Made by a program: the position numbers and the translations under genes | DNA from: Candidatus Thalassarchaeaceae archaeon | Lineage (GTDB): Archaea; Thermoplasmatota; Poseidoniia; Poseidoniales; Thalassarchaeaceae | DNA: 64,000 nucleotides | Reading direction: 5' to 3' | NCBI GenBank assembly: GCA_029250605.1 | Contig: JAQXEZ010000020.1 | Span: forward strand, 1-64,000 | In this document: positions 1 to 64,000 of the stretch, in pieces | Layout of the letters: every line of letters begins with the position of its first letter | Numbering within the stretch: the stretch's first letter is position 1 | The notes under the pieces: generated by a model | What the model saw: the letters and a program-made list of their open reading frames with translations, nothing else | What the model was told of the DNA's origin: nothing | Database searches by the model: none

Positions 1-200
1 ATCGATATCTTACCGGAAATCTCCTTTCTCGTGTCGTCGCTCGTTGACTCGGCGTTCTGCTGTAGCTCCTCGGCGGTCTTTATGATGATCGTCGAGGCCA
101 CAGCGGCTACTAGGATCAGGGCGATGAAAACGATCATCGCACCGATACCGATGGAGCCTCCCTCTTGGTTTCTTTCTACTGTCTGGTCGTATTCGCTCAT
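1..200 (-). CDS. Archaellin (archaeal flagellin), N-terminal part, cut by the window edge
   Basis: This is the filament subunit of the archaellum, the archaeal rotary motility structure. The gene starts at an ATG (200-198) and runs off the left edge, leaving 66 codons. The translation shows a short charged leader ending in EGG, followed by S-IGIGAMIVFIALILVAA. That is the class III (type IV pilin-like) signal of archaellins: the prepilin-type peptidase would cut between Gly15 and Ser16, and the hydrophobic helix forms the filament core. A polar helix (AEELQQNAESTSDDTRKE) follows, as is normal. Archaellin usually heads the archaellum operon, so assembly genes probably lie beyond the edge. A palindrome and a TATA-like element lie just upstream. 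The family call is strong; the symbol is left blank because only the N-terminus is visible. Confidence 0.88.
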   Translation of the reverse strand, partial: MSEYDQTVERNQEGGSIGIGAMIVFIALILVAAVASTIIIKTAEELQQNAESTSDDTRKEISGKIS

Positions 201-232
201 TGCGTGTTCACCCGTGCCCCCCTGTGATTGCT

Positions 233-259
233 AATCATTTATGATATTACTGCAGTAAT
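233..259 (-). promoter_or_regulatory. Candidate archaellin promoter with adjacent 14-bp palindrome
   Basis: Positions 246-259 read ATTACTGCAGTAAT, a perfect 14-bp palindrome. Immediately downstream in the direction of the archaellin gene, positions 245-233 read ATCATAAATGATT on the minus strand, a TATA-like A/T stretch about 33-45 bases before the archaellin ATG. A dyad touching a TATA element is the usual arrangement for an archaeal operator. The assignment is by position and sequence only. Confidence 0.45.
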
Positions 260-289
260 CGAGGTAAAACTAAGTTCGGGATATCGAAT

Positions 290-1333
290 CTAGCTTCCGA
301 TTCCGACTGCTTCCCTCAGGTTCAGGACCTCGATTGGGACGTGAGTAACCTCACCCGGTCCGAGGTTCTCCACTAGTGGGAGGCGAAGGGTCTCGAAGCC
401 ATCTGGCATCCATGGGTCGAGGAGTAGTCCCAGCATGGTGTTCGGAGTCCTGTTTTCCACTCTTGTCTGGACCGTCAGGGAACCGTAATCCACATTATAC
501 CCGGTGGCGATGTTCAGGCTGCTGCCGAGAAGCGCGGTCTGGGGGAACGATCCCGAGGGCCTGACCTCTATGCCGATCTCTATGAACCCCTCCGGGGGTA
601 TCTCTGGGATCTCGCACATCTTCGGGGAGGCTGTCCACCCGTACGGGATTGGCGGTGCCAGCCTCATCGTGGAGATGTTGTTCTCACCGGTGTTCTCGAG
701 TGTGATTACCATCAGGGCGTGGTCCTTGCCCTCTGGCCATGTCGTCCCTATGGAGAGGAAGAAGCTGTTCACGAGGAATGGGCTGGTCGCTTCGGTCACT
801 GCCACGGGTCCGAGTGCGCTAATAGCGTCCTCGAAGGCCTTGGCGGCAGATGACATGTCTGAGTCCAGGGATTTCTTTCCCTGGTTGACCAGTGTGAGTG
901 CTATATCCTCTATGTCGCTTAGCTCACCCATCTCGTTGAGGTGCCTTCCGAGCGTGTTTAGTGAGCGTTCCAATCCATCCCTCCCCATGGAGGCGACGGC
1001 CCCCTCCACGCAATCTGCAGCTGCCCCCCAGTTCCCCTCTCTGAGGTGCTGTAGTCCCAGCATCGTTAGGTCCCAGGCAGTGCGGTCCCCCTCGGACATC
1101 TGCTCGAGCTCCTCCAAGGAGCGTTCTAGCGAGGAGAGGGCCCTGTAGAGGTCCATGATTTGGCCCTCAGCATCATCGACCTCCTGTGATAGTTTATTCA
1201 GCATCTTCTTGGCGCTTACCGGCCTGTTGGCCCATATTGCGAACTGGATGTTCTCCGCCTCTTCCTCGATGTAGTCTATCCTCTTCAGGGTGGCTTCGGC
1301 GCCTCCGATCGCTGGTGCTTGTTCTCTGGCCAA
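290..1333 (-). CDS. Hypothetical protein: helical coiled-coil N-half, beta-sandwich C-half
   Basis: A 347-residue protein I do not recognise. Residues about 10-190 are rich in Ala/Leu/Glu, with long predicted helices that include a coiled-coil stretch (SSLERSLEELEQ) and a TPR-like segment (LGLQHLREGNWGAAADCVEGA). From about residue 200 the sequence changes to a beta-rich domain (ALMVITLENTGENNIS, GFIEIGIEVRPSG) resembling the repeated modules of the giant protein just upstream. No signal peptide or membrane segment is evident, so it may be cytoplasmic. The TTG start lies 1 nt past the TGA of the upstream gene (TGAATTG), implying translational coupling. It ends 89 bases before the archaellin ATG on the same strand. 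The shared module and coupling suggest it works with the giant protein; its function is unknown. Confidence 0.8.
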   Translation of the reverse strand: MAREQAPAIGGAEATLKRIDYIEEEAENIQFAIWANRPVSAKKMLNKLSQEVDDAEGQIMDLYRALSSLERSLEELEQMSEGDRTAWDLTMLGLQHLREGNWGAAADCVEGAVASMGRDGLERSLNTLGRHLNEMGELSDIEDIALTLVNQGKKSLDSDMSSAAKAFEDAISALGPVAVTEATSPFLVNSFFLSIGTTWPEGKDHALMVITLENTGENNISTMRLAPPIPYGWTASPKMCEIPEIPPEGFIEIGIEVRPSGSFPQTALLGSSLNIATGYNVDYGSLTVQTRVENRTPNTMLGLLLDPWMPDGFETLRLPLVENLGPGEVTHVPIEVLNLREAVGIGS

Positions 1334-1334
1334 T

Positions 1335-4300
1335 TCAGTTTCCCCCTCCTCGCTTGTTTCCGGCCCTTCCCAGGATCTTCTTGATTCGTATCGCTCGCAG
1401 TTCGATGTCCGCTAGTTGGCTGTATAGCGTGTCGTATGAGCTATCGAGGAACCGCAGAATCATGTGGACGAGAATCGGGGATATCGCCAAGAAGGATACT
1501 ATCGTGACAATTGAGTCCGTCCCGGTGTCTATTGCTAGTGCTGGGGTGATCAGTACGAATGGCAGGAAGGCATAAGGGGCGCAGGAGATTATTGCTCGTA
1601 GCTCCTTCCGGGTGTTTTTCTGTTCCTTGTCGTGGTCCTCCAGTAGTGACATCGTCCCTATCCTGGATTTCTTCCTGTCATCATGGATGGCTTGAAGCTC
1701 GCTTGAGGAGAGCCATGCCACCAAGGCAGCGAATGCTACTGAGGCAATTGCGCAAAACAGGGTCAGCCATGTTGAGAGGCCGGTTAGCGAGAGCATCCCG
1801 AACCCCATGGAAGCCACGTATGCAGAAGCATGTAGGCGCCCCTCTGCCTCATCCATTCCCTGTCTTAGCAGGGAGGTTGCCATGAAGAGGATGGCTAGTG
1901 CGGCCAGAATAGCTGATGGGAGGCTGAACCCCGAAAGGGTGATGCTCGGAGCGGACCATGATTTGATTGATAGGTCGGCTTCGAGGTTGTCGTTCTCCAC
2001 TACGTTCCCGAATACCCCTCCCTGTTGGGTAATGTCGGACGGGAACGCCAAGGATGCCGTGCACTCCAGTGTCTCTGAGGATGAGAACCATGGGATGGGG
2101 TTCAGCTGGATGGCCCACGATGCAGTGGCATTTTCCCCGGGCCCTAGAATAGGCAGTGTCTCTGATGAATATGGGTTGATTATCGTCGCGTATGGAGTCG
2201 CAGAGCAGTCCAGAATGACGTCGACGTTTGTTGGCATGACTGCGTTGCCCGCATTGATCACCATGACATCGACCCATGTCAGGTCTCCCTCTTCTCCGTC
2301 GCTCCTGAATGAGATACTGTCGATGAGAGGGTCGGTAGATTCCGACATCCTCAGTTTGACTACGAGATCGGTGGAGTATTCCGTGTTCGTACTTTCCTGG
2401 GGGTTCCTCAGTTGCAGGAAGATATTCCACCCGTCACCGGGAGCGAGGTTCTTCTTGTCTGGGATGATTACCTGGATGGTGATTGTCCCCCCATGGCCCT
2501 CACGCGCGCCCCCATCATACGGGGTAGATGACTCTAGGTCCCATGCTGAGTTGCAAGTAGTTACGGTTGCCGTGGTGGCGGCGATGCCCTGGCCCTGGTC
2601 GGCAAGGAGGCACATGCCACCAGTGGAGGGGTCGTGGTCTATGCTCATCCCCCAATGCACGAGGGGGTAGGAAACCGATGGCACCAACCTTTCCGGAAGG
2701 TCGGCAGCGGAGTCATAGGGGTCCCTCTTCCCGTTCATTGCCAGGGTGAAGGTCCTCTCTGCGTCTGATGAGTTGCCCCATGAGTTGATGTTGGTCCATG
2801 GGATCTCTATCTGTCGGCAGTTCGGGTCGGTGTTGCCCTCGCATGCAAGGTCCCCGGCTGAGTCGGAGCTGATTTGGTACTCGTCATCGGTCTGAGCCCT
2901 GACCACGATGATCGGAGTGGTGTCCTGCTGTGGGTCGACATCAACCCCGACCGGTGTGCGAATTAGTGTGAAGGACCCGGTCTCCCCTTGCCAATGGTCT
3001 GCTTGCAGGGTATTGAATGTGAACGTGAATGAGCTGGTCTGGCCGACGCCTAGAGTTAGGCTGGTTGAGCCAATGTTGTTGGCTACGCTGAACCTATCCA
3101 TAGTTAGATCGAGGTCGTCCGTCTCCCACTGTACGGTCAATTGCATCTGGGCATTGCCCATGTTCTCCATCACGAAGTCGATCTCTCGGTCAACTCCGGG
3201 AACGATTGCAATCCTCTCCGGTGACTCCACCAACCGCACGTCGAACACCGGGAGCACCTCGATGGCAATCGTCTTCGATCCTGCAGGGACCCCACCCCCC
3301 AAGGCGACCCTGTCTTGGAGTGGGATGCTCTGAACGGTTCCGTTGACCGTAATCGTAGATGGCCATGTTGGGTATGGGTCCGTGATGTTGACTGCCCTCA
3401 GTGTGATGTTGTGAGCCACGTATGCCTCGAGAATCTGCCCCCCATTGTTCAGATCGGGGAGCGTGATAGTGAGCATGACCTTGTGACTGGTTTCCGGCTC
3501 GATAGTGAATGCAGATTCGTTAACTGTGTAAGTCCAGTTGTTCGAATTCCCGAAGTCTGCTGTCAGATTAAGCGTCTCCAACAGGTTTCCCCTGTTGATC
3601 ATGGTCACCTCGATTTCCACCGAATTACCGGGAGCGGCCTCGAATTGGGACCCTCCAATGAAGTCGATACGATGCTCGGGTGCGACTTGAACGTTCCATT
3701 CGCTGGTGGACAACAGCGTGCCGTTGTGGTGTGCCGTGATATTGAAACTCTGAATCACATCGGCCCTAGCGAGTGAACTTGCCTTTGCATAGACCCTCAC
3801 GATCCCCTGTGAACCGGGTGGAATCAACTGGGTTGTGTTCGTATCACAACCATCCGCATCCTCATTGAAGCAGACTTGGAGTTTGTCCGTATCTGAGAGG
3901 TGCAGAGCGAGGTCGTAGGTAATGTTGGTATTTCCAGTGTTGTTTAGAACTGTGACTATTGTTTTCTGACCTACCCTGTTAATCTCCGAGAGGTCGGGAG
4001 TGTCCGAGGGTGCGATCACCGCCGTCGATTGGATAGGATAGAACTCGGCTGAGATGGTCTCGGTTAGCCGGAATAAGGCAGGCGCGTACGCCAGCAGTTC
4101 TCCGGTGTCAGAAGAATTCGCATAGACCCATATTTCGTGCACCTCATCGGCACTGGCTGAATCTGGGGGGGTTGCTGTGACCACGATTTCGAACTGGTCT
4201 AGGGTGGCCCTTCCACCGGTTCCATTGTCGGGGTAAAGATTGGTTCTGGACGGTAGCATGTTGGCTGCTGGGGGGATGGAGATTGCCCAGCCTTCCTTTG

Positions 4301-6461
4301 GCACGTACCCCAATGTGAAGTTTGCAGGGTCGTTGCCCGTGTTCTTCAGAGTCAGGCTGACGGAGATGGGCTGTCCGGGGTCGCCGACGGACACACCAGA
4401 AGATATCATCTCTGCTGAGTGGATTTCATCTATGTTCACCGAGGCGGAAGCGGTTGCGTTTTGGGAGAGGGTTCCGGGGAAGGTCCCCCAATCGGATGTG
4501 GCTGCGAATGAGAATGTTAGTGTGCCTGCTGAGGGGTATGGGAACTCGGCCGGGTTGGGGGTGAATGCTAGTGCGACCCTTCCGTATCCTATCTCCCCTG
4601 GCTCCAATTCGAGTGTTGAGGGTGCCATCGTCGCGGTCCACCTCTGTAGCTCAGCGGGACTGGAACCAGACAGAGGGGTGTCCTGCTCGAATGTCATGCC
4701 GTTTCCTCCGGATGGGGTCAGGGAGATTTGGGCGAGGGTGTCGTTGGACCCGAGGTTGTGCTCGATGGTGACCTCAAAGTCAATCCAGCGAGCGATGTTG
4801 GCGGGTCCGCCTATGATATCGTCCGCGGTGATGTCATTGGTGCCCCCTATTACGGAGATTTCCAAGTTGACGATGCCGTCAATCATAAGAGTAGTCTGGT
4901 TCCACGATGGCACCCCTCCCTCCATGGGTATCGCCTGGACAATGAGATCGACCTCTTCTATCGATGACACCTTCCAAGCCGGGTTCAGTGGCATCTCCAG
5001 ATGTGGGGTCGAGATCGTGACAGGGATTGCGCGGGTCTCGTCGGGCATCAAGACGTCGGTTATTGTCACTGGGGAGTGTATGTTCCAGAACGGGACTGCC
5101 TCTAATGGTCCGACGTCGATCTGGTACTGAGCAGGAGCTGTCCCGGTGTTCTTTAGGGTGTACTCGAGGGTCCTATCGGACCCTGGGGTGAGGTTTGCGA
5201 AATTCGGCCCCAAATGGTGGCTGTGGTTCTGGTAGATCTCGGAAGAATAGGTTCCTCCGGCCATCACCATCGTGGTGGCTTCCAAGACGTAACCCGCTGT
5301 TTGGCTTTGTATAGTCACTGTGACCAGCACCGAATCCCCATTGGAGGCATCGGACGGAACGTCTACGTTGACTTGGATCGCCTCGGTATCTCCTGCTGCT
5401 ACAGTGAGGGGGGAGGATGAGGGGTAGATTGTGTCAGAGGCTATGACCCAGTAGTCAGTAGGTGCCGAGTTGTTCGACTGGAGGACCTCGAAGTCGTCGC
5501 TGACTGTTCCAGAGTTCTGCAGGATGAAGTTCAGGACCAGTTGAGAACCCGGGTCAACGTTCCTATTGTTGGCTGGGAGAAGGGAGGCCCTCAGGGCAAC
5601 GAAGTTTACTAACCTTGATTCTATTGTTACTGTGTCCTGAGAAACCCCAGAGATCAGGAGATTGCCTCCCAACGTGTAGTCCCCCTCTAGGTCAGAGCCA
5701 TCGAAGGAGATGGTGATGTTCTTCGGTGTAGGAGGGCTTGCTAGGCTTCCGGGCAATAGTTGCTCAGTGGAAGAAGAGAGGGAAACGCTAGGACCTCCGA
5801 GGGAGGGAGTCAGGGTTAGTTGCGCCGTGACATCTACTGGTTGGTTCCCCGTATTCACCGCTGTAATGGCCCCCTCCCACATGGCTCGAGCCAGGGATGT
5901 GCCGTCTGCTGGTAGGGAGTCGGCAATGTCTGTAGCGTCTTCGACAGAAACAACGTTGACATTGTTGAGAGACATCACGTCGTTGCTCGAATTTGAATCC
6001 GAAGAAGAAGACGCAACCTCCCAAGATGCGGTGATTTGCAATCCTGAATCTATCACTAAGGAGGCGTCCCAGTATAGCAAGTGGTTAGCGCCTGCTCCGG
6101 GATTTATGGTTACGGTTCTGTTGTCAACTAACACCCCGTCGACCTTCAGAGTAACGTTCCCCTCCGCTACCGAACCTCCTATGTTCAGGATTCCAACTCT
6201 GATAATATGATTCTGAGGGGCGAGTGTGGGTACACCTGCGATGAGGACAGAAGGGGTGGTGACATGGAGATCGGTTACTGCAACATCCGGATCCAGAGAG
6301 CGCCCCGATGTCATCATCGGAACATCTTCAGCCGGTGATGCCGGAATACCTGCCAACAGGGGAGATAGGAATATCAAGGCGACCAGAAGCATGGCCTTGC
6401 TAGCCCTGTCTGAGGCCTTTTGTGAGTAAGTGGCAAGGTTTGAAATGACTTGTGTTCCCAT
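1335..6461 (-). CDS. Giant surface protein with many CARDB/NEW3-like beta-sandwich repeats and C-terminal membrane helices
   Basis: About 1,708 residues from the ATG at 6461, preceded about ten bases earlier by a good ribosome site (GAGGAGGGG). A TTG 12 codons upstream is the alternative. A hydrophobic segment at about 23-40 (AMLLVALIFLSPLLAG) is the signal or anchor. The following ~1,450 residues are a string of modules marked by phrases such as ILNIGG, LKNTGNDPANF, LNNTGNTNI, MINRGNLLETL and VINAGNAVMP, typical of CARDB/NEW3 beta-sandwiches in archaeal surface proteins. About ten are visible by eye. The C-terminus (about 1516-1708) holds roughly five membrane helices, with a charged loop near 1585-1622 and a basic tail. 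It is probably a long extracellular stalk or adhesin anchored by a membrane domain. Context suggests a link to motility or attachment; no enzymatic motif was seen. Confidence 0.85.
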   Translation of the reverse strand: MGTQVISNLATYSQKASDRASKAMLLVALIFLSPLLAGIPASPAEDVPMMTSGRSLDPDVAVTDLHVTTPSVLIAGVPTLAPQNHIIRVGILNIGGSVAEGNVTLKVDGVLVDNRTVTINPGAGANHLLYWDASLVIDSGLQITASWEVASSSSDSNSSNDVMSLNNVNVVSVEDATDIADSLPADGTSLARAMWEGAITAVNTGNQPVDVTAQLTLTPSLGGPSVSLSSSTEQLLPGSLASPPTPKNITISFDGSDLEGDYTLGGNLLISGVSQDTVTIESRLVNFVALRASLLPANNRNVDPGSQLVLNFILQNSGTVSDDFEVLQSNNSAPTDYWVIASDTIYPSSSPLTVAAGDTEAIQVNVDVPSDASNGDSVLVTVTIQSQTAGYVLEATTMVMAGGTYSSEIYQNHSHHLGPNFANLTPGSDRTLEYTLKNTGTAPAQYQIDVGPLEAVPFWNIHSPVTITDVLMPDETRAIPVTISTPHLEMPLNPAWKVSSIEEVDLIVQAIPMEGGVPSWNQTTLMIDGIVNLEISVIGGTNDITADDIIGGPANIARWIDFEVTIEHNLGSNDTLAQISLTPSGGNGMTFEQDTPLSGSSPAELQRWTATMAPSTLELEPGEIGYGRVALAFTPNPAEFPYPSAGTLTFSFAATSDWGTFPGTLSQNATASASVNIDEIHSAEMISSGVSVGDPGQPISVSLTLKNTGNDPANFTLGYVPKEGWAISIPPAANMLPSRTNLYPDNGTGGRATLDQFEIVVTATPPDSASADEVHEIWVYANSSDTGELLAYAPALFRLTETISAEFYPIQSTAVIAPSDTPDLSEINRVGQKTIVTVLNNTGNTNITYDLALHLSDTDKLQVCFNEDADGCDTNTTQLIPPGSQGIVRVYAKASSLARADVIQSFNITAHHNGTLLSTSEWNVQVAPEHRIDFIGGSQFEAAPGNSVEIEVTMINRGNLLETLNLTADFGNSNNWTYTVNESAFTIEPETSHKVMLTITLPDLNNGGQILEAYVAHNITLRAVNITDPYPTWPSTITVNGTVQSIPLQDRVALGGGVPAGSKTIAIEVLPVFDVRLVESPERIAIVPGVDREIDFVMENMGNAQMQLTVQWETDDLDLTMDRFSVANNIGSTSLTLGVGQTSSFTFTFNTLQADHWQGETGSFTLIRTPVGVDVDPQQDTTPIIVVRAQTDDEYQISSDSAGDLACEGNTDPNCRQIEIPWTNINSWGNSSDAERTFTLAMNGKRDPYDSAADLPERLVPSVSYPLVHWGMSIDHDPSTGGMCLLADQGQGIAATTATVTTCNSAWDLESSTPYDGGAREGHGGTITIQVIIPDKKNLAPGDGWNIFLQLRNPQESTNTEYSTDLVVKLRMSESTDPLIDSISFRSDGEEGDLTWVDVMVINAGNAVMPTNVDVILDCSATPYATIINPYSSETLPILGPGENATASWAIQLNPIPWFSSSETLECTASLAFPSDITQQGGVFGNVVENDNLEADLSIKSWSAPSITLSGFSLPSAILAALAILFMATSLLRQGMDEAEGRLHASAYVASMGFGMLSLTGLSTWLTLFCAIASVAFAALVAWLSSSELQAIHDDRKKSRIGTMSLLEDHDKEQKNTRKELRAIISCAPYAFLPFVLITPALAIDTGTDSIVTIVSFLAISPILVHMILRFLDSSYDTLYSQLADIELRAIRIKKILGRAGNKRGGGN

Positions 6462-6560
6462 CGCTTGCGCTCCCCTCCTCGTAGAGGAGAGTACCAATCA
6501 TTATGAAGCAACCGGAGAAATATTGTAGTCTTGATGATCGTCAAAGGTTTACAACCGATG

Positions 6561-6570
6561 TTATGAAAAG
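6561..6570 (+). promoter_or_regulatory. TATA-like element for the YfaP-domain gene
   Basis: The sequence TTATGAAAAG sits 22-31 bases before the GTG at 6592, in the 130-base divergent region between this gene and the giant surface protein. The spacing suits an archaeal TATA box on a nearly leaderless transcript. Confidence 0.3.
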
Positions 6571-6591
6571 TCACCGCTCACGTTCGGTCAC

Positions 6592-7767
6592 GTGGCGGAC
6601 GCTGTATCCATCATTATCATCGTGCTTATTCTGCTAGCCACATTCAATGGATTATTCAGAATAATGCGTTCTCAATCAAGGAGGACCATCCTCCCGTCAA
6701 CAAGAAGAAACGTCCCCGATGAGATTCTAGCAGGTGCGGTTTCGAGGAGAAGCAGATCGAGGGGTAGAGACAGGTCTGGCAGTCCAACCGTTGCAGGTTC
6801 ACTGGGCGAAGGATCAGAGGCTATCGGTCCTGGTGTCCAGGAGGCTGAAATATCAACTAAAGGTGCTACTGCTCTGGAGAAGAGGCTGGAAAGGGAAGGT
6901 GCAAAGAGGGGGTCTGTGCAAATCAGTCTGATGTGGGACAACTGGAATGACCTAGATCTCCATGTGATAACCCCCGCCGGAGAGCACATCTACCACGACA
7001 ACAGGACTTCGGATTGTGGAGGGGAGTTAGATATCGACATGAACTTCAAACCGACATCAAAGTCTCCTGTTGAGAACATCGTTTGGACAAAGACCCCCCC
7101 TCCAGGAGTATACAGAGTTGGAGTAAGACACTACAAAATCCACACGAGAGGGATCTTCTCATGGGTCCCCATCCTATCTAGGATTCATAGGAAGAATTCT
7201 ACCGATTTCACAGTTAGCCTGACCATTGGGGAGAGTAAGCGTTTCTACGAAGGGTCATTGGAAAAGAGCAACGACTTGCAATTCGTAGCGAAGTTCGCAA
7301 TTGCAGGGCCCGATGGAGAGGTCCCCGAACTGATATTACCTCAGGAAGAGGAGAGGGCACCGGAGGATTTCACTGAAGCTAGGGATGTTGATGAACTTCG
7401 CAGGCGAGTCGGTACGGTCCAAGATGGCGTCTCGGTCAACCTGAGCTGGGAGGGAGCAGGTGACCTGGGGTTGTCCGTTGTTGATTCGAGAGGCGATCAG
7501 GTGTCCTTCTTCAGACCCGAAGGAATGGGAGGAGGGAACTTCGACATGGCTGACTTCGACCCGAAATCTGGAAGGAGGTCAATTACGTGGGAGAATGCCC
7601 CCCCGACTGGGTCTTATTCCGTGCACGTCAGGCATTTCGAAACCGAAGGCGATGCTGGAGAAATAGGCTTCAAGGTGGTTGTAAACAATAGGGGAGAGTC
7701 TGAAGAGTACTCTGGCGTGGTTCAGCCCGATGGTTCAGATGTGGAAGCCGGCAGTTTCGAAGTCTAG
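6592..7767 (+). CDS. Membrane-anchored protein with two YfaP-like (DUF2135) domains
   Basis: 391 residues with a GTG start. Residues about 5-22 ([18 protein letters not shown]) form an N-terminal membrane anchor. A basic, disordered linker follows to about residue 90. Two tandem copies of the same beta-rich domain come next. The first contains [36 protein letters not shown] and [13 protein letters not shown]; the second contains [28 protein letters not shown] and [14 protein letters not shown]. This pattern is the YfaP/DUF2135 domain found in uncharacterised exported or envelope proteins. The second copy has lost several acidic residues of the first (DLDLHV becomes DLGLSV), so the copies have probably diverged in ligand or metal binding. 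The stop shares the palindrome CTAG with the stop of the convergent mptE gene. Envelope location is inferred from the anchor. Confidence 0.75.
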
Positions 7768-8531
7768 TCTTCCCAAAGGCCCTGGAGGCTTAGGATCCGC
7801 CTCATCCACTGAAGTTTCTCGATTTTCATCTTTTCTTGTGTCTTTCCTGACCATCGGCCGACGACGTCTGCCCGCGTTCCAAGCATCTTGATCCGATTAT
7901 TACTAACCCCAAGAGCCGTAAGGATGCAAGCAGCGCGATCCCCATCGGTGAATCCCCCTGGGTTGTGCATTCCTGGGATACTTTCTGGAGTCTGGTGAGT
8001 GAGTATCAGATCGGGAGGATCTGCCTGTTCTTCTGCAAATTGCAATAGTGAGTCCCAGTCCTTTCGGTTGTCCCCGTGTGCATGGAGGAAAAAGGGGACT
8101 GCCCTTCTAACGGCCTCAATTGTTCCCTCTCCTCCATCTGCATCGCTCACGATGAATGCCACTCTAGACCATGCCTTTTCAGATAGTGAATCGGGAAGCT
8201 CCGAAATAACTCCTGCCGCGCCGTCAGCAGCTACTATCAGAGTTGGTTCGGAAAGTATGCTCACCAACTCTTCGGGCTCGATAGCCGCTCCGAGGATTGC
8301 AACTCCAGCCTTTCTGATGACAAGCCTCCTGAATAGTCTGGATAGTGAAACCGCCCTGTTGTGTCTAGCCCATTTATCCAAGTGAGAGCGCTCTACTCTG
8401 TGGATCATCGCTTGCGCGCTCTCTGAGTCATCGGATTCATCCCAGCCAAAATGCTCCCTCACATCTCCTTGCAAATCGACCAATGAAGGCAAGGACGGTT
8501 CCAAGTCAGTGAGTCTTTGCGGGTACGTCAT
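7764..8531 (-). CDS. mptE: 6-hydroxymethyl-7,8-dihydropterin diphosphokinase (MptE type, DUF115)
   Basis: 255 residues from the ATG at 8531; an upstream in-frame start at 8603 would run into the divergent primase gene. The family transfers diphosphate from ATP to 6-hydroxymethyl-7,8-dihydropterin, a step toward archaeal pterin cofactors (folate or methanopterin type). Visible family features are a central DUF115 core with [12 protein letters not shown], the acidic loop [10 protein letters not shown], the signature FLHAHGDN and the late motif [11 protein letters not shown]. Length is close to characterised archaeal MptE proteins of about 230 residues, with an N-terminal extension of unknown role. 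It converges on the YfaP gene, sharing the stop palindrome CTAG, and diverges from priL. In a non-methanogen the product presumably feeds a folate-like pathway; that is inference. Confidence 0.85.
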
Positions 8532-8583
8532 GCTCTCCAGTGGAAGGGGTCGGTAAGTATTGAAGAACCCTCGCGGAACTCTG

Positions 8584-9759
8584 ATGGACGTGCCAATGCC
8601 CATCAGCGCTCCGGAAATCGATGACGAGGAGTTACTAGCGCGCTATCCGTTCCTCCCACAAGGAAGCGCTTACATCAGGTCTATGCTGGATGAAAATGGG
8701 ATTACCGTTGGGGACCTGATAGATGCTCCTTGGCTGGAGGACGTTAGGGTCAGAGGCATGTTGAGGCTGGTGGATTCCGTTCTACAGCAGGAAGGCGACG
8801 GAGCGTCATCCAGCATTGATATCTCTACAGAGGTAGGGAGGATGACTGAATCCCTATCTTTTCTTCATGCTATGCTGATAGTTTGCGCTTCGTTCGACGA
8901 GCGGCTGCTTTCGAGATGGATAGAGGGCGAGTCCAGCAGAGCGGACAGGCTCCTGGGGATGGACTCTGCCAACTTCGAGTTGATTTCGTCCACATTCCTC
9001 TCTGGAATTGTTACCAAGGTTGATTCAAAGGGTTCGGAGGATTACTGGATCCCTATGGTGGATTTCATCGAGCTTAGTCCCAAGATTTCTGGAAAATACT
9101 GGAGACTGGTGAACAGACCGGTGAAGCAGGGATGGGTATGCTTGGACGCTGGTGCGGGAGAATCGGGCCGTGGGAGGGCCTCACGATTGATCAAAGAGAG
9201 GATTAGAGAGAGCCTGAGGGAAAGTTGCGAGGAGAGGATGGCAAGGATGGATGACGAGTTCGCTGCGAAGTTTGCCGACCCGGTGGAGAGGATTGTTGGT
9301 CTGCTTTCAGAGAGGGTCAAGGAGGAGATGCCGATGACGGCCGCGATTAGGGATGATTGGCCTCCCTGCTTCGAATCTGCGGTTTCGGAATTGAACCAGG
9401 GGGTTAACGTCAACCATGTTGGTAGGGTCTTCCTTGCGGCCTTCTCCCGTTCCATTGGTCTACAGCAGGAACAAACCTGCAATTTCTTCGCAAATGCTCC
9501 AGACTACAATGCAGACACTACTTCTTACCAAGTGAATCAGATTTACGAAAGGGAGTATACCCCTCATGGGTGCTCTGCTCTGAAGACGAATGCGAGGTGT
9601 CCGGTTCAAACTGGAGAGGATCGGTTGTGTGACCAGGAATGGCTGACCCACCCGCTGAAGTACATCAGGGCCAAGCAGAGAAGGCGGTTCAATTCTGATA
9701 GAGTCGAGTCCAGTGATACTGATATCGACCAAAGTAGCAGTTCGGCCAATTCCTCATAA
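8584..9759 (+). CDS. priL: DNA primase large subunit PriL, iron-sulfur
   Basis: The regulatory, non-catalytic subunit of the archaeal/eukaryotic-type primase, which makes RNA primers for replication together with PriS. 391 residues from the ATG at 8584 (a TTG at 8560 is also in frame). The C-terminal ~130 residues carry the conserved Fe-S domain: DDWPPCFESAVSELN, NHVGRVFLAAF, QTCNFFANAPDYN, YEREYTPHGCSALK and NARCPV. The four cysteines in the PPC, QTC, HGC and ARC contexts match the 4Fe-4S ligands of PriL. The N-terminal half is helical (ARYPFLPQGSAYIRSML), as in the family. The tail ends in a Ser-rich low-complexity stretch. It opens a five-gene run on the plus strand, diverging from mptE by about 50 bases. 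PriS is not in this window. Confidence 0.9.
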   Translation: MDVPMPISAPEIDDEELLARYPFLPQGSAYIRSMLDENGITVGDLIDAPWLEDVRVRGMLRLVDSVLQQEGDGASSSIDISTEVGRMTESLSFLHAMLIVCASFDERLLSRWIEGESSRADRLLGMDSANFELISSTFLSGIVTKVDSKGSEDYWIPMVDFIELSPKISGKYWRLVNRPVKQGWVCLDAGAGESGRGRASRLIKERIRESLRESCEERMARMDDEFAAKFADPVERIVGLLSERVKEEMPMTAAIRDDWPPCFESAVSELNQGVNVNHVGRVFLAAFSRSIGLQQEQTCNFFANAPDYNADTTSYQVNQIYEREYTPHGCSALKTNARCPVQTGEDRLCDQEWLTHPLKYIRAKQRRRFNSDRVESSDTDIDQSSSSANSS

Positions 9760-9797
9760 GGAGGTGCTCTCCAACCCTCTCCAAGGGGGACGGAGAT

Positions 9798-10904
9798 ATG
9801 GTACGAACGCTCGTTATCACAATCGACAGGGATAACGACCTGGGTGTCAAATCTGGCATTAGGGGGCCGGTTGTCGGGAGGAAATCATGTCTGACGGCTG
9901 CTCTCAGATTGGGGATTGCAGATCCGGAGGAGTCAGACACCAATGCGATTCTAGGGGCGCTCCACCATCATGATAGGTTGGCCGAGGGAGCCAGTGCAAG
10001 CGATGAGATCCAGATAGCGATTCTCACTGGCGACGTTCGTGTTGGCCCTAGGAGCGATCGGGCCATTGCTAGTCAATTGGACGAAGTCATCCAGGACTTC
10101 CAACCCGATGCAGCCGTGCTAGTTACCGATGGCGCGGATGACGAAGCTTCCCTCCCGATAGTTACTTCCAGAGTGAGGGTGGACACAGTTGAGAAGGTAA
10201 TAGTCAGGCAATCGAAGGGAATAGAGGGGACCTACTACTACATTGTGAAGGCGATCGAGGACCCCCGGTTCCGATCTAGACTGCTCGTTCCTCTTGCAGT
10301 ATTCCTAATCATAATCGGACTGGGTCTGATCCTCCCCAATGGCATCGCCCTGATAGGATCGCTGCCCCTTCTGATAGGACTGTGGGTATTGGGAAAGGGA
10401 CTAGGGCTAGAGGCGCAGATGGAGCGCGTGGCGATGGAGATGAGGGACAGTGCGACGGGTGGACTTTTCTCATCATTGCTCTGGGGTATGTCGATAGTAA
10501 GCCTGTTTCTGGCTATTGCAACCATATGGGCTGGATGGGATGAGGTCGAGAATATCGAGCATCTGGTAGGGCTATTCGACGAGGTCCTGCAGTGGATAGT
10601 TGGGGGTGCGCTATCTTTCTTGCTGGCACTCGGTGTGCTGAGGTGGAAGGAGGGGACGTTCACTGGGAGAAGCGTTCTGCTGATTGGCCTCTCTGTGGTG
10701 ATCTACACCTTCCTCGCAGCCACTATTGACGTGGTGCTGGCGATTACGTCGGGAGAGCAGTATAGCCCTACGTTCAATCAGTTAGGTGACGACTGGGGGC
10801 TCCCCATCATTTCGATGATGATGTACTATCTTCTCAGGACTATAGTGCAGTCATTTGTCGAAGATGACGATTTTGTACAAGGAAACCGGTTCTGGGGAGT
10901 CTGA
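9798..10904 (+). CDS. DUF373 family archaeal membrane protein
   Basis: 368 residues. The N-terminal ~165 residues are the soluble DUF373 domain, beginning with VRTLVITIDRDNDLG and GIRGPVVGRKSCLTAALRLG, then ILTGDVRVG and AVLVTDGADDEASLPI. The C-terminal half has about six membrane helices (for example LLVPLAVFLIIIGLGLILP, LLIGLWVLGKGLG, ALSFLLALGVL, LIGLSVVIYTFLAAT). DUF373 is nearly confined to archaea and its function is not established. The aspartate-rich N-terminus and TDGADDE motif hint at nucleotide or phosphate binding, but I do not assign an activity. Its TGA overlaps the next ATG by one base (TGATG), so it is translationally coupled to pcc1. Confidence 0.82.
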   Translation: MVRTLVITIDRDNDLGVKSGIRGPVVGRKSCLTAALRLGIADPEESDTNAILGALHHHDRLAEGASASDEIQIAILTGDVRVGPRSDRAIASQLDEVIQDFQPDAAVLVTDGADDEASLPIVTSRVRVDTVEKVIVRQSKGIEGTYYYIVKAIEDPRFRSRLLVPLAVFLIIIGLGLILPNGIALIGSLPLLIGLWVLGKGLGLEAQMERVAMEMRDSATGGLFSSLLWGMSIVSLFLAIATIWAGWDEVENIEHLVGLFDEVLQWIVGGALSFLLALGVLRWKEGTFTGRSVLLIGLSVVIYTFLAATIDVVLAITSGEQYSPTFNQLGDDWGLPIISMMMYYLLRTIVQSFVEDDDFVQGNRFWGV

Positions 10905-11143
10905 TGGGCGAGGTCAAGGCATCGATAATCTGGAAGGGCGAGTTTGTCCGTGGAGAAGCTCTACTAGCAGCAATTTCCCCCGACGATCCGGAGGATTTCA
11001 TTGTCGAATTGATGGAGGATGGTGATCGGGCTCAGTTGAGGGTTGTCGTTTCCTCTGAAGGCCTAGGAAGATCAAGGGCTTCTGTAGATGACATACTGGC
11101 TTGCTTGGCAGCAGCTGAATCAGGGTTGGACTCCCTAGGATAG
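10904..11143 (+). CDS. pcc1: KEOPS complex subunit Pcc1
   Basis: A 79-residue protein matching the small dimeric Pcc1 subunit of KEOPS, the complex that makes the t6A modification at position 37 of ANN-decoding tRNAs with Kae1, Bud32 and Cgi121. The diagnostic part is the C-terminal half: QLRVVVSSEGLGRSRASVDDILACLAAAES, corresponding in the family to a beta strand, a conserved Ser/Arg turn and the dimer helix. The N-terminus (ASIIWKGEFVRGEALLAAISPDD) matches the strand and the helix that follows the proline. Length is normal (75-90). It overlaps the DUF373 stop by one base. The other KEOPS genes are not in the window. The assignment rests on pattern recognition in a short protein. Confidence 0.7.
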   Translation: MGEVKASIIWKGEFVRGEALLAAISPDDPEDFIVELMEDGDRAQLRVVVSSEGLGRSRASVDDILACLAAAESGLDSLG

Positions 11144-11194
11144 TTTCTATCGAAAACTAGGACCATTCAAGGAGGGGTTTCCATTCGAACGCAC

Positions 11195-12136
11195 GTGGGA
11201 AGCCTGCCGCACGATCGATCTCACCTTCTAATCCAACCGGGGGGGTCTGAGGCTCCCACCGAGCTTTTCAGGAAGTCGATTACAAGGTGGTTGATTGCCC
11301 ATTTGTCTGACGATCTGGCATCCGACGAGGGTTCAGGGGGTGTTGTGGAGTCAATGGCCTACTCCAAGGGAGAGGGGGTTGTTTGCGGGAAAGTGCCGAT
11401 TGACGTACTGATAGAGGACTTCTTCCCAAGTTGCAAAATCAATTGGTTTGTAGGGGATGGGGATAGGATTTCCACCGGAGATAAGATTCTATCCCTGAGT
11501 GGTCCCTCTGCAAGCGTGCTAAGTTGCGAGAGGGTGCTTCTGAACATCCTAGGCAGACTGTCGGGGATTGCGACCCTTACATCTGAATGGGTTAGAGAGG
11601 CGGACGGGGTCGAGGTTGCCTGTACAAGGAAGACATCGTGGGGCTTGTTGGACAAATGGGCGGTTCACGTTGGTGGTGGACTCACGCATAGGCTTAGCAG
11701 AAGCGATTCGCTGATGATCAAGGAGAATGACTTGAGCGTGAGTTCACCGGATGGCGAGCCGGAGAATTCTATTCCAACTGCAATATCCTCTATTGATTTG
11801 GAAGCAAATGCAAAATTCACCGTAATAGAGGTCCAAGACCAAAGTCAAGCAATTCTTGCTGCGAGAGCATGGTCGCAAAGTCAGAAAACTAGGAGTGGCA
11901 CAGAGCCGATTGTGATTCTTCTAGACAACATGGGGCCATCCGAATGCGGGAGCACGGGAGAGTCGCTGAAGAGCCTGGGTCTGAGGGAATGGTGCATCCT
12001 AGAGGGGTCTGGTGGTGTCAAAAGAGAGGACCTGCCGTCTTGGAAGGCCGTTTCCGGAGTTGACGTTGTCTCCTCCAGTGAGGTGAATATGAATTCCGGC
12101 ACATTTGATTTTTCGATGCTAATTGGAGGGGTTTGA
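11195..12136 (+). CDS. nadC: Nicotinate-nucleotide diphosphorylase (carboxylating), quinolinate phosphoribosyltransferase
   Basis: Converts quinolinate and PRPP to nicotinate mononucleotide, CO2 and diphosphate in de novo NAD synthesis. 313 residues, GTG start. Characteristic stretches are GDGDRISTGDKILSLSG (biotinyl-like N-terminal barrel segment), CERVLLNILGRLSGIAT, the PRPP/quinolinate-binding stretch CTRKTSWGLLDKWAVHVGGG, then LTHRLSRSDSLMIKEND. Most NadC proteins have RKT-PGLR, so the SWGLLDKWAV variant is slightly unusual but keeps the basic residues. The C-terminal barrel (IVILLDNMGPSECG) is present. GGAGGGG lies about 17 bases upstream of the GTG, so a slightly earlier non-standard start cannot be excluded. 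The TGA overlaps the next ATG by one base. NadA and NadB are not nearby. Confidence 0.87.
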   Translation: MGSLPHDRSHLLIQPGGSEAPTELFRKSITRWLIAHLSDDLASDEGSGGVVESMAYSKGEGVVCGKVPIDVLIEDFFPSCKINWFVGDGDRISTGDKILSLSGPSASVLSCERVLLNILGRLSGIATLTSEWVREADGVEVACTRKTSWGLLDKWAVHVGGGLTHRLSRSDSLMIKENDLSVSSPDGEPENSIPTAISSIDLEANAKFTVIEVQDQSQAILAARAWSQSQKTRSGTEPIVILLDNMGPSECGSTGESLKSLGLREWCILEGSGGVKREDLPSWKAVSGVDVVSSSEVNMNSGTFDFSMLIGGV

Positions 12137-12924
12137 TGGTCGAGATTCCCGACAGCCATCCGAGGAAAAAGTCGCTGCTATCTCGTCAGAAGATTGTGGA
12201 AGGAAACGACAAGGGCCTCCTAGCCGAATCCGCAATGATTGCCCATGGGAGGGGGGAGGCCTTTGACTATCTGTTAGGGGAGAGGACCACCGAATCGGCC
12301 GAGTCGGCAATCAGAGAGTCGGTGGCTCGTCTAAGGGCTGCTAATAATCCAGTCATCTCTGTCAACGGAAATACGGTGCTGCTAGCAGGTAAGAAGGCCT
12401 TGAGGTTGGCTGCGTTTCTCAGATGCCCCATAGAAGTGAATCTCTACTACAGGACACCCGAGCGAGTCTCTGGTCTGCTTTCCCTTTTGGAGAAGCAGAG
12501 GATTTTGGTATTGGAGGAACCGGAACCATCAGGATTCGAAGGAGATTGGCAAGAGTCAGTTAGGAATGTGACTCTACTTGGGAGTTCCCCGGACTTCAGA
12601 ATAGAAGGCCTTGAGGGACCACGTTCACACTGCACCGAGGAGGGGATTGGGAATGCTGATTCAATACTAGTCCCCCTAGAGGACGGAGACAGGTGCGAGG
12701 CCTTGGTTAATCTAGGCAAGGAAGTGATAGTAGTGGATCTAAACCCACTCTCGAGGAGTGCAAAGATGGCTACTGTTACTATCGTAGATGAGGTATCTAG
12801 GGCATTCGAGGGAATGCTTGCTGAGCTTATTGCTGATTCAAACCGCGTCCCGACTGATTGGGACAATGCTTCCGCGCTAAGGGACTCCCTTGTTGAAATC
12901 GCCGAGTTTCTCAGCAAGTCCTAG
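12136..12924 (+). CDS. 4-phosphopantoate--beta-alanine ligase (archaeal phosphopantothenate synthetase)
   Basis: Joins 4-phosphopantoate to beta-alanine with ATP to give 4'-phosphopantothenate, the archaeal route to coenzyme A that replaces bacterial PanC/PanK. 262 residues from the ATG at 12136, overlapping the nadC stop and preceded by GGAGGGG. Family hallmarks are the N-terminal IPDSHPRKKSLLSR and LVEGNDKGLLAES-like stretch, IAHGRGEAFDYLLGE, PVISVNGNTVLL and EVNLYYRTPERVSGLL. The late motifs ADSILVPLEDGDRCEAL and VVDLNPLSRSAKMATVTIVDEVSRA are also typical. Length matches the DUF137 family. It sits last in the priL-DUF373-pcc1-nadC-ligase run, pairing NAD and CoA synthesis genes. Pantoate kinase, the partner enzyme, was not found here. 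Confidence 0.88.
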   Translation: MVEIPDSHPRKKSLLSRQKIVEGNDKGLLAESAMIAHGRGEAFDYLLGERTTESAESAIRESVARLRAANNPVISVNGNTVLLAGKKALRLAAFLRCPIEVNLYYRTPERVSGLLSLLEKQRILVLEEPEPSGFEGDWQESVRNVTLLGSSPDFRIEGLEGPRSHCTEEGIGNADSILVPLEDGDRCEALVNLGKEVIVVDLNPLSRSAKMATVTIVDEVSRAFEGMLAELIADSNRVPTDWDNASALRDSLVEIAEFLSKS

Positions 12925-12930
12925 GTCAGG

Positions 12931-14118
12931 CTATCCCGACATCTCTTGGAGGATGTCTGAGCATCTTGATGAGATTGCCTCGCCCACTTGAGTCGTTGAA
13001 GCCTCCCCCCCTAAGTCGTATGTTACCAGACCTCCCTCTGACATGTGTTCAGAGATTGCACGCTCTAGGACATCCGCGCACATCGTTGCTTTCTCGTCAT
13101 TATGACGCAATCCTAGTGAGTCGAACATCAACTGTACTGATGAGATTGATGCGATTGGGTTCACTTTGTTCTGACCAGCATATTTCGGACTGGAACCGTG
13201 AACAGGTTCGAACAGCATGTGGTTATCCCCTATGTTGGCACTGGCTGCCATTCCCATCCCACCTTGGAGTACGGAAGCAAGATCAGTTGCTATGTCACCG
13301 AACATATTGGGCAGAACCACCACATCGAGATCCTCTGGATTTCTGACAAGCCACATTGTGAATGCGTCGATGAAGGCTTCGTTGGTCTCCACTCCTTCGT
13401 ACTCGGAGGCGACTTCCCGGAAGACCTCTCGGAAGAGTCTGCACCCCCTAGTCACGTTGCTCTTGTCCACGCAAGTTACCTTCTGAGTAGAGTCAAGTCT
13501 GGATTGTCGTCGCTTTGCGAGTTCGAATGAGTATCGAATGACGCGTTCGCTCCCCTTGCGAGAAATCGGTCTAACGTCCCACCCGACCTCGCCCTCTAAG
13601 CCGGGAAACCCATCGATGGTCAATGGTTCGTCTCTTTCGCCGCCCCTCGCCGCCATTCCAGATCTTCTGAGGAGCGCGTGGTAAAGGCCCTCTGTGTTTT
13701 CTCGGACCATTACGATATCAACCAACTCGTGGTTCCACACATCCGAGAAGGTTCCGTGAACCTTGTGTTTCACTCCCTTGTATAGCTTGACCGGCCTAAC
13801 ATTTGCATAGAGGTCGAGTGCGGATCTGAGACCCAATAGTGCCTGTCCACCTGCAATATCTCCATTGGGTAGTGTCGCGCCTGGCCATCCAACTGCTCCC
13901 ACTACAATTGCATCCGACTCATCACGGCAGAATTCGAAAGATCCCGATGGCCACTCCTCTCCGGTATCGAGATAGTGCTGGCCCCCGCAAGGAATCTCCG
14001 ATATTTCGAGTGAGATTGCGCCAGATTCCTGGAAAACCGAGAGGACGCGTTTGACTTCTTCCATCACCTCACGGCCCGTCCCGTCCCCGGGAAGTAGGGT
14101 CAAACGATATGGCGCCAT
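12931..14118 (-). CDS. Isocitrate/isopropylmalate-type beta-decarboxylating dehydrogenase
   Basis: 395 residues. The family oxidises and decarboxylates isocitrate, 3-isopropylmalate or homoisocitrate with NAD(P). Visible are the N-terminal LLPGDGTGREVMEE, the substrate-binding helix LLGLRSALDLYANVRPVKLY with its three arginines and tyrosine, IVMVRENTEGLYHALL, KVTCVDKSNVTRGCRLFREVF with the catalytic lysine/asparagine pair, the metal-binding VVVLPNMFGDIATDLAS, and FEPVHGSSPKYAGQNKVNPIA. The LDLYANVRPVKLY helix points to isopropylmalate dehydrogenase. RENTEGLY occurs also in isocitrate and homoisocitrate enzymes, so the substrate is open. About 40 residues longer than typical LeuB, mainly through an insert (SGMAARGGERDEP) and a C-terminal extension. 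No leucine genes lie nearby. It is convergent with the ligase gene, separated by 6 bases. Confidence 0.83.
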   Translation of the reverse strand: MAPYRLTLLPGDGTGREVMEEVKRVLSVFQESGAISLEISEIPCGGQHYLDTGEEWPSGSFEFCRDESDAIVVGAVGWPGATLPNGDIAGGQALLGLRSALDLYANVRPVKLYKGVKHKVHGTFSDVWNHELVDIVMVRENTEGLYHALLRRSGMAARGGERDEPLTIDGFPGLEGEVGWDVRPISRKGSERVIRYSFELAKRRQSRLDSTQKVTCVDKSNVTRGCRLFREVFREVASEYEGVETNEAFIDAFTMWLVRNPEDLDVVVLPNMFGDIATDLASVLQGGMGMAASANIGDNHMLFEPVHGSSPKYAGQNKVNPIASISSVQLMFDSLGLRHNDEKATMCADVLERAISEHMSEGGLVTYDLGGEASTTQVGEAISSRCSDILQEMSG

Positions 14119-14215
14119 ATCTTCGGCAAGACCTTTTCATTCATCAATCCGACCCCATGCAGAACTGACGTTTCTAGGAGATAATTGATAGACGGTCAAG
14201 TGAACACCAACATGT

Positions 14216-14821
14216 ATGGGCACCAACTCAGAAGAAGGGCAAGGCGGACCTAAGATAGATATCAGAACTCTACCCGAGTCGGTTTCGCTGCTGTGGGAGT
14301 CCATGCTGAGGAAGAATCCCAACTGGGATCTGTCAAAGTGGCTAGACGATAGAGCCAATGAAGAGTTGGAGTTATTGGAGTCCCATCTAGGAAGGGAGAA
14401 GTTGAGGTACGAACAACGTCTGCATAGGATTGAGAATCTATCGAAGCAGATGAGGCGGCGGCGGGAGAGCATCAACGGGTCGCAGGTTGCAGATCCCAAT
14501 CAACGGAACCTGTTCGATGTCTACGAGCCTACTGACAAAAAAGAACGGTCAGGAGAATACGAACCAGAGACGGGTCCATTAGTGGACCTTGGGAACCTGT
14601 CTACCGATGATGATCTTCTGCTGGCATACATCAGTCAGAAGATTCTGATTGCGATTGAGGACTCTAATGGAAGGGGCGGTGGCTTGCACTTTGACAAAAT
14701 TATCCAGCTTCTTGAGTCGCCGGGAATCCATTCAGAAGATATCGATGAGGCGATATCTTGGTTGCTTCAAAATAAAGAGATTATCGAGATAGAAAGGGAC
14801 GTATTTGTTGTTGACAGATGA
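14216..14821 (+). CDS. Hypothetical coiled-coil protein with C-terminal winged-helix-like domain
   Basis: 201 residues, unrecognised. Residues about 20-85 are highly helical and charged (ANEELELLESHLGREKLRYEQ, LHRIENLSKQMRRRRESI), consistent with a coiled coil. A disordered acidic linker follows, then about 75 C-terminal residues (DDDLLLAYISQKILIAIED, LHFDKIIQLLESPGIHSEDIDEAISWLLQNKEIIEIE) with the helix-helix-helix-strand rhythm of a winged helix. It overlaps the methyltransferase-like gene by four bases (ATGA), so the two are almost certainly co-translated. A dimerising, DNA- or protein-binding partner of that protein is the simplest reading. Nothing ties it to a known toxin, antitoxin or specificity subunit. 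Confidence 0.78.
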   Translation: MGTNSEEGQGGPKIDIRTLPESVSLLWESMLRKNPNWDLSKWLDDRANEELELLESHLGREKLRYEQRLHRIENLSKQMRRRRESINGSQVADPNQRNLFDVYEPTDKKERSGEYEPETGPLVDLGNLSTDDDLLLAYISQKILIAIEDSNGRGGGLHFDKIIQLLESPGIHSEDIDEAISWLLQNKEIIEIERDVFVVDR

Positions 14822-16857
14822 GAAGCCTGGACGTGTGTAATACAACCATTGAAAGAAGAAGAGCGAGTCGGGCAGACTACCTTATGACAAGCGAGACTTC
14901 AGGGTGGTACGCTAGGCTCGACCACGAGTGCCCAGAACGGACCGAACAGATACGGATTTGGCTAGATTCTTGGTTAGAGGCTACCAAGAAGAGTCAGCCA
15001 ATTGCAGCGACGCTTCCAAACAATTGGCCGACCCTTCCTGCCGGCCTTCTCAGCAATCCAGGAAATGTCCTTGACCAGTTGCTGGCAAGGTTCGACGCCC
15101 AGAGGGACGGTCGTTCCCCTAGGGGCGTTTACGCACCTCCTGCAAGATTTGTCGATGCCGTTCTGCATGATGAGTTGCACCATGGCAATATCAAGAAGAA
15201 GGAGCCCCCTGCAACCCTTTCCCTAGCGGCATTACCACCAAGTTTCAGAGGATTCGCTAAGCAGTTCAACAAGGATATCAGTGAAGAAGACGTGATAGAT
15301 GGAAACGACGAGTCGCCAAAGAACCGAACAGAATCTGGAATCCCACTTCCATTTGCTGATCCCTGTGTTGGTGCGGGACTCTTTGCGGAGAGGATGCTGA
15401 GGATACATGCGGAAAGGTTAGCGAACCATGAACCTACAGAGAGGAGGGAGGACACTCTTCGGCTGTTGGAAGGCCTGCAGCTGGTTGACACATCTGAGGT
15501 GGCCGTGAACAGTGCCAGGAAGAGGATTGTGATTGTTTTGGCCAGGCTTGGCCTTGTGGACCTGGAGGATGAAGGCGATGATGGTATGATTGGTCTGAGC
15601 GAGGCTGAGATGATCGTCGAAAGTAACGTCAGATGCATAGACCCACTAATGGGAGAGTGGCCTTGGAATGAAGGGCCAATGCTACTTATCTCTCGACCAC
15701 CCTGGCTTCGGATAAAGGACAGGTTCAGAGGCCACCCGGATGGAAGCGCCCTGAGAAAGGACCTTTCCAGCCAACTAAGGGAGTTCAAAGGAACGGATGG
15801 AAAGGCCAGGTTCTCCACCATTAAGGGTAATGTGAATCTATACAGGCTCTACATAGAGAGGTCCCTGCAGATCTCCCAGAGTGGCGGGAGAGTGAGGCTA
15901 GTAGTTCCGAGTTCAGTTCTAAGGGAAAAAAGCAGTCTTCCCCTGAGGAAGCTCCTGGTAGAGTCTAACTGTTGGGATTCTGTCTGGTCGTTCCCGGAAG
16001 ACTCTAGGCTTCTTTTTGGGGGGTCACAAGGAGTTTCAGTAATCGGAATCACCGTCGGTGAAGAGACTGACGTTCTGACTAGCTTCGGACCTCTTTTGGT
16101 CGACGACATTGCACCTGGAAGGGGAATTACATCAGATGCCCCCTTCTTCGAGCTCGAGAGGGGTCCTTGGTCATCCTGGACTGACACTTCATGGGCGGTT
16201 CCGAAGATGCCTAGAGACGATGTGGACAGAGGCAGGACAATCATGGCGATTGGTAATCTAGCCGACAAGCCCAGATTGGTCGAAGAGGGAACTGGCCTGA
16301 ACCCTAGCGGCAGAGCAATCAAGGTTAGAGTGGGCGAGGTGGAGAGGTCCGTTTGGAAAAAGGAAATCTGCGATTGGTCCGGTAAGGACGGTGAGATCCC
16401 ATTCATCAGGGCTGCTCACATCAATTTCATAGATGGGAAAGGTGTTCTTGGGCATCCTGCCTTTGAATTGAACTCAGAGGGTAGGAAATCTGCATGGAAT
16501 GGACCTAGCGAGATGTCGATCCAAAGTCGTATTGTTTGTCAGTCCGTTGTTAATCCTCAATCTGAGAGGAGACTGGTGTGGGCAGTGGTTCCAGAGGGAT
16601 GCGTATTGGGAAACTCGGTTAGCTTCCTGGATCTTCCGAACGAAGTCAAGGACAGTCTTAGTGAAAAATTCGGTTCTCTGGAAGAGGGTTTGGGTTTCTT
16701 GGCGAATCGTCTAAATTCCGAAGAGCTTGATCTGTGGTCCAGGGCTTGGGCTGCAAACAACAACGTGAACAACTACGAGATTGAGATGCTTCCGTTCGAG
16801 GTTGAAGAAGACGGCGGCCCCTTCTCCCTACTGAGAAACGAAGGCCACCTTGATTGA
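14818..16857 (+). CDS. Gamma-class N6-adenine DNA methyltransferase-like protein with altered catalytic motif
   Basis: 679 residues. Gamma-class (Eco57I/PglX-like) motifs appear in order: motif X near residue 100 (SPRGVYAPPARFVDAVL), motif I (LPFADPCVGAGLFAERML), a motif II-like stretch (LLEGLQLVDTSEVAVNSARK), and the motif IV position (MLLISRPPWLRIKD). The helix NLYRLYIERSLQIS and strand GGRVRLVVPSSVLRE follow, typical of PglX-type enzymes. The catalytic motif, normally NPPY or NPPF, here reads RPPW: the asparagine that holds the target amine is an arginine. The SAM-binding glycine loop looks intact. The C-terminal ~250 residues resemble a target-recognition region (PEGCVLGNSVSFL). No nuclease or helicase motif was seen. 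It may bind DNA and SAM without methylating, or modify another substrate. Coupled by ATGA to the coiled-coil gene. Confidence 0.75.
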   Translation: MRSLDVCNTTIERRRASRADYLMTSETSGWYARLDHECPERTEQIRIWLDSWLEATKKSQPIAATLPNNWPTLPAGLLSNPGNVLDQLLARFDAQRDGRSPRGVYAPPARFVDAVLHDELHHGNIKKKEPPATLSLAALPPSFRGFAKQFNKDISEEDVIDGNDESPKNRTESGIPLPFADPCVGAGLFAERMLRIHAERLANHEPTERREDTLRLLEGLQLVDTSEVAVNSARKRIVIVLARLGLVDLEDEGDDGMIGLSEAEMIVESNVRCIDPLMGEWPWNEGPMLLISRPPWLRIKDRFRGHPDGSALRKDLSSQLREFKGTDGKARFSTIKGNVNLYRLYIERSLQISQSGGRVRLVVPSSVLREKSSLPLRKLLVESNCWDSVWSFPEDSRLLFGGSQGVSVIGITVGEETDVLTSFGPLLVDDIAPGRGITSDAPFFELERGPWSSWTDTSWAVPKMPRDDVDRGRTIMAIGNLADKPRLVEEGTGLNPSGRAIKVRVGEVERSVWKKEICDWSGKDGEIPFIRAAHINFIDGKGVLGHPAFELNSEGRKSAWNGPSEMSIQSRIVCQSVVNPQSERRLVWAVVPEGCVLGNSVSFLDLPNEVKDSLSEKFGSLEEGLGFLANRLNSEELDLWSRAWAANNNVNNYEIEMLPFEVEEDGGPFSLLRNEGHLD

Positions 16858-16973
16858 GGAAAGCGGATTTCGGTTTCCTAGTTCCGGAAAAAGGCTCATT
16901 TCAAGAATGGATTAATATCCTTGGTTTGCATACGCGGTACGTTCCCAACTCGGAATTGACTACGGAGAGACGC

Positions 16974-17552
16974 ATGGGAATAAATCCGAAGATTGGAATC
17001 ACAGGTCTACCCCGTTCTGGAAAATCTGCTGTACTCCAGAAGGTTGTCGACATGATTTCCGAAGAAGGGAGCGGCTTCAGGAGGACCAGGGGGCCATCCC
17101 CGCCAGAGCACGTAGTAGGTGGGATGAGATGCGAGCCAGTAATCGAGAACGGAGAGAAGGTCGGGTTCGCCTGTGTCAACATGCTCACTGGCGAGAAGGG
17201 AGTAATGGCACACCGGGATATTGACTCGAGGAATCGAATTCTCGGATATGGAATAGACCCTACTGAGATAGACAGAGTAGGCGTCCCTGCTATTATGGAC
17301 AGCATTGGGAATTGTGAGATTATGGTGATTGACGAGGTAGGCAAGTTCACCGTTGAAAGCGAGGGTTTCGTCAATGTCGTCAGACTGGCTCTTAAGCATG
17401 ACATGCCAACGCTACTCACTCTGCACAAGAAGAGCAGGCACCCCCTGCTTCAGGACATCCGAAGGAGGGATGACGCGCGGATACTGGAGGTGACTCCGGT
17501 CAACAGATCGCTCCTACCATACAAGATTCACAAGCTTATCCAAGAGTTGTGA
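16974..17552 (+). CDS. THEP1-family nucleoside-triphosphatase
   Basis: 192 residues from the ATG at 16974, preceded by GGAGAG. The reading frame stays open back to 16854, but the part before this ATG has no family similarity. The Walker A is GITGLPRSGKSAVLQKV, followed by the THEP1-type central stretch (GFACVNMLTGEKGVMAH) and Walker B IMVIDEVGKFTVESEGF, equivalent to the family's IDEIGKME. THEP1 enzymes hydrolyse NTPs slowly and their biological role is not settled; some resemble nucleotide kinases. The C-terminus (MPTLLTLHKKSRHPLLQDI) fits the fold. It follows the methyltransferase-like gene by 116 bases, with an A/T-rich ATTAATATCC stretch at about 16910-16920 that may be its own promoter. 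A functional link to the methyltransferase is possible but unproven. Confidence 0.8.
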   Translation: MGINPKIGITGLPRSGKSAVLQKVVDMISEEGSGFRRTRGPSPPEHVVGGMRCEPVIENGEKVGFACVNMLTGEKGVMAHRDIDSRNRILGYGIDPTEIDRVGVPAIMDSIGNCEIMVIDEVGKFTVESEGFVNVVRLALKHDMPTLLTLHKKSRHPLLQDIRRRDDARILEVTPVNRSLLPYKIHKLIQEL

Positions 17553-17586
17553 ACGATTCTTCGGTCAAGTTGATGCGAAATGCCGG

Positions 17587-17952
17587 ATGCGTCGAGGCAT
17601 GGAGTCGGCAGCATCCAGATTGACAAGACTCCTCGTTGGATTCATCCTCACCCTGATGGTGATGACTTCGATTTCGATTCTGAATGAAGGCCAGTTCTCG
17701 TTTTCAGACACGCTGGTGGCGGCCCCTATTGCGATTAGCGTATTGGCTTGCATCCTTCTTGTGGTGATTGTTGCAGGTAGGGACCGCCCGCAGGGAGCCT
17801 GGATGACAGACCCTTGGATTAGCAGGGAACCCGAGGATGAAATGCGTTCAAGGCTTGAAAGAGAGAGGGACGAGGCTAGTATGCAAGACCTTGGATCCAA
17901 ATGGGCTAGGATGGAAATGGAGCATCTCGAGTCTAAACACGGTGAGGAGTAG
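17587..17952 (+). CDS. Small membrane protein with acidic cytoplasmic tail
   Basis: 121 residues, not recognised. Two membrane helices are clear: about 15-32 (LLVGFILTLMVMTSISIL) and about 45-65 (VAAPIAISVLACILLVVIVAG). The remaining ~55 residues are charged and helical (EDEMRSRLERERDEASM, WARMEMEHLESKHGEE). Another ATG five codons in could be the start. It lies between the THEP1 gene and gcvH on the same strand, 34 and 50 bases away. No function is proposed. Confidence 0.65.
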   Translation: MRRGMESAASRLTRLLVGFILTLMVMTSISILNEGQFSFSDTLVAAPIAISVLACILLVVIVAGRDRPQGAWMTDPWISREPEDEMRSRLERERDEASMQDLGSKWARMEMEHLESKHGEE

Positions 17953-18002
17953 AGAGCGAAACCTTGACCCTGCTCCCCCTGCTCGAATGACTGGGTGATA
18001 GT

Positions 18003-18386
18003 GTGGGAGACGTTCCTAGTGACTTGAGATACACCAAAGAACACGAGTGGGTAAGAGTAGAGGGTGACGAGGTCAGTATCGGAATTACCGATTTCGCCCA
18101 GAACGCTCTGACGGAAGTAGTGTGGGTGGAACTCCCCGAAGTGGGTTCGGTCGTCGAAGTGATGGAGTCATTCGCTAGTGTCGAATCTGTGAAATCGGTC
18201 AGCGAGATCTACGCACCTGTGGCAGGAACAGTGATCGAAGTCAACGAGTCGCTCGAGGATGCGCCCGAGCAGATTAATGAAGACCCATATGGGGAGGGGT
18301 GGATCTGCAAAATCAAGACAAATGCGGATGTTGACGTGAGTGAGCTTCTCGATTCGGAAAGTTACTCCGCATTAATCGGAGACTGA
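18003..18386 (+). CDS. gcvH: Glycine cleavage system H protein
   Basis: 127 residues, GTG start. The lipoyl carrier of the glycine cleavage system, shuttling the aminomethyl group between the P, T and L proteins. The N-terminus LRYTKEHEWVRVEGDEVSIGITDFAQ is the family signature. The lipoylation site is Lys64 in ASVESVKSVSEIYAPVAG. The C-terminus (LEDAPEQINEDPYGEGWICKIK) is standard and length is normal. P, T and L proteins are not adjacent. In some organisms GcvH also serves as the platform for lipoate assembly, which could explain an isolated gene, but the partners may simply lie elsewhere. Only two bases separate it from the RNase H gene, so they are likely co-transcribed. Confidence 0.95.
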   Translation: MGDVPSDLRYTKEHEWVRVEGDEVSIGITDFAQNALTEVVWVELPEVGSVVEVMESFASVESVKSVSEIYAPVAGTVIEVNESLEDAPEQINEDPYGEGWICKIKTNADVDVSELLDSESYSALIGD

Positions 18387-18388
18387 AG

Positions 18389-18928
18389 ATGAGCGAAGTA
18401 AGGAGCGTTCACATCTACGTAGACGGTTCTTGCAGCGAGAATCGCAATGTGACCTCAGAGACGAGGGCTGGCTGGGGCCTTTGTGTGATAGTCAATGACG
18501 GGGGTTCCGGCAATGGCAAGGGGCACCTACTCACAGAGATGAATGGAGAAGTGATCACAAATCAAGGTGAGAAGGGGTATTTGGGAGCTGAAGTAGGTTC
18601 GAACAACACGGCAGAGCTATCGGCGATAGCACACGCCCTGAGATGGATACTGAGCGAATCGGAGATGGTGTCTGTGACCATAAGGGGGGACTCGAACTAC
18701 GCTCTGAACATAGCCTCTGGTATGTGGAAGGCGAAGGCCAATCGGACCCTCGCGCGAAGAGTCAGAGATTTGTGGGATGAGGTCTCGGGAATAATCGCCC
18801 TAGTGGGTGAGCACGTGCCCGCACATAGGGGGCACCGATGGAACGAGCGAGCGGACCACCTCGCGTTCCGTGCGATGCAGAGAGAAGCCCCACTCCCACT
18901 TCAGTTCTGGAAACCGGGAAAGAGATAG
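18389..18928 (+). CDS. rnhA: Ribonuclease H type 1
   Basis: 179 residues. Cleaves RNA in RNA/DNA hybrids, helping remove primers and R-loops. The catalytic acidic residues are in place: Asp12 (IYVDGSCSENRN), Glu76 (NNTAELSAIAHAL), Asp101 (IRGDSNYALNI) and Asp156 (WNERADHLAFRAM), with the flexible-loop histidine in PAHRGHRWNERAD. About 25 residues between strands 2 and 3 (GHLLTEMNGEVITNQGEKGY) make the N-terminal half longer than E. coli RNase HI (155 residues). The hybrid-binding basic helix is present as MWKAKANRTLARRVRDLW. It starts two bases after the gcvH stop. RNase HI in an archaeon is less common than RNase HII but known. Confidence 0.9.
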   Translation: MSEVRSVHIYVDGSCSENRNVTSETRAGWGLCVIVNDGGSGNGKGHLLTEMNGEVITNQGEKGYLGAEVGSNNTAELSAIAHALRWILSESEMVSVTIRGDSNYALNIASGMWKAKANRTLARRVRDLWDEVSGIIALVGEHVPAHRGHRWNERADHLAFRAMQREAPLPLQFWKPGKR

Positions 18929-18930
18929 GT

Positions 18931-19380
18931 TCAGTCTTCCTTCAGAGGCCCCAATGAGAGATAGGCGTATATCGACTGAAGTGCAAGAAGAAGCCCTACC
19001 AAGGTTATTACCAATCCCGTTGGTTCGGGCAAGTATGATTGCAATGTGTTCCCCGATAACCAGGCCAGGAACAGAGTGACCAAGGCTGCTGCGAAAACCC
19101 GTCTGGTGGATTCCTCCGGTTTCTGCCATAAGTCGATCCATGGAATCAGGCCCTTTCTCTTGAACGTGTATCGGTACCAGGCTACATAGCCCATCGAAAG
19201 CCCTGCAATTCCAATCACACCAATGGAGAACCCAGAATCATCCCAGGGGCCCTTCGGAGCGACTCCGAAGACCAATGAATCCAGAATCATGAGCATTGAA
19301 GCGATTGCAAGGGGAAACCACTCGGGATCGTGGGATTCGATGTTCGTCTTCTCTTCCACATATTGACGAGGCCGTGCCAT
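18931..19380 (-). CDS. Four-helix membrane protein, unknown function
   Basis: About 149 residues from the ATG at 19380; an in-frame start at 19431 would overlap the divergent dehydratase gene, so the shorter form is preferred. Four membrane helices can be seen: WFPLAIASMLMILDSLVFGV, SIGVIGIAGLSMGYVAWY, RVFAAALVTLFLAWLSGN and TGLVITLVGLLLALQSIYAYL. The N-terminus is polar (RPRQYVEEKTNIES) and the tail is short. No conserved family was recognised. It is convergent with rnhA, two bases apart, and divergent from the threonine dehydratase gene by about 30 bases. Confidence 0.65.
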   Translation of the reverse strand: MARPRQYVEEKTNIESHDPEWFPLAIASMLMILDSLVFGVAPKGPWDDSGFSIGVIGIAGLSMGYVAWYRYTFKRKGLIPWIDLWQKPEESTRRVFAAALVTLFLAWLSGNTLQSYLPEPTGLVITLVGLLLALQSIYAYLSLGPLKED

Positions 19381-19411
19381 AGTAATGATGTATTGCTCTT
19401 GGTTGCGAAGC

Positions 19412-20374
19412 ATGAGCAGAATGGCCAGCATCCACTATTCAGACGTGATCGACGCCTCGAAGAGGATGGATGGTGTTGTTCTGAGGACCCCAGTGGTGAA
19501 TTCACCGGAGATAGATGAAATGGCCGGGAGGAGGGTGTTCATGAAGTGCGAAAACCTTCAGCACGTGGGTGCGTTCAAATTCAGGGGAGCCACTAATGCC
19601 GTCAAGATGCTGGGAGAGGGTGCCGATTCTGGTCTGTGCACGCATAGCAGCGGCAATCATGGGCAGGCGGTTGCATTAGCTGCTAAGCAGAGAGGGGTTC
19701 CAGCATTCATCGTGATGCCGAAAAATGCTCCCAAGGTGAAGGTCAACGGAGTCAGGAGCCATGGGGCCGAGGTGATTCTGTGTGAGCCTAACCTGGAGGC
19801 CAGGGTTGCGACTGCGAACTCGGTTCTGGAGAGAACCGGGGCGACCTTCATCCATCCGTTTGACAATACGAACGTCATAGCTGGCCAGGGAACCGCTGCG
19901 AAAGAGATGATCGAGGAGTGTGGTGATCTGGATGCTGTCTTATCGCCCATAGGGGGTGGTGGATTGATGTCCGGAACTTGCATCTCCACTAGATCTCTGC
20001 TTCCAGATGCACTGATTTTCGGGACGGAGCCCGAAGGGGCCGATGATGCTGCTAGGTCGTTGGAGTCTGGTGAATATATGCCGCAGACAGGACCGGATAC
20101 GATCTGCGACGGGCTCCTCACAAGCATGGGGGAAGTTACTTGGCCAATCATCAAGAGTCACGTTAAGGAAATCATCAGGGTGAGCGATGATGAGGTCCTG
20201 ATTGCGATGATCTTGATTCACGAGACCTTCGGGATGGTCGTAGAACCTAGTGGTGCCATCTCTCTAGCTGCGGTGCTGAAGGAGGAGTTCAGAGCCAAGG
20301 AAGGAATTGACTCGATTGGGATAATCCTGTGTGGTGGCAACGTAGACCCTGAGAATCTCCCTTTCACCCCCTAG
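19412..20374 (+). CDS. PLP-dependent threonine/serine dehydratase (or serine racemase)
   Basis: About 320 residues from the ATG at 19412; another ATG lies three codons on. Fold type II PLP enzyme with PLP lysine Lys56 in GAFKFRGA, substrate-binding SSGNHGQAVALAAK, and the phosphate-binding glycine loop PIGGGGLMSG. Threonine dehydratases make 2-oxobutanoate for isoleucine; serine racemases share the same core. There is no C-terminal ACT regulatory domain, so it is the short, catabolic or racemase-like form. MPKNAPKVKVNGVRSHGAEV and GTEPEGADDAARSLESGE are typical of both groups. The late ILCGGNVDP is the standard C-terminal signature. Flanking genes do not decide between activities. Confidence 0.88.
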   Translation: MSRMASIHYSDVIDASKRMDGVVLRTPVVNSPEIDEMAGRRVFMKCENLQHVGAFKFRGATNAVKMLGEGADSGLCTHSSGNHGQAVALAAKQRGVPAFIVMPKNAPKVKVNGVRSHGAEVILCEPNLEARVATANSVLERTGATFIHPFDNTNVIAGQGTAAKEMIEECGDLDAVLSPIGGGGLMSGTCISTRSLLPDALIFGTEPEGADDAARSLESGEYMPQTGPDTICDGLLTSMGEVTWPIIKSHVKEIIRVSDDEVLIAMILIHETFGMVVEPSGAISLAAVLKEEFRAKEGIDSIGIILCGGNVDPENLPFTP

Positions 20375-20417
20375 AAATGGGCTAACAAATAATAGAGCAA
20401 TTGGGTGCCGCCACCCA

Positions 20418-21437
20418 ATGGCCCTAGTTTTTGATAGGATAAAATCAACGCCTGGCGAAGCACTGCTTCTACTGACTGCCCTAGTAACACTCGTTTACTC
20501 GTTGAACTTCATGTTCTTCTCCGCGTGTTACACGACTGGAGGGGAGGGGGCCTGCTTCACCATGCTGAGCAATGGTCTGGGAGGCTCGACGGCGGATGTG
20601 GCCTATGGGGCTGGGGCTCCAGAAACGGCATTCAACGGGATACTGATGTTCGGGATTTTCATGTCGACTGGGCTTATCCTCAATGAGGGTGCTCGTGGGA
20701 TGTGGAAGGTGATGCTTCCGGTTCTCGCAGGACTCGTTGTCGCCAGTGTGGTAATCTGGATGTTCTGGAACGATGCCAGTGAGGCAAGTGAGGCTCCCAA
20801 GTTCCTTACTCCAATCGTGGCCATCACCTATGCGGCAGCATACCTCATGCTGCGCGCAGAAGACGAGGTTGACGAGGGGTTGGACTCAATCTCATTTGGA
20901 ATCGGAATCAAAGACCCAGTCGCTTTGATGGGTCTGGTCATAGTTATCGCTACTGGGCTCTTCTACGTGTTCCGGCAGATCGTTAACCCCGAGTCTGTGA
21001 TTGACGCGGTCACTCCCGGGGCTGCAAGCGATGGTCTGCTAGCGCCCACGAAGGTGACTGTTGCCTTCACTGGAGCGCTTCTCCTTACTTACGTGCTATG
21101 GGCGGCCATGATCCTGACCCAGGGGGCCAGGGGGATGTGGCCAGTGGCCCATCCCGCGCTATTCGCTTTCCTCACTATTACGATTGCCAACTACTTCGGT
21201 TTCGTCTTCGGCCCGTTGAGGGAGTTCTCTGAGCAGAATGAGATGGATGCGATTTCCGGACCGGCGACTATGCTCCTGTTCTTGCTGGTCTACCTCAGGC
21301 TGAGGGACGAGGGCATCGAGGAAGGTATGACTTACCAAGGTGAGCCAATGGATTCAAGATCATTCGATCGTTTCTTCGTGATGGGTGCGATTGCGATATC
21401 GGCTGCATTCATGCTCGTGGAGATCTCAGGGCTGTGA
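20418..21437 (+). CDS. Polytopic membrane protein with internal duplication
   Basis: 339 residues, about nine membrane helices, unrecognised. Helices include LLLLTALVTLVYSLNFMFF, NGILMFGIFMSTGLIL, VMLPVLAGLVVASVVIWMFW, IVAITYAAAYLML, ALMGLVIVIATGLFYVF, FTGALLLTYVLWAAMIL, PALFAFLTITIANYFGFVF, ATMLLFLLVYLRL and MGAIAISAAFMLVEI. The phrase GARGMWKVMLPVL after the second helix recurs as GARGMWPVAHPAL after the sixth, and DEVDEG / DEGIEEG follow the matching helix in each half, so two four-helix units are fused in tandem. The ATG lies in a good position after the dehydratase gene. The product could be a channel or transporter; nothing in the sequence gives a substrate. A tRNA-Cys on the other strand follows six bases after its stop. 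Confidence 0.78.
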   Translation: MALVFDRIKSTPGEALLLLTALVTLVYSLNFMFFSACYTTGGEGACFTMLSNGLGGSTADVAYGAGAPETAFNGILMFGIFMSTGLILNEGARGMWKVMLPVLAGLVVASVVIWMFWNDASEASEAPKFLTPIVAITYAAAYLMLRAEDEVDEGLDSISFGIGIKDPVALMGLVIVIATGLFYVFRQIVNPESVIDAVTPGAASDGLLAPTKVTVAFTGALLLTYVLWAAMILTQGARGMWPVAHPALFAFLTITIANYFGFVFGPLREFSEQNEMDAISGPATMLLFLLVYLRLRDEGIEEGMTYQGEPMDSRSFDRFFVMGAIAISAAFMLVEISGL

Positions 21438-21442
21438 ATAGG

Positions 21443-21516
21443 TGGAGCACGAGCCGGGATTTGCACCCGGGTCCATGGATCTGCAGTCCATTGCATAGCT
21501 GCTCTGCCACTCGTGC
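21443..21516 (-). tRNA. tRNA-Cys (GCA)
   Basis: Read on the minus strand, a full cloverleaf folds. The acceptor stem GCACGAG (21516-21510) pairs with CTCGTGC near the 3' end. The anticodon stem is ATGGA/TCCAT with loop CTGCAGA, giving anticodon GCA (cysteine). The T stem is CCGGG/CCCGG. The discriminator is U, as expected for tRNA-Cys, and CCA is encoded (21445-21443). No intron is seen. Confidence 0.95.
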
Positions 21517-21579
21517 TTAGCCCCACCGAACCTACTTTCTTTCTTGAAGACTATCCGAGCGGCGGCATACCTTCATTGA

Positions 21580-22737
21580 GTGGCTACTCGTGTGAAAGAC
21601 GTGCCTCGTGTGTCTTCCCGGTTCGAGGGACTGGGTGTTGGTTTCGCCCCCTATCTGCAACCCCCTGGAGAGGGGGTGGTCAGGTGGACCGTGGGGGAGC
21701 CCGGTTTCGACACGCCGTCCCCGATCATCGATGCCGCAATCAGCGGACTCGAGAAAGGGAAGACGAAGTACACCAGAGGAGCTGGTTCGATGGACCTCTG
21801 CGAGGCCGTGTCGGGCTACCTCAGGGAGCACCATGGAATCGAGGCCCCTGCTGAAGATATCGTCGTGACCCCGGGAGCGAAGCAGGCTCTGCTCTACTCC
21901 TTCCTGATTACAACCATGCCCGGTGACGAGGCGATTTTGCTTTCTCCTTCGTGGGCATCCTACGAGCCTATGCTGGAGTTCATCGGTGCGAAACCCGTTC
22001 ACGTAAAGGTGAACATGGAGAACTTCCATCCCGATTTGGATGCAATCAGTGAAGCGATAACGGACAAGACCACGATGATCCTGATTAACTCGCCTTGCAA
22101 CCCCACAGGTGCGGTCTTCACTCCCGAGGAGATTGCTGGGATAGTTGATATCGCAGTCGAGCATGACCTCTGGATAGTTTCTGATGAGATATACGGGCGA
22201 ATGATCTGGGTCGACTGGCCGCACGTTTCCCCCTCGACCCTGCCGGGAGGGAAAGAAAGGACCATCGTAATCAACGGATGGTCCAAGTCATGGGCGATGA
22301 CTGGCATGCGGGTCGGATTCCTCACTGGCCCTAGCGAGGCCATGAGGGCTGCTGTGAAGAGCCAGGCAAACTCCGCCTCGCACATTCCTACATTCATGAT
22401 GGAAGCAGCCAGGGTTGCTCTGGGATGTGAAGACTCGGTTTTGGAATTCAACGAGGAGTATCTCAAGAGGAGGAAGATGATGATGTATGGTCTGGACTCC
22501 CTGCCTGGAATAAGGGTCCCCGAGCCCGAGGGGGCCTTCTACGTCTTCGCGGATGTGACTGGCACCGGGATGAGTGACGTGGAGTTCGCAGATGGGGCCC
22601 TGGAAGCCGGCGTTCAGTTGATTCCAGCATCACTAATCACAGGGGGAGAGGGTTTCGTGAGGGTGTCTTACGCGACTGACGAGGAAGCCATAGAGGAAGG
22701 GTTGCGGAGACTCGAGGCGTGGCTTGTCGAAGAGTGA
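21580..22737 (+). CDS. Class I/II aminotransferase, aspartate aminotransferase family
   Basis: 385 residues, GTG start. PLP fold type I enzyme of the aspartate/aromatic aminotransferase group. Diagnostic segments are WTVGEPGFDTP, KTKYTRGAGSMDLCEAV, VTPGAKQALLYSFL, LINSPCNPTGAVFTPEE with the conserved Asn-Pro, the DEIYGRMIW aspartate/tyrosine, and GWSKSWAMTGMRVGFLTG with the PLP lysine in SKSWA. The C-terminal arginine that binds the substrate carboxylate is in GFVRVSYAT. The subgroup looks like aspartate or branched aspartate/prephenate transaminases; specificity cannot be read from sequence. The last codons overlap the speD start (GTGA). The pairing with speD may just be operon packing. Confidence 0.87.
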   Translation: MATRVKDVPRVSSRFEGLGVGFAPYLQPPGEGVVRWTVGEPGFDTPSPIIDAAISGLEKGKTKYTRGAGSMDLCEAVSGYLREHHGIEAPAEDIVVTPGAKQALLYSFLITTMPGDEAILLSPSWASYEPMLEFIGAKPVHVKVNMENFHPDLDAISEAITDKTTMILINSPCNPTGAVFTPEEIAGIVDIAVEHDLWIVSDEIYGRMIWVDWPHVSPSTLPGGKERTIVINGWSKSWAMTGMRVGFLTGPSEAMRAAVKSQANSASHIPTFMMEAARVALGCEDSVLEFNEEYLKRRKMMMYGLDSLPGIRVPEPEGAFYVFADVTGTGMSDVEFADGALEAGVQLIPASLITGGEGFVRVSYATDEEAIEEGLRRLEAWLVEE

Positions 22738-23153
22738 GTTTGAAATCTCGGTGGCTTGGCTGGAGCGGCGTGACTGAGGCTGATCCTGCGGGTTCCCATG
22801 TCCTTCTGGACTACGTGGACTACCAGAGAGGCGAGGAGGGAGATGGGGAATGGGTCCTCGGCGTTCTGAGAGAATGCGTTCGCGAATCTGGGGTGCGAGA
22901 GGTCCATTCCCATGTCGAGGTCTTTGATGGGTCGCAAAGCCCCCTTGGATTCGCGGCGGCAGTGCTGATAGACGAGAGTCACGTTACTGCTCACTGTTAC
23001 TCCGAGAGGGGACTACTGGCGATTGACGTCTTCACCTGCGGGGGAAGCGACTCAGACTCTCTGGCTGATATGATTCACGGGAGGCTGGTTTCGGAGAATT
23101 CCGGATTGAGGTTGGTTTTCAGAAAGAGAGTAGAGCGGTTTCGGAGTGGTTAG
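22734..23153 (+). CDS. speD: S-adenosylmethionine decarboxylase proenzyme (bacterial/archaeal SpeD type)
   Basis: 139 residues from the GTG at 22734, which overlaps the aminotransferase stop as GTGA; a GTG 15 bases earlier is also open. The proenzyme cleaves itself to create a pyruvoyl group and then decarboxylates SAM, supplying aminopropyl groups for spermidine. The key region is VLIDESHVTAHCYSERG...LLAIDVFTCGG: Glu81/Ser82 is the self-cleavage site, His87 matches the processing histidine, and Cys102 the proton donor. Spacing (Ser to His 5, Ser to Cys 20) equals that of Thermotoga SpeD. The usual HTWPE stretch reads HCYSE, a divergent variant. It is followed directly by deoxyhypusine synthase, which uses spermidine. 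Confidence 0.87.
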   Translation: MSLKSRWLGWSGVTEADPAGSHVLLDYVDYQRGEEGDGEWVLGVLRECVRESGVREVHSHVEVFDGSQSPLGFAAAVLIDESHVTAHCYSERGLLAIDVFTCGGSDSDSLADMIHGRLVSENSGLRLVFRKRVERFRSG

Positions 23154-24098
23154 ATGACTGTTCGAGACTTCATAGAGACCCATTACAGCCACTTCAACGC
23201 GGGCGAGCTTGCCAGGTGCATAGAATCACTGAGGGGCTTCCTGGACGGTAATGGCCGACTGATGGTTACCCTAGCAGGAGCAATGTCGACGGCAGAGATA
23301 GGGAAGAGCCTGGCACCGGCAATCAGGGAACAGAGGGTGCACTCGATTTGCTGCACAGGGGCGAATCTAGAGGAGGAGTTGTTCGGACTTGTCTCCAGAT
23401 CCGGTTACGAAAGAGTTCCGAATTGGAGGCATCAGAGCAAGCAGGAAGATGCCGCCCTTCATGATAGGGGGATGAACAGGGTGACCGACGTGGCGATACC
23501 AGAGAGCGCATTCACCATGGTGGGGGAGAAGATGCTGTCACTCTGGGAGGAATCTGAGGCGGTGGGGGACAGTCGCTTCCCTCACGAATACGTGTATGAC
23601 CTAATACTCCATGGTGGGCTCGAGTTCTCATCCCCCCCAGAGGAGTCTTGGTTGGTCGCTGCAGCGGATGCGAACCTGCCCATTTTCACCCCGGGTTGGG
23701 AGGATTCGACGCTGGGTAATCTACTAGCTGCCAGAGTGATAGACTGCACCCTGAAGACCAATTCCGTCGTCAAGGGGGGTTTGGATGCGATGCAGGCTCT
23801 CGCCGATTGGTATCGGGAGGATGACTCCCCCACTGGGATGCTTCAGGTGGGTGGTGGGATATCGGGGGATTTCGCAATCTCCGTGGTCCCCATGCTTAGG
23901 CAGGACGCCGGAGTGGAGGTCCCTCTTTGGGCGTGGTTCGCTCAGATCTCAGAGTCCCGACCCTCCTTCGGAGGTTACTCTGGTGCCCCTCCTGCGGAGA
24001 AGATTAGTTGGGGGAAGCTCGGGGTGGACACCCCTCAGTTCGTGATAGAGTCCGATGCGAGTATCGTTCTGCCACTGATTCTATCCTCATTGGAATAG
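23154..24098 (+). CDS. dys: Deoxyhypusine synthase
   Basis: 314 residues; the ATG follows the speD stop directly. Transfers the aminobutyl group of spermidine to a lysine of aIF5A, the first step of hypusine formation, needed for translation. Family landmarks are LAGAMSTAEIGKSLAPAI and ICCTGANLEEELFG (family form TGAD-LEEDI), the conserved HEYVYDLIL, PIFTPGWEDSTLGN, GGGISGDFAI in place of GGGVPKN, and the catalytic lysine Lys288 in KISWGKLGVD. The tail SDASIVLPLIL is canonical. SGDFAI instead of PKNFIL and some other changes make this a divergent member; homospermidine synthase-like activity is the alternative. Co-location with speD supports a hypusine role. The stop overlaps the convergent enolase gene by about 12 bases. 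Confidence 0.85.
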   Translation: MTVRDFIETHYSHFNAGELARCIESLRGFLDGNGRLMVTLAGAMSTAEIGKSLAPAIREQRVHSICCTGANLEEELFGLVSRSGYERVPNWRHQSKQEDAALHDRGMNRVTDVAIPESAFTMVGEKMLSLWEESEAVGDSRFPHEYVYDLILHGGLEFSSPPEESWLVAAADANLPIFTPGWEDSTLGNLLAARVIDCTLKTNSVVKGGLDAMQALADWYREDDSPTGMLQVGGGISGDFAISVVPMLRQDAGVEVPLWAWFAQISESRPSFGGYSGAPPAEKISWGKLGVDTPQFVIESDASIVLPLILSSLE

Positions 24099-25331
24099 AT
24101 CCGGATAGTTTTCCACTTTCTCCGAGATTCGCAGTAGCTGATTGTACTTCGATGTCCTGTCTGATCTAGCTGGCGCTCCTGTCTTGATCTGCATAGAATT
24201 GGTCCCAACTGCCAGGTCGGAGATTATGTCATCCGAAGTCTCACCGGATCGGTGGCTGATTATCGTCCCGAAACCGGCCTCACGGGATTTGCCTATCACC
24301 TCCATGGTCTCGGTCAAGGTCCCTATCTGGTTGAGTTTGATTAGGATGGCGTTTGACGCTCCAAGGGCTATTCCCTTCTCGAGGCGCTTAGGGTTGGTCA
24401 CGTATAGGTCGTCGCCGACGATCTGCACTCTGTGCCCTTCTCGAGAGGTGAAGCCGACCCATGAGTCCCAGTCATCCTCGCCGAATGGGTCCTCGATGGA
24501 TACTATCGGGTAATCATCCAGCCACTTCGAGTAGATCTGCCCTAGGTCTGCTCCCGAAATACCTGCTCCGTCGATATGGTATTGGGTGCCGTCAAAGAAC
24601 TCCTGGGCTGCAACGTCCAATGCGATTGAGACCTGCTTGCCCGGAGAATACCCGGCTCTCTCTATCGCCTCGTTGACGAGCCTCAGCCCCTCCTCGTTTC
24701 TGGGAAGGTTAGGTGCAAATCCGCCTTCGTCGCCAACCCCCCCAAGCAGTCCTTCCTGCTTTAGGGTGGACTTGAGTGCGTGATATATCTCGACTCCAGC
24801 CCGGAGGGCCTCGGAGAATTCTTCGAAGCCGTGTGGAACCACCATGAACTCCTGGACATCGACGTTCGATTCAGCGTGAGCCCCCCCGTTCAGTATGTTC
24901 ATCATCGGGACTGGGAGACTCGTTGGTCCGTCCTGGCAGATGTGGTTCCACAGTTCACCACGTGATGCTGCTCTGAGGCAGGACAGGGAGACGCCTAGTG
25001 TGGCATTGGCACCTAGGACTTCTTTGTTCTCGGAGCCATCCAGTTCGATGAGCAAGGCATCTATCTCTTCCTGTTTTGATGGGTCCATCCCGATGAGTGC
25101 CTCGCGAATGGGGCCGTTCACGTTGTTTACCGCTTCTTGGACTCCCTTGCCCATCCACCTGTCTCCTCCGTCTCTCAGTTCAACGGCTTCGTGGGTCCCT
25201 GTGCTCGCTCCGGATGGGACTGCTGCTCTGCCCCTCAATGAGCCATCGACATAGCAGTCGACTTCCAAGGTAGGGTTACCGCGTGAATCGATTATTACCC
25301 GAGCGAAGATGTCGCTGATAGCGGCACCCAT
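24087..25331 (-). CDS. eno: Enolase (phosphopyruvate hydratase)
   Basis: 414 residues from the ATG at 25331. The frame is open back to a GTG at 25457, but that would overlap the upstream gene by 78 bases, and the normal enolase N-terminus (ISDIFARVIIDSRGNPTLEV) begins right after this ATG. It converts 2-phosphoglycerate to phosphoenolpyruvate. Signatures are PSGASTGTHEAVELRDG, the catalytic glutamate region VGDEGGFAPNL, metal ligands in SIEDPFGEDDW and IVGDDLYVTN, the catalytic lysine in ILIKLNQIGTL, and SHRSGETSDD. Length matches archaeal enolases. It probably follows the small Cys-rich gene on the same transcript (48-base gap). Confidence 0.95.
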   Translation of the reverse strand: MGAAISDIFARVIIDSRGNPTLEVDCYVDGSLRGRAAVPSGASTGTHEAVELRDGGDRWMGKGVQEAVNNVNGPIREALIGMDPSKQEEIDALLIELDGSENKEVLGANATLGVSLSCLRAASRGELWNHICQDGPTSLPVPMMNILNGGAHAESNVDVQEFMVVPHGFEEFSEALRAGVEIYHALKSTLKQEGLLGGVGDEGGFAPNLPRNEEGLRLVNEAIERAGYSPGKQVSIALDVAAQEFFDGTQYHIDGAGISGADLGQIYSKWLDDYPIVSIEDPFGEDDWDSWVGFTSREGHRVQIVGDDLYVTNPKRLEKGIALGASNAILIKLNQIGTLTETMEVIGKSREAGFGTIISHRSGETSDDIISDLAVGTNSMQIKTGAPARSDRTSKYNQLLRISEKVENYPDLFQ

Positions 25332-25378
25332 TGGTACTCCCACGGGTACTTGTCTTCTCAAGGTAGCGCTGGTTCCAC

Positions 25379-25813
25379 CTAAGTGTTCAACCAACTCAGC
25401 CAACGGGAGACCTTGCTCTGAATCTCCGGGACTTCCAGTTCCGATCTGCAGCAGCACTCCCAGCAGAGTTGCTCCTCATTGGGGGAGATGGAGAATAGCT
25501 CTGCCCTCATTAGCACTCCATCCGCCTCGTTGGACTTGGCACGATTGTCATCGACGAAGCAATGGAGCAGATGCTTGGGATAATGGTGAATGCGTCCGGA
25601 TTCCGGGCAGCAGAGCATCACACTCCTCGGGAGGAAAATCAGCGATGATCCCGTGGATGGGTCAAGTTCGTGACCCTCTATCCTAGTGCCGTTCAATAGG
25701 GATGCTACATCTATGTTGTACCACTGAGAATGAGAGTGAGAGATGTCCAGTCCTGAGACATCGTCCAAGTACTCCTGAATCCTGAGTTGGGAGGCGGTCT
25801 CCTCCTGACTCAT
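25379..25813 (-). CDS. Hypothetical Cys/His-rich small protein
   Basis: 144 residues from the ATG at 25813 (another ATG eight codons upstream). Not recognised. It contains a Cys/His-rich C-terminal half: VMLCCPESGRIHHYPKHLLHCFVDDN, then EEQLCWECCCRSE. The spacing of cysteine pairs and histidines suggests a zinc ribbon or similar metal site. The N-terminal third is polar and helical (ETASQLRIQEYLDDVSGLDI). It ends 47 bases before the enolase ATG on the same strand, so co-transcription is likely. The frame extends antisense through the Lrp gene; that upstream extension is an artefact. Confidence 0.55.
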   Translation of the reverse strand: MSQEETASQLRIQEYLDDVSGLDISHSHSQWYNIDVASLLNGTRIEGHELDPSTGSSLIFLPRSVMLCCPESGRIHHYPKHLLHCFVDDNRAKSNEADGVLMRAELFSISPNEEQLCWECCCRSELEVPEIQSKVSRWLSWLNT

Positions 25814-25955
25814 GGTAGTGCAATGAAGCCATCCCATTTGAACGCAACCAAGAGTTCGTGAATGCCTAATGGCCGAAAAGGGGCAGGTTTCATCGCTGAA
25901 ACAATGACAAAACATCAAGAAATAACCATAAGTTGTACGTTTTTCGGAGGATTCG

Positions 25956-26378
25956 ATGAGTAATGTCGATTCCCTTGACAGGGCCATCCTCTCATTCCTT
26001 AGAGAGTCTGCGAGAGCCCCATATGTCGAGATAGCCAAGGGCGTAGGGGTCACCGAGAGGACGGTGAGGACCCGTATCAAGCGACTCGAGGACGAGGGCG
26101 TGATCAGGGGGTATACGGTTCGTGAGTCGGGGATTGGGCTGACCGCCCTGATTCGTCTCAAGGTAGGCCCCGGGACCGAGATCGGCTCGCTTGCCAGGGA
26201 ATTCTCCGAGTGGGCAGGGGTCGAGTGCGTGTACGAGATCAGCGGGGACGCGGACTTGGTTGCCGTGGTCCACGTGGATGATACGGTAGCCCTCAGGGAC
26301 ATGCTGGACAGAATGTGGCTCGCGGCTCCCGGGGACATAAGCTCGACGCAGACCGAGCTTGTCCTGGAGCAGTACTAG
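25956..26378 (+). CDS. Lrp/AsnC family transcriptional regulator
   Basis: 140 residues. The N-terminal winged helix-turn-helix (residues about 5-60) shows LDRAILSFLRESARAPYVEIAK and GVTERTVRTRIKRLEDEGVIRGY, the AsnC-type recognition helix. The C-terminal RAM (ligand-binding/oligomerisation) domain is at about 68-140 (ALIRLKVGPGTEIGSLA, CVYEISGDADLVAVVHV). Such proteins act as octamers or dimers sensing amino acids. It diverges from the Cys-rich gene/enolase run and converges on a cupredoxin gene, sharing the stop palindrome CTAG at 26375-26378. A damaged copy of its RAM domain lies 1.4 kb downstream on the other strand. Likely targets are itself and the flanking redox genes, by proximity only. 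Confidence 0.92.
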   Translation: MSNVDSLDRAILSFLRESARAPYVEIAKGVGVTERTVRTRIKRLEDEGVIRGYTVRESGIGLTALIRLKVGPGTEIGSLAREFSEWAGVECVYEISGDADLVAVVHVDDTVALRDMLDRMWLAAPGDISSTQTELVLEQY

Positions 26379-26851
26379 TCTCTTTTTTTCGAGTGCATCG
26401 CTGCTCCGAGTGCCATGATGGCAGTACCCAGTAGCCCTGCAGCTGGCATAGGCTCTGCTCCATCATCCCCCTCTGGGTCTTCTTCCTCCTCGATAGTCAG
26501 AGGTTGCACCACTATGGCCCCAGTCATCCCGAATTCCTCATGAGGCTCGCAGAGGTACTCGTGTGTCCCGTTGGTGCCGACTTCGAAAGTGAACGAGTAA
26601 TCGACGTTCCTCGATGCGTCGCCAGAGTCGAACAGCCCGTCGTAAGACACTGCATTATGGGCCAGGAGTTCCCCGCTCCAGAAGAACCGTACTGAGTCTC
26701 CCTCGGTGATGGTGACTGATTCGGGGGAGAATCTCAGGTTGGTACTATCCACGGTGACGACGACCTCCTCCTGGGTGATGGCTTGCTCCTCTATCGTACC
26801 CGTGGTGAGTACTGCCAAGACAAGTATAGCGATGACTGGAAGAAGCCTCAT
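26375..26851 (-). CDS. Exported cupredoxin (blue copper) protein with C-terminal anchor
   Basis: 158 residues from the ATG at 26851 (a TTG two codons earlier is possible). The N-terminal signal peptide is LLPVIAILVLAVLTTG. The mature part is a plastocyanin/halocyanin-type domain: VTVDSTNLRFSPESVTI, GDSVRFFWSGELLAHNAV, then EYLCEPHEEFGMTG. His (AHN), Cys, His and Met are spaced as type 1 copper ligands. An acidic linker (EEEEDPEGDDG) leads to a hydrophobic C-terminus (AAGLLGTAIMALGAAMH) with basic end KKRD, either a membrane anchor or a sorting signal. Probable role: extracytoplasmic electron transfer. Minus-strand GTAAATAG about 26 bases before the ATG is a plausible TATA box. Confidence 0.88.
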   Translation of the reverse strand: MRLLPVIAILVLAVLTTGTIEEQAITQEEVVVTVDSTNLRFSPESVTITEGDSVRFFWSGELLAHNAVSYDGLFDSGDASRNVDYSFTFEVGTNGTHEYLCEPHEEFGMTGAIVVQPLTIEEEEDPEGDDGAEPMPAAGLLGTAIMALGAAMHSKKRD

Positions 26852-27037
26852 AGTCAATCCTGGATAATCTGACTATTTACACCTTGTTTCACTTGAGGAT
26901 TAAAGATTCTAGTATGCCTCGCCCATGTGGTAATCTAGGAATGAGCGGTAGGAACAGAGGCTGGTCCCTGTTTCGCAAATAGTTCCACCAGTTGCAATCG
27001 CCTAAATCTTTATTCAGCAGCATTACACCTACGAGTT

Positions 27038-27685
27038 ATGGTATCCACAGAGAGGCTTGTTGAAGACGCCGAAAAAGAATGGCTTGAGATATGGGTGGCT
27101 GGACCCGGAGACGATAGGTCGAAACCTCTCGATAGAGGAGCCAGCGCACCTGACCTAGAACTCCTTGATCACACTGGCACCCCTCGTCGGCTGTCTGCAT
27201 TCTGGTCCGATGGCCCGGCACTGTTGATGTTCTGGCGGCACTTCGGTTGCGGGTGCGGACTCGATAGAGCATCAAGGCTCAGTGAGGAGTACGAAGACTA
27301 CCTAGCGGCCGGAATCAACCCTGTCATTATCGGCCAGGGTGAGCCTGAGAGAGCCGCCGAATATCGTGAAAAGTACAACATCTCATGCCCGATCCTGTGT
27401 GATCCTGATTATGCCGTCTACTCCGCCTACGGACTCGCAAACTTCGGCGTTGAGCAAGTCCTCTACGACGCTCCCGAGGAAACATGGTGCCATTCAAAGG
27501 ATATCGGGCTGGAATTCCAGGAAGCGAGGCGCACCATCGAACGTCCCCTCGTCGACAACCCGTGGATGTCTACGGGAGAGTTCCTCGTGGGGCCATCGGG
27601 CACGATTCGTACCACCTATGCCTACCAATACTGCTCAGACTACCCTGATGCGAGAGTATTCACCACCGCAGCCAAGATTCTCTGA
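27038..27685 (+). CDS. Redoxin (AhpC/TSA-like) family protein with GCGCG active-site segment
   Basis: 215 residues. Thioredoxin-fold protein of the AhpC/TSA or PRXL2-like type: ASAPDLELLDHTGTPRRLSAF, then the active-site segment LLMFWRHFGCGCGLDRAS, then INPVIIGQGEPERAAEYREKY and CPILCDPDYAVYSAYGL. The cysteine pair Cys-Gly-Cys replaces the usual CPFC or TxxC arrangement, so chemistry is uncertain. Several other cysteines (SCPILC, TWCHS, YCSDY) may form disulfides. The C-terminal half has EFLVGPSGTIRTTYAYQYCSDYP, as in many AhpC-like proteins. No signal peptide, so it is cytoplasmic. TTTATT about 25 bases before the ATG may be its TATA box. It lies between the intact and truncated Lrp copies. 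Confidence 0.75.
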   Translation: MVSTERLVEDAEKEWLEIWVAGPGDDRSKPLDRGASAPDLELLDHTGTPRRLSAFWSDGPALLMFWRHFGCGCGLDRASRLSEEYEDYLAAGINPVIIGQGEPERAAEYREKYNISCPILCDPDYAVYSAYGLANFGVEQVLYDAPEETWCHSKDIGLEFQEARRTIERPLVDNPWMSTGEFLVGPSGTIRTTYAYQYCSDYPDARVFTTAAKIL

Positions 27686-27686
27686 G

Positions 27687-27968
27687 TCAAGGGTTAGTCT
27701 CTGTTTTGCTATCGGAACGTGTCAAGTACTGCTCTAGGACTAGCTCTGTCTGTGTCGAGCTAATGTCTCCCGGAGCAGCCAGCCACATCCTGTCCAGCAT
27801 GTCCCTTAGAGCCACCGTGTCATCGACGTGAACCACGGCAACCAAATCCGCATCCCCGCTGATCTCGTACACGCACTCTACCCCGGCCCAACCGGAGAAC
27901 TCCCCTGCGAGGGAACCTATCTCGGTTCCCGGACCAACCTTGAGTCGAATCAGTGCAGTCAGGCCGAC
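27687..27968 (-). pseudogene. 5'-truncated Lrp/AsnC paralog (RAM domain only)
   Basis: Reading on the minus strand from about 27968, the translation VGLTALIRLKVGPGTEIG...VLEQY matches the C-terminal ~75 residues of the Lrp regulator at 25956-26378 almost perfectly; only about three residues differ. Roughly a fifth to a quarter of codons carry silent changes. The whole DNA-binding domain is missing. An in-frame TAA (27986-27984) stands just upstream and no ATG, GTG or TTG occurs before the GTG at 27872 inside the domain. The TAG stop of the intact copy has become TTG, so the frame runs on 12 codons to a TGA at 27687. This is a decayed or partially transferred second copy; a stand-alone RAM protein started at an unusual codon is the less likely alternative. 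Confidence 0.75.
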
Positions 27969-28021
27969 CTCGATAACCTGAGTTTATGTATTTCTCTAGA
28001 CACAATTCTTATTGGAGTACG

Positions 28022-28076
28022 CTGGAAGAGATTGAGAAACCCAGGTTTTCACCTAAAGTGTCACAATCTCTTCCAG
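28022..28076. repeat. 13-bp perfect inverted repeat with 29-base spacer
   Basis: CTGGAAGAGATTG (28022-28034) and its exact reverse complement CAATCTCTTCCAG (28064-28076) flank 29 bases that contain a smaller AAACC/GGTTT dyad. It lies between the 3' end of the fasciclin-cupredoxin gene and the broken 5' end of the Lrp remnant. It could be a transcript-end hairpin for the fasciclin gene, or a scar linked to the truncation. Confidence 0.7.
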
Positions 28077-28168
28077 AGAAACTCACTTATCACTCTATAA
28101 CAGGGCAAACCAGTCAAGCCTAGAGCTTGTCTTCACTTTCTTCAGTGGCAGATTCCTCACTCAATCAC

Positions 28169-29122
28169 CTATTCCTTCCTTCTAGTGACGAGTACTGCGG
28201 AAATTACCGCTATTGCCACTAGTAGTGTAGTGAACCCTGGGGTGTTGTTGTCCTCTTCTTCAACGGGTTCGGGGGTAACGACCTCTGTAACTCCTGAACC
28301 CACAGTGACCTTCCCGGCCATGCCCATCGTGGCATGTGGCTCGCAGATGTATAGGAAAGTCTCATCCTCATCGAAGGTAACCCTGTAATCCATAGTAGTC
28401 ATTGACTCACCGCTGTAGAGTCCACCGATCATCCTGGTTGTATCTCCCTCATTTGCTATCTCGGCTACGTTGTGGGCCATCGACTCGTCTTGCCATATCC
28501 AGCAAACGGTCTGCCCCACATCGATGGACAGTTCGGTGTTGTCGTACGCTAATCCACCATCAGATATTCCGATGACGTAGTCGCAACCATCTGGGATTAC
28601 GGGCTCCACCACATCAGCCGGTGGCATGAGCACCTTGTCGATCACGTGGATGACGCCGTTGGAGGCTAGAACATCCGCGGTAGTGACCGTTGCCTCTCCG
28701 ATCTTGACGGTCCCGTCAGTCACGGTGAAGGTGGCATCGTCGCCATTCAGCATGGTGACGGTCAGCCCGTCGGTAACTGCCGATGACTGGACGGAGCCGG
28801 AGTACACGTGGTAGGTGAGGATGTCAGCCAGTGTGGCGTTTTCCTCGTCCGTGTCGAATGCGGCAAGGTCTATCCCCGCAGCTGCGAAGGCCTCGTCGGT
28901 CGGTGCGAACACCGTGAAGGGGCCGTCTGCCTGCAGTGCGGCCACTAGATTCGCGTGTGCTAGGGCTGCAACTAGAGAGTCATGAACTCCTGTGTTCTGC
29001 GCGTTCGTTGGTATGTCTTCAGACTCATCTGCCGATACAACGGGCGCGAGTGACATTGCTCCAATCACAAATGTCACGTACATTCCTACTATCATCGGCA
29101 TGATCATTCTACTGTTAATCAT
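28169..29122 (-). CDS. Surface protein: fasciclin (FAS1) domain fused to a cupredoxin domain, PGF-CTERM-like tail
   Basis: 317 residues. Residues 1-32 form a signal peptide (MPMIVGMYVTFVIGAMSLAPVVSA). A FAS1 adhesion-type domain spans about 45-170 (HDSLVAALAHANLVAALQA, FTVFAPTDEAFAA, ADILTYHVYSG, SNGVIHVIDKVLMPP). A blue-copper domain follows at about 175-275: GDCYVIGI-like entry, VGQTVCWIWQDESMAHNVAEI, then FLYICEPHATMGMAGKV, giving His, Cys, His and Met ligands. After a PEPVEEEDNN linker, the C-terminus TPGFTTLLVAIAVISAVL with basic RRKE resembles the PGF-CTERM signal removed and lipid-anchored by archaeosortase. Role: probably a cell-surface redox or adhesion protein; the fusion is unusual. 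CCATATATAG at 29173-29182 may be its promoter, with a ~50-base leader. Confidence 0.87.
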   Translation of the reverse strand: MINSRMIMPMIVGMYVTFVIGAMSLAPVVSADESEDIPTNAQNTGVHDSLVAALAHANLVAALQADGPFTVFAPTDEAFAAAGIDLAAFDTDEENATLADILTYHVYSGSVQSSAVTDGLTVTMLNGDDATFTVTDGTVKIGEATVTTADVLASNGVIHVIDKVLMPPADVVEPVIPDGCDYVIGISDGGLAYDNTELSIDVGQTVCWIWQDESMAHNVAEIANEGDTTRMIGGLYSGESMTTMDYRVTFDEDETFLYICEPHATMGMAGKVTVGSGVTEVVTPEPVEEEDNNTPGFTTLLVAIAVISAVLVTRRKE

Positions 29123-29282
29123 GTCTCTAGGCTTGTCTATCCATTAATGAAGGAGTGTAATATTTTGTCAAACTACCATATATAGATTTGTTTCCTTCTA
29201 GCCAGAACCTACTCCTCTACTTCGGAGTCTACGCTTGGGTAGCAGGAAAGTACCTTATGAACACCAATTAGTACGGACTACC

Positions 29283-30182
29283 ATGGAGTCTTCCGAGGAT
29301 TTGTCTAGGGGGGCCGTTGTGGTGGCTAGCGTCCTACTGATTATTTCTCTAGTTGCAAGTGCTATTGGCACCAACTCTGTCGATATCGGTGGTTTTTCAG
29401 CGACGATAATCTCTGCCGCGATCGCGCTTGGTGTTCAGTGGTTGTCATGGGTCCCTGCATCGGTAAAACAAACAGAGAGATTCTTCGACATCACCGGAGG
29501 TGTGACATTCCTAGCAATCGTTGCCTTCAGCCTGTGGGCAGGATATCAGTCAGAGCCCCCAAGCTTGAGAGAATGGATTGTAAGCGGATTAGTTGTTATC
29601 TGGTCTCTAAGACTCTCAAGTTTCCTCTTCTTACGGATACATCGTACTGGCAAGGACGGACGGTTTGACAGTTTGAAGACCTCTCCTGCACGATTCATAA
29701 TTCCATGGACACTGCAGGGCCTCTGGGTCTTCCTAACGATGAGCGTAGTGATAGTAATCAACAGCCAATCCGGACCGGCTCCAAATCTTTCAATATGGGA
29801 TGGGATAGGTATGGCTCTGTGGACCCTTGGGTTCGGAATCGAGGTAGTGGCAGACGCACAGAAGACTGCATTCAATTCCAAATTAGAGAATCGAGGGAGG
29901 TGGATTGAAGAAGGCCTTTGGGCTCGGTCTCGCCATCCTAACTACCTCGGCGAGATTCTCCTTTGGACCGGTATCGCTTTCTTCGGAGTACCTTGCTTTG
30001 ATGGGTTGGAGATGATTGCTTTGGTCTCACCAATTTTCATCTTCATACTCCTAACTCGAATCAGCGGAATTCCAATTCTCGAAGAACGCGCTATGGCTAG
30101 GTGGGGAAACGATCCTGAATATCAAAAATACAGGGAAATTACCCCCACTCTAGTCCCTAGTCTGAGGGCACCTAACTCCTGA
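29283..30182 (+). CDS. DUF1295 family membrane enzyme (steroid 5-alpha-reductase/ICMT-like fold)
   Basis: 299 residues from the ATG at 29283; a longer frame begins at 29235 but its first 16 residues are unlike the family. About six or seven membrane helices (VVVASVLLIISLVASAIG, FLAIVAFSLWAGYQS, LVVIWSLRLSSFLFLRI, LQGLWVFLTMSVVIVI). The conserved C-terminal block is LENRGRWIEEGLWARSRHPNYLGEILLWTGIAFFG, followed by ILEERAMARWGNDPEYQKYRE. The RHPNYLGE motif is shared by DUF1295 proteins, isoprenylcysteine methyltransferases and steroid reductases and binds NADPH or SAM in relatives. The substrate is not known; a lipid or quinone-like molecule is plausible. Confidence 0.85.
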   Translation: MESSEDLSRGAVVVASVLLIISLVASAIGTNSVDIGGFSATIISAAIALGVQWLSWVPASVKQTERFFDITGGVTFLAIVAFSLWAGYQSEPPSLREWIVSGLVVIWSLRLSSFLFLRIHRTGKDGRFDSLKTSPARFIIPWTLQGLWVFLTMSVVIVINSQSGPAPNLSIWDGIGMALWTLGFGIEVVADAQKTAFNSKLENRGRWIEEGLWARSRHPNYLGEILLWTGIAFFGVPCFDGLEMIALVSPIFIFILLTRISGIPILEERAMARWGNDPEYQKYREITPTLVPSLRAPNS

Positions 30183-30215
30183 TCGTCAGCAAGATTGTCG
30201 TACACGAATCAAATC

Positions 30216-31586
30216 TTATGCCTCTGACATAACGAGATTGTACTTATGGAGGGCATCCGGGTCCTTGGAAACCACCTCCCTTTGAACTGTGACATCCCCT
30301 CCCTCTGGGTATCTGGCTTTCAGAGCACCTTCGATAATACCGTCATCTAGAGCCCGAATCGGAAGCCCTCCTCCCTCAGGAAGTTCTGTGAACTGTATCT
30401 TAATGTGGAACTCAGGTTCTACATCATAGCTTAGGACCCCCAAGCCAGCGTGCTCCCACCAATCCATCATTTCGTTGAGGAACTCTATTTCTTGGTCTAT
30501 CCCTCTTAGGCTGAAGGCTAGCTCCTGCCCAACTCTGTTTCCCACTTGTCTCATCAGTGATGCTAGGTCTATTCCAAAAGCCTCGAGACTACCAATACCA
30601 CCCTGGTTGAGCTTCTTCCTGGCATCGCTGATCTCAAGTCCGGAAGCTAGGAAAGAGTCGATGTTGAAGGGGGTTTCGTCCTCGGGGATCTCTGCCTCGA
30701 TCATCAGCACATCTCTTATCTTTTCAAGGAATGAACCTTCGTTCAGAGTCAGCCTTAGTGGGTCAGTTATCTTCTCCTCAGTGAACCTGTTCGATGCCGT
30801 TTCGAACGGAAGCGCCTCTTCCCAGATGGCCTCAATCAGATTTCTCTGATTCTCTGCGAATTGGCTGGATTCGATTACTAGCGCCGCGTCATTCTTTCCC
30901 CTTCCTACGGGATTCTCGTCCGAGCTCAGGTATTGGATGACCTCTTCGAGGTCTCTTACGACACCCTGCGCGTCCAGATCATCAGAGTGGCGAACTTCTA
31001 TCGACTCGTGTAAATCTCTGTAGAAGCGAACAGTTCTCTTGTCCAACTGCGCGAGTATTCTTACTCTAACGCCCCTCTTAGAGGCATCATTGATTGATGT
31101 GATTGCCCCGCCTCTAAATATTGGGAGGATACCAAATCGACCGACAATAAGTACCAAGTCATGAACCGAACCCTCAGCCATTTTCTCAAGTCTATTCATT
31201 ATTCTGACCCTCTCTTTCAGTATTGTGAACTTGGGACTGTTGTCATCTCCTACTTCTTCGTACTCGTAGTTCGAATTTTCGACACCTGACTGGATTTCAT
31301 TGTAAACCCTCTCGATTCTTGACAGCTGCCCCTTTCGTATCTGTATCAGATGCTCCACCGCCTTGTCGATTCTGGGGCATGAGAATTTCATCGGCCTATC
31401 TGCAATCACAGAAACCAGACCAATGCCCTGCAATGCCTCGAGTGATTTGTATGCCTCGAGCCTAGTAGTCCCAAGCTCCTTGGCAACTTGGCTGGCGCGC
31501 ATGCTTTTTTTTCCAGAGAGGGTGTGAATTACCGAAATCTCCCTATCTGAGAGCCCCGACTCGCTAAGAATCTGATCCCAATTCAT
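30216..31586 (-). CDS. TrmB-like transcriptional regulator
   Basis: 456 residues from the ATG at 31586; a GTG two codons earlier overlaps the upstream peroxiredoxin stop (GTGA). The N-terminal winged helix has LSDREISVIHTLSGKKSMRASQVAKELG and TRLEAYKSLEALQGIGLVSVIADRP, characteristic of TrmB. A coiled-coil linker (KGQLSRIERVYNEIQSGVEN) leads to a region about 120-260 with LVLIVGRFGILPIFRGGAITSINDASKRGVRVRIL, a phospholipase D-like sensor domain as in many TrmB proteins. The C-terminal ~170 residues are specific to this protein. TrmB regulators often sense sugars. Coupling to a peroxiredoxin and proximity to ribA suggest a stress or redox regulon; that is inference. Confidence 0.82.
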   Translation of the reverse strand: MNWDQILSESGLSDREISVIHTLSGKKSMRASQVAKELGTTRLEAYKSLEALQGIGLVSVIADRPMKFSCPRIDKAVEHLIQIRKGQLSRIERVYNEIQSGVENSNYEYEEVGDDNSPKFTILKERVRIMNRLEKMAEGSVHDLVLIVGRFGILPIFRGGAITSINDASKRGVRVRILAQLDKRTVRFYRDLHESIEVRHSDDLDAQGVVRDLEEVIQYLSSDENPVGRGKNDAALVIESSQFAENQRNLIEAIWEEALPFETASNRFTEEKITDPLRLTLNEGSFLEKIRDVLMIEAEIPEDETPFNIDSFLASGLEISDARKKLNQGGIGSLEAFGIDLASLMRQVGNRVGQELAFSLRGIDQEIEFLNEMMDWWEHAGLGVLSYDVEPEFHIKIQFTELPEGGGLPIRALDDGIIEGALKARYPEGGDVTVQREVVSKDPDALHKYNLVMSEA

Positions 31587-31588
31587 AA

Positions 31589-32053
31589 TCACGCAACCCC
31601 TGATTCGGACAGAGCGGAAATAATCTTCGCAACATGCTTTCTTGGCCTGAATAACCAGTCGTAGACGTGATGCACCGTATTATCCGGACCCAAGACGAAC
31701 GAGGATTTCGCCGGGAATAACCCTAAATGTACAGGCACACCAAATTGCTCGGCAATCTTTCTTTCAGGGTCCGATAGCAGTGTAAATGGTAGTCCGAGCT
31801 CTTTCTTGAACTCCATGTGCCGACTTACTGAATCGTCACTGATTCCAATTACTTCCACAGGAGGGGTCAAAGAACGGAACAAGTCATATTGCTCCTTGAA
31901 GTTTAGACATCCCCTCTTGCAAGTTGGAGAACCACTCTTGGCGTAGAAGAACACTATTTTCCATTGACCGTCTAAATCACTCAGCCTAAATTCGGCTCCT
32001 TCGCTCGTCATGAGCTCGAATTCCCCAGCTTCTTCTCCAATCTTCAATGTCAT
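31589..32053 (-). CDS. bcp: Peroxiredoxin, Bcp/PrxQ type
   Basis: 154 residues from the ATG at 32053, preceded by GGAGGGTGG; a TTG start five codons earlier is possible. Thiol peroxidase reducing H2O2 and organic peroxides. The segment VFFYAKSGSPTCKRGCLNFKEQY contains the peroxidatic cysteine in SPTC followed after four residues by the resolving cysteine, the PrxQ pattern (typical PGCTxxxC; here SPTCKRGC). Other family features are EVIGISDDSVSRHMEFKKELGLPFTLLSDPE and FVLGPDNTVHHVYDW. Length is normal for Bcp. Its stop overlaps a possible GTG start of the TrmB gene. It lies 41 bases downstream of ribA on the same strand. Confidence 0.87.
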   Translation of the reverse strand: MTLKIGEEAGEFELMTSEGAEFRLSDLDGQWKIVFFYAKSGSPTCKRGCLNFKEQYDLFRSLTPPVEVIGISDDSVSRHMEFKKELGLPFTLLSDPERKIAEQFGVPVHLGLFPAKSSFVLGPDNTVHHVYDWLFRPRKHVAKIISALSESGVA

Positions 32054-32094
32054 CTTTCCACCCTCCAAACCTATCTCTTTGAATCTTTCATCGC

Positions 32095-32712
32095 TTACTG
32101 AAGCTCAATCATGTGCCCCATTCGGTTGTTTTTGGTCCTAAGGTAGTCTATGTTCTGGACCGATACACCGCTCATGTGAGGTAGCCGGAATTCGACCTTG
32201 ATTCCGTTCTCTTCCAAACCCTTCACCTTTAGGGGGTTGTTTGTCATCATCCTCACTGAGTTTACTCCAACCTCCTTGAGCATAGATGCTGCGATCTCGT
32301 ATGTCCTGGCGTCCGCGGGTAGCCCAAGAGCAAGATTCGCATCTAGCGTGTCATAGCCGTGATCCTGCAGAGCATATGCCTGTATCTTGGAGTGCAGGCC
32401 TATCCCCCTTCCCTCCTGCCTGAGGTATACTACTGCTCCACAACCCTCCTCCTGAATCTGCTTCAAGGACTCTTGGAGTTGAGGTCCACAGTCGCACTTC
32501 ATAGATCCGAAGGCATCCCCAGTGAGGCATTCCGAGTGAATCCGTATGAGTGGGGAGTCTTCCTTGTCAAGATCTCCTACGTACACTAGGCTGTGCTCGT
32601 GCCCGTCTTCGTCTACAGTAACTCTAATTCTGAAGTTACCGAATTCCGTCGGTAGGAATGCGTCTGCATCAATCTCTGTTGGATTTTCAGGGGCCTTTAC
32701 CTGGATGGTCAT
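32095..32712 (-). CDS. ribA: GTP cyclohydrolase II
   Basis: 205 residues. Opens the imidazole ring of GTP to give 2,5-diamino-6-ribosylamino-4-pyrimidinone 5'-phosphate, the first committed step of riboflavin synthesis. Zinc ligands Cys62, Cys73 and Cys75 appear in RIHSECLTGDAFGSMKCDCG. Catalytic and nucleotide-binding segments are VVYLRQEGRGIGLHSKIQAY and MMTNNPLKVKGLEENGIKV. Stand-alone RibA without the RibB half; normal length about 200. Many archaea instead use the unrelated ArfA enzyme, so this bacterial-type RibA suggests acquisition from bacteria. It is divergent in style from, but on the same strand as, the rhodopsin gene, 204 bases downstream of it. Confidence 0.92.
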   Translation of the reverse strand: MTIQVKAPENPTEIDADAFLPTEFGNFRIRVTVDEDGHEHSLVYVGDLDKEDSPLIRIHSECLTGDAFGSMKCDCGPQLQESLKQIQEEGCGAVVYLRQEGRGIGLHSKIQAYALQDHGYDTLDANLALGLPADARTYEIAASMLKEVGVNSVRMMTNNPLKVKGLEENGIKVEFRLPHMSGVSVQNIDYLRTKNNRMGHMIELQ

Positions 32713-32848
32713 GTTTGTATAAGCGGTGTTGGACTACTTATCAAAGGATGTTTATCGATTGTCAAAATTCGAGGTTGATTTTGTCCTCTATCCAGTTTTT
32801 GTACAGAATGCGAGGTAAGGAGATAGAAAACCTCGGGAGTTAGATTGC

Positions 32849-32881
32849 TCCGGATGGCTGGATTCAGTCCAGCCATCCGGA
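32849..32881 (-). terminator. Strong hairpin at the 3' end of the rhodopsin gene
   Basis: A perfect 14-bp stem (32849-32862 with 32868-32881; core CCGGATGGCTGGA) closes a five-base TTCAG loop. It begins 36 bases past the rhodopsin stop and lies in the 204-base gap before ribA. No U-run follows on either strand, so it is more likely an RNA 3'-end stabiliser or processing structure than a simple intrinsic terminator. It might also set the ratio of rhodopsin to ribA messages. Confidence 0.6.
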
Positions 32882-32916
32882 TTACGTGTTTCTGTCAGTC
32901 AGTTAGCTTTGCTCTT

Positions 32917-33765
32917 TCAGGCGTTTGCCATCATTTCGGTTGCTTTCTTGGCACCCATCCATGCGACAACACCGAAGCCGATCTTGTTGACCATGTCAGC
33001 GATGTTGTAGAGGACGGCCATTGTCTCCTGGCTTGCAGCATCGGAGAAGTTTACTTCTGGGCTGAATAGGTAGCCGATAGGGTAGATTATCCATCCGAAG
33101 ACGATGAAAGCTCGTAGAGCGTTGGTGCTCCATACCAACTCGTCTGCTATCTTGCTGTTGTCAACCCCAAGTCCGTCGGTGAACGGTGTACCGGTTGCGA
33201 CGATGATCATTGCCCATCCCATTCCTCCTAGGAGAAGGGCGAGGGTAGCGTTCATCATCCCCGACTCACCAGCATACCCGAAACCGATCATGATTAGTGC
33301 ACCAACGAAGCAAATCGCGGTGAAACCCATCCCGAGGACCTTGGTGTCTGTGATTGCATCCTTGCCAACCAGAGAAGGGAACTTTAGGGCCATTAGTGGT
33401 ACTGTGATGATCCAGTCCATGTACCTGTACTCGATACTCACTACGTCGTGATCGACGTACACCCCTCGCATGTAATAGTAGTGCAATGCTGCAATACCGA
33501 CTATTAGTGCGGAAATGGTCATCGTGGTTCGGAACTGTGGTGCTACATTGCTCCTCTCAACCAGGAAGAACACGAATGCAGCTCCCATTGCGATGTAACC
33601 TACGAAGAAGGTGAAGAAGGTCAGCATTCCGAGGTTATCGTAATCCTTCTCCAGGGGATTCACAGTCTCTGCAGATACAGATTGTGTTACAATCAAAGCC
33701 AGGCAGGTTGCAGCAATCGCCATAGCGGTCGTTCTTGGGCTAATTTTGGGACTTGAAAAATCCAT
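32917..33765 (-). CDS. Proton-pumping rhodopsin (proteorhodopsin family)
   Basis: 282 residues. Light-driven outward proton pump with retinal bound to Lys261 (NIADMVNKIGFG). N-terminal signal peptide about 1-32, then seven helices. By alignment with green proteorhodopsin the acceptor is Asp117 and Thr121 follows (RYMDWIITVP). The tuning position is Met125, which suggests green absorption. The cytoplasmic donor position, Glu108 in proteorhodopsin, is Lys128, so the motif is DTK rather than DTE, like the Lys donor of Exiguobacterium rhodopsin. The counter-ion histidine is kept as His95 (ALHYYYMRG). No carotenoid or retinal synthesis genes were found in the window. A TATA box lies about 24 bases before the ATG. 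DTK marks a pump, not a sensor. Confidence 0.95.
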   Translation of the reverse strand: MDFSSPKISPRTTAMAIAATCLALIVTQSVSAETVNPLEKDYDNLGMLTFFTFFVGYIAMGAAFVFFLVERSNVAPQFRTTMTISALIVGIAALHYYYMRGVYVDHDVVSIEYRYMDWIITVPLMALKFPSLVGKDAITDTKVLGMGFTAICFVGALIMIGFGYAGESGMMNATLALLLGGMGWAMIIVATGTPFTDGLGVDNSKIADELVWSTNALRAFIVFGWIIYPIGYLFSPEVNFSDAASQETMAVLYNIADMVNKIGFGVVAWMGAKKATEMMANA

Positions 33766-33786
33766 ATTTCGTGCGCCTTAATTTTT

Positions 33787-33800
33787 CTGTTATAATCTGT
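33787..33800 (-). promoter_or_regulatory. Rhodopsin gene TATA box
   Basis: On the minus strand, GATTATAACAG (centred near 33794) lies about 24-34 bases before the rhodopsin ATG. The spacing predicts a transcript that starts almost at the start codon. The segment between the two divergent TATA boxes here is about 65 bases and may hold shared regulation. Confidence 0.5.
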
Positions 33801-33862
33801 TGTTTCAAACACGGGTGTACCCAAAAGAAAAATTGTGTCATACAGGCATTTGGTTAAACAGA

Positions 33863-33872
33863 AGTATATATC
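33863..33872 (+). promoter_or_regulatory. TATA box for the 33-aa ORF/SDR transcript
   Basis: AGTATATATC at 33863-33872 is a near-consensus archaeal TATA box, about 20 bases before the ATG at 33888. The spacing fits a leaderless transcript that begins at the small ORF and continues into the SDR gene. Confidence 0.55.
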
Positions 33873-33887
33873 CTCATTGGATTATTA

Positions 33888-33989
33888 ATGTTCATGAAAG
33901 ACGCAAGCAAAGACGAACTATGGTCAAGGCTAGAGAGACAACTGGCATCATGGATTTCTGAGTCCAAATTTACCGATCAGGGAAAGTAA
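33888..33989 (+). CDS. Candidate 33-residue small protein
   Basis: An ATG-to-TAA frame encoding 33 residues beginning MFMKDASKDELWSRL and ending SKFTDQGK. It lies directly behind a good TATA box and four bases ahead of the SDR GTG, so a leaderless transcript would start at or near its ATG. The peptide looks like a short amphipathic helix (DELWSRLERQLASWISES) with charged ends. No homolog is recognised. It could be a leader peptide for translation of the SDR or a functional microprotein. Length is too short for coding statistics to decide. Confidence 0.4.
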   Translation: MFMKDASKDELWSRLERQLASWISESKFTDQGK

Positions 33990-33993
33990 TACC

Positions 33994-34722
33994 GTGGGAT
34001 CGTACCTTGTAGTTGGTGGCAGTAGCGATATTGCATTGCTGCTATGTAGAAAACTGATTGATGATGGCCATAGAGTCTCGGTGCTAGCAAGGGACCAAAG
34101 AAGACTATCCGAACTGCGTGCGGACTTGGATAAAGTCTTCATCGGCGACGCAAACAACGAGGATCTGGTCAGGGAAGCAGTCTTATTCTCCATCGAAAAT
34201 GGTGAGGGGAGACTGGATGGAGTGGCACACATGGTCGGCTCCTTCGCAGTGAGACCTCCTCATGCAATGAGTGTGGATTCGTTCGAGGATGTGATTCGGA
34301 CCAACTTGACAAGTGCCTTCGTCACCCTATCAATCGCCTGCAAGCAAATGCTGAGAAACGGCGGTGGCCGTGTAGTCTTCACATCCAGCGTAGCTGGGAG
34401 CCTGGGTCTTGTTAACCACGAGGCCGTGTCCGCTGCGAAAGGAGGGGTAGAGTCCATGGCACGGTCCGCCGCTGCGACATATGCCAGGAGGGGTATTAGG
34501 GTGAACGTCGTTGCCCCGGGCTTAACGGATACTAGACTTTCCGCCCCAATCACAACTCCTGATGCCTCTAAGAGAGCTGCGGTAGGCATGATTCCACTTA
34601 GGAGGATCAATCTCCCCCAAGAGGTTTCAGATACGATTCACTGGCTCTTGACCTCTGCCCCTGACAATATCACAGGGCAGGTCTTGCACTTGGACGGAGG
34701 GATGTCCAAGGTGAAGAATTAA
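33994..34722 (+). CDS. Short-chain dehydrogenase/reductase-like protein lacking the catalytic tyrosine
   Basis: 242 residues, GTG start. A Rossmann SDR: YLVVGGSSDIALLL nucleotide loop, catalytic-type Ser131/132 in VVFTSSVAG, Asn104 in RTNLTSAF, and VNVVAPGLTDTRLS after the active site. The YxxxK motif is replaced: Lys149 is present (NHEAVSAAKGG) but the position of the tyrosine is Val145. The C-terminus (GQVLHLDGGMSKV) is typical. A subset of SDRs with the NHEAxxAAK pattern exists and its chemistry is unclear. It is transcribed away from rhodopsin, four bases after the small ORF. Substrate is unknown. Confidence 0.85.
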   Translation: MGSYLVVGGSSDIALLLCRKLIDDGHRVSVLARDQRRLSELRADLDKVFIGDANNEDLVREAVLFSIENGEGRLDGVAHMVGSFAVRPPHAMSVDSFEDVIRTNLTSAFVTLSIACKQMLRNGGGRVVFTSSVAGSLGLVNHEAVSAAKGGVESMARSAAATYARRGIRVNVVAPGLTDTRLSAPITTPDASKRAAVGMIPLRRINLPQEVSDTIHWLLTSAPDNITGQVLHLDGGMSKVKN

Positions 34723-34780
34723 CCCTGACAACGAATCAAAGCAGAGATGCAACCGAGTCAACAACTAGTAGTCAATCGAG

Positions 34781-34866
34781 TAATGCGTGAGTTATGCTTG
34801 GTTTATGCTAGTTGTTCCTAGCGACCCCCTCTCGTTATGCGTGAGTTATGCCTAGGCACGCATAAC
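34781..34866. repeat. Cluster of GTTATGC heptamers with inverted repeat
   Basis: Between two convergent genes, GTTATGC occurs at 34791, 34834 and 34845, with variant TTTATGC at 34802 and an inverted copy GCATAAC at 34860-34866. The longer unit ATGCGTGAGTTATGC appears twice (starting 34783 and 34837). GTTATGCGTG (34834-34843) and CACGCATAAC (34857-34866) form a perfect 10-bp dyad with a 13-base spacer. Iterated sites plus dyad suggest protein binding or a bidirectional transcript end. Confidence 0.65.
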
Positions 34867-34885
34867 CGGTTTCAGATTGGGTGCG

Positions 34886-35701
34886 CTACCTTGGTTTGGA
34901 GAGTAAGTACCTGAAATACTGGATCTTACCGGATTTCAATGCCTCATAGACAGGGGTTCCTGGGACGCCCCCGAAGGTCTCGAAGCTCTTCCTCAGGGAG
35001 GCTGGGGAGCTCTGCCGTATCATCTCCCTCCTGCCCTCGTCGATCAGGTCCAGCGCATCGACCACGTTCTTCGTCACGTCGGTTCTGGACTCGATGCTGA
35101 AGCCGGTAGTCAGGAACTGATCGTGCATCTTCTCCATCGTCCGGGAGTCACGCATATCAGTCCAGCAGAACTTCCCCCCCGGCCTGAGGACCCTGAAGAC
35201 CTCGCTCAGGAAGTCTGGTATGTTCGCGTAGCAGTGTGATGACTCGACGTTGTATGCGATGTCGAATGACTCGTCCGGCAGGGGCAGGTCCTGTGCGTTT
35301 CCCTCCTTGAATTCCAGGTTATCCTGGTCGGTGAACCATCCCTGGGAGAGTGCCACCGCCTCTGCGGAGTAGTCTACTGCCAACAGCGACTTTGGCTTGT
35401 ACTTCCTCGCAATCCAGCTGGCCCCACCCCCCCTGCCAGATCCTATCTCGAGGACCTCTTTGCCCTCCATCTCCACGTCCCTGATGTTCATGTTGTAGAG
35501 TTGGATGAACAGCCTGTCTGGCTCATCTCCCTCGGAGAGTTTGAGCTCAGAGTCATCTGTGAAGCCGTAGTTCATGAATCGGAAGTTCGGGTCCGTCTGA
35601 GAACGTGCCATCCTCTGGTAAAGGCCCCTCCACATCCGCATCCGAATACCAGACGGGGCGAGTCGCATCACCATGTAGAATGCCCTTGCAGGGAGGCCCA
35701 T
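34886..35701 (-). CDS. Class I SAM-dependent methyltransferase
   Basis: 271 residues from the ATG at 35701; a TTG at 35740 would overlap the upstream redoxin gene by 25 bases. Motif I is KEVLEIGSGRGGGASWIAR, motif II SLLAVDYSAEAVAL, post-I GNAQDLPLPDESFDIAYNVESSHCY, and motif III FRVLRPGGKFCWTDMRD. The N-terminus (FRFMNYGFTDD) resembles phthiotriol or sterol/quinone-type lipid methyltransferases. The C-terminal KSFETFGGVPGTPVYEALKSGKIQYFRYLL helps define that subgroup. Substrate unknown; a lipid or small molecule is likely. The gene follows a redoxin gene on the same strand. Confidence 0.83.
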   Translation of the reverse strand: MGLPARAFYMVMRLAPSGIRMRMWRGLYQRMARSQTDPNFRFMNYGFTDDSELKLSEGDEPDRLFIQLYNMNIRDVEMEGKEVLEIGSGRGGGASWIARKYKPKSLLAVDYSAEAVALSQGWFTDQDNLEFKEGNAQDLPLPDESFDIAYNVESSHCYANIPDFLSEVFRVLRPGGKFCWTDMRDSRTMEKMHDQFLTTGFSIESRTDVTKNVVDALDLIDEGRREMIRQSSPASLRKSFETFGGVPGTPVYEALKSGKIQYFRYLLSKPR

Positions 35702-35715
35702 TGCCAAGCTAGCAC

Positions 35716-36270
35716 CTATTCCTTCCACTTCACTGAGCAACCGATGCTCTCGGTCCTTGCTACGGAGATCGACCCTCCAGAAGCGAGCTCCCCCATGGCG
35801 TCCTCCAACTCTGAGGTCTTGGCATGGGAGGGGTCTCTCGGGGAGTCGTCCAATCGGCCCCTGTATACCACCACCGAATCCGAGCTCAGGAGGTAGAACT
35901 CAGGCGTTCTCTCGGCTCCGTAAGAAAGGGCCACCTCCTGCGAGGAGTCGTGGAGGTATGCGTAGGTCATTCCCCTGTTGGCCCTCTTGACCATGTTGTC
36001 CCAAGAGTCGGATTCGTACTTCACTGGGTCGTTGGAGTTAATCCCCACGAATCCGAGTCCGTTCTTCCTAGCGACTTCTGCGGCATTCTCTATCCTGGGC
36101 TCGGAGCCGACTACGTATGGGCAATGGTTGCATGTGAAGAAGACCACGGCACCGTTCTCCCCCATTGCATCTTGGAGCGAGAGTGTGCCTCCTCCAGAGT
36201 TTTCGTTCGCGTTCGGGAGTTCGAAGTCGGGTGCTATTGATCCCGGTTCAACCATCTGCTGAGAGTGCAT
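35716..36270 (-). CDS. Thioredoxin-like redoxin with NHCPYV motif
   Basis: 184 residues. AhpC/TSA-like thioredoxin fold: GSIAPDFELPNANENSGGGTLSLQD, the central segment AVVFFTCNHCPYVVGSEPRI with CNHC as the redox motif, then NGLGFVGINSNDPVKYESDSWDNM and PEFYLLSSDSVVVYRGRLDDSPRD. This matches the group of thioredoxin-family proteins with TCNHCPYV found in many bacteria. It is cytoplasmic (no signal peptide). The C-terminus closes with a short strand and a cysteine. It is upstream of the methyltransferase on the same strand. Confidence 0.84.
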   Translation of the reverse strand: MHSQQMVEPGSIAPDFELPNANENSGGGTLSLQDAMGENGAVVFFTCNHCPYVVGSEPRIENAAEVARKNGLGFVGINSNDPVKYESDSWDNMVKRANRGMTYAYLHDSSQEVALSYGAERTPEFYLLSSDSVVVYRGRLDDSPRDPSHAKTSELEDAMGELASGGSISVARTESIGCSVKWKE

Positions 36271-36295
36271 GTCAGGTCGTCAGAGTGGGTGGTGT

Positions 36296-38584
36296 TCAAT
36301 CCTTTGGAAGGAGTGCTTCTCTCCGGGAGGTGATCTGCGCCCTGCATTCCTCCAGCCTCCTCCTAGCGAGCCTGTTCTGGGAATCGACGTCAAGGACCTT
36401 CCTCCAGGCGCCAGCGGCCTTCTCGGTGTCTTTCCCTTCATGGAGGATGGCGGCTATCCTCAGTCTGGCATCGAGGTGCTGGGGATCGGCCCTCACTGCG
36501 TCCTCGAAGTCTGACATCGCCTCATCAGACCTCCCGAAGTCTAGGTACAGGAGCCCTCTCTGGTACCATGCCTCGGATAGGCTTGGGTTCGTCTCTATCG
36601 CTTTGTTTAGTGGCTTCTCTGCCTGCTCTGACTTCTCCATCGCAATCATGCAGGTACCAAGGTGGACGAGCCCCATCGAATGGCTGCCGTTCAATCTGAG
36701 GAGCTCGCGTAGCTCGAACTCGGCTTTCTCCCAGTCACCCTGATTCATGAGGATCTCGGACTTCCTTAATCGGGCTAGTTCGTGATTGGGACGGTCCTCG
36801 ACCAACCTGTTGGCATCGTCCAGTGCCAGTGCCAGATCGTCACTGAGCAGGGCCGCCGATGACCTATTGAGTCTGGCTCGAGTATGGTTGGGATCGATGT
36901 GGAGGCTCTGGGAGAAGAGTTTCGTGGCCTCCTCGAGACGCCCGTGCCTCGCCGCAATAATGCCTCGAATGAACGGCACCGTCGGGTTATCCTTCAGTGT
37001 GGTGGTGGCCTCCAAGGTGAGTGCGTTTGCCTGTTCCAGGTCTCCTGTTTCGAGGGAGAGTTGCGCTTCCTCAAGGGCGATCGATGGGTGGTCTGGAATC
37101 AGTCTTCGTGCTCTTACCAGTGCTACATCGGCCTCATCGAATGCCTTCTGGTACCTCAGGGCCCTTGCCCTCCCGAGCCAGGCGAGGCCCGATTCCCTAT
37201 CGATTTCCACGGCCCTGTCGAACGAGACGAGCGCATCGATAACGGGCATGGGGTCGATTTTCCCTGTTTCATCTCGGTGTTCGTCCGATTCCACTAGGCT
37301 TAGCCTGCCCTTCATCACATGCAGTGTGGCTGAGCTCCAGGATTCCTCGGGAGCATCGCTGAGGGTCTTCCGTGCGGACTCGGCGGAACCGCTGGCCAAC
37401 CAGAGTTGGCTAAGCTTGCCTCTTGCCTCTGCGTCGCCTGGTGTTTTGGATAGGTGCTCCTGGAGGACCTCTATCGCAGCATCGGCCCTCCCATCGTTGT
37501 CGAGAATCTCTGATTCTAGAATCACCGTGTACTCTCCGAGTGCCTTTGCCCTCCTGATGCACTTCAGGGCGTCCTTGATCTTCCCGCTTTCCGCAGCGAC
37601 TAGTCGTGCCTTCAGTGACCATGCCTGTCCGAAACTCTGATCTCTCTCGATTGCGGCCTCAACCGATTCAAGTGCTGCTCTTAATTCCCCTAGGAGGAGT
37701 TGCTTGGCCGCCTTCTCGATCAAACCAGAAGCGGTATTCGATTGGGTCGCTCCACCAACGTCTGAGTCTCGCGCCCTCTGGGCGATGAGGGATAGTTCGC
37801 CCTCCTCTTCCGAGGGTGTTGATGCCACTCCTAGAGCCTCTAGCCTCTTTCTGTTTCTGATGAATCTCTCGTCATCCATACTGTCTAGGAGAATCGACTG
37901 CTCGTTGAGGACCGCGATGTCGTCTGGGACGATCGCCAGCAGACGCTCGAGTGTCCTGTCTAGGGAATCGAAGTCTCCGTTGCCTCTCTGAATCTCGGAG
38001 AGAGACCTGAGCGCTGACTCGTCTTCTGGGTCTAGGTCATTTGCCCTCTGGAAGCAATCGGCTGCCCAGTCGAATCGTTCCACGGAGTGGAAAAGCTCTC
38101 CGGCTCGTCGGTGCTCGGCTGCTGAAAGTTCGACGTCCTCGGCTTTCATCTCTGCTTCTGTAAGGATGGCGGCAAGCCTCTTGGAGAGTGGCTTTAGTCC
38201 TTGGACAATACTGCGCTCGTCCTCGGGTCCGTCTTCTGGATAGTGGCTCAAGAGTGCTTTGACGGCATGGCTAACAATAGCGCAAGACTCGCTGTTGCTG
38301 ACTGGGATTCCTTGGTTGAACAGGAGTGACTCGGCGGCCTCAAGAGACTTGTGCACGCCTAGCAGGTCGTGAACCTCAGGAGCATCAGATAGGATGGTGT
38401 CCACTCCCCTAGAGAGTAGGTCCAGCCTCTCGGAAGTCTCTGACAGGTTTCCCTTCATGGAGCCTAGTTTCAAGGCCAGTCTCTTCCTCTGCCTCAATAC
38501 CGACTTATGCCTCATCCACAGTGCAAGTAAGGTTACAGAAAGAACACCATAGAGAGTAAGTATCGCCATGGTGGTCTGTTGCAT
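36296..38584 (-). CDS. Membrane-anchored TPR-repeat protein
   Basis: 762 residues. A single N-terminal membrane helix (ILTLYGVLSVTLLALWM, about 8-24) is followed by a coiled coil (LRQRKRLALKLGSMKGNLSETSERLDLLSR). From about residue 160 to the end there are at least a dozen tetratricopeptide repeats, clear examples being AGELFHSVERFDWAADCFQRANDLDPEDESAL, AWLGRARALRYQKAFDEADVALVRARRLIPDHP and AWYQRGLLYLDFGRSDEAMSDFEDAVRADPQ. TPR arrays scaffold protein complexes. The membrane anchor with the TPR array in the cytoplasm suggests a scaffold at the membrane; partners are unknown. No enzymatic domain is visible. Confidence 0.88.
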   Translation of the reverse strand: MQQTTMAILTLYGVLSVTLLALWMRHKSVLRQRKRLALKLGSMKGNLSETSERLDLLSRGVDTILSDAPEVHDLLGVHKSLEAAESLLFNQGIPVSNSESCAIVSHAVKALLSHYPEDGPEDERSIVQGLKPLSKRLAAILTEAEMKAEDVELSAAEHRRAGELFHSVERFDWAADCFQRANDLDPEDESALRSLSEIQRGNGDFDSLDRTLERLLAIVPDDIAVLNEQSILLDSMDDERFIRNRKRLEALGVASTPSEEEGELSLIAQRARDSDVGGATQSNTASGLIEKAAKQLLLGELRAALESVEAAIERDQSFGQAWSLKARLVAAESGKIKDALKCIRRAKALGEYTVILESEILDNDGRADAAIEVLQEHLSKTPGDAEARGKLSQLWLASGSAESARKTLSDAPEESWSSATLHVMKGRLSLVESDEHRDETGKIDPMPVIDALVSFDRAVEIDRESGLAWLGRARALRYQKAFDEADVALVRARRLIPDHPSIALEEAQLSLETGDLEQANALTLEATTTLKDNPTVPFIRGIIAARHGRLEEATKLFSQSLHIDPNHTRARLNRSSAALLSDDLALALDDANRLVEDRPNHELARLRKSEILMNQGDWEKAEFELRELLRLNGSHSMGLVHLGTCMIAMEKSEQAEKPLNKAIETNPSLSEAWYQRGLLYLDFGRSDEAMSDFEDAVRADPQHLDARLRIAAILHEGKDTEKAAGAWRKVLDVDSQNRLARRRLEECRAQITSRREALLPKD

Positions 38585-38688
38585 CAGTCCCAGCGGGCAT
38601 GAGAGACTTTTGATGGCTTCTGCTATGCCAACCCTTCAGAGGGGCATTATTGGCAAGGATTCACCCTGCCAGAATGGGTCTCTGAAAC

Positions 38689-39858
38689 TCACTCTAAGTC
38701 CTTTACAGAGTAGGCTTGCACTCCAAGCTTCAGGGATTGTGCCCCTACAGTCTTACCAATTACTGTGTTGATTCCTGCACCGGAAGCGAGCTCGTGAATC
38801 CTATCGGTAACCTTGCCCGAGAAAACCAGTCCTTGGGCTCCATCGGACTCTCCGAGGGCTGCTTCCAAGGCTTTGGCTCCAACTGGATCGGAGCCTGTTC
38901 CATCCTCGAGAACAATCACGGCGTGATTGGCCTTTAGCCCGTCCATCATCGGTGCCCAGCCCTTGACCTCGTCTGGGGCCTCCAATGACGCCTTGCCCTT
39001 TCCGACTGCTTTGTCGTCGTCCTTCTGTATCTCGGTCTGGATCCTGGAGACTGCCTTTGAGGCGGCTTCCTTCTGCCCAAGGCACTTCGTCACTACCTTG
39101 CCCTCGAGGTGCTCGACTTCCCTGCTCTGGGGAGCAAAGGCGACGTGTGTCAGGGACTTGCCTAACTTTCCGCTGATTTCCATCAGCAGCAGCTTGCCTC
39201 CGCGATCCCCGTCCAGGAATGCAGTAACCGTCTTCTTGTTTGCCGCGAGTTCAGCCAATTGTGGCTTGATGCCGGACCCCATTGTGGCGATCGCGTTCTT
39301 GATGCCGAACTTCAATAGGTTCCTGACGTCGTTCCTACCCTCGACGATTATAATCGAGTCCGAGTTTTTCACGTTGGGTCCTGCGGTCATCTCCTCGAAG
39401 TCGACCTCGGTGTCCAATGTTAGTACTGCCTTGACTTCGTCTATGATGTTCTTCGACTCGCCGGAGGCGGAGTTCACGATCTGCAGCAGAAGCTGCTTGG
39501 CCCTGTCGATGACGTGATCCCTCTTTGCGGATCTGATGTTCTCGATATCCTTGACCTTGATCACTGCTTTGCATGGACCGATCCTGTCGATCGTCTCTAG
39601 CGCGGCGCCGATAACTGCGGTGCTGACTTGGTCTATCGAAGATGATACTTCGATAGATCCCTGTACACGGCCCTTGTGGTTGTTCAAACTGACATCCACG
39701 TGGCCAATTCTTCCTGTCCTCTGGAGCTTCCTAAGTTGGAGCCCCTCTCCCAGGAGTCCTTCGGTCTGGCCGAATATGGCTCCGACGACGTCTTTGCGTG
39801 CTACGGTCCCATCGACTCTAATTGTTGCGTGTATTACGTATTTTCCTTCATTTGACAT
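38689..39858 (-). CDS. dnaG: Archaeal DnaG-type primase / exosome-associated protein
   Basis: 389 residues from the ATG at 39858; a TTG three codons earlier is open. Archaeal DnaG carries a TOPRIM domain and in several archaea is a stable subunit of the RNA exosome that binds poly(A); primase activity has also been shown. The TOPRIM region shows SIIIVEGRNDVRNLLKFGIKNAIATMGSG and VTAFLDGDRGGKLLLMEIS, with the acidic catalytic residues EGRND and DGDRGG. N-terminal domain markers are VIHATIRVDGTVARKDVVGAIFGQTEGLLG. The C-terminus (EDGTGSDPVGAKALEAAL) is the family tail. Preceded by a strongly structured ~80-base region. Confidence 0.93.
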   Translation of the reverse strand: MSNEGKYVIHATIRVDGTVARKDVVGAIFGQTEGLLGEGLQLRKLQRTGRIGHVDVSLNNHKGRVQGSIEVSSSIDQVSTAVIGAALETIDRIGPCKAVIKVKDIENIRSAKRDHVIDRAKQLLLQIVNSASGESKNIIDEVKAVLTLDTEVDFEEMTAGPNVKNSDSIIIVEGRNDVRNLLKFGIKNAIATMGSGIKPQLAELAANKKTVTAFLDGDRGGKLLLMEISGKLGKSLTHVAFAPQSREVEHLEGKVVTKCLGQKEAASKAVSRIQTEIQKDDDKAVGKGKASLEAPDEVKGWAPMMDGLKANHAVIVLEDGTGSDPVGAKALEAALGESDGAQGLVFSGKVTDRIHELASGAGINTVIGKTVGAQSLKLGVQAYSVKDLE

Positions 39859-39881
39859 ATTGTTCAATTCCTTAGCTCATC

Positions 39882-39954
39882 GGCCCCAAACGGGGGCCTT
39901 GCCCCCGTTTTCGCCATTTCGGCAGGGGGGGGTTCGGATGGGCGCAGGACGCCC
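39882..39954. other. Candidate structured RNA: GC-rich hairpins upstream of dnaG
   Basis: AAACGGGGGC-CTT-GCCCCCGTTT (39888-39910) is a perfect 10-bp hairpin with a TTTT run on the plus strand. An alternative stem GGCCCC/GGGGCC (39882-39887 with 39893-39898) uses the same bases, so the two exclude each other. Smaller stems follow at 39913-39923 (GCC/GGC) and 39940-39954 (GGGCG/CGCCC). This lies 24-96 bases before the dnaG ATG. It may be a leader structure, an independent small RNA or a terminator; direction is unknown. Confidence 0.45.
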
Positions 39955-40075
39955 GGGAGTGGCTGATTAGCAATCTATCCGGGGTACGGGGTATTCATGA
40001 ATGCTCCTGTTTGCCTTGGATGTCATTTTTCGACTAATACCTAGTCGTTAAGGCGGATGCCCGTCATGGGGGGTC

Positions 40076-40564
40076 GTGGCAGAACAGGCGTGGACTGAGG
40101 ATGATCGTTCGAGGGTTTTCTTGAATGCATCTAGGCTCGCTCTAAGAGACGGGCAGTTGTCAAACGGAGAGAAGAGGATTCTCGTGAAACTTGCTCATGC
40201 ATTAAGTCTTGAAGAGGGTGAACCGAGGAGGATCTATGATGCGATTCTGTCTGGGGAGGAAGATCAGATTAGAGGGTCTTCGATAGAGAAGAGCGAGATG
40301 AGGTTGATCTACGGTCAGGTTCTCGAAGCCATGCTGATTCACACAGACAGATCCGATGACGTGTTAGCGCAAATTGCGTATCTCAGGAAGATGTTCCTAA
40401 TCGATGATTCCGAGCATCGGGCGATTGCTAGGAGCCTAGACCGGCAACTGGAGGAAATCGTGCACAGGTCGTTTATCGACGAATACAGAATGCGGCTAAA
40501 TGACTCGGTGGACAATCTACGCGATATTTTCGATAGCGTCAAAATACTCTCTAGGAAGCAGTAG
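40076..40564 (+). CDS. TerB-like helical protein, unknown function
   Basis: 162 residues, GTG start. Two similar helical segments resemble the TerB (tellurite-resistance-like) fold: FLNASRLALRDGQLSNGEKRILVKLAHALSLEEGEPRRIYDAIL and, less clearly, AMLIHTDRSDDVLAQIAYLRKMFLIDDSEHRAIARSLD. TerB domains have an acidic-site, metal-binding helix pair, but no clear metal ligand set is evident here. The C-terminal ~35 residues are helical (DEYRMRLNDSVDNLRDIFDSVK). It opens a plus-strand run of four tightly spaced genes ending in a MobA-like gene. Function not assigned. Confidence 0.6.
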   Translation: MAEQAWTEDDRSRVFLNASRLALRDGQLSNGEKRILVKLAHALSLEEGEPRRIYDAILSGEEDQIRGSSIEKSEMRLIYGQVLEAMLIHTDRSDDVLAQIAYLRKMFLIDDSEHRAIARSLDRQLEEIVHRSFIDEYRMRLNDSVDNLRDIFDSVKILSRKQ

Positions 40565-40569
40565 TTCAG

Positions 40570-41220
40570 ATGAGTAGCGAGAGCATTCTGGACGAGTTCC
40601 TCGGAGAGCAGCCTAGGAGATCACACAAATCGCACCGTAACCTAGCGAAAATCATCCGAGAGGCATACCCAATAGGGGTCCCGGCGATGATTATGAAGTC
40701 AAGCACAGATCGACTCGGTAGCTCCGCTGGGTACTCTTTCCACCTTGGCACGCCCGATGAAATCCTGAGGAGGGTCGCTTCGTGGCTAATTACCGAGGCG
40801 GGGGAAGACCAACGGGTCTTATGGAAGCTGATACCACTTCTCTGGAAGAGGCACGGGAGGGAAGACGTCGCACTCTCGGCGTTGCTCCTAGCCAACTTGG
40901 ATAACGAGAGGGTCGGTGTCGATCCATGGGCGGTTCTAGCCTCCTCAATCAACTCCAGGGAGCCCGCCGAGGCTCTGCTTCTTAGCATCGAGGAGATTTT
41001 TCGTGCGGGTCATGAGGGCCCAAGCGACGGGTTGCTGAAATCATGGTGCGAGGGGAGACTGGTAGAATCTCACCTAGCTCTCATTTCAGCATTTGCGGCG
41101 ATCAACGCTGACAGGGAGATAGGAAGTGATGTGATGGATCAACTTGTCATGGTGAAGGTACCCGATGGAGATTCTCTTCTAGGTAGGATTAGAGACAGAG
41201 TGGCATCAGGAATACCATAG
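40570..41220 (+). CDS. Helical repeat protein, possibly HEAT/AlkD-like
   Basis: 216 residues, not firmly recognised. The body is all-helical with repeat-like pairs (PDEILRRVASWLITEAGEDQRVLWKLIPLLWKRHGREDVALSALLLANL, AVLASSINSREPAEALLLSIEEIF). The pattern of paired helices with conserved Trp/Leu resembles HEAT-like DNA alkylation-repair proteins, but the residues that would bind a damaged base are not identified. The N-terminus (FLGEQPRRSHKSHRNLAKIIREAYP) is basic. Starts five bases after the TerB-like stop. Confidence 0.55.
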   Translation: MSSESILDEFLGEQPRRSHKSHRNLAKIIREAYPIGVPAMIMKSSTDRLGSSAGYSFHLGTPDEILRRVASWLITEAGEDQRVLWKLIPLLWKRHGREDVALSALLLANLDNERVGVDPWAVLASSINSREPAEALLLSIEEIFRAGHEGPSDGLLKSWCEGRLVESHLALISAFAAINADREIGSDVMDQLVMVKVPDGDSLLGRIRDRVASGIP

Positions 41221-41251
41221 CACTAATTCATCGGTAGCCCCTCTGGCGGTC

Positions 41252-41461
41252 ATGGTCGAGCGGTTACTGCCATCAGATGACCCAGTAGCAGAGGAAGTTC
41301 TGGAGTGGACCATAAAGAGAGATGCCGAGGACATTACCCAACTAATGGAGTGGCTTGCAGAGACCTCTGCGAGAAAGGATAGGGAGATGCTTATCAACAG
41401 AGCATTGGATCTGATGGAAGAGATCAATCACGCCTTGAGGCGCTTGGACGAGTTGAGGTAG
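41252..41461 (+). CDS. Small helical protein
   Basis: 69 residues in a run of four genes: MVERLLPSDDPVAEEVLEW, then helices to MEEINHALRRLDELR. Strongly helical, charged, with no membrane segment. It starts 31 bases after the previous stop and ends four bases before the mobA-like ATG. The tight spacing argues that it is real. No family was recognised. Confidence 0.55.
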   Translation: MVERLLPSDDPVAEEVLEWTIKRDAEDITQLMEWLAETSARKDREMLINRALDLMEEINHALRRLDELR

Positions 41462-41465
41462 CAGG

Positions 41466-42026
41466 ATGCGTTCTCTGTTGCTAGCGGGAGGGAGGTCCTC
41501 CCGGATGGGCCGGGACAAAGCACTGGTAGAGGTCGAGGGGTCCACCATGATAGGGAGGGTGGCGATCTCACTCGCCGCTGCCAACCTAGAGCCGATTAGA
41601 ATTGCAGTCGCACAACCCGAAGACGTTGAGGAATACGGCTCAGCCATTGGTCTCGATCTGGACATAGAGTGGGTTCTCGATTCGATGACTCACGCTGGAC
41701 CAATCGATGCGATAGAAGAGGCTCTCCTGGATCCGAAATGCGAAGATGGGGTTCTCCAACTGGCCACGGTGGACTATCCATGGATCTCGTCTGATGTGTT
41801 TCTCTCACTCCAAGAGGGGCTTGGAGAAGATGATTGCCTAATCATGCCCCATGATGGAGAGAGAGGCCATCCACTGCTATCTTTGATTCGCAACAAGGAA
41901 GTCCTCGAGATTATCGAAGGTGACAGGCGACCACTTCGGGTGCAGTTTGCAGAAGCCAAGCATTCGATACTCATGGAGGACCCGTCAATCCTTCTGAATG
42001 TGAATACACCAGAAGACTTAGAGTGA
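41466..42026 (+). CDS. MobA-like nucleotidyltransferase
   Basis: 186 residues. The N-terminal signature LLLAGGRSSRMGRDKALVEVEG is that of the NTP-transferase 3 family, including molybdenum cofactor guanylyltransferase (MobA) and related cytidylyl/guanylyltransferases. Following features are the acidic metal-site segment LATVDYPWISSDVF and PHDGERGHPLLSL. Such enzymes attach GMP or CMP to molybdopterin or activate other phosphates. No other molybdenum cofactor gene lies nearby, so the substrate is uncertain. The stop overlaps the convergent purN gene by nine bases. Confidence 0.8.
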   Translation: MRSLLLAGGRSSRMGRDKALVEVEGSTMIGRVAISLAAANLEPIRIAVAQPEDVEEYGSAIGLDLDIEWVLDSMTHAGPIDAIEEALLDPKCEDGVLQLATVDYPWISSDVFLSLQEGLGEDDCLIMPHDGERGHPLLSLIRNKEVLEIIEGDRRPLRVQFAEAKHSILMEDPSILLNVNTPEDLE

Positions 42027-42653
42027 GATCTGGCCAGTGCAGAGCAAATCGATTACTTCGGGATAGAGAACGTGCTCTACTAGCTTGACTCTCTCTTGTA
42101 GGGAGTCCTCGTCATCATCGGGCATCACTGGGACTTCCCTTTGTGCCAGGATGGGTCCGGAGTCTACTCCCTCGTCGACCAGATGCACTGTACATCCAGT
42201 CATTGTAACCCCTGCCGAGAGGACGTCGCGATGAGCATGGGCGCCAGGGAAATCTGGTAGCAATGAGGGGTGGACATTGACTATCCTACCCTTCCACCTG
42301 CTGACGAATGAAGGAGTCAGGATTCTCATGTAGCCGCTGAGGACTACCAGTTCCGCACCGGATGACTGGAGGTTGCTTTCCACAATTTCTTCATGAGCCA
42401 GACGACGTTCTGAGACTGGGTGTTCAGCGGGGACTGGAATTCCCTTGGACTCGATTCCAGATAGCCTCCCATGCTCGAGGCCCCCGGCACCTTCGCTGTC
42501 TGCCAGCACCAGCACCGTCCGATGACTGCGGGGCTCCTCCGCTTGGAATCTCAGCAGAGAGGCAAGACCGGACCCCCCTCCGGAAATCAGCACTGCTAAT
42601 CTGAGGGGGTCTTCAATGGAACCGATGCGGAGGGGTACGAAGGGAGTTCCCAT
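42018..42653 (-). CDS. purN: Phosphoribosylglycinamide formyltransferase
   Basis: 211 residues. Transfers a formyl group from 10-formyl-tetrahydrofolate to GAR in purine synthesis step 3. Landmarks are LAVLISGGGSGLASLLRF, VVLSGYMRILTPSFV, the catalytic Asn-His-Asp set in GRIVNVHPSLLPDFPGAHAH and VTMTGCTVHLVDEGVDSGPILAQ. Length is normal. It is convergent with the MobA-like gene. Another purine gene, purH, is about 3.2 kb away on the same strand. Dependence on folate (rather than the PurT formate route) fits the MptE pterin gene in the window. Confidence 0.92.
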   Translation of the reverse strand: MGTPFVPLRIGSIEDPLRLAVLISGGGSGLASLLRFQAEEPRSHRTVLVLADSEGAGGLEHGRLSGIESKGIPVPAEHPVSERRLAHEEIVESNLQSSGAELVVLSGYMRILTPSFVSRWKGRIVNVHPSLLPDFPGAHAHRDVLSAGVTMTGCTVHLVDEGVDSGPILAQREVPVMPDDDEDSLQERVKLVEHVLYPEVIDLLCTGQISL

Positions 42654-42733
42654 GCTCGCGTGGTGGGGAGTTCTCGCTTGAGTCTTCGGAATGAAAATTA
42701 AAGCAGTGTATTCGTTGCGATAAGTCAGATTAC

Positions 42734-43225
42734 ATGGAGAGAATCGAGAGTCTTGACGAGATCATCGAGAGGTACTGTGTTTCTAGCAACCCGGTTCTCA
42801 GACGATTGTATTTCGGACTCGGATTGCTTTTTGTTGGGTTCGCCGTCATTGGAATCTGGGTCCCAGGGTGGCCTACAGTCTCTTGGGCGGTTCCAGCTGC
42901 CTTCCTATTCTCGTATTCGAGTGAGAGGATGTTCAGGTGGACAATGACAAATCGCTTCTTTGGCTCTGCAATGTTCGAGTACTATGCAACAGGGAAGACC
43001 ATACCTCAGCACGCAAAATCTGGTATTATTGCTCTGATCGCACTCATGTCCACTACTTCGGCGATTTTCGTTTGGTATGTTTCTACGTTGGGAGAAGGTA
43101 GTTTTTCGGATCCTTCTTCCTGGGACGGGGCAGACCCCGGTTTCGGTTCCATCACCATCATTCTCGTGGGTATCGTTGGCATGTGGTATATCGGTGCGAA
43201 AGTACGAACGAGGAAAATTGGCTAA
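42734..43225 (+). CDS. DUF454 (YbaN-like) membrane protein
   Basis: 163 residues. The N-terminal ~115 residues match DUF454: RLYFGLGLLFVGFAVIGIWVPGWPTVSWAVPAAFLFSYSSERMFRWTMTNRFFGSAMFEYYATGKTIPQHAK. This small membrane protein family is widespread and of unknown role. Four hydrophobic segments include IIALIALMSTTSAIFVWYV and ITIILVGIVGMWYIGA. It is 16 bases upstream of, and on the same strand as, the cystathionine gamma-lyase-type gene when that gene's first start (43241) is used. Confidence 0.8.
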   Translation: MERIESLDEIIERYCVSSNPVLRRLYFGLGLLFVGFAVIGIWVPGWPTVSWAVPAAFLFSYSSERMFRWTMTNRFFGSAMFEYYATGKTIPQHAKSGIIALIALMSTTSAIFVWYVSTLGEGSFSDPSSWDGADPGFGSITIILVGIVGMWYIGAKVRTRKIG

Positions 43226-43270
43226 CTGAAACTATTTTGCATGAGGCCAATACCCAGAGGTCAGAGTTAC

Positions 43271-44413
43271 ATGGATTTCGACACAATCTCAGTAAGAGGA
43301 AAAAGCAAGCCAGACCCAACAACAGGTGCGATAATCCCACCAATCTACCAGACTGCGACTTACGTGCTGGAGGAGATAGGGGTGGACAAGGGGTTCGACT
43401 ACACCAGATCTTCAAACCCAACAAGGCAGGACCTGGAGAATCACTTGGCGGCCCTGGAGGGCGGTAAGCATGGGATTGCGTTCTCCAGTGGGATGGCAAG
43501 TGCGGACAGTTGCATGAAGCTACTAAGCCAAGGAGATCATGTTGTTTGCTGCGATGACGTGTATGGTGGCACTGCAAGGCTGTTCAACAACCTCATGACG
43601 AACTATGGTGTTGAGTTCACCTACGTAGACTCGCAGGTAGCTTCGAATGTCGAAGAAGCCATTCGTCCTGAAACGAAGATGGTCTGGGTAGAGACGCCGA
43701 CGAACCCCCTCCTGAAAGTCACAGACCTCGAAGCGGTGGGGAAGATCGCGAAGAGCCATGATCTTCTGTATGTGGTCGACACTACCTTCGCGACCCCCGT
43801 CTTCCTCCGGCCGTTGGAGTACGGAGCCGATTTGGTACTTCACAGCACGACCAAGTATCTGAGTGGCCACAACCAGATCATCGGTGGCGTAATCGTAACC
43901 GATCGGACTGATCTCTTCGAGCGTCTGAAGTACATCCAGAAGAGTGTCGGCGCGGTTCCCAGCCCCTTCGATTGCTGGCTTGTGATAATGGGCCTCAAGA
44001 CCCTGCACCTAAGGATGCAGAGACACTGGGAGAATGCCGAGAAGATCGCAGCGTATCTGGAAGGGCATCCCAAGGTTTCGAAGGTGGTCTATCCCGGATT
44101 GGAGTCCCACCCAATGCACGAAGTCGCGAAAGCCCAGATGAAGGGTTTCAGCGGAATGATTTCCTTCGAGCTGGAGGGTGGTCTGGAGGCTGGAAAGAAG
44201 TTGATGAATTCCGTCGAGTTGTGCCTCCTAGCTGAGAGCCTCGGAGCAGTTGAGACGATGATAACCCATCCCGCTACGATGACCCACGCCGAGGTCCCTC
44301 GGGAAGAGAGGCTCGCTAGGGGTTTCGAGGACGGGCTAGTGAGGCTATCAGTGGGGATAGAGGACCCCGATGACCTGATTGCCGATTTGGAGAAGGCATT
44401 CGAGAAGGTGTGA
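43271..44413 (+). CDS. Cystathionine gamma-lyase / gamma-synthase family enzyme
   Basis: 380 residues from the ATG at 43271; an ATG at 43241 gives 390. PLP fold type I, Cys/Met metabolism family. Segments present are PPIYQTATYVLEE, GFDYTRSSNPTRQDLENHLAALEGG, FSSGMASADSCM, VETPTNPLLKVTDL, VVDTTFATPV, and the PLP lysine in LHSTTKYLSGHNQIIGG. The C-terminal segment SLGAVETMITHPATMTHAEVP separates CGL/CGS from other members. It is convergent with a CBS-type enzyme gene, whose stop abuts its own (TGATCA). Together they could run reverse transsulfuration from homocysteine to cysteine via cystathionine. The second gamma-family gene at 58.2-59.4 kb may have the other activity. Confidence 0.88.
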   Translation: MDFDTISVRGKSKPDPTTGAIIPPIYQTATYVLEEIGVDKGFDYTRSSNPTRQDLENHLAALEGGKHGIAFSSGMASADSCMKLLSQGDHVVCCDDVYGGTARLFNNLMTNYGVEFTYVDSQVASNVEEAIRPETKMVWVETPTNPLLKVTDLEAVGKIAKSHDLLYVVDTTFATPVFLRPLEYGADLVLHSTTKYLSGHNQIIGGVIVTDRTDLFERLKYIQKSVGAVPSPFDCWLVIMGLKTLHLRMQRHWENAEKIAAYLEGHPKVSKVVYPGLESHPMHEVAKAQMKGFSGMISFELEGGLEAGKKLMNSVELCLLAESLGAVETMITHPATMTHAEVPREERLARGFEDGLVRLSVGIEDPDDLIADLEKAFEKV

Positions 44414-45451
44414 TCATTCCCAATCGTCAGGTTCCCAACCGTTCTCCCTGAGCCAATCGTCGTTGTAGAACTTCGACAGGTATGGGTTGCCGGAGTCGGG
44501 AAGTACCGCGACCACCATCGCATCCTCACCGTTTTCCTCTGCCTTCTTGGCGATGTCTATTGCCACCTTTATCGATCCACCACATGACCCCCCGCAGAAC
44601 ATTCCTTCCCTCCTGGCAAGTGCCCTCGCCCATTGGAAGCACTCGCCATCGTCCACCTGGTGAACCTCATCGATGACCGAGAAGTCGGTTGCAGCTGGGA
44701 TGAAATCCTCTCCGAAGCCCTCAACCTTGTACGTATGCGGCTCCCCCATGGTCCCCTCTTCGAACCATTGTTTGAGGATAGATCCGACAGCGTCTACACC
44801 AACAATCGTGGGCGGAGCCGAGTCATTTGACTCGGCCATCTCCTTGAGTGCCTTGGAGGTGCCGGATATCGTCCCCCCCGTGCCCATCGTAGCCACGAAG
44901 TGTGTGATTCGCCCCTCGGTCTGTTCCCAAATCTCCGGCCCGGTTGAGAGATAGTGGGTCAATGGATTTGCCTCGTGCGAGTATTGGTCGGGATACCATG
45001 CCCCTGGAATCTCTCGTGCCAGTCTGGCCGCTACCTCGTAGTAAGAACGGGGGTCCTCCTTCTCTACCGCGGTGGGACACACGTGGACCTCGGCCCCCAT
45101 GGCCCTGAGGAGGTCTATCTTCTCCTTGCTCATCTTGTCTGCCATGGTGAAGATGCATCGGTACCCCCTCTGTGCTGCAACCATCGCTAGGCCGATTCCG
45201 GTGTTGCCGGACGTCCCCTCCACAATCGTCCCACCTGGCTTCAGGAGGCCCTTCTCCTCGGCATCGAGAACCATCTGCAACCCGATTCTGTCCTTTATCG
45301 AGCCGCCTGGGTTGCACCTCTCTAGCTTGACCCAGACGGAGGACCTCTCCAGCCCCTCTGTGATTCTATTCAACCGAATCAGAGGGGTGTTGCCAATGGC
45401 TGAGACCAAGTCCTCATAGGCATTCGAACGAGGCCTGATGGGGTTGGTCAC
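44414..45451 (-). CDS. Cystathionine beta-synthase / cysteine synthase family enzyme
   Basis: 345 residues, GTG start. PLP fold type II. The PLP lysine is in CNPGGSIKDRIGLQMV, with the asparagine loop EGTSGNTGIGLAMVAAQRGY and the phosphate-binding VATMGTGGTISGTSKAL. MADKMSKEKIDLLRAMGAEV and the following region resemble cystathionine beta-synthase more than O-acetylserine sulfhydrylase. No C-terminal CBS regulatory domains are present. The N-terminus lacks a heme-binding region. Converges on the cystathionine gamma-lyase-type gene with no intervening bases, supporting reverse transsulfuration; cysteine synthase activity is the alternative. Confidence 0.87.
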   Translation of the reverse strand: MTNPIRPRSNAYEDLVSAIGNTPLIRLNRITEGLERSSVWVKLERCNPGGSIKDRIGLQMVLDAEEKGLLKPGGTIVEGTSGNTGIGLAMVAAQRGYRCIFTMADKMSKEKIDLLRAMGAEVHVCPTAVEKEDPRSYYEVAARLAREIPGAWYPDQYSHEANPLTHYLSTGPEIWEQTEGRITHFVATMGTGGTISGTSKALKEMAESNDSAPPTIVGVDAVGSILKQWFEEGTMGEPHTYKVEGFGEDFIPAATDFSVIDEVHQVDDGECFQWARALARREGMFCGGSCGGSIKVAIDIAKKAEENGEDAMVVAVLPDSGNPYLSKFYNDDWLRENGWEPDDWE

Positions 45452-45487
45452 AATGGGGCATCGAGGCCCGCTGTATGATGGTTTTCA

Positions 45488-45874
45488 CTAAGGGTTTCGT
45501 GTGGAGCTGTAGTAGACCCAGCCAGCAATGGGGAGGCTCCAGAACGTCCCTCCTAGCAATCCTAGTAAAACCAATTTTGCAAGTGTTGTCAAATCTGAGT
45601 TTGGTGCTCCGAAAGATGCACCTAGGAGTGGTAAAATGAACGTCATTAAAGAGACTGCAATCAAGGCCTTAAGACTCGGGTCAAACCAACCCATGGATTG
45701 TGAGATTTTCTTTACTGAGAATGCAGAAATAAAAATCATCCCGATGAAGACGGCAATGGCCGCTCCAAACGAAGGTGGTTCAAGCCCGATCTTGATCATA
45801 ATCAGTGACACTAACGAGGCCAATACTGCTCCGGTCCCAGCACCGGCGACCAAAGTTTGTTTCCAGTCGATCAT
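45488..45874 (-). CDS. Small four-helix membrane protein
   Basis: 128 residues, four hydrophobic segments: TLVAGAGTGAVLASLVSLIMIKIG, AAIAVFIGMIFISAFSV, LKALIAVSLMTFILPLLGASFG, LAKLVLLGLLGGTFWSLPIAGWVYY. No family was recognised. The second helix is followed by a basic stretch (KKISQ). It lies between purH and the CBS-type gene on the same strand, five bases after the purH stop. Confidence 0.6.
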   Translation of the reverse strand: MIDWKQTLVAGAGTGAVLASLVSLIMIKIGLEPPSFGAAIAVFIGMIFISAFSVKKISQSMGWFDPSLKALIAVSLMTFILPLLGASFGAPNSDLTTLAKLVLLGLLGGTFWSLPIAGWVYYSSTRNP

Positions 45875-45879
45875 CCTAC

Positions 45880-47463
45880 CTAGTGCCTGAAGAGCCTAGT
45901 CCCTGTAAATAGCATTGCCATCCCGAACTCATTGGCGGCCTCGATTACCTCGTCGTCGCGAATTGAGCCCCCCGGCTGGACTACACTAGTAATTCCGATC
46001 TCGTTTGATTTATCGATACCGTCACGGAACGGGAAGAAGGCGTCTGATATCATCATGGATCCCTGCGCTCTGTCCCCGGCCCTCCTCGCAGCGATTCTCA
46101 CAGCCTCCACTCTGCTGGTCTGCCCTGGTCCCACACCAACCGTTGCGAATCCAGTTTCTGTCTTGCTGACCAGGATGATGGCGTTGGACTGGACTTCTGC
46201 TATGACTGAGGTTCCGAATCTCGCAAGTTTGAGTCCCTCTTCATCTAAGGACCTGGTGGTGACGGAACGTGCTTTCTCCCAGTCTATGCTGGGAGGCCCC
46301 TGTATCTGGGACAGCCACCCTCCTTGCACTTGTCGGATCTTTGGTTCCTCAGAGTATTCTCCAAACGGTTCCAGAGATATCATTCTGCGGTTCTTGCTCT
46401 CGGCGAGCAGATCCAATGCCTCGGGCTCATATCCAGGGGCGATAATGCATTCGAAGAAGTGCTTGCCGATTGCTTCTGCGGTCTCTTTGCCTACTACTCG
46501 ATCGAACGCTATTACGCAACCGAACGCGCTCTCCGGATCGCTTGCCAGTGCGTTTTCCCACGCGGAAGCCTGACTCTCTGCAACCGCGGCACCACAGGGG
46601 TTTGTGTGCTTTATCACTACACAGGAGTGTGATGCGAAGTCACAAGTCTGAGTAAGGGAACGAGCGAGTCTGAGTGCGGCATCGAGATCGAGGTAGTTGT
46701 TGTAGGAAAGCGGCTTACCCCCATGTTGAACAGCCGCTGAGAGCCCTCTTGGGGCTCCAGAGTCTGGGAAGAATGAGGCTGGTTGGTGAGGATTCTCACC
46801 ATATCTCAATTCTCGACCCTCTCCGGTCGATGCGTGGATCCTATTGGGAATCCTGTTCTCGGAGAATCTGCGCCATAACTCATTTGAAACGGCGCTGTCA
46901 TACGCTGCCGTGGATTGGAATGCAGATAGGGCGAGTGCCTTTCTGATTTCCAGTCCTACCCCGGATGGTTTTCCATTGGATTCCGAAAGGGCGTCTAAGA
47001 CCATGGCGTACTGCTCCGGTGCTGTTACTATGATGACGTCTGCATGGTTCTTCGCTGCTGACCTAACCATGGTTGGGCCTCCGATGTCAATCATCTCGAT
47101 GAGTTCCTGTTCGCTCGCAGGGGGGTCTCTAGCAGCTGTGTCCTCGAAGGGGTACAGATTGACGCACACGAGGTCAATCCCGGCATAGCCAAGCTCGGAC
47201 AGAGTCTGCATGTCCTCGTCAGAATCGCGTCGGACAAGTATACCTCCATGAACGGCTGGATGGAGCGTTTTCACCCGGCCGTCAAAAATCTCCGGGTGTC
47301 CTGTGACCTCTGATACGTCTGTGACTTCGATTCCTGAGTCCCTGAGTCTCGAGGCGGTCCCCCCTGTGGAGAGTATCTCCCAATCCATCGAATTCAAAGA
47401 CGCGGCTAACTCCTCGATTCCTGTTTTGTCCCAGACGCTGATTAGCGCCCTAGGTCGCTCCAT
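45880..47463 (-). CDS. purH: Bifunctional AICAR formyltransferase / IMP cyclohydrolase
   Basis: 527 residues. Carries out the last two steps of IMP synthesis: formylation of AICAR and ring closure. The N-terminal IMP cyclohydrolase (about 1-190) shows ALISVWDKTGIEELAASLN, STGGTASRLRDSGIEVTDVSEVTGHPEIFDGRVKTLHP and VVCVNLYPFEDT-like region, with VHGGILVRRD. The C-terminal transformylase has LRYGENPHQPASFF, LSYNNYLDLDAALRLAR, VVIKHTNPCGAAVAE, AFGCVIAFDRVV, and SDAFFPFRDGID. Length is standard. Shares the folate-dependent purine pathway with purN nearby. Many archaea use PurP instead, so this bacterial-type PurH indicates the bacterial-like pathway here. Confidence 0.95.
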   Translation of the reverse strand: MERPRALISVWDKTGIEELAASLNSMDWEILSTGGTASRLRDSGIEVTDVSEVTGHPEIFDGRVKTLHPAVHGGILVRRDSDEDMQTLSELGYAGIDLVCVNLYPFEDTAARDPPASEQELIEMIDIGGPTMVRSAAKNHADVIIVTAPEQYAMVLDALSESNGKPSGVGLEIRKALALSAFQSTAAYDSAVSNELWRRFSENRIPNRIHASTGEGRELRYGENPHQPASFFPDSGAPRGLSAAVQHGGKPLSYNNYLDLDAALRLARSLTQTCDFASHSCVVIKHTNPCGAAVAESQASAWENALASDPESAFGCVIAFDRVVGKETAEAIGKHFFECIIAPGYEPEALDLLAESKNRRMISLEPFGEYSEEPKIRQVQGGWLSQIQGPPSIDWEKARSVTTRSLDEEGLKLARFGTSVIAEVQSNAIILVSKTETGFATVGVGPGQTSRVEAVRIAARRAGDRAQGSMMISDAFFPFRDGIDKSNEIGITSVVQPGGSIRDDEVIEAANEFGMAMLFTGTRLFRH

Positions 47464-47505
47464 GACGAATGCGTGTGTGCGGGAGGCTTGAAGTTTCGCG
47501 GTTGG

Positions 47506-49071
47506 CTATTCGCCTCTCGCTGAAATGACCTGATCTATCCGCAGCATCCCCATTGCCGTCTCTGTGGCTGCTTCGAGAGAGTTCTCTATTACCGACCGAG
47601 GGTGCCAGACTCCGTCTACCTGCCAAATCTTCCCATCTTGGGAAATGCCGACCGGGGGTTCACTTAGCGAAGTGGATCTGAGCTCCAGAAGCCGGTCCAG
47701 TGGTTCGCCGCCAGCGTTCTCGACGAGGGTGGTCGGGATTGTCTCCATCGCCCTGGCGAATGCCTCCATTGCAAGCCGCTCCCTTCCTCCTTGGCTCTCA
47801 GCCGCTTCTCTAACCGCATGGGCAATACGGCTGTGTGTCGAACCTGCTCCTGGCAGCACGTCCTCTCCCAATGCCAATGAGGTTGCCCTCAGGGAGTCGT
47901 GAAGCCCTCTAATGACCTCCTCGGTTCCAGTCTCACCTGCTCCCCCAACCTCGATCGTGACGACGGATGGGTTCCGGCAACCCTCGATTCTGATCACGTC
48001 TTCCACCTCGTCGGTAGATTCCTTCCTGACCCATGAGGCGTGTCCACAGAATCCCAAGTCTGCCTCTTCGATGTCGAGGGGGTTTTCGACGATTCGTGAA
48101 CTAGTTGCTTCGGAAGCGTTCCTCAGCTCTGACGAGTCCAGCTTCTCCACGGCTAGGATACTGCTATCGCACAGCATGTGAAGGATGTCCTTGTCGATTT
48201 CTCCCGAGCATAGTACCACTCTGGCTCCTAACTCACTTATGCCATTGTAAATCTCCTGCTTTCTGTCACGCTCCGCTCCGATGAACGAGTCCAGATCGTC
48301 TGCATTGGTAATCTTCAATTCCGCGTCCCTGACCATTTCTCTGATCTTGATGTCCCCATCAAAGCAAACGACTTTCGCATCACGGATACCGTTCGGGAGG
48401 TCGTTCATCAGCACCCTCCTTCGAATAATTACCCCCCGGACCAAGCGAGTGTCCCTCGCTCCACCAGTTCCGGCCTTGAACATGGATACGTGTTGCGCAA
48501 GGGCCTCGCCCCGGTTCTCGAAGACCGTTTTTAGGGCCTCAACGATTAACGGGGAGAATACTTCGAGGGCAGATTCCGCCACCTTCCCTCGGAGTGAGGT
48601 TTCTGCAACTGCCAGGAGTTTGTCGTCGTCTGTTCCGGATGCGTCTTTCTCAATCTGTGAGACTGCTGCTTGTAGGGAGATTCCGTATCCCTCCACTAGA
48701 GTGAGGGGGTGCATTCCCTTTCTGAAGAGGTTGTTCGCCTCTATCAATAGTGACCCGCATAGCAGCATTCCAGTGGTGACCCCGTCCCCGCAATCCTCCT
48801 CCTGGGATTCCGCCATTGAGACCATCATTTTCGCCGCTGGGTGCCTCACCAATAGCTCAGCGACAATCTTCGCGCCGTCGTTAGTGACGGCCGTGGTCCC
48901 ATCGGTCTTGTAGAGCATCTTGTCGAGTCCTCGAGGCCCATATGTAGGCTTCAGGAGGTCTGAGAAAACCCTAGCTGCTACGATTAGCTTCTCCTGGACA
49001 TCAGTGCCACTAGTCACCTTGGTACTCTGGGAGGCGATTTCGACCCTCGGCTTGTCCGAACCCTCGCCCAT
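47506..49071 (-). CDS. Thermosome (group II chaperonin) subunit, divergent
   Basis: 521 residues from the ATG at 49071; the frame extends upstream to 49164 but the family N-terminus begins after this ATG. ATP-driven protein folding chamber. Conserved are TYGPRGLDKMLYKTDGTTAVTNDGAKI and HPAAKMMVSMAESQEEDCGDGVTT. The family GDGTT reads GDGVTT here. The C-terminal nucleotide loop PGGGA reads LPGAGSTHSRIA. The apical and intermediate segments (GARVVLCSGEIDKDILHMLC, GAGETGTEEVIRGLHDSL) are recognisable. The tail lacks the glycine/methionine repeat common in thermosomes. A specialised paralog is likely; the main subunits would be elsewhere. Confidence 0.9.
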   Translation of the reverse strand: MGEGSDKPRVEIASQSTKVTSGTDVQEKLIVAARVFSDLLKPTYGPRGLDKMLYKTDGTTAVTNDGAKIVAELLVRHPAAKMMVSMAESQEEDCGDGVTTGMLLCGSLLIEANNLFRKGMHPLTLVEGYGISLQAAVSQIEKDASGTDDDKLLAVAETSLRGKVAESALEVFSPLIVEALKTVFENRGEALAQHVSMFKAGTGGARDTRLVRGVIIRRRVLMNDLPNGIRDAKVVCFDGDIKIREMVRDAELKITNADDLDSFIGAERDRKQEIYNGISELGARVVLCSGEIDKDILHMLCDSSILAVEKLDSSELRNASEATSSRIVENPLDIEEADLGFCGHASWVRKESTDEVEDVIRIEGCRNPSVVTIEVGGAGETGTEEVIRGLHDSLRATSLALGEDVLPGAGSTHSRIAHAVREAAESQGGRERLAMEAFARAMETIPTTLVENAGGEPLDRLLELRSTSLSEPPVGISQDGKIWQVDGVWHPRSVIENSLEAATETAMGMLRIDQVISARGE

Positions 49072-49179
49072 GATTGCTTTCGGCGTGAGTGGCTGACATG
49101 AATGCTTTGAGGGGGCAATTGGAAGAGTTAGATAGCAAACGATACGAATGTCTATGACGGTCACAAGTCAGGAAGATTC

Positions 49180-50118
49180 GTGATTAGGCGATCATTCTCG
49201 GTCGTTTTCATTGCCAGTCTGCTGATGGTTGGTGGTATTTCTTCCAGCGCTTCGGCCCAACTTCTGCCTGATACGGATCTGGAATGTGATGACTCTACGG
49301 AAATAGATCTCTCCAGTGGGGCCGGCAGTTCTCTGGTTAATTGCGAATTGACGAATCCTACCTCTCTTCCCCAAAAGGTGGAGTTGACCTATCAAGCGGG
49401 GGATCTGGATACGGCGGGACCCGGGAGCGTGACTGTTGGAGCCGGGGAGACCGAATCGTTCCAGGTTGTGCTGGCTTCCCCCACAGGTCAGTCGGCAGGG
49501 ACATACGAGGTCAACGTGAGTGCGGTGGTGACCGAGTGGAATGGGGTTCCAGTGAGTATTTTCGGATTCTCGGATGAGGAGGGGATCGAGGTGGAGGTTC
49601 TCCCCTACACCACGTGCTCTTCGTCCCGTCCTTCTGCTATCTTCGCTGAGGCCGGTGAAGACTTGGAGTTCTCCGTGACATACAACTGCGATAGCAACGA
49701 GGATAGCAGCATGGCAATCTCCCTACACCTACTGGAGAAGGGCAGTTCGCAGGAGAGCATGTGGCCGTCCGGTTTCAATGACATGTCGGTGGGAGGTTGC
49801 AATATCCAAAATCCGATGGGTTCGGCCAACTGCGATTTCCTCCTGACCACTCCCTCAAACCTCCAGGAGAAGTGGGAGGGTTGCCTGATTGTGGTTGACG
49901 AGATGACCGATCCGGGATGGTCGTGCTCGAGCGATTTCGCTTTCCCTCTAACTGTGAACGAGAAGGAGACTCTGGTCCCCTCGGTTGGGATTGATGTGAA
50001 TGGGACGGTGCTTGAGGACCTAGGTGTCACTGAGGAGAACCAGGTTTACTTCATCGGGGGAGGGGGGGTCCTAGTTGCCCTGCTCATCTCTCTGGTGGTT
50101 TTCTTGAGGCGTCGTTAA
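49180..50118 (+). CDS. Exported, membrane-anchored surface protein
   Basis: 312 residues, GTG start. Signal peptide about 1-27 (FSVVFIASLLMVGGISSSASA), then about 240 residues of beta-rich sequence with NTG-like modules (LVNCELTNPTSLPQKVELTYQAGDL, GAGETESFQVVLASPTG) and repeated cysteines, and a C-terminal membrane helix (GGGGVLVALLISLVVFL) ending in RRR. The overall plan resembles archaeal surface proteins with a C-terminal anchor. The cysteine-containing segments (TTCSSSRPS, TYNCDSNED, GGCNIQ, NCDFLL, EGCLIV, WSCSSD) may form disulfides. No enzymatic motif. It is divergent from the thermosome gene and shares the stop palindrome TTAA with the convergent gene. Confidence 0.78.
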   Translation: MIRRSFSVVFIASLLMVGGISSSASAQLLPDTDLECDDSTEIDLSSGAGSSLVNCELTNPTSLPQKVELTYQAGDLDTAGPGSVTVGAGETESFQVVLASPTGQSAGTYEVNVSAVVTEWNGVPVSIFGFSDEEGIEVEVLPYTTCSSSRPSAIFAEAGEDLEFSVTYNCDSNEDSSMAISLHLLEKGSSQESMWPSGFNDMSVGGCNIQNPMGSANCDFLLTTPSNLQEKWEGCLIVVDEMTDPGWSCSSDFAFPLTVNEKETLVPSVGIDVNGTVLEDLGVTEENQVYFIGGGGVLVALLISLVVFLRRR

Positions 50119-50441
50119 CCTAGGATGGTGACCATCCACCTGAGGAAAAGCGCCGAGACCACTCCGACGACAAGGGACGGGCCCGATGCGAAGCCGCATA
50201 CTGTGCTATAGAAGTAGAAGAGGGAGAGAGTTAGCAGCAGAAAGAAGCCGAAATCGATTGCCTGACTCCTTCCGAGGCCAGAGTGCTTGATTACATGGTC
50301 CCTCTCCCTGATTCCGAAAACCACGGCCACTAGCGCCGCCAACAAGATGGCGTGGCCGACGAACCAACCGATGGAGGAGCCGAAAACTGAGACTAGTTCA
50401 CCCTGGAACGTGCCGAGCATGATGGAGGCGAGGTCGAACAC
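50115..50441 (-). CDS. Small membrane protein (three helices)
   Basis: 108 residues; GTG start at 50441 or an ATG seven codons on. Hydrophobic segments: SIGWFVGHAILLAALVAVVFGI, AIDFGFFLLLTLSLFYFYSTVCGF, PSLVVGVVSALFLRWMVTIL. No recognised family. Its stop and that of the convergent surface-protein gene overlap in TTAA. The AT-rich stretch that starts just upstream of it marks the edge of the 50.5-54.9 kb island. Confidence 0.58.
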   Translation of the reverse strand: MFDLASIMLGTFQGELVSVFGSSIGWFVGHAILLAALVAVVFGIRERDHVIKHSGLGRSQAIDFGFFLLLTLSLFYFYSTVCGFASGPSLVVGVVSALFLRWMVTILG

Positions 50442-50630
50442 AAAACTAGCGGGAGAGCTGATATTCTTGAAGTGTGCGAGGGGCGCGACTCAGTTCTTCT
50501 GAATAATGAACTGCCCGCCAATGATTTTCAGGATGGAGATAGGTATTTTCTTAAAACTCTGAGTAACCAGGAAAAATAATGATTGGAGAAACGTACCACC
50601 TAACACGGGGGAGTAGAGATTAGAAATTTT

Positions 50631-51365
50631 TTGAAAAGGGCTCTAAGGCCTCTGCGTTTATTCTCTTCCAATTTTGTTACCCTAGTAGATCAAAACTCAA
50701 TTGTGAGGAAGGCATCATGGATTCTTGGAGCTGAAAAGGTTGAGGGAGACTATCTTGAGTTTGGAGTCTATAGGGGAGGGTCTCTAATCAAGGCCTATAA
50801 CGAGATGGAGTCTGTTTATCAAGAGCAAATGAGGGAGAGTGGCGGCAGGTCTAACCAGGCAGCTCTGGATGTGAGGAGGATTTGGTCGGAGATGAGGTTC
50901 TTCGCTTTCGACTCATTTCAAGGGTTACCGGAAATTACGGGTTTGGATGTCGAAGGTAGTGATTTCGAAGAGGGAGGCTGGTCGAGCAATGAAGAGGTAT
51001 TCAGGAGTAATCTGGCAAAATCCCTCTTTCCCATGGATAAATTAGTGACTGTTCCAGGTTGGTTCGAAGAAACGTGTATCGAGAAAACCAAGGAAAGGCA
51101 CAAAATGAGTAAGGCTGCGATTATTCACATAGACTGTGATCTATATTCGTCAACAAAAACCGTTCTGGAGTTCGTTGAGGATCTACTAGTGGATGGGACT
51201 GTGTTGATTTTCGATGATTGGTTTAATTTTAAGGGAAATCCCAACCTTGGCGAACAGAAGGCTTTCAGTGAGTGGTCTAATAATCTGAGTGATTGGGAAT
51301 TTGTCCAATATCAAAAAGAGGGGCCCTGGAGAAATAGTTTCATTGCCTCTTATCAGGGAAATTAG
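50631..51365 (+). CDS. TylF/MycF-type methyltransferase
   Basis: 244 residues with a TTG start. Macrocin O-methyltransferase (TylF) family, SAM- and Mg-dependent sugar O-methyltransferases. Signature segments are GDYLEFGVYRGGSLIKAY (SAM loop), FFAFDSFQGLPEITG, LVTVPGWFEETCI and the metal-binding AIIHIDCDLYSST, then LVDGTVLIFDDWFNF. The DCDLYSS and FDDW motifs supply Mg ligands in the family. Length is close to TylF (about 250). As the first gene of the AT-rich island it likely methylates a sugar hydroxyl of a surface glycan; the substrate is not known. Confidence 0.82.
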   Translation: MKRALRPLRLFSSNFVTLVDQNSIVRKASWILGAEKVEGDYLEFGVYRGGSLIKAYNEMESVYQEQMRESGGRSNQAALDVRRIWSEMRFFAFDSFQGLPEITGLDVEGSDFEEGGWSSNEEVFRSNLAKSLFPMDKLVTVPGWFEETCIEKTKERHKMSKAAIIHIDCDLYSSTKTVLEFVEDLLVDGTVLIFDDWFNFKGNPNLGEQKAFSEWSNNLSDWEFVQYQKEGPWRNSFIASYQGN

Positions 51366-51405
51366 TGAACGTGACACTAATTACTAGAGTGCGGCTGCGA
51401 TTGAT

Positions 51406-52230
51406 GTGGATTCAGAAGTAGATGTGGTTATTCCCACCTTCAGACGACCGGAGGCGCTTTCTTCCTGTCTAAAATCGCTAGAGTCACAGACCTTGGCGCC
51501 AGCTTCGATAGAGGTGGTTGACGACTCAGAGACCGACTATGGTCCCGGGATTTCGAGAAATATAGGGTGGAAGAGGGGTTCAGGGAGGTACGTTGCATTC
51601 ATCGATGATGACTGCTTGGCGAATCGTGATTGGATAGAAAATCTGCAGAGGGTGTTTTCGGAGAATGACGTCGGTGGTATTGAAGGTGGGATAACCACTA
51701 CGGACATCGATGGTGAGATGATCGATTTTAATCCCCCTCATCGATTTAAGTGGGACCGATTCAAAACTGCAAATATGGCTATTAGAAGGGATGTTCTTAC
51801 TGAGATTGGTGGTTTCGATGAGCGATACTTCCTTCACAGGGAAGACACTGACCTGGCATGGAGAGTCATTGATGCTGGACACAGGATGGTATGGGTACCA
51901 GAATGTAAGGTTCATCATCCCGAGCCAATAGGAGTGCATGGAGCGGTATATGGAGCATATCCTCGTTCAGAACAGTTACTATATCATTGCAATCCGAATA
52001 AGTTTGTCGAAAGCGCTGCGAGTTTGATTTCGAGGGAGAGCATAGCAGATGGCTCTCTTAGGAAGCTCCAGAGAGATATGAGAACGTTGCAAAACCCTCC
52101 AGATGTGAATCCACTCAGTAGGATTCAGTCATGGACACTTTGGACAAGAGCATGGTTTTTAGCATTATTCTGGGCAATAAGAAAGGGAACTGTTGGTGAC
52201 CCTAAGAAATCCAGTCTTTCTATAAAATAA
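51406..52230 (+). CDS. Family 2 glycosyltransferase
   Basis: 274 residues, GTG start. GT-A fold: VDVVIPTFRRPEALSSCLKSLESQ, with an early aspartate pair (VVDDSE), the metal-binding DxD-type motif RYVAFIDDDCLANRDW, and the base/acceptor region GGFDERYFLHREDTDLAWRVIDAGHRMVWVPECKVHH typical of GT2. C-terminal region is helical. Transfers a sugar from a nucleotide-sugar donor to a growing glycan; in this setting probably a surface glycan. The gene follows the TylF-like methyltransferase by about 40 bases. Confidence 0.87.
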   Translation: MDSEVDVVIPTFRRPEALSSCLKSLESQTLAPASIEVVDDSETDYGPGISRNIGWKRGSGRYVAFIDDDCLANRDWIENLQRVFSENDVGGIEGGITTTDIDGEMIDFNPPHRFKWDRFKTANMAIRRDVLTEIGGFDERYFLHREDTDLAWRVIDAGHRMVWVPECKVHHPEPIGVHGAVYGAYPRSEQLLYHCNPNKFVESAASLISRESIADGSLRKLQRDMRTLQNPPDVNPLSRIQSWTLWTRAWFLALFWAIRKGTVGDPKKSSLSIK

Positions 52231-52254
52231 GAGTCGTGATACTGATTTTTTGAT

Positions 52255-52929
52255 TTACTTTCTGTATCCGAACTCTGTGAAATCAATCTTAAATTTATCA
52301 TAGATTATTTCTTTGATTTCATCTTTCAGTTGTATTTCTTCTCCTGAGTCTCTTGTCTTGTTCAGAATTTTTAATTCATCAAAGTTAAATCTCTTTCGAA
52401 TATTCTCATAATCTTCGGGAAGATCCTCCATGCGACCAATGTGTTGCATTTTCGCCCCTCTTGAGTGAATAATGCTGTATTGTGTCTTGAAGTGTCTATC
52501 ACAAAGAAAATTTGGAATTTTGGATATTTTTCTGACAAAATCTTCGAAAGAGTCGTCATTTTTTAGATAACCAAAAAGATAATTCGAGTAGAGGAATTGT
52601 GAATCGTCAGCCATATTGAACTTGTTTTTGTAGCAAGAAATTATTCTGCCATAGGGATTTCTGACGTATGCGAATGAGAAATATTTCCTCTTTTTTCTAG
52701 GGACTCTCTTGTGAGAGAATTCTCTAGTATGGAAATGGATTGATCTATCCTTGGGAAATTCTCCAAACATTGAGGTCTTAATTGAGGAGCTACCAGATTT
52801 TGCTACACTCGCAAATACGACTTCTAATTCATCCAGTATTAGGAAATCCGATGAGTCCAGATTTCCATGAACAGTCACATGGATGATGTCTCTGATGAAC
52901 TGATAGGTATTTTTGAAAGAAAATCTCAT
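52255..52929 (-). CDS. Carbohydrate sulfotransferase (Sulfotransfer_2-like)
   Basis: 224 residues, very AT-rich gene. The PAPS 5'-phosphosulfate loop appears as VFASVAKSGSSSIKTSMFG and the 3'-phosphate motif as FSFAYVRNPYGRIISCYKNKF, the two signatures of the heparan/chondroitin-type sulfotransferase group. The intervening histidine region (SIHFHTREFSHKRVP) is compatible with a catalytic base. The C-terminus shows a helical block (KDEIKEIIYDKFKIDF). Sulfates a sugar hydroxyl using PAPS. Converges with the glycosyltransferase gene. PAPS-making genes are not in the window. Confidence 0.83.
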   Translation of the reverse strand: MRFSFKNTYQFIRDIIHVTVHGNLDSSDFLILDELEVVFASVAKSGSSSIKTSMFGEFPKDRSIHFHTREFSHKRVPRKKRKYFSFAYVRNPYGRIISCYKNKFNMADDSQFLYSNYLFGYLKNDDSFEDFVRKISKIPNFLCDRHFKTQYSIIHSRGAKMQHIGRMEDLPEDYENIRKRFNFDELKILNKTRDSGEEIQLKDEIKEIIYDKFKIDFTEFGYRK

Positions 52930-52955
52930 ATTATCACGATGAATTTTAAATCTAG

Positions 52956-53894
52956 CTAGATGATTACAGACTTGGGGATGTATTTCTCTAGATTTTCCAT
53001 GAATTCTATGTCCTCAATCAAGTTAAGTCGAATTTTTTCACTCGCCTCATCTGAAATTTCCTGTTTTTCTGATGGCACATATTTCCACCCCTTGGATCTA
53101 ATAGGATCCAATAATACCTTTCTCAAGCCTCTTGTTGGAATGACAACCTTCGCCAGTGAAAAGGCCCAATTTGGGGGATTTCGCAGAAATCTCCTATAAC
53201 TCGAGTTAGACAACTGTCCTCTAGGATTCTTCACATTCAGATCTCTAGGCATACCCGCTGGATCAATTCCAAGCCAATCACTGATTTCATCTAGGACCAT
53301 TCGTGGATTGGAGGCAATAGACTTCAATTGAACTACTCTGACTCTATCTACCCCAATCTCATGAATCCAGTTTTTTACATATGATGAAAATCGCGGATAT
53401 GTAAGGAAACCCCAGGTCTCCGGATCTTCTGCGCTAGCAATCCAATTCTGACTGTCTATTTTTGAAATCAAACTCTCGAAAGATGTTTTGAAGTGTTCTG
53501 TTTTCTTCTGCTGATGGAAAAGACTGATCATTAGGTCATACGGATCTCTTACCGTGATTATTACTCTCGCTTCCGGCATGAGGTCCCTGACAGTCTCCAA
53601 GGCTCTCTTAGAGTAAAGATGCTGTGGTGACTTGTCGATAATGAGTCTCTCGCCCTTGAAATAATCCATATCTGCCTCATGTGGGAGAAATAGAGTTCCT
53701 CTTGGTTTGCTCATTTCGAATGGATAGTCGACGACCCCTCCAAGCAAAAAACCACTCTCAACTGCTCCTGAGTTGATTCTCTCCCACGGATGGTATACTT
53801 CGTTATGCTTTCTCAACCACAATAGAAGGGAAGTGGTCCCGCATTTGGGGCCTCCGACGAGAAGGAGGTTTGGAGCAGGTTCTATAGCTCTCAT
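52956..53894 (-). CDS. Sulfotransferase (PAPS-dependent)
   Basis: 312 residues. 5'-PSB loop: PNLLLVGGPKCGTTSLLLWL with the catalytic-type lysine; 3'-PB region: ARVIITVRDPYDLMISLFHQQKK. The downstream block YPRFSSYVKNWIHEIGVDRVRVVQLKSIASNPRMVLDEISDWLGIDP matches the sulfotransferase family 1 core, shared with [heparan sulfate]-glucosamine and related enzymes. Distinct in sequence from the preceding sulfotransferase, so the island encodes at least two chemically different enzymes. It is followed at 53937 by a third. Confidence 0.86.
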   Translation of the reverse strand: MRAIEPAPNLLLVGGPKCGTTSLLLWLRKHNEVYHPWERINSGAVESGFLLGGVVDYPFEMSKPRGTLFLPHEADMDYFKGERLIIDKSPQHLYSKRALETVRDLMPEARVIITVRDPYDLMISLFHQQKKTEHFKTSFESLISKIDSQNWIASAEDPETWGFLTYPRFSSYVKNWIHEIGVDRVRVVQLKSIASNPRMVLDEISDWLGIDPAGMPRDLNVKNPRGQLSNSSYRRFLRNPPNWAFSLAKVVIPTRGLRKVLLDPIRSKGWKYVPSEKQEISDEASEKIRLNLIEDIEFMENLEKYIPKSVII

Positions 53895-53936
53895 TCCACA
53901 CTGGGAAATATCGTCAACTGATAAGTACAGATGGTG

Positions 53937-54848
53937 CTATTTTACTGCATTATTGTTGATGGTTTCCATCCACTCAGTTGTATCGAATTTGGTCAGATTT
54001 TGCAATTGTGCTAGATCTTTGCATACTTCCTCACTACAGGTGGAAAAATGAAGTTGGCCGGGATGCTCCGGCTTGCTTGGGTTGGTTCGTCTACCTAATA
54101 GTGGCAAATAGTAGATGTTGATGTCTCTCAATACAAGGTAATTTACGATTGGTGACTTCAAGAAGTTGGGGACTAAAGAGAATATTATTCTGATGAGTTT
54201 TCCGAAAGGGGTAATTCTTCTTCGCTTAGATGCCCTGTTTGAGTTGGCTAATTGGTTTATTGAATAATTGTGGTTGTGTAGTCCCAGGAATTCCTCAATT
54301 TCACTCAGCACCATCTCCGGCGACTCTCGCATCCTAGAGCTGTCGAAAATATAGAAATCTGATAGGGGGAAAAACTCCAGCCAGTGAGCCATTGATTTTC
54401 CATATAGAGAGTCTTCCTTCAGTCTAGGGTCCTCCCAGGCGACCCGGAAGTCGTCCCAATCGGCCCCCCATCTTTTGTCTAATCCGATATCGGTAATCAT
54501 CCTCCAATGACTAAATGCTCTGTCAACAGGTTCTCGGAGAGATAGGATGAATTTTGGATTCTCGAACTTTTCCGAAATCCTAGCTGGAGAGATGGGGCAG
54601 GAGAATGTATGTATGGAGCCATCTAGCCTTATCCCGTCTCCTTTGAATAATCTGAAGTATTCTGTCCAATCGGGTTCCTCTGTAGACCTTCGAAATGTCC
54701 CCTTGTGGGACGTTATGATGTTTGGCTCCTTCGGATCCGATAAGCAGATTGAGGGGTTCTGAGACAATGTACTGGCTAGCCAGGTTGTTCCGGCCTTTGG
54801 GACGCCAATTAGGAATGCATGAGTCTCAGTCACCCTGCCCGAATCCAT
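53937..54848 (-). CDS. Sulfotransferase (PAPS-dependent)
   Basis: 303 residues from the ATG at 54848; a TTG seven codons earlier is open. 5'-PSB: HAFLIGVPKAGTTWLASTLS; 3'-PB: KFILSLREPVDRAFSHWRMI, and KSMAHWLEFFPLSDFYIFDSSRMRESPEMVLSEIEEFLGLHNH completes the family core. C-terminal ~90 residues are basic and variable. A family 1-type heparan/glycan sulfotransferase. It ends the island; a GC-richer homoserine-kinase-like gene starts 75 bases beyond on the opposite strand. Confidence 0.86.
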   Translation of the reverse strand: MDSGRVTETHAFLIGVPKAGTTWLASTLSQNPSICLSDPKEPNIITSHKGTFRRSTEEPDWTEYFRLFKGDGIRLDGSIHTFSCPISPARISEKFENPKFILSLREPVDRAFSHWRMITDIGLDKRWGADWDDFRVAWEDPRLKEDSLYGKSMAHWLEFFPLSDFYIFDSSRMRESPEMVLSEIEEFLGLHNHNYSINQLANSNRASKRRRITPFGKLIRIIFSLVPNFLKSPIVNYLVLRDINIYYLPLLGRRTNPSKPEHPGQLHFSTCSEEVCKDLAQLQNLTKFDTTEWMETINNNAVK

Positions 54849-54923
54849 ATGACGCGCAAGAGAAGACAAGTTAAGTCCTAACCGAAGAGAAGGGGCAATA
54901 TAGGAAGGAGAGGGGGGTGAATT

Positions 54924-55853
54924 ATGAATAACGAAGTTGGTACAGCTGAAGTAGAGTGGCTTCTAACTTTGGCCGAGTTACCAGTCTTGGATTCGATGGA
55001 GCCCCTCGAGGGGGGGTGGGACAATTCGAACTTCCTACTGAGGCTCAAAGGAGGGAGTGAGGTTGTTCTGAAGGCATGGTTCGCAAACAGTGTAGAAGAA
55101 GTGGTTAGGGTGGTGCAGCGACACATCCACCTCGACTCACATGGTATCCCGACTACAGTACCGCTTCGACTATCCGACGGAGGTCATATTGCAGAAAGAA
55201 ATGGTGTCGCCTGGACGATATTGCCCTTCGTTCCTGGAGGAATGCTTGGGTGTGATGGGGATTCTCTGAGAAGTCTTGGAGAGGTTATGGGTAAAATGGG
55301 TTCAATCCCTCCTGCAGACTGCTTTCCCGAAAGTTACAGGATGGGGTTCGATCTATTCGACGAGGTGATTTCCCTCTCTTCCGGGATGGGGGTGTCAGAA
55401 CCATTCGTCGAAATGCTGTCTTCACAGATTGCTGGGATTACGCGTGATTTCCCCTCTGATCTACCAATGGGGATCCTCCATGGAGATTTGTTCCCGGACA
55501 ACGTGATTGGGAGCGGGGGTCGAGTATCTGCTATCCTCGATTTGGAAGAGGCATGGACCGGACCGATGGCATTCGACCTTGCAATGGCGTGCGTAGGATT
55601 CGGATGGGATGGCACTGTTCCGGCGTGGGAGCGGTGGAAGGCCCTGTTCGATGGGTACCAGAGTGTCAGAAAGCTCACACAGGACGAGGTGGATTCCCTC
55701 CCATTCCTTCACTATTTTGCCACACTGTCCATAGCCGCCTGGAGATTCTGGAAGCACAATCTTAGCGAGCCTGACGAGTTTCTCTCGGACAGGTATGTGG
55801 AAATGGTTGATAGGCTAAGCGTGGAGATTGATTTTTCCGAGGTGATTGGATGA
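54924..55853 (+). CDS. APH-fold kinase, probably homoserine kinase (ThrB type II)
   Basis: 309 residues with a good ribosome site (GGAGAGGGGGG). Aminoglycoside-phosphotransferase fold. Nucleotide-loop region EGGWDNSNFLLRLKG, invariant-type lysine EVVLKAWFAN, catalytic loop MGILHGDLFPDNVIG, and metal-binding AILDLEEAWTGPMAFDLAMAC. The HGDLFPDNV form and the length match the type II homoserine kinases (ThrB of the APH fold). Phosphorylates homoserine in threonine synthesis; threonine synthase lies 5 kb away. Other APH-family small-molecule kinases are possible. It overlaps the MOSC gene by four bases (ATGA). Confidence 0.75.
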   Translation: MNNEVGTAEVEWLLTLAELPVLDSMEPLEGGWDNSNFLLRLKGGSEVVLKAWFANSVEEVVRVVQRHIHLDSHGIPTTVPLRLSDGGHIAERNGVAWTILPFVPGGMLGCDGDSLRSLGEVMGKMGSIPPADCFPESYRMGFDLFDEVISLSSGMGVSEPFVEMLSSQIAGITRDFPSDLPMGILHGDLFPDNVIGSGGRVSAILDLEEAWTGPMAFDLAMACVGFGWDGTVPAWERWKALFDGYQSVRKLTQDEVDSLPFLHYFATLSIAAWRFWKHNLSEPDEFLSDRYVEMVDRLSVEIDFSEVIG

Positions 55854-56326
55854 AGGGCTTGGTTCACTCGATCAACATCAGCTCCGGAGGAGTGCCCAAG
55901 AGAACGGTTGACTCCGCCAATATAGGGAAGAAAGGAGTCGAGGGGGACTTCAACAGATTCCGAGATGGGAAGGGGGGAGACCCCGATAGAGCTGTCTGCA
56001 TCTTCTCCCTCGAGCGAATCGAGGAACTGAAGCTGGAGGGCCATCCTATAGAGGTTGGAACGACCGGTGAGAACCTAACAATCCGGGGAGTAGAGTGGGA
56101 TTCCCTGGTTGAGGGATCGAGGCTGGAGGTTGGTGACGTCGTGATGGAGCTCAGTGAGCCTTGTGCCCCTTGCTCGAAGATCGGTGAGTCGTTCATTGGT
56201 AGGCGGTACGGCAGAGTCGACCACGAACAGGAGTTTGGTTGGTCGAGGTGGTTGGCACGCGTTGTACAGGAAGGCAGCGTCTCGGTTGGGGATTCCGTGA
56301 ATATCGTTATTACTCCAAATCGCTAG
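55850..56326 (+). CDS. MOSC domain protein
   Basis: 158 residues. The MOSC (molybdenum cofactor sulfurase C-terminal) domain is a beta-barrel that binds Mo- or other cofactors and sulfur. Typical segments are LVHSINISSGGVPKRTVDSANI, GVEGDFNRFRDGKGGDPDRAVCIFSLERIEEL and TTGENLTIRGVEWDSLVEGSRLEVGDVVMELSEPCAPCSKI. The conserved cysteine in PCAPC fits the sulfur-carrying position. Single-domain, as in many bacterial and archaeal homologs. Translationally coupled to the homoserine-kinase-like gene. Substrate unknown. Confidence 0.82.
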   Translation: MKGLVHSINISSGGVPKRTVDSANIGKKGVEGDFNRFRDGKGGDPDRAVCIFSLERIEELKLEGHPIEVGTTGENLTIRGVEWDSLVEGSRLEVGDVVMELSEPCAPCSKIGESFIGRRYGRVDHEQEFGWSRWLARVVQEGSVSVGDSVNIVITPNR

Positions 56327-56335
56327 AGTTCCACC

Positions 56336-57268
56336 ATGATGGGGGCGACGGGCGGACATAGGCCGACTGGGTGGATGACGCGCACAGGCGGACGAAGGAT
56401 AGGTATTGGTGAGAGGATCTCCCGAGGCTGGAAGATTACGAAACTTGGGATGGCGGTGGTCAGAGCTGATCCAGAGCTAATGGTATACACCTTTCTTTCA
56501 GCCCTATTTTCCCTCGTGGCAATCGTTGCGGCGGTCTCCGGCTCGGTCGGCTTGGATGTAATCACCTCAGACCCTGAGTGCGTTGGAGACGACTGTGGCA
56601 GCGAGTTCGCTGTTGCTCACATGGCAATTTGGTTCGTGTTCTACTTGTTAGTTTCAGTAATCACGGTCTTCTGGAACGCTGCGATCATCGCAAGCGCCTA
56701 CGAGCGTCTCAGCTCGGGGACGAATCCAAGCTTCTCGTATGGAATCGGGCAAGCTATGAAGTGCCTACCGCAGATTCTGGTCTGGGGGATAATCGCAGGG
56801 ACTGTTGGAGTATTCATCAAGATCCTAGAGGGGCTTGCTCATGACGAAAACTCGCCTGTGCCGCTAAGGTTTGTTGCGGGTTTGGCCAGTTTCATCATAG
56901 GCGCCGCTTGGTGGATTGTTACGTTCTTTATGATACCCATGATCGTGCTGGAGAGAGCAGGAGTGCTAGATGGCATGGGGAAGAGCACAGAGCTGTTCGA
57001 GAGGACTTGGGGGGAAGACGTGGCCTCCCACGTATCAACTGGGATACTGATGACTCTCTGCATAATCCTGTTGATTTGTGCGTCCTATCCTCTGATGCTG
57101 ATTGGCGAATTGGGTGTCGCTCTTGGAATTGTTATCCTGGCCGTAGGCATTCTGTTTGCGGTTCTATTCTTCTCCACCGTTGAAGCGGTGAATCGGGCGT
57201 CGCTGTTCTACTATGCGAAGACGGGTCAGATGCCACCGATGGCTGCCAAGGTCGGTATAAGGTTCTGA
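56336..57268 (+). CDS. DUF6159-like membrane protein
   Basis: 310 residues. N-terminal basic segment with GERISRGWKITKLGMAVVRADPELM, then about six membrane helices (FLSALFSLVAIVAAVSGSVGL, MAIWFVFYLLVSVITVFWNAAII, ILVWGIIAGTVGVFIKIL, FVAGLASFIIGAAWWIVTFFMIPMIVL, ILMTLCIILLICASYPLML, LGIVILAVGILFAVLFFS). The pattern of ISRGWRL-type N-terminus and the IVLERAGVLDGMGKSTELFERTWGED stretch match DUF6159 proteins. Function is not known. The next gene's GTG directly follows its stop. Confidence 0.75.
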   Translation: MMGATGGHRPTGWMTRTGGRRIGIGERISRGWKITKLGMAVVRADPELMVYTFLSALFSLVAIVAAVSGSVGLDVITSDPECVGDDCGSEFAVAHMAIWFVFYLLVSVITVFWNAAIIASAYERLSSGTNPSFSYGIGQAMKCLPQILVWGIIAGTVGVFIKILEGLAHDENSPVPLRFVAGLASFIIGAAWWIVTFFMIPMIVLERAGVLDGMGKSTELFERTWGEDVASHVSTGILMTLCIILLICASYPLMLIGELGVALGIVILAVGILFAVLFFSTVEAVNRASLFYYAKTGQMPPMAAKVGIRF

Positions 57269-57457
57269 GTGAGTAGTTTGGCCAATAGCGGATCCCCGGG
57301 CGCGGATCTAATCGAGGAGTTGGTTGTAGTGGTCGCTGATAACATCCCCAAAGGGCACGAAGACGGCGTGTGGAGGGCCTTCCGAAGGGCCTTTGCAGTC
57401 TGCTTGCCCTTGCTCCCCATCGGATACCTGGTGATGTGGAAGTTAGGATACCTCTGA
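57269..57457 (+). CDS. Small membrane protein, 62 aa
   Basis: 62 residues, GTG start directly after the preceding TGA. N-terminal polar segment (LANSGSPGADLIEELVVVVADNIPKGHEDG), then FRRAFAVCLPLLPIGYLVMWKLGYL with one hydrophobic segment. No family was recognised. Immediate succession to the DUF6159 gene suggests a functional pair. A tRNA-Leu begins 32 bases later. Confidence 0.5.
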   Translation: MSSLANSGSPGADLIEELVVVVADNIPKGHEDGVWRAFRRAFAVCLPLLPIGYLVMWKLGYL

Positions 57458-57488
57458 AATAGGCCTTCGTAAGCCCGGTGACTCACGA

Positions 57489-57573
57489 GCAGAGGTACCC
57501 GAGCGGTCAAAGGGGCTGGGATGAGGTCCCAGTGCGTAGTGCTTCGCAGGTTCGAATCCTGCCCTCTGCACCA
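57489..57573 (+). tRNA. tRNA-Leu (GAG)
   Basis: Full cloverleaf with long variable arm. Acceptor GCAGAGG pairs with CCTCTGC; anticodon stem CTGGG/CCCAG with loop ATGAGGT, giving anticodon GAG (leucine). The variable arm (TGCGTAGTGCTTC region) is class II. T stem GCAGG/CCTGC with loop TTCGAAT. Discriminator A and encoded CCA (57571-57573). No intron. The lysE stop codon on the other strand begins at the next base. Confidence 0.95.
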
Positions 57574-58170
57574 TTAATGGATGACAATCCAAACCGCCAC
57601 TGCGAACAGCGAAGCCCCCATTGCCCTGTTGAGTGCGATAGCGGAACTCGGAGTTGAGAATGCTCTTCTCAGAACGGTTCCAAACGCCGCCCATGACATC
57701 ACAGCGGGAAGGCCGAACATCACGTTGAGGAGAACTAGCAGTGCCTTTCCCGAGAACCCAGTCCCGAATAGGGCTCCGAATGTGGTCATCAGGACGAGGA
57801 AGTGGATCCATGCCTTGCCGTTCACGAACTGGATGGCGACACCAGTGGAGAACCCGAGGCGCTCGTTCTCTTCTGATTCCTCCGCCAACGGGTCGGATGT
57901 TGCGATCTTGAATGAGAGGTAGGCTATGTATCCGGCTCCGATGTATGTCAGGAGATCGAAGAACTCCTTGTTATCCTCGATGAAGACGGTTGCCCCACCA
58001 ACGAATAGGCCAAGGATTGACCAACCGACAGCCATGCCTGAGATTAGAGTTAGCGTTCCCTTGAATCCATGCTGAGAGCCATGGGCCGCGCATAGCACGT
58101 TGTTGGGTCCTGGGCTAAAGCACATCGGGATGATGAACACGAGGGTCGCGATCAGAAGTGCGTCGTCCAT
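57574..58170 (-). CDS. LysE/RhtB-family amino acid exporter
   Basis: 198 residues. Six membrane segments typical of the family: ALLIATLVFIIPMCFSPGPNNVLCAAHGSQHG with the conserved SPGPNN motif, TLTLISGMAVGWSILGLFVGGATVFI, LLTYIGAGYIAYLSFKIATS, then FSTGVAIQFVNGKAWIHFLVLMTTFG and KALLVLLNVMFGLPAVMSWAAFGTVL. Exports basic amino acids, homoserine or threonine in relatives; homoserine-related genes lie close by, which makes homoserine/threonine a reasonable guess but no more. The stop abuts the tRNA-Leu CCA end. Confidence 0.85.
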   Translation of the reverse strand: MDDALLIATLVFIIPMCFSPGPNNVLCAAHGSQHGFKGTLTLISGMAVGWSILGLFVGGATVFIEDNKEFFDLLTYIGAGYIAYLSFKIATSDPLAEESEENERLGFSTGVAIQFVNGKAWIHFLVLMTTFGALFGTGFSGKALLVLLNVMFGLPAVMSWAAFGTVLRRAFSTPSSAIALNRAMGASLFAVAVWIVIH

Positions 58171-58183
58171 GCAAATAACCCAT

Positions 58184-59368
58184 TCACGATTGGCTTTCTT
58201 TCAGAGCCTGATCGATGTCCGACCAAAGGTCTTCTACGTCCTCTATCCCGACGCTCATCCTGACGAATCCTGGAACGATTCCCGCCTCGAGCCTGACGTC
58301 CTCGGGAACGAACATGTGGCTCGTGTTGAAGGGACAGGTGACTAGGCTCTCAATCCCACCAAGACTTGTTGCCTCGAAGATAATCTCGAGGGCTCGGATG
58401 AATCTCATTGCGCTCTCATCGCCCCCCTTGACGGCGAAAGACAGCATTCCTGTTCCGTTTGGTGCTATTCTCTTAGCGACGTCGTAATCAGCGAAGCTCG
58501 GAAGGGATGGGTGGTTGACGCTAACTACAGCAGGGTGGCTCTCCAATCTTCGTGCAATCTCAGAAGAGTTCGAGGCGTGGATAGGCATCCTAGCGTGAAG
58601 TGTCCTCATGCCCCTCTCCAATAGGTAGCACATCTGCGGATCTGCCGCCCCTCCGAGTTTGGTTTTGGCTTCGAAGACGGCCTTGATTAAATCCGCTCTA
58701 CCGACAACGATGCCGGCTGTTAGATCGGTGTGGCCATTGAGGAACTTTGTTCCGGAGTGGATGACGAGATCGAAGCCCATTGAGATTGGGCGGCAGGACC
58801 AAGGAGTCGCGAATGTGTTGTCGACGACGGCAATTAGTCCGTGCTTCTTTGCGAGTGAGGCCATCGCCTCTAGATCACAGACCTTGAGGACTGGATTGGT
58901 GATGGTCTCGACATAGAGCAACTTTGTATTCTCGTTAATTGCCGCCTCAAAGGAGTTGGGGTCTCTGATATCTGCCATGGTTACGTCAATCCCGAACCTA
59001 GGGAAGTAAGAGGTCATCAGACCATAGGTCCCACCATATATGTCGGCTGACGTCACAATGTGGTCTCCTTTGGATAACAGCGAGAGTAGCGTGGAAGATA
59101 TCGCTGCCATCCCACTACCAAATGTCTCACCGTCCTCTGCACCCTCAAGAGATGCCACCTTGGCGGCCACGGCCTCAGAGTTTACACTAGAGTATCGGCT
59201 ATACATCAGAGTGTGTTGGGCACCCTCGGCCCACTTTCGATATCTCTCATCCGAAAGCTGATAGGTGGAGGTGGTGAAAATTGGTGTTACAGCCGAGCCC
59301 TCCAAATTATTGGTTCCGGACCAAACAACCTTGGTGGGAAACTTGCGTTCAGAGAACTTGTCGGCCAT
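58184..59368 (-). CDS. Cys/Met metabolism PLP enzyme (cystathionine gamma-synthase-like)
   Basis: 394 residues from the ATG at 59368; a TTG eight codons earlier is open. Fold type I transsulfuration enzyme: TPIFTTSTYQLSDERYRKWAEG, YSRYSSVNSEAVAAKVASLEGAE, FGSGMAAISSTLLSL, VETITNPVLKVCDL, VVDNTFATPWSCRPIS and the PLP lysine in VIHSGTKFLNGHTDLTAG. The C-terminus (LGGIESLVTCPFNTSHMFVPEDV) is of the synthase/lyase kind. Distinct from the gene at 43.3-44.4 kb (LHSTTKYLSGHNQ), so the genome has two gamma-family enzymes. Placement next to threonine synthase suggests use of activated homoserine, that is, gamma-synthase; a lyase remains possible. Confidence 0.85.
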   Translation of the reverse strand: MADKFSERKFPTKVVWSGTNNLEGSAVTPIFTTSTYQLSDERYRKWAEGAQHTLMYSRYSSVNSEAVAAKVASLEGAEDGETFGSGMAAISSTLLSLLSKGDHIVTSADIYGGTYGLMTSYFPRFGIDVTMADIRDPNSFEAAINENTKLLYVETITNPVLKVCDLEAMASLAKKHGLIAVVDNTFATPWSCRPISMGFDLVIHSGTKFLNGHTDLTAGIVVGRADLIKAVFEAKTKLGGAADPQMCYLLERGMRTLHARMPIHASNSSEIARRLESHPAVVSVNHPSLPSFADYDVAKRIAPNGTGMLSFAVKGGDESAMRFIRALEIIFEATSLGGIESLVTCPFNTSHMFVPEDVRLEAGIVPGFVRMSVGIEDVEDLWSDIDQALKESQS

Positions 59369-59401
59369 GGCACGCGATTGGCCGGTTAGCAATAATTGTG
59401 C

Positions 59402-60490
59402 TCATTCCATACCTATGGCACCAAGGACGGATTGGATATTAGGTTCGACCACTACGGACCTCGCCCTGGCGTTCTCAATCGCAATGCCCGGATCCTTCAG
59501 ACCGTGCCCTGTAACTGTGACCACTACGGTCGAGTCTTGTGGAATCTCCCCCCTTGCATGGCTCTTGACGACGCCAGCGATACCAGCGGCCGATGCAGGT
59601 TCGACGAAAATCCCCTCTGTTCTGGCAAGCATCCTGTGGGCATCTAGAATCTCATCATCGGAGACACTGTCAATCGCTCCCGATGATTCTTCGGAGGCCC
59701 TCACCGCTTGCTCCCAACTCGCTGGGTTTCCTATTCTGATTGCCGTTGCCACGGTCTCTGGAGAGGTGACCACATGGCCCTTGACGATAGGGGCTGAGCC
59801 CTCTGCCTGCCAACCCATCATCCTCGGTAGCGACGTGGATTTGCCAGCACCCCTGTACTCGTTGTACCCCATCCAGTATGATGTGATGTTTCCAGCGTTT
59901 CCAACGGGCAGGAAGTGCAAGTCGGGGGCATCTCCAAGCTCATCACAAATCTCGAAGGCCGCTGTCTTCTGGCCCTGTATTCTGAAGGGATTGATGCTGT
60001 TGACGATCTCGATGTCGTCCCTCATTCCCAACTCCCTTACCAACTCCAAAGCATCGTCGAAATTCCCTCTGATCTCAATCGTCTTTGCACCGTGAATTAG
60101 TGCTTGGGCCATCTTTCCATAGGATATCTTTCCCTCAGGAATCAGAACCACGCATGTTAATCCAGCTCGAGAGGCGTAGGCTGCTGCAGAAGCGCTGGTA
60201 TTGCCAGTACTGGCGCAGACTATTGCCCGGACGCCATTCTCGACGGCTTTGGTCACGGCCATGGTCATCCCCCGATCCTTGAACGAGGCTGTGGGATTGA
60301 GTCCCTCGTATTTTACGAACAACCTGAAGCCCCCGCCTATTGCCTGGACAAGATTGTAGGATTGGATGAGGGGTGTGTTTCCCTCGTTTAGGGAGATAAT
60401 GCAGGTGTCTTCGGAAACTGGTAGGAACTCCCTGTACCTCTGAATGACCCCGTGCCCTCCCATGCTTGTGGCTGTCGGTGAATACTCCAT
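59402..60490 (-). CDS. thrC: Threonine synthase
   Basis: 362 residues from the ATG at 60490; a TTG start 27 bases upstream is open. Converts O-phosphohomoserine to threonine with PLP. PLP lysine in EGLNPTASFKDRGMTMAV, then ASTGNTSASAAAYASRAGLTCVVLIPEGK, LPVGNAGNITSYWMGY (phosphate loop) and the late EGIFVEPASAAGIAGV. Matches the shorter archaeal/cyanobacterial-type ThrC without N-terminal SAM-binding extension. Its substrate producer may be the APH-type kinase at 54.9 kb. It is followed directly (33 bases) by the second gamma-family PLP gene. Confidence 0.92.
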   Translation of the reverse strand: MEYSPTATSMGGHGVIQRYREFLPVSEDTCIISLNEGNTPLIQSYNLVQAIGGGFRLFVKYEGLNPTASFKDRGMTMAVTKAVENGVRAIVCASTGNTSASAAAYASRAGLTCVVLIPEGKISYGKMAQALIHGAKTIEIRGNFDDALELVRELGMRDDIEIVNSINPFRIQGQKTAAFEICDELGDAPDLHFLPVGNAGNITSYWMGYNEYRGAGKSTSLPRMMGWQAEGSAPIVKGHVVTSPETVATAIRIGNPASWEQAVRASEESSGAIDSVSDDEILDAHRMLARTEGIFVEPASAAGIAGVVKSHARGEIPQDSTVVVTVTGHGLKDPGIAIENARARSVVVEPNIQSVLGAIGME

Positions 60491-60529
60491 GAACCTCCCT
60501 ATGGAGGAGGACAACAAGGAGTGTACGTC

Positions 60530-61198
60530 CTATGTTGAGCCTATTCTTCCGGCTATGGCCAGACAGGTTGCCACAACAGGCCCGATTGCTACTGCGAATA
60601 GGATCGTCCCGAACCCGAAGGTTCCACCGAGGATTACGCCGATAATTAGTACTGAGACTTCCAAGGTGATTCGGACCCTTCCGATTGGGACTCCAGTGAC
60701 CCTCTGCAGACCAGTCATCCACCCGTCCCTCGGCCCGGGTCCCAGATTTGCTGTCAGGTACATCGAGCTCCCGATTCCAACGAGGATTATTCCGGAGGAA
60801 GCCATGAGGATAGAGCCGGCGAAGCGCTCAGGCTGAGGCAATATTGGCACCATGACGTGAATTGTGAGAGCGATTATGATGGCATTCAGGATTGTTCCGA
60901 TTCCGGGGATCTCCTTGATGGGGACCCAGAGAAGCATTACTGCGGCGCTTACGAAGAACGTTGCCTCCCCTATAGTCCAATTTTCTACAATGATGGAGAT
61001 TCCTTCGGCTAAGACCGTCCACGGGGTATTTCCAATACCAGCTGCGATCAGAAGTGAGTCCCCGAGTCCGAACAGAAATTCCCCAATTATCAGTATGGCC
61101 ATTGTGTACCACTTTGGCCTCAATGACATTGGGTCTGGGGAACTCCACCAGACGGTGGGCACCTTCTTTGCCGGTCGAAGGTTTTCCACTAGCCCCAT
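60530..61198 (-). CDS. YczE/YitT-like membrane protein
   Basis: 222 residues from the ATG at 61198; an earlier in-frame start would overlap cutA. Five or six membrane segments (MAILIIGEFLFGLGDSLLIAAGIG, ATFFVSAAVMLLWVPI, ILNAIIIALTIHVMVPIL, GSILMASSGIILVGIGSSMYLTANLG, VSVLIIGVILGGTFGFGTILFAVAIG). GPGPRDGWMTGLQRVTGVPIGRVRITLEV is the hallmark of the YczE family. These proteins have no established function. It is 17 bases downstream of cutA on the same strand. Confidence 0.8.
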   Translation of the reverse strand: MGLVENLRPAKKVPTVWWSSPDPMSLRPKWYTMAILIIGEFLFGLGDSLLIAAGIGNTPWTVLAEGISIIVENWTIGEATFFVSAAVMLLWVPIKEIPGIGTILNAIIIALTIHVMVPILPQPERFAGSILMASSGIILVGIGSSMYLTANLGPGPRDGWMTGLQRVTGVPIGRVRITLEVSVLIIGVILGGTFGFGTILFAVAIGPVVATCLAIAGRIGST

Positions 61199-61215
61199 GG
61201 GCCACGAAGAGCATC

Positions 61216-61530
61216 TCAGCCTTGAACCCAATCGTAGTATTCTTTCGTAGATTCAACGGACCACCAAATGATTTCTGGAACGTCATAGGAATGTTCGGAT
61301 TTTATTTTGGAAATTAAATCATTTTTCTTGGATTCAGAGGTCCTAATTTGTATATCCCATTCGGGAGTATTCTGGATCTCTCCTTCCCATCGAAAAACTG
61401 AGTTTGTTCTCTTTATGTCTACGCAAGCAGCTAGATTCGAGTCGATTATTGATTGGCACCACACGCCCACCTCGGCTTCATTCAGTTCGCCGGGGAGGGT
61501 TGTCTGCACTATCCACACAGTTCCGCTCAT
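61216..61530 (-). CDS. cutA: CutA-like protein
   Basis: 104 residues from the ATG at 61530; the frame extends upstream but the family N-terminus begins here. CutA1: small trimeric protein linked to divalent-cation tolerance. WIVQTTLPGELNEAEVGVWCQSIIDSNLAACVDI, then SVFRWEGEIQNTPEWDIQIRTS and SYDVPEIIWWSVESTKEYYDWV match the family closely, including the EGE region and conserved tryptophans. The physiological role is not well established. It is divergent from the geranylgeranyl reductase gene, with about 76 bases between. Confidence 0.88.
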   Translation of the reverse strand: MSGTVWIVQTTLPGELNEAEVGVWCQSIIDSNLAACVDIKRTNSVFRWEGEIQNTPEWDIQIRTSESKKNDLISKIKSEHSYDVPEIIWWSVESTKEYYDWVQG

Positions 61531-61606
61531 GACGCCCCGTAGTATCGGTTGCGGAAGAACCCCATGGCATAGTTTGAATGATGGTGCCTCTCCCATAGAA
61601 ACCAAG

Positions 61607-62965
61607 ATGGAAGCTTGGGAAGGCCCGATAGACACAGGAGAGGTCCCAGAGGATGGTTCCTCCTTCGATGTAATTGTGGTTGGAGGCGGCCCGAGTGGCT
61701 CTGCCGCCGCCTCTTACAATGCAATGAATGGGTGCAAGGTGCTTCTGATTGAGAAGGAAATTTGGCCCAGGGACAAGGTTTGCGGGGATGCCGTCGGAGG
61801 GAAATCGCTGTCTCACGTCAAGGAGCTCGGCGTGAAGGAGATGGTCGAAGAGACCCCTCACTTCACGGTCGACTCGATCGTATTCGGCTCAGCCAATGGA
61901 AACACCGTGAAGGTGATGCTGCCACAAGACGAATTAGAGAAGAAGATGGCCGGCTACTCGCTACCCAGGAAGCAATTCGACTATATGATGTTCAAGAGGG
62001 CCACAGAGATAGTCACTGAAGCCGGGGGATCGGTGATCCAGGGATTCAACGTTAGGGAGGTCCTGGAGGAAGGCGGGAAAATAACCGGTGTCTCCGGGAG
62101 TTTCGGTGGGAGGTCCTCTGAGGGTCCAGCATTGGGTTTCTCTTCGTCTCTGACGATTGGCGCTGGTGGTTACAGGTGCCCAGTTGCTACGAAGCTTGTG
62201 GAGGGAATTCACGGAGAGCCGATGAGGGATGATGACCACTATTGTGGTGGTTACAGAGAGTACTGGGAGGGAGTTGGCGGTTTCGAAGGAAGCCAGGGTC
62301 CCATTGAGATTCACTTCATTGATGGGGTCATCCCCGGATACTTCTGGCTGTTCCCCGTCCAAGAAGGAGTGGTTAACGTCGGGATCGGGATGGTCATCTC
62401 AGAGCAGAGGAAGCAGACTGGAGCTAGCAAGTCACTGAAGAAGATGCAGCGCTGGGTAATCGAGGACCATCCTGTATTCAAGGAGCGGTTCAGGGATGCA
62501 AAGATTGTCGAGGGTTCCCAGAAGGGATGGCAGCTGCCGTTCGGTTCCCCTAGGAAGAATCCCTCCTCCTATCAACCGAGGAGGACCGCGGGAGCCGGTG
62601 TGATGTGCGTGGGAGATGCGGCTAGCCTGGTCGATCCATTCAGCGGCGAGGGAATCGGGAACGGTCTACTCTCCGCGAAGATGGCGGCGAAGCACTTCGA
62701 CAAGGATGCCCATGCAGACGGCTTTCCCGAGGAGCAAGCGATTGAGTACATGACCGACCTGTGGGACACTCTGGGGAAGGAGTTGACCAATTCTTACAGA
62801 CTGCAGAAGGTGGTCAAGTGGAAGAGGATGATGAATTGGTTCGTCGGTAAGTCATCCAGGAAGAAGGAGATGGGTGATATGCTGACGGGCATGATTGCGG
62901 ACAAAGAGGCTCAGAAGTCTCTCTGGAGTCCTTGGTTCCTATTCAAGACTATATTGTTGCCGTGA
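61607..62965 (+). CDS. Geranylgeranyl reductase family flavoprotein
   Basis: 452 residues from the ATG at 61607; the longer frame back to 61307 lies antisense to cutA. Reduces the double bonds of geranylgeranyl chains in archaeal lipid precursors using FAD. Dinucleotide loop DVIVVGGGPSGSAAASYNAMNG, LLIEKEIWPRDKVCGDAVGGKSL with the conserved CGDAV cysteine, then VMCVGDAASLVDPFSGEGIGNGLLSAKMAA (FAD/GD motif). Length and motifs match digeranylgeranylglycerophospholipid reductases. C-terminal residues are basic and helical. Fits archaeal membrane lipid synthesis. Confidence 0.9.
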   Translation: MEAWEGPIDTGEVPEDGSSFDVIVVGGGPSGSAAASYNAMNGCKVLLIEKEIWPRDKVCGDAVGGKSLSHVKELGVKEMVEETPHFTVDSIVFGSANGNTVKVMLPQDELEKKMAGYSLPRKQFDYMMFKRATEIVTEAGGSVIQGFNVREVLEEGGKITGVSGSFGGRSSEGPALGFSSSLTIGAGGYRCPVATKLVEGIHGEPMRDDDHYCGGYREYWEGVGGFEGSQGPIEIHFIDGVIPGYFWLFPVQEGVVNVGIGMVISEQRKQTGASKSLKKMQRWVIEDHPVFKERFRDAKIVEGSQKGWQLPFGSPRKNPSSYQPRRTAGAGVMCVGDAASLVDPFSGEGIGNGLLSAKMAAKHFDKDAHADGFPEEQAIEYMTDLWDTLGKELTNSYRLQKVVKWKRMMNWFVGKSSRKKEMGDMLTGMIADKEAQKSLWSPWFLFKTILLP

Positions 62966-62976
62966 TGTGATGGAAC

Positions 62977-63762
62977 GTGGGAAGCGAATTGGACGAGTCT
63001 CTAGATGGGATCGCTGCTGTTTTCTTGGACCTTGATGGGACGATATACCTCGGAGGGAGCCTTATCGAGGGGGCTTCTGAGTTCCTGGATAGATTGGAGA
63101 ATAGGGGGATAAGGAGGTACTTCCTCTCCAATAACTCTAGCAAGTCGGTGGGACAATACCTAGAGAAGCTCAGTGGACTGGGCATCGACGCCGACGAGGG
63201 AGAGGTTCTGCTTTCCACTCACGATCTAATTGCTTGGCTATCCAACGAGGGAGTCTCTGACACTTTCCTTGTGGGGACCGAGGGCATGAGGGAGATGCTC
63301 GAGGAGCACGGCTTCTCAACGAACTCGAAGGAACCAGAGTTGGTGGTTCTCGGTTATGATACGGAGATAAGTTACGAGAAGTTGTCCACGGCCTCCGTTC
63401 ACTTGCACAACGGGGTGCCGATGGTAGCTAGCCATCCCGACATGGTGTGCCCTTCTCCTGGTGGTGGACTCCCTGACACGGGTGCCTACATGGCGCTATT
63501 CGAAGCCACTACCGGAGTTAGGCCATCTCATATCTGTGGGAAGCCCAACAAGGGGATGATATTACACAAGATAGAGGAACTCGGCCTTGAGCCTGCTAGT
63601 TGCGCAATGGTGGGGGATCGCTTGTACACCGATATGGAAATGGCAGAAAGGGCGGGAGTCCACGGAATCCTGGTACTTTCTGGAGAGGCTACGAGAGGTG
63701 ACTTGGAGGGGAGTGGTCTGAACCCCTCCCTTGTTGTGGATTCGGTGTCGTCCCTAGCTTAG
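62977..63762 (+). CDS. HAD-family phosphatase, NagD/4-nitrophenylphosphatase type
   Basis: 261 residues, GTG start. Class IIA HAD hydrolase. Motif I IAAVFLDLDGTIYLGGSL with nucleophile aspartate, motif II YFLSNNSSKSVGQYL, motif III lysine in CGKPNKGMILHKI, and motif IV CAMVGDRLYTDMEMAERAG. The large cap domain lies in the middle (about 75-185). Substrates in relatives include sugar phosphates, nucleotides and 2-phosphoglycolate; here unknown. It follows the geranylgeranyl reductase gene by 11 bases. Confidence 0.88.
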   Translation: MGSELDESLDGIAAVFLDLDGTIYLGGSLIEGASEFLDRLENRGIRRYFLSNNSSKSVGQYLEKLSGLGIDADEGEVLLSTHDLIAWLSNEGVSDTFLVGTEGMREMLEEHGFSTNSKEPELVVLGYDTEISYEKLSTASVHLHNGVPMVASHPDMVCPSPGGGLPDTGAYMALFEATTGVRPSHICGKPNKGMILHKIEELGLEPASCAMVGDRLYTDMEMAERAGVHGILVLSGEATRGDLEGSGLNPSLVVDSVSSLA

Positions 63763-63832
63763 GCTCGTGAGTCTATCAATGCTCAACACTGCGCCTAGTG
63801 AAATAGATAAACTCGAGTTTTGCGGAGCGCCC

Positions 63833-64000
63833 ATGGAGGGGTTGCTATCGAGGACCGGGAGGTCGATACACCGAAGGAGAAACCTGGTAATCGCTGCTTC
63901 CCTAATCTCGATATTGGCATCTGTGATATTGATTTCACAAGGGAATGAGTTCGACGATGGGAATGCTCCGCCCTCTTCAATAGAGTCGGGTCGGGCTCTT
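63833..64000 (+). CDS. Partial exported or membrane protein, cut by the right edge
   Basis: An open frame from the ATG at 63833 (MEGLLSRTGRSIHRRR) to the right edge gives 56 residues. A basic N-terminus is followed by a hydrophobic helix (LVIAASLISILASVILI) and then polar sequence (SQGNEFDDGNAPPSSIESG). This looks like a signal peptide or N-terminal anchor. Too little remains to name a function. Confidence 0.45.
   Translation, partial: MEGLLSRTGRSIHRRRNLVIAASLISILASVILISQGNEFDDGNAPPSSIESGRAL

Follow-up and report, generated by a model that had tools for sequence, protein, structure and literature searches.

Gene content of the interval

The window, a 64,000-nucleotide stretch of contig JAQXEZ010000020.1 from Ca. 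Thalassarchaeaceae (Marine Group IIb), carries at positions 50,442–54,900 three sulfotransferase genes of different families, a TylF-type methyltransferase gene, and a GT2 glycosyltransferase gene, identified as ORFs with Pfam scores above the gathering cut-offs. The interval as a whole has a G+C content of 0.427, the flanks one of 0.546; the value drops from ca. 0.54–0.55 to 0.36–0.46 inside 50.5–55 kb and rises again on either side, and GC3 is 0.444 in the cassette versus 0.607 in core genes. The first-pass annotation had placed sulfotransferase, TylF, and GT2 genes in a low-(G+C) block, and all five family assignments, the base composition, and the GC3 values bear this out. The right border of the block is sharp (ca. 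54,870–54,924), and the left one lies at mem108 (50,115–50,441) or just left of it.

The TylF/macrocin-type SAM-dependent O-methyltransferase (50,631–51,365, + strand; PF05711, 51.5 bits, cut-off 23) is 93% identical in amino acid sequence to that of G009, a single-cell genome of another species, with a dN/dS of 0.07; its start codon is uncertain, the TTG at 50,631 being TTA in the closest copy. Upstream of it a 20-codon remnant of another methyltransferase gene (PF13578) is found at 50,493–50,552 on the – strand (tblastn with the G009 copy: residues 175–194, 75% identity, E 1.6e-5). This gene is intact in the other cassettes of the same gene content, referred to below as type A (G009, G026, G004, and G010). 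The glycosyltransferase (51,406–52,230, + strand; PF00535, 56.1 bits) belongs to a Poseidoniales-specific subfamily of GT2, in which the DDDC and EDTD motifs are invariant (alignment A1) and whose best matches beyond Poseidoniales are merely ca. 33–36% identical.

The three sulfotransferase genes are all on the – strand. The one at 52,255–52,929, of the Sulfotransfer_2 family (PF03567, 60.8 bits, cut-off 22), codes for a protein with the motifs VAKSGSSS (5'-PSB-like) and VRNPYGRIIS (3'-PB-like), KSGSS/KSACS and VRNPY being present in this PF03567 protein; a sequence search found no PDB relative for it. The Sulfotransfer_3/1 family protein encoded at 52,956–53,894 (PF13469, 43.4 bits; PF00685, 37 bits) has a GGPKCGTTS motif and, as PDB relatives, 3rnl and heparan sulfate 3-O-sulfotransferases. 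The Sulfotransfer_1/3 family protein encoded at 53,937–54,869 (PF00685, 44.8 bits; PF13469, 39.3 bits) belongs to family c0, the most widespread sulfotransferase among the cassettes, with nearly invariant PKxGTTW and REPVxRxxSHW motifs (alignment A2), of which PKxGTT(W/S) and REPVxRxxS are kept across ten c0 proteins; its structural relatives are heparan sulfate 3-O- and N-sulfotransferases. Judging from family scores and the 5'-PSB/3'-PB motifs, all three are predicted to act as PAPS-type sulfotransferases.

The left anchor of the cassette, mem108 (50,115–50,441, – strand), codes for a small conserved membrane protein and occupies this position in almost every relative that could be read. It is preceded by a core gene lying outside the cassette and conserved among relatives (49,180–50,118, + strand), coding for a secreted "choice-of-anchor T" surface protein with a C-terminal GGIII-type transmembrane anchor (NCBIfam NF041740, 70.8 bits, cut-off 70; NF041738, 23.8 bits, cut-off 22). 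The right anchor (54,924–55,853, + strand), also a core gene, codes for a homoserine-kinase-like APH-family protein (PF01636, 94 bits; PRK05231, 97 bits, which is below the cut-off of that model) and is called APH here. No integrase, mobile element, notable flanking repeats, or adjacent tRNA gene was found at the borders, and capture by a mobile element or an integrase was rejected; a tRNA-Leu gene lies 2.6 kb away. A viral origin of the cassette genes was likewise rejected, viral contigs giving only remote matches (24–33%).

The site in related genomes

The cassette occupies a fixed interval between the conserved genes mem108 and APH. The right anchor is present in 20 of the 28 genomes of the genus, the remaining ones being 45–76% complete, and every genome of the genus with an assembled interval has glycosyltransferase and sulfotransferase genes there, often together with a methyltransferase gene, and nothing else recognisable. 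Nine gene contents (types A–I) are found at the site, one sister genus counted in, the unit measuring 2.4–5.2 kb and comprising a glycosyltransferase gene in essentially every fully assembled cassette. Two other genera carry pairs of GT4 and sulfotransferase genes at the same place, and type D (GT4c17 + STc10) shows 59–67% identity in other genera.

The first-pass annotation regarded the block as an AT-rich island and raised the idea of acquisition. A plain horizontal acquisition in a single event, with no allelic site involved, would agree with G+C and GC3 values below those of the host and with the presence of the same five genes in distant relatives, but it is improbable given that the readable relatives, two other genera included, all carry differing but functionally equivalent blocks at this place. 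Comparison of gene order reveals a site common to the relatives and filled with differing blocks rather than one shared block. Mapped onto a core-gene tree (2,346 columns), the cassette types are scattered and require no fewer than 12 changes, compared with a minimum of 8. The sister genomes G000, the one studied here, and G013 (support 100/99) carry type A and type B, respectively, and one shallow clade of six genomes holds types A, C, and D. Type A is known in the G000, G009, and G026 backgrounds, among others, and a tree uniting all type A genomes in one clade is rejected (p-AU 1.7e-47).

Exchange between species

The closest relative of the genome studied carries a different cassette, while G009, a member of another species, carries type A. 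DNA identity to G009 is mostly 67–78% in the flanks, 85–95% at 50.4–54.87 kb, and 54–61% directly after it; the core genes of the two genomes are 72–76% identical in nucleotide sequence. The dS values are 0.26–0.42 in the cassette and 2.4–2.6 in the core, and this six- to ten-fold lower synonymous divergence of the cassette indicates transfer after the species split. The dN/dS values of 0.07–0.18 show that the cassette genes are under purifying selection. G009 is a single-amplified genome, and mis-binning is therefore excluded on its side. GC3 of the cassette is 0.42–0.44 in each of the three type A hosts, against core values of 0.61, 0.54, and 0.44. Cassettes have been exchanged between species, and the support for lateral acquisition goes far beyond G+C content alone: this part of the earlier proposal stands, distant species sharing a cassette that the sister genome lacks, while the one-off island does not, the site being filled in every readable relative of the genus.

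A chimeric metagenome assembly, in which the cassette of another strain was joined to the G000 contig, could be imagined, as G000 is probably a metagenome-assembled genome, hypervariable loci are error-prone, and the N-terminal part of APH is divergent, too. It is highly improbable, since the single-cell genome shows the same site pattern and the same cassette in another background, the G000 copy differs by 7–12% from that of G009 and so is no stray piece of the G009 strain, and the contig spans 104 kb. Alternatively, the cassettes could be ancient alleles that balancing selection has preserved and lineage sorting has distributed, with no exchange in recent times. Type D, at 59–67% identity in other genera, does look old, and the type A copy of G026 is 65–85% identical, close to the core divergence of that genome; the dS contrast between G000 and G009 nevertheless makes ancient alleles a rather unlikely sole explanation.

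At the borders, the first ca. 0.5 kb of APH is unusually divergent, with 58–70% identity to the closest relatives at 54,880–55,400 versus ca. 84% beyond, and the left border has no clear divergence peak, these values covering synonymous and nonsynonymous differences together. No ends of recombination tracts around the cassette were proven statistically. mem108 is 78% identical in amino acid sequence to that of G009, compared with 66% for its G009 neighbour mem312 and 53% for mem108 of the sister genomes of G009; it appears to have travelled together with the cassette in G009.

Supply of PAPS

PAPS for the cassette sulfotransferases is plausibly supplied by a fixed module elsewhere in the genome (contig C19), where a gene coding for an APS kinase fused to a nucleotidyltransferase adjoins cysQ. 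The APS kinase domain scores 131.3 bits with PF01583 (cut-off 21.1) and narrowly misses the NCBIfam apsK equivalog-domain cut-off (131.4 versus 138.7); the second domain, of ca. 130 amino acids, is a NadM-like HxGH nucleotidyltransferase. The top Foldseek matches of the predicted structure are APS kinases, the model being mediocre (pLDDT 71.6) and uninformative on the substrate of the second domain. CysQ, a PAP phosphatase (TIGR01331, 241.1 bits, cut-off 228.8), is in this form confined to genera with the PAPS module. In such a module the fusion would provide PAPS from an inferred source of APS, and CysQ would clear PAP.

The first-pass annotation made sulfation dependent on PAPS-making genes; the outcome is half positive, APS kinase and CysQ being present while a search for canonical ATP sulfurylase gave none. 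Sat (PF01747) is absent from all 29 genomes searched, CysD and CysNC were not found in the genus, the PF01507 matches being short and weak, and real CysD occurs in genera g6 and g15 only; where a genus has the fusion, neither CysD nor CysNC is detectable. The gene order is CysQ–fusion–prefoldin-alpha-like–FtsY, and in another genus CysQ–CysD–CysNC–prefoldin-alpha-like–FtsY. As the fusion occupies the CysD–CysNC slot, an ATP sulfurylase not recognised as such may reside in its second domain. It is quite possible, though the assignment is tentative, that the PAPS used by the cassette is made by a compact PAPS synthase in which a NadM-like HxGH nucleotidyltransferase, joined to the APS kinase, takes the place of ATP sulfurylase. 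Orellana et al. (2019, PMC6864105) reported APS kinase in MGIIb and proposed that PAPS feeds sulfotransferases there; they also reported cysD and cysN, unlike the genus studied here with its fused kinase.

Of the nine genera with PF00685 sulfotransferases seven have APS kinase, and of the nine without them none has (Fisher p = 0.001, uncorrected for ancestry); in genus g8, which has a cassette sulfotransferase, APS kinase was not detected in either of two genomes (86–89% complete). A G077 contig with APS kinase and sulfotransferase genes looks mis-binned, its fusion protein being identical to that of G047 over the region present, and a low-(G+C) contig of G070 (0.25) looks phage-like and was left out of the host evidence for APS kinase. 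A CysN beside the APS kinase was rejected, the 415-amino-acid neighbour being FtsY. The fusion has no close relative among viral contigs, and in annotated phages only remote ones, with a related fusion in PHROG 10255.

Predicted role and relation to known islands

Glycan modification is the natural reading of a glycosyltransferase, sulfotransferases, and a methyltransferase encoded together, and the cassette probably serves to sulfate and methylate a surface sugar. A glycan linked to lipid or protein would receive a sugar from the glycosyltransferase and sulfate, donated by PAPS, from the sulfotransferases, and the methyltransferase would cap it; differing cassettes are therefore proposed to give differing types of surface sugar. 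Surface exposure is an inferred property, because the site has no agl cluster, flippase, or polymerase genes; glycan-export genes are absent from it as well, and a partial archaellin gene at the contig start and AglB/STT3 are present in the genome, but away from the cassette. Archaellin, named in the first-pass annotation as a possible carrier, is neither favoured nor disfavoured as the target by these positions.

Small alcohols, lipids, and polyketides are further known substrates of Sulfotransfer_1/3 enzymes, and this breadth, like the lack of export genes at the site, would fit the synthesis of a small sulfated metabolite or a sulfolipid rather than decoration of a surface glycan. This is unlikely in view of the glycosyltransferase in essentially every fully assembled cassette, the heparan sulfate sulfotransferases among the nearest solved structures for two of the three sulfotransferases, and the allelic variability typical of exposed structures. 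The block is most probably (ca. 75%) a replacement flexible genomic island, namely the type A allele of an exchangeable glycan-decoration cassette at the mem108–APH site of Ca. Thalassarchaeaceae, served with PAPS by the fixed module. Swapping would involve the cassette as a whole, the simplest route being homologous recombination within the conserved flanking sequences, and viruses or grazers probably maintain its diversity.

Uncultured as they are, Marine Group II archaea occur in very high abundance in ocean surface waters, and to our knowledge almost nothing is known about their surface. As a defined locus that can be typed, the cassette makes surface variation accessible, with nine gene contents at one site and evidence of interspecies swaps, and renders type switching driven by viruses or grazers testable with existing metagenomes and single cells. 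Different species trade these cassettes in a way that recalls the swapping of capsule or O-antigen types among bacteria. The findings point to sulfation of the PAPS type among archaea and, possibly, to a sulfate-activating enzyme still missing from the known set; if the compact PAPS synthase is real, it would, together with the cassettes, constitute sulfation-based switching of surface types driven by a new sulfate-activating enzyme.

Sulfotransferase clusters had been taken as little described in this kind of archaeon, which needs qualifying: sulfotransferases and PAPS in MGIIb have been mentioned (PMC6864105), whereas no description of the mem108–APH locus in MGII was found in the open-licence literature. 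The island kind is known, and the sulfotransferase content and between-species exchange are new. Described replacement islands are clusters for surface polysaccharide, flagellum, or S-layer glycosylation, swapped within species between strains of more than ca. 96% ANI and nearly identical afterwards (Lopez-Perez et al. 2014, PMC4033161). The cassette shares with them a location common to relatives, different genes of equivalent function, the same version in divergent backgrounds, the lack of mobile elements, and exchange as a unit between divergent lineages; raised divergence at a border may be a further similarity. It is nevertheless a variant rather than a typical member, as its swaps cross species at ca. 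75% nucleotide identity (core 72–76%, against ca. 96% ANI), its unit is 2.4–5.2 kb, and sulfotransferases dominate. The cell-wall island GI1 of Haloquadratum walsbyi (PMC4535781) is also an archaeal surface-related island with lineage-specific versions arising by recombination, but it encodes the cell surface glycoproteins themselves, involves mobile elements, and has no sulfotransferases named for it in that paper. In Halobacterium salinarum two dedicated enzymes, Agl30 and Agl31, sulfate the N-linked tetrasaccharide of surface glycans (PMC11980604) in a pathway that also includes methylation (PMC13308652); they belong to the alkaline-phosphatase superfamily and are encoded in an aglB cluster, while the predicted PAPS-type Sulfotransfer_1/2/3 enzymes of the cassette are encoded away from aglB.

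Organization of the cassette locus

The low-(G+C) block of the window comprises a TylF-type methyltransferase gene and a GT2 glycosyltransferase gene on the forward strand, followed by three sulfotransferase genes of different families on the reverse strand. The first-pass annotation had placed these five genes between 50,442 and 54,900, where all of them exceed the Pfam curated cut-offs, and the low G+C content it ascribed to the block is borne out (0.427 in the interval vs. 0.546 in the flanks). The cassette is bordered on the left by mem108, coding for a small membrane protein (50,115–50,441, reverse strand), and on the right by an APH-family, homoserine-kinase-like gene (54,924–55,853, forward strand). 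Only 20 codons of a second methyltransferase gene are left in the window copy (50,493–50,552), the gene being intact in the relatives G009 and G026. The initial ca. 0.5 kb of the APH gene (54,880–55,400) diverges from the closest relatives far more than the remaining flank, in keeping with a recombination border nearby. In four closely related genomes (G001, G005, G009, and G012) the APH match contains one TAG each, which could mean either that the gene is broken or that translation starts in a different region.

Diversity and exchange of cassettes

The contig carrying the window is 104 kb in size and belongs to a genome of 1.48 Mb (86% complete), which was compared, using ORF-based gene calls, with relatives from Ca. 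Thalassarchaeaceae and Poseidoniales, mostly MAGs of 45–94% completeness; G009 (AG-422-I20) is, as we take it from the AG- naming of its project, a single-amplified genome. The right anchor was found in 20 of the 28 genomes of the genus in the collection. Fully assembled intervals in the genus are 2.4–5.2 kb long, each holding a GT2 or GT4 glycosyltransferase gene and one to three sulfotransferase genes, frequently with a methyltransferase gene, and the sulfotransferases form eight sequence groups across the cassettes. In more distant genera the same site holds GT4–sulfotransferase pairs, and in genera devoid of sulfotransferases a Gfo/Idh oxidoreductase gene with GT4. The lateral acquisition envisaged in the first-pass annotation is supported, but the mem108–APH site is allelic and is filled in other relatives too. 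Sulfotransferase genes also occur away from it: a c12–c9 pair beside a gene for a 527-aa protein (L198 and L200, from G004:C2 and G023:C30), and clusters of GT2 with c9, c0, and c12 in low-GC genomes, including genus g6 (L109–L112, L123).

The gene contents were sorted by the analyst, from blast clusters, into types A (the window version) to I, with type I coming from a sister genus. Mapped onto a maximum-likelihood tree built from six core genes of the flanks, these types require 12 changes, against a possible minimum of 8. G013, the sister of the window genome (support 100/99), carries type B; types A, C, and D are spread among six very close genomes, and type D is seen in three separate places. 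A single clade of the three type A genomes is rejected by the AU test (p = 1.7e-47).

DNA identity between the window and G009 is mostly 67–78% in the flanks, 85–95% from ca. 50.4 to 54.87 kb, and 54–61% directly rightward. Four-fold degenerate sites differ by 15–27% in the cassette vs. 59–81% in the flanking core genes except mem108, with Nei–Gojobori dS of 0.26–0.42 and 2.4–2.6 for cassette and core, respectively. The cassette dN/dS of 0.07–0.18 indicates purifying selection, and the genes are presumably functional. mem108 of G009 is 78% identical to the window copy, vs. 53% for the sisters of G009, and seems to have travelled with the cassette into the G009 background. GC3 of the type A cassette stays at 0.42–0.44 where that of the host core genes is 0.61, 0.54, and 0.44, so the cassette probably originated in a lineage of low GC such as that of G026. 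In its workings and in most other respects the site matches a replacement flexible genomic island (PMC4033161); it differs in that exchange crosses species borders and that sulfotransferases dominate the gene content. No prior description of this locus in MGII was found in the open-licence literature.

PAPS supply

The sulfated glycans proposed in the first-pass annotation call for PAPS-making genes, and these were recovered in part: the genome encodes an APS kinase and the PAP phosphatase CysQ, but no Sat was found among 29 genomes, and no true CysD in the genus. True CysD (E ca. 1e-56) was confined to g6 and g15, the same two genera that bear CysNC. Orellana et al. (PMC6864105) reported cysD/cysN in MGIIb, with which the present searches in this genus disagree. 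The APS kinase (PF01583, 131 bits; L041:8373–9263, reverse strand, contig G000:C19, with L082–L101) is fused to a NadM-like nucleotidyltransferase half of ca. 130 aa with an HxGH motif, and its gene adjoins cysQ. The fusion is highly conserved (77–96% identity across host genera), and three further genomes have a sulfotransferase gene of a cassette family between those for APS kinase and CysQ. APS kinase is present in 7/9 genera with PF00685 sulfotransferases and in 0/9 without (Fisher p = 0.001, uncorrected for ancestry); it was not found in two g8 genomes (L206 and L207, from G034 and G044), whose mem108–APH site is occupied by a GT4c17–STc10 cassette. CysQ is restricted much like it, with no match in g10 to the query used and none in g15 except on a mis-binned contig.

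In the gene order CysQ–X–prefoldin-alpha-like–FtsY, X is CysD–CysNC in g6 and the fusion elsewhere (the prefoldin name was given by eye, the homology of that gene between genera by blast). Most simply, the fusion would by itself replace CysD–CysN–CysC, with its second domain acting as a sulfurylase, which makes it a candidate compact PAPS synthase. That domain resembles NMN adenylyltransferases in sequence; with three further nucleotidyltransferases of the class encoded in the genome, there is no obvious need for it in making NAD. A phage-like contig (L208, G070:C19; 9 kb, GC 0.25) encodes a distantly related fusion (PHROG 10255) directly beside a PF00685 sulfotransferase. The 4.7-kb contig G077:C43 (L085), in a genome of family f2, encodes a fusion protein identical to that of G047 (family f1) and is probably mis-binned.

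Predicted glycan decoration

In the probable scheme, a core glycan would be assembled by genes elsewhere (AglB/STT3 was found in 20/21 genomes), a sugar added by the cassette glycosyltransferase, sulfate moved from PAPS by the predicted sulfotransferases, and a hydroxyl capped by the methyltransferase, so that a cassette swap would alter the exposed epitope in one step. The sulfotransferase motifs are conserved, and solved structures related to two of the three enzymes include heparan sulfate sulfotransferases. Halobacterium has glycan sulfotransferases of a different superfamily (PMC11980604). The carrier may be archaellin: its genes or fragments were found in the genus, one partial gene (PF01917) lying at the contig start (6–158, reverse strand). 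The gene of a GGIII-CTERM surface protein, with only two N-X-S/T sequons, adjoins the cassette site. The reverse-strand gene at 32,917–33,765 looks by eye like that of a proteorhodopsin, a protein typical of MGII.
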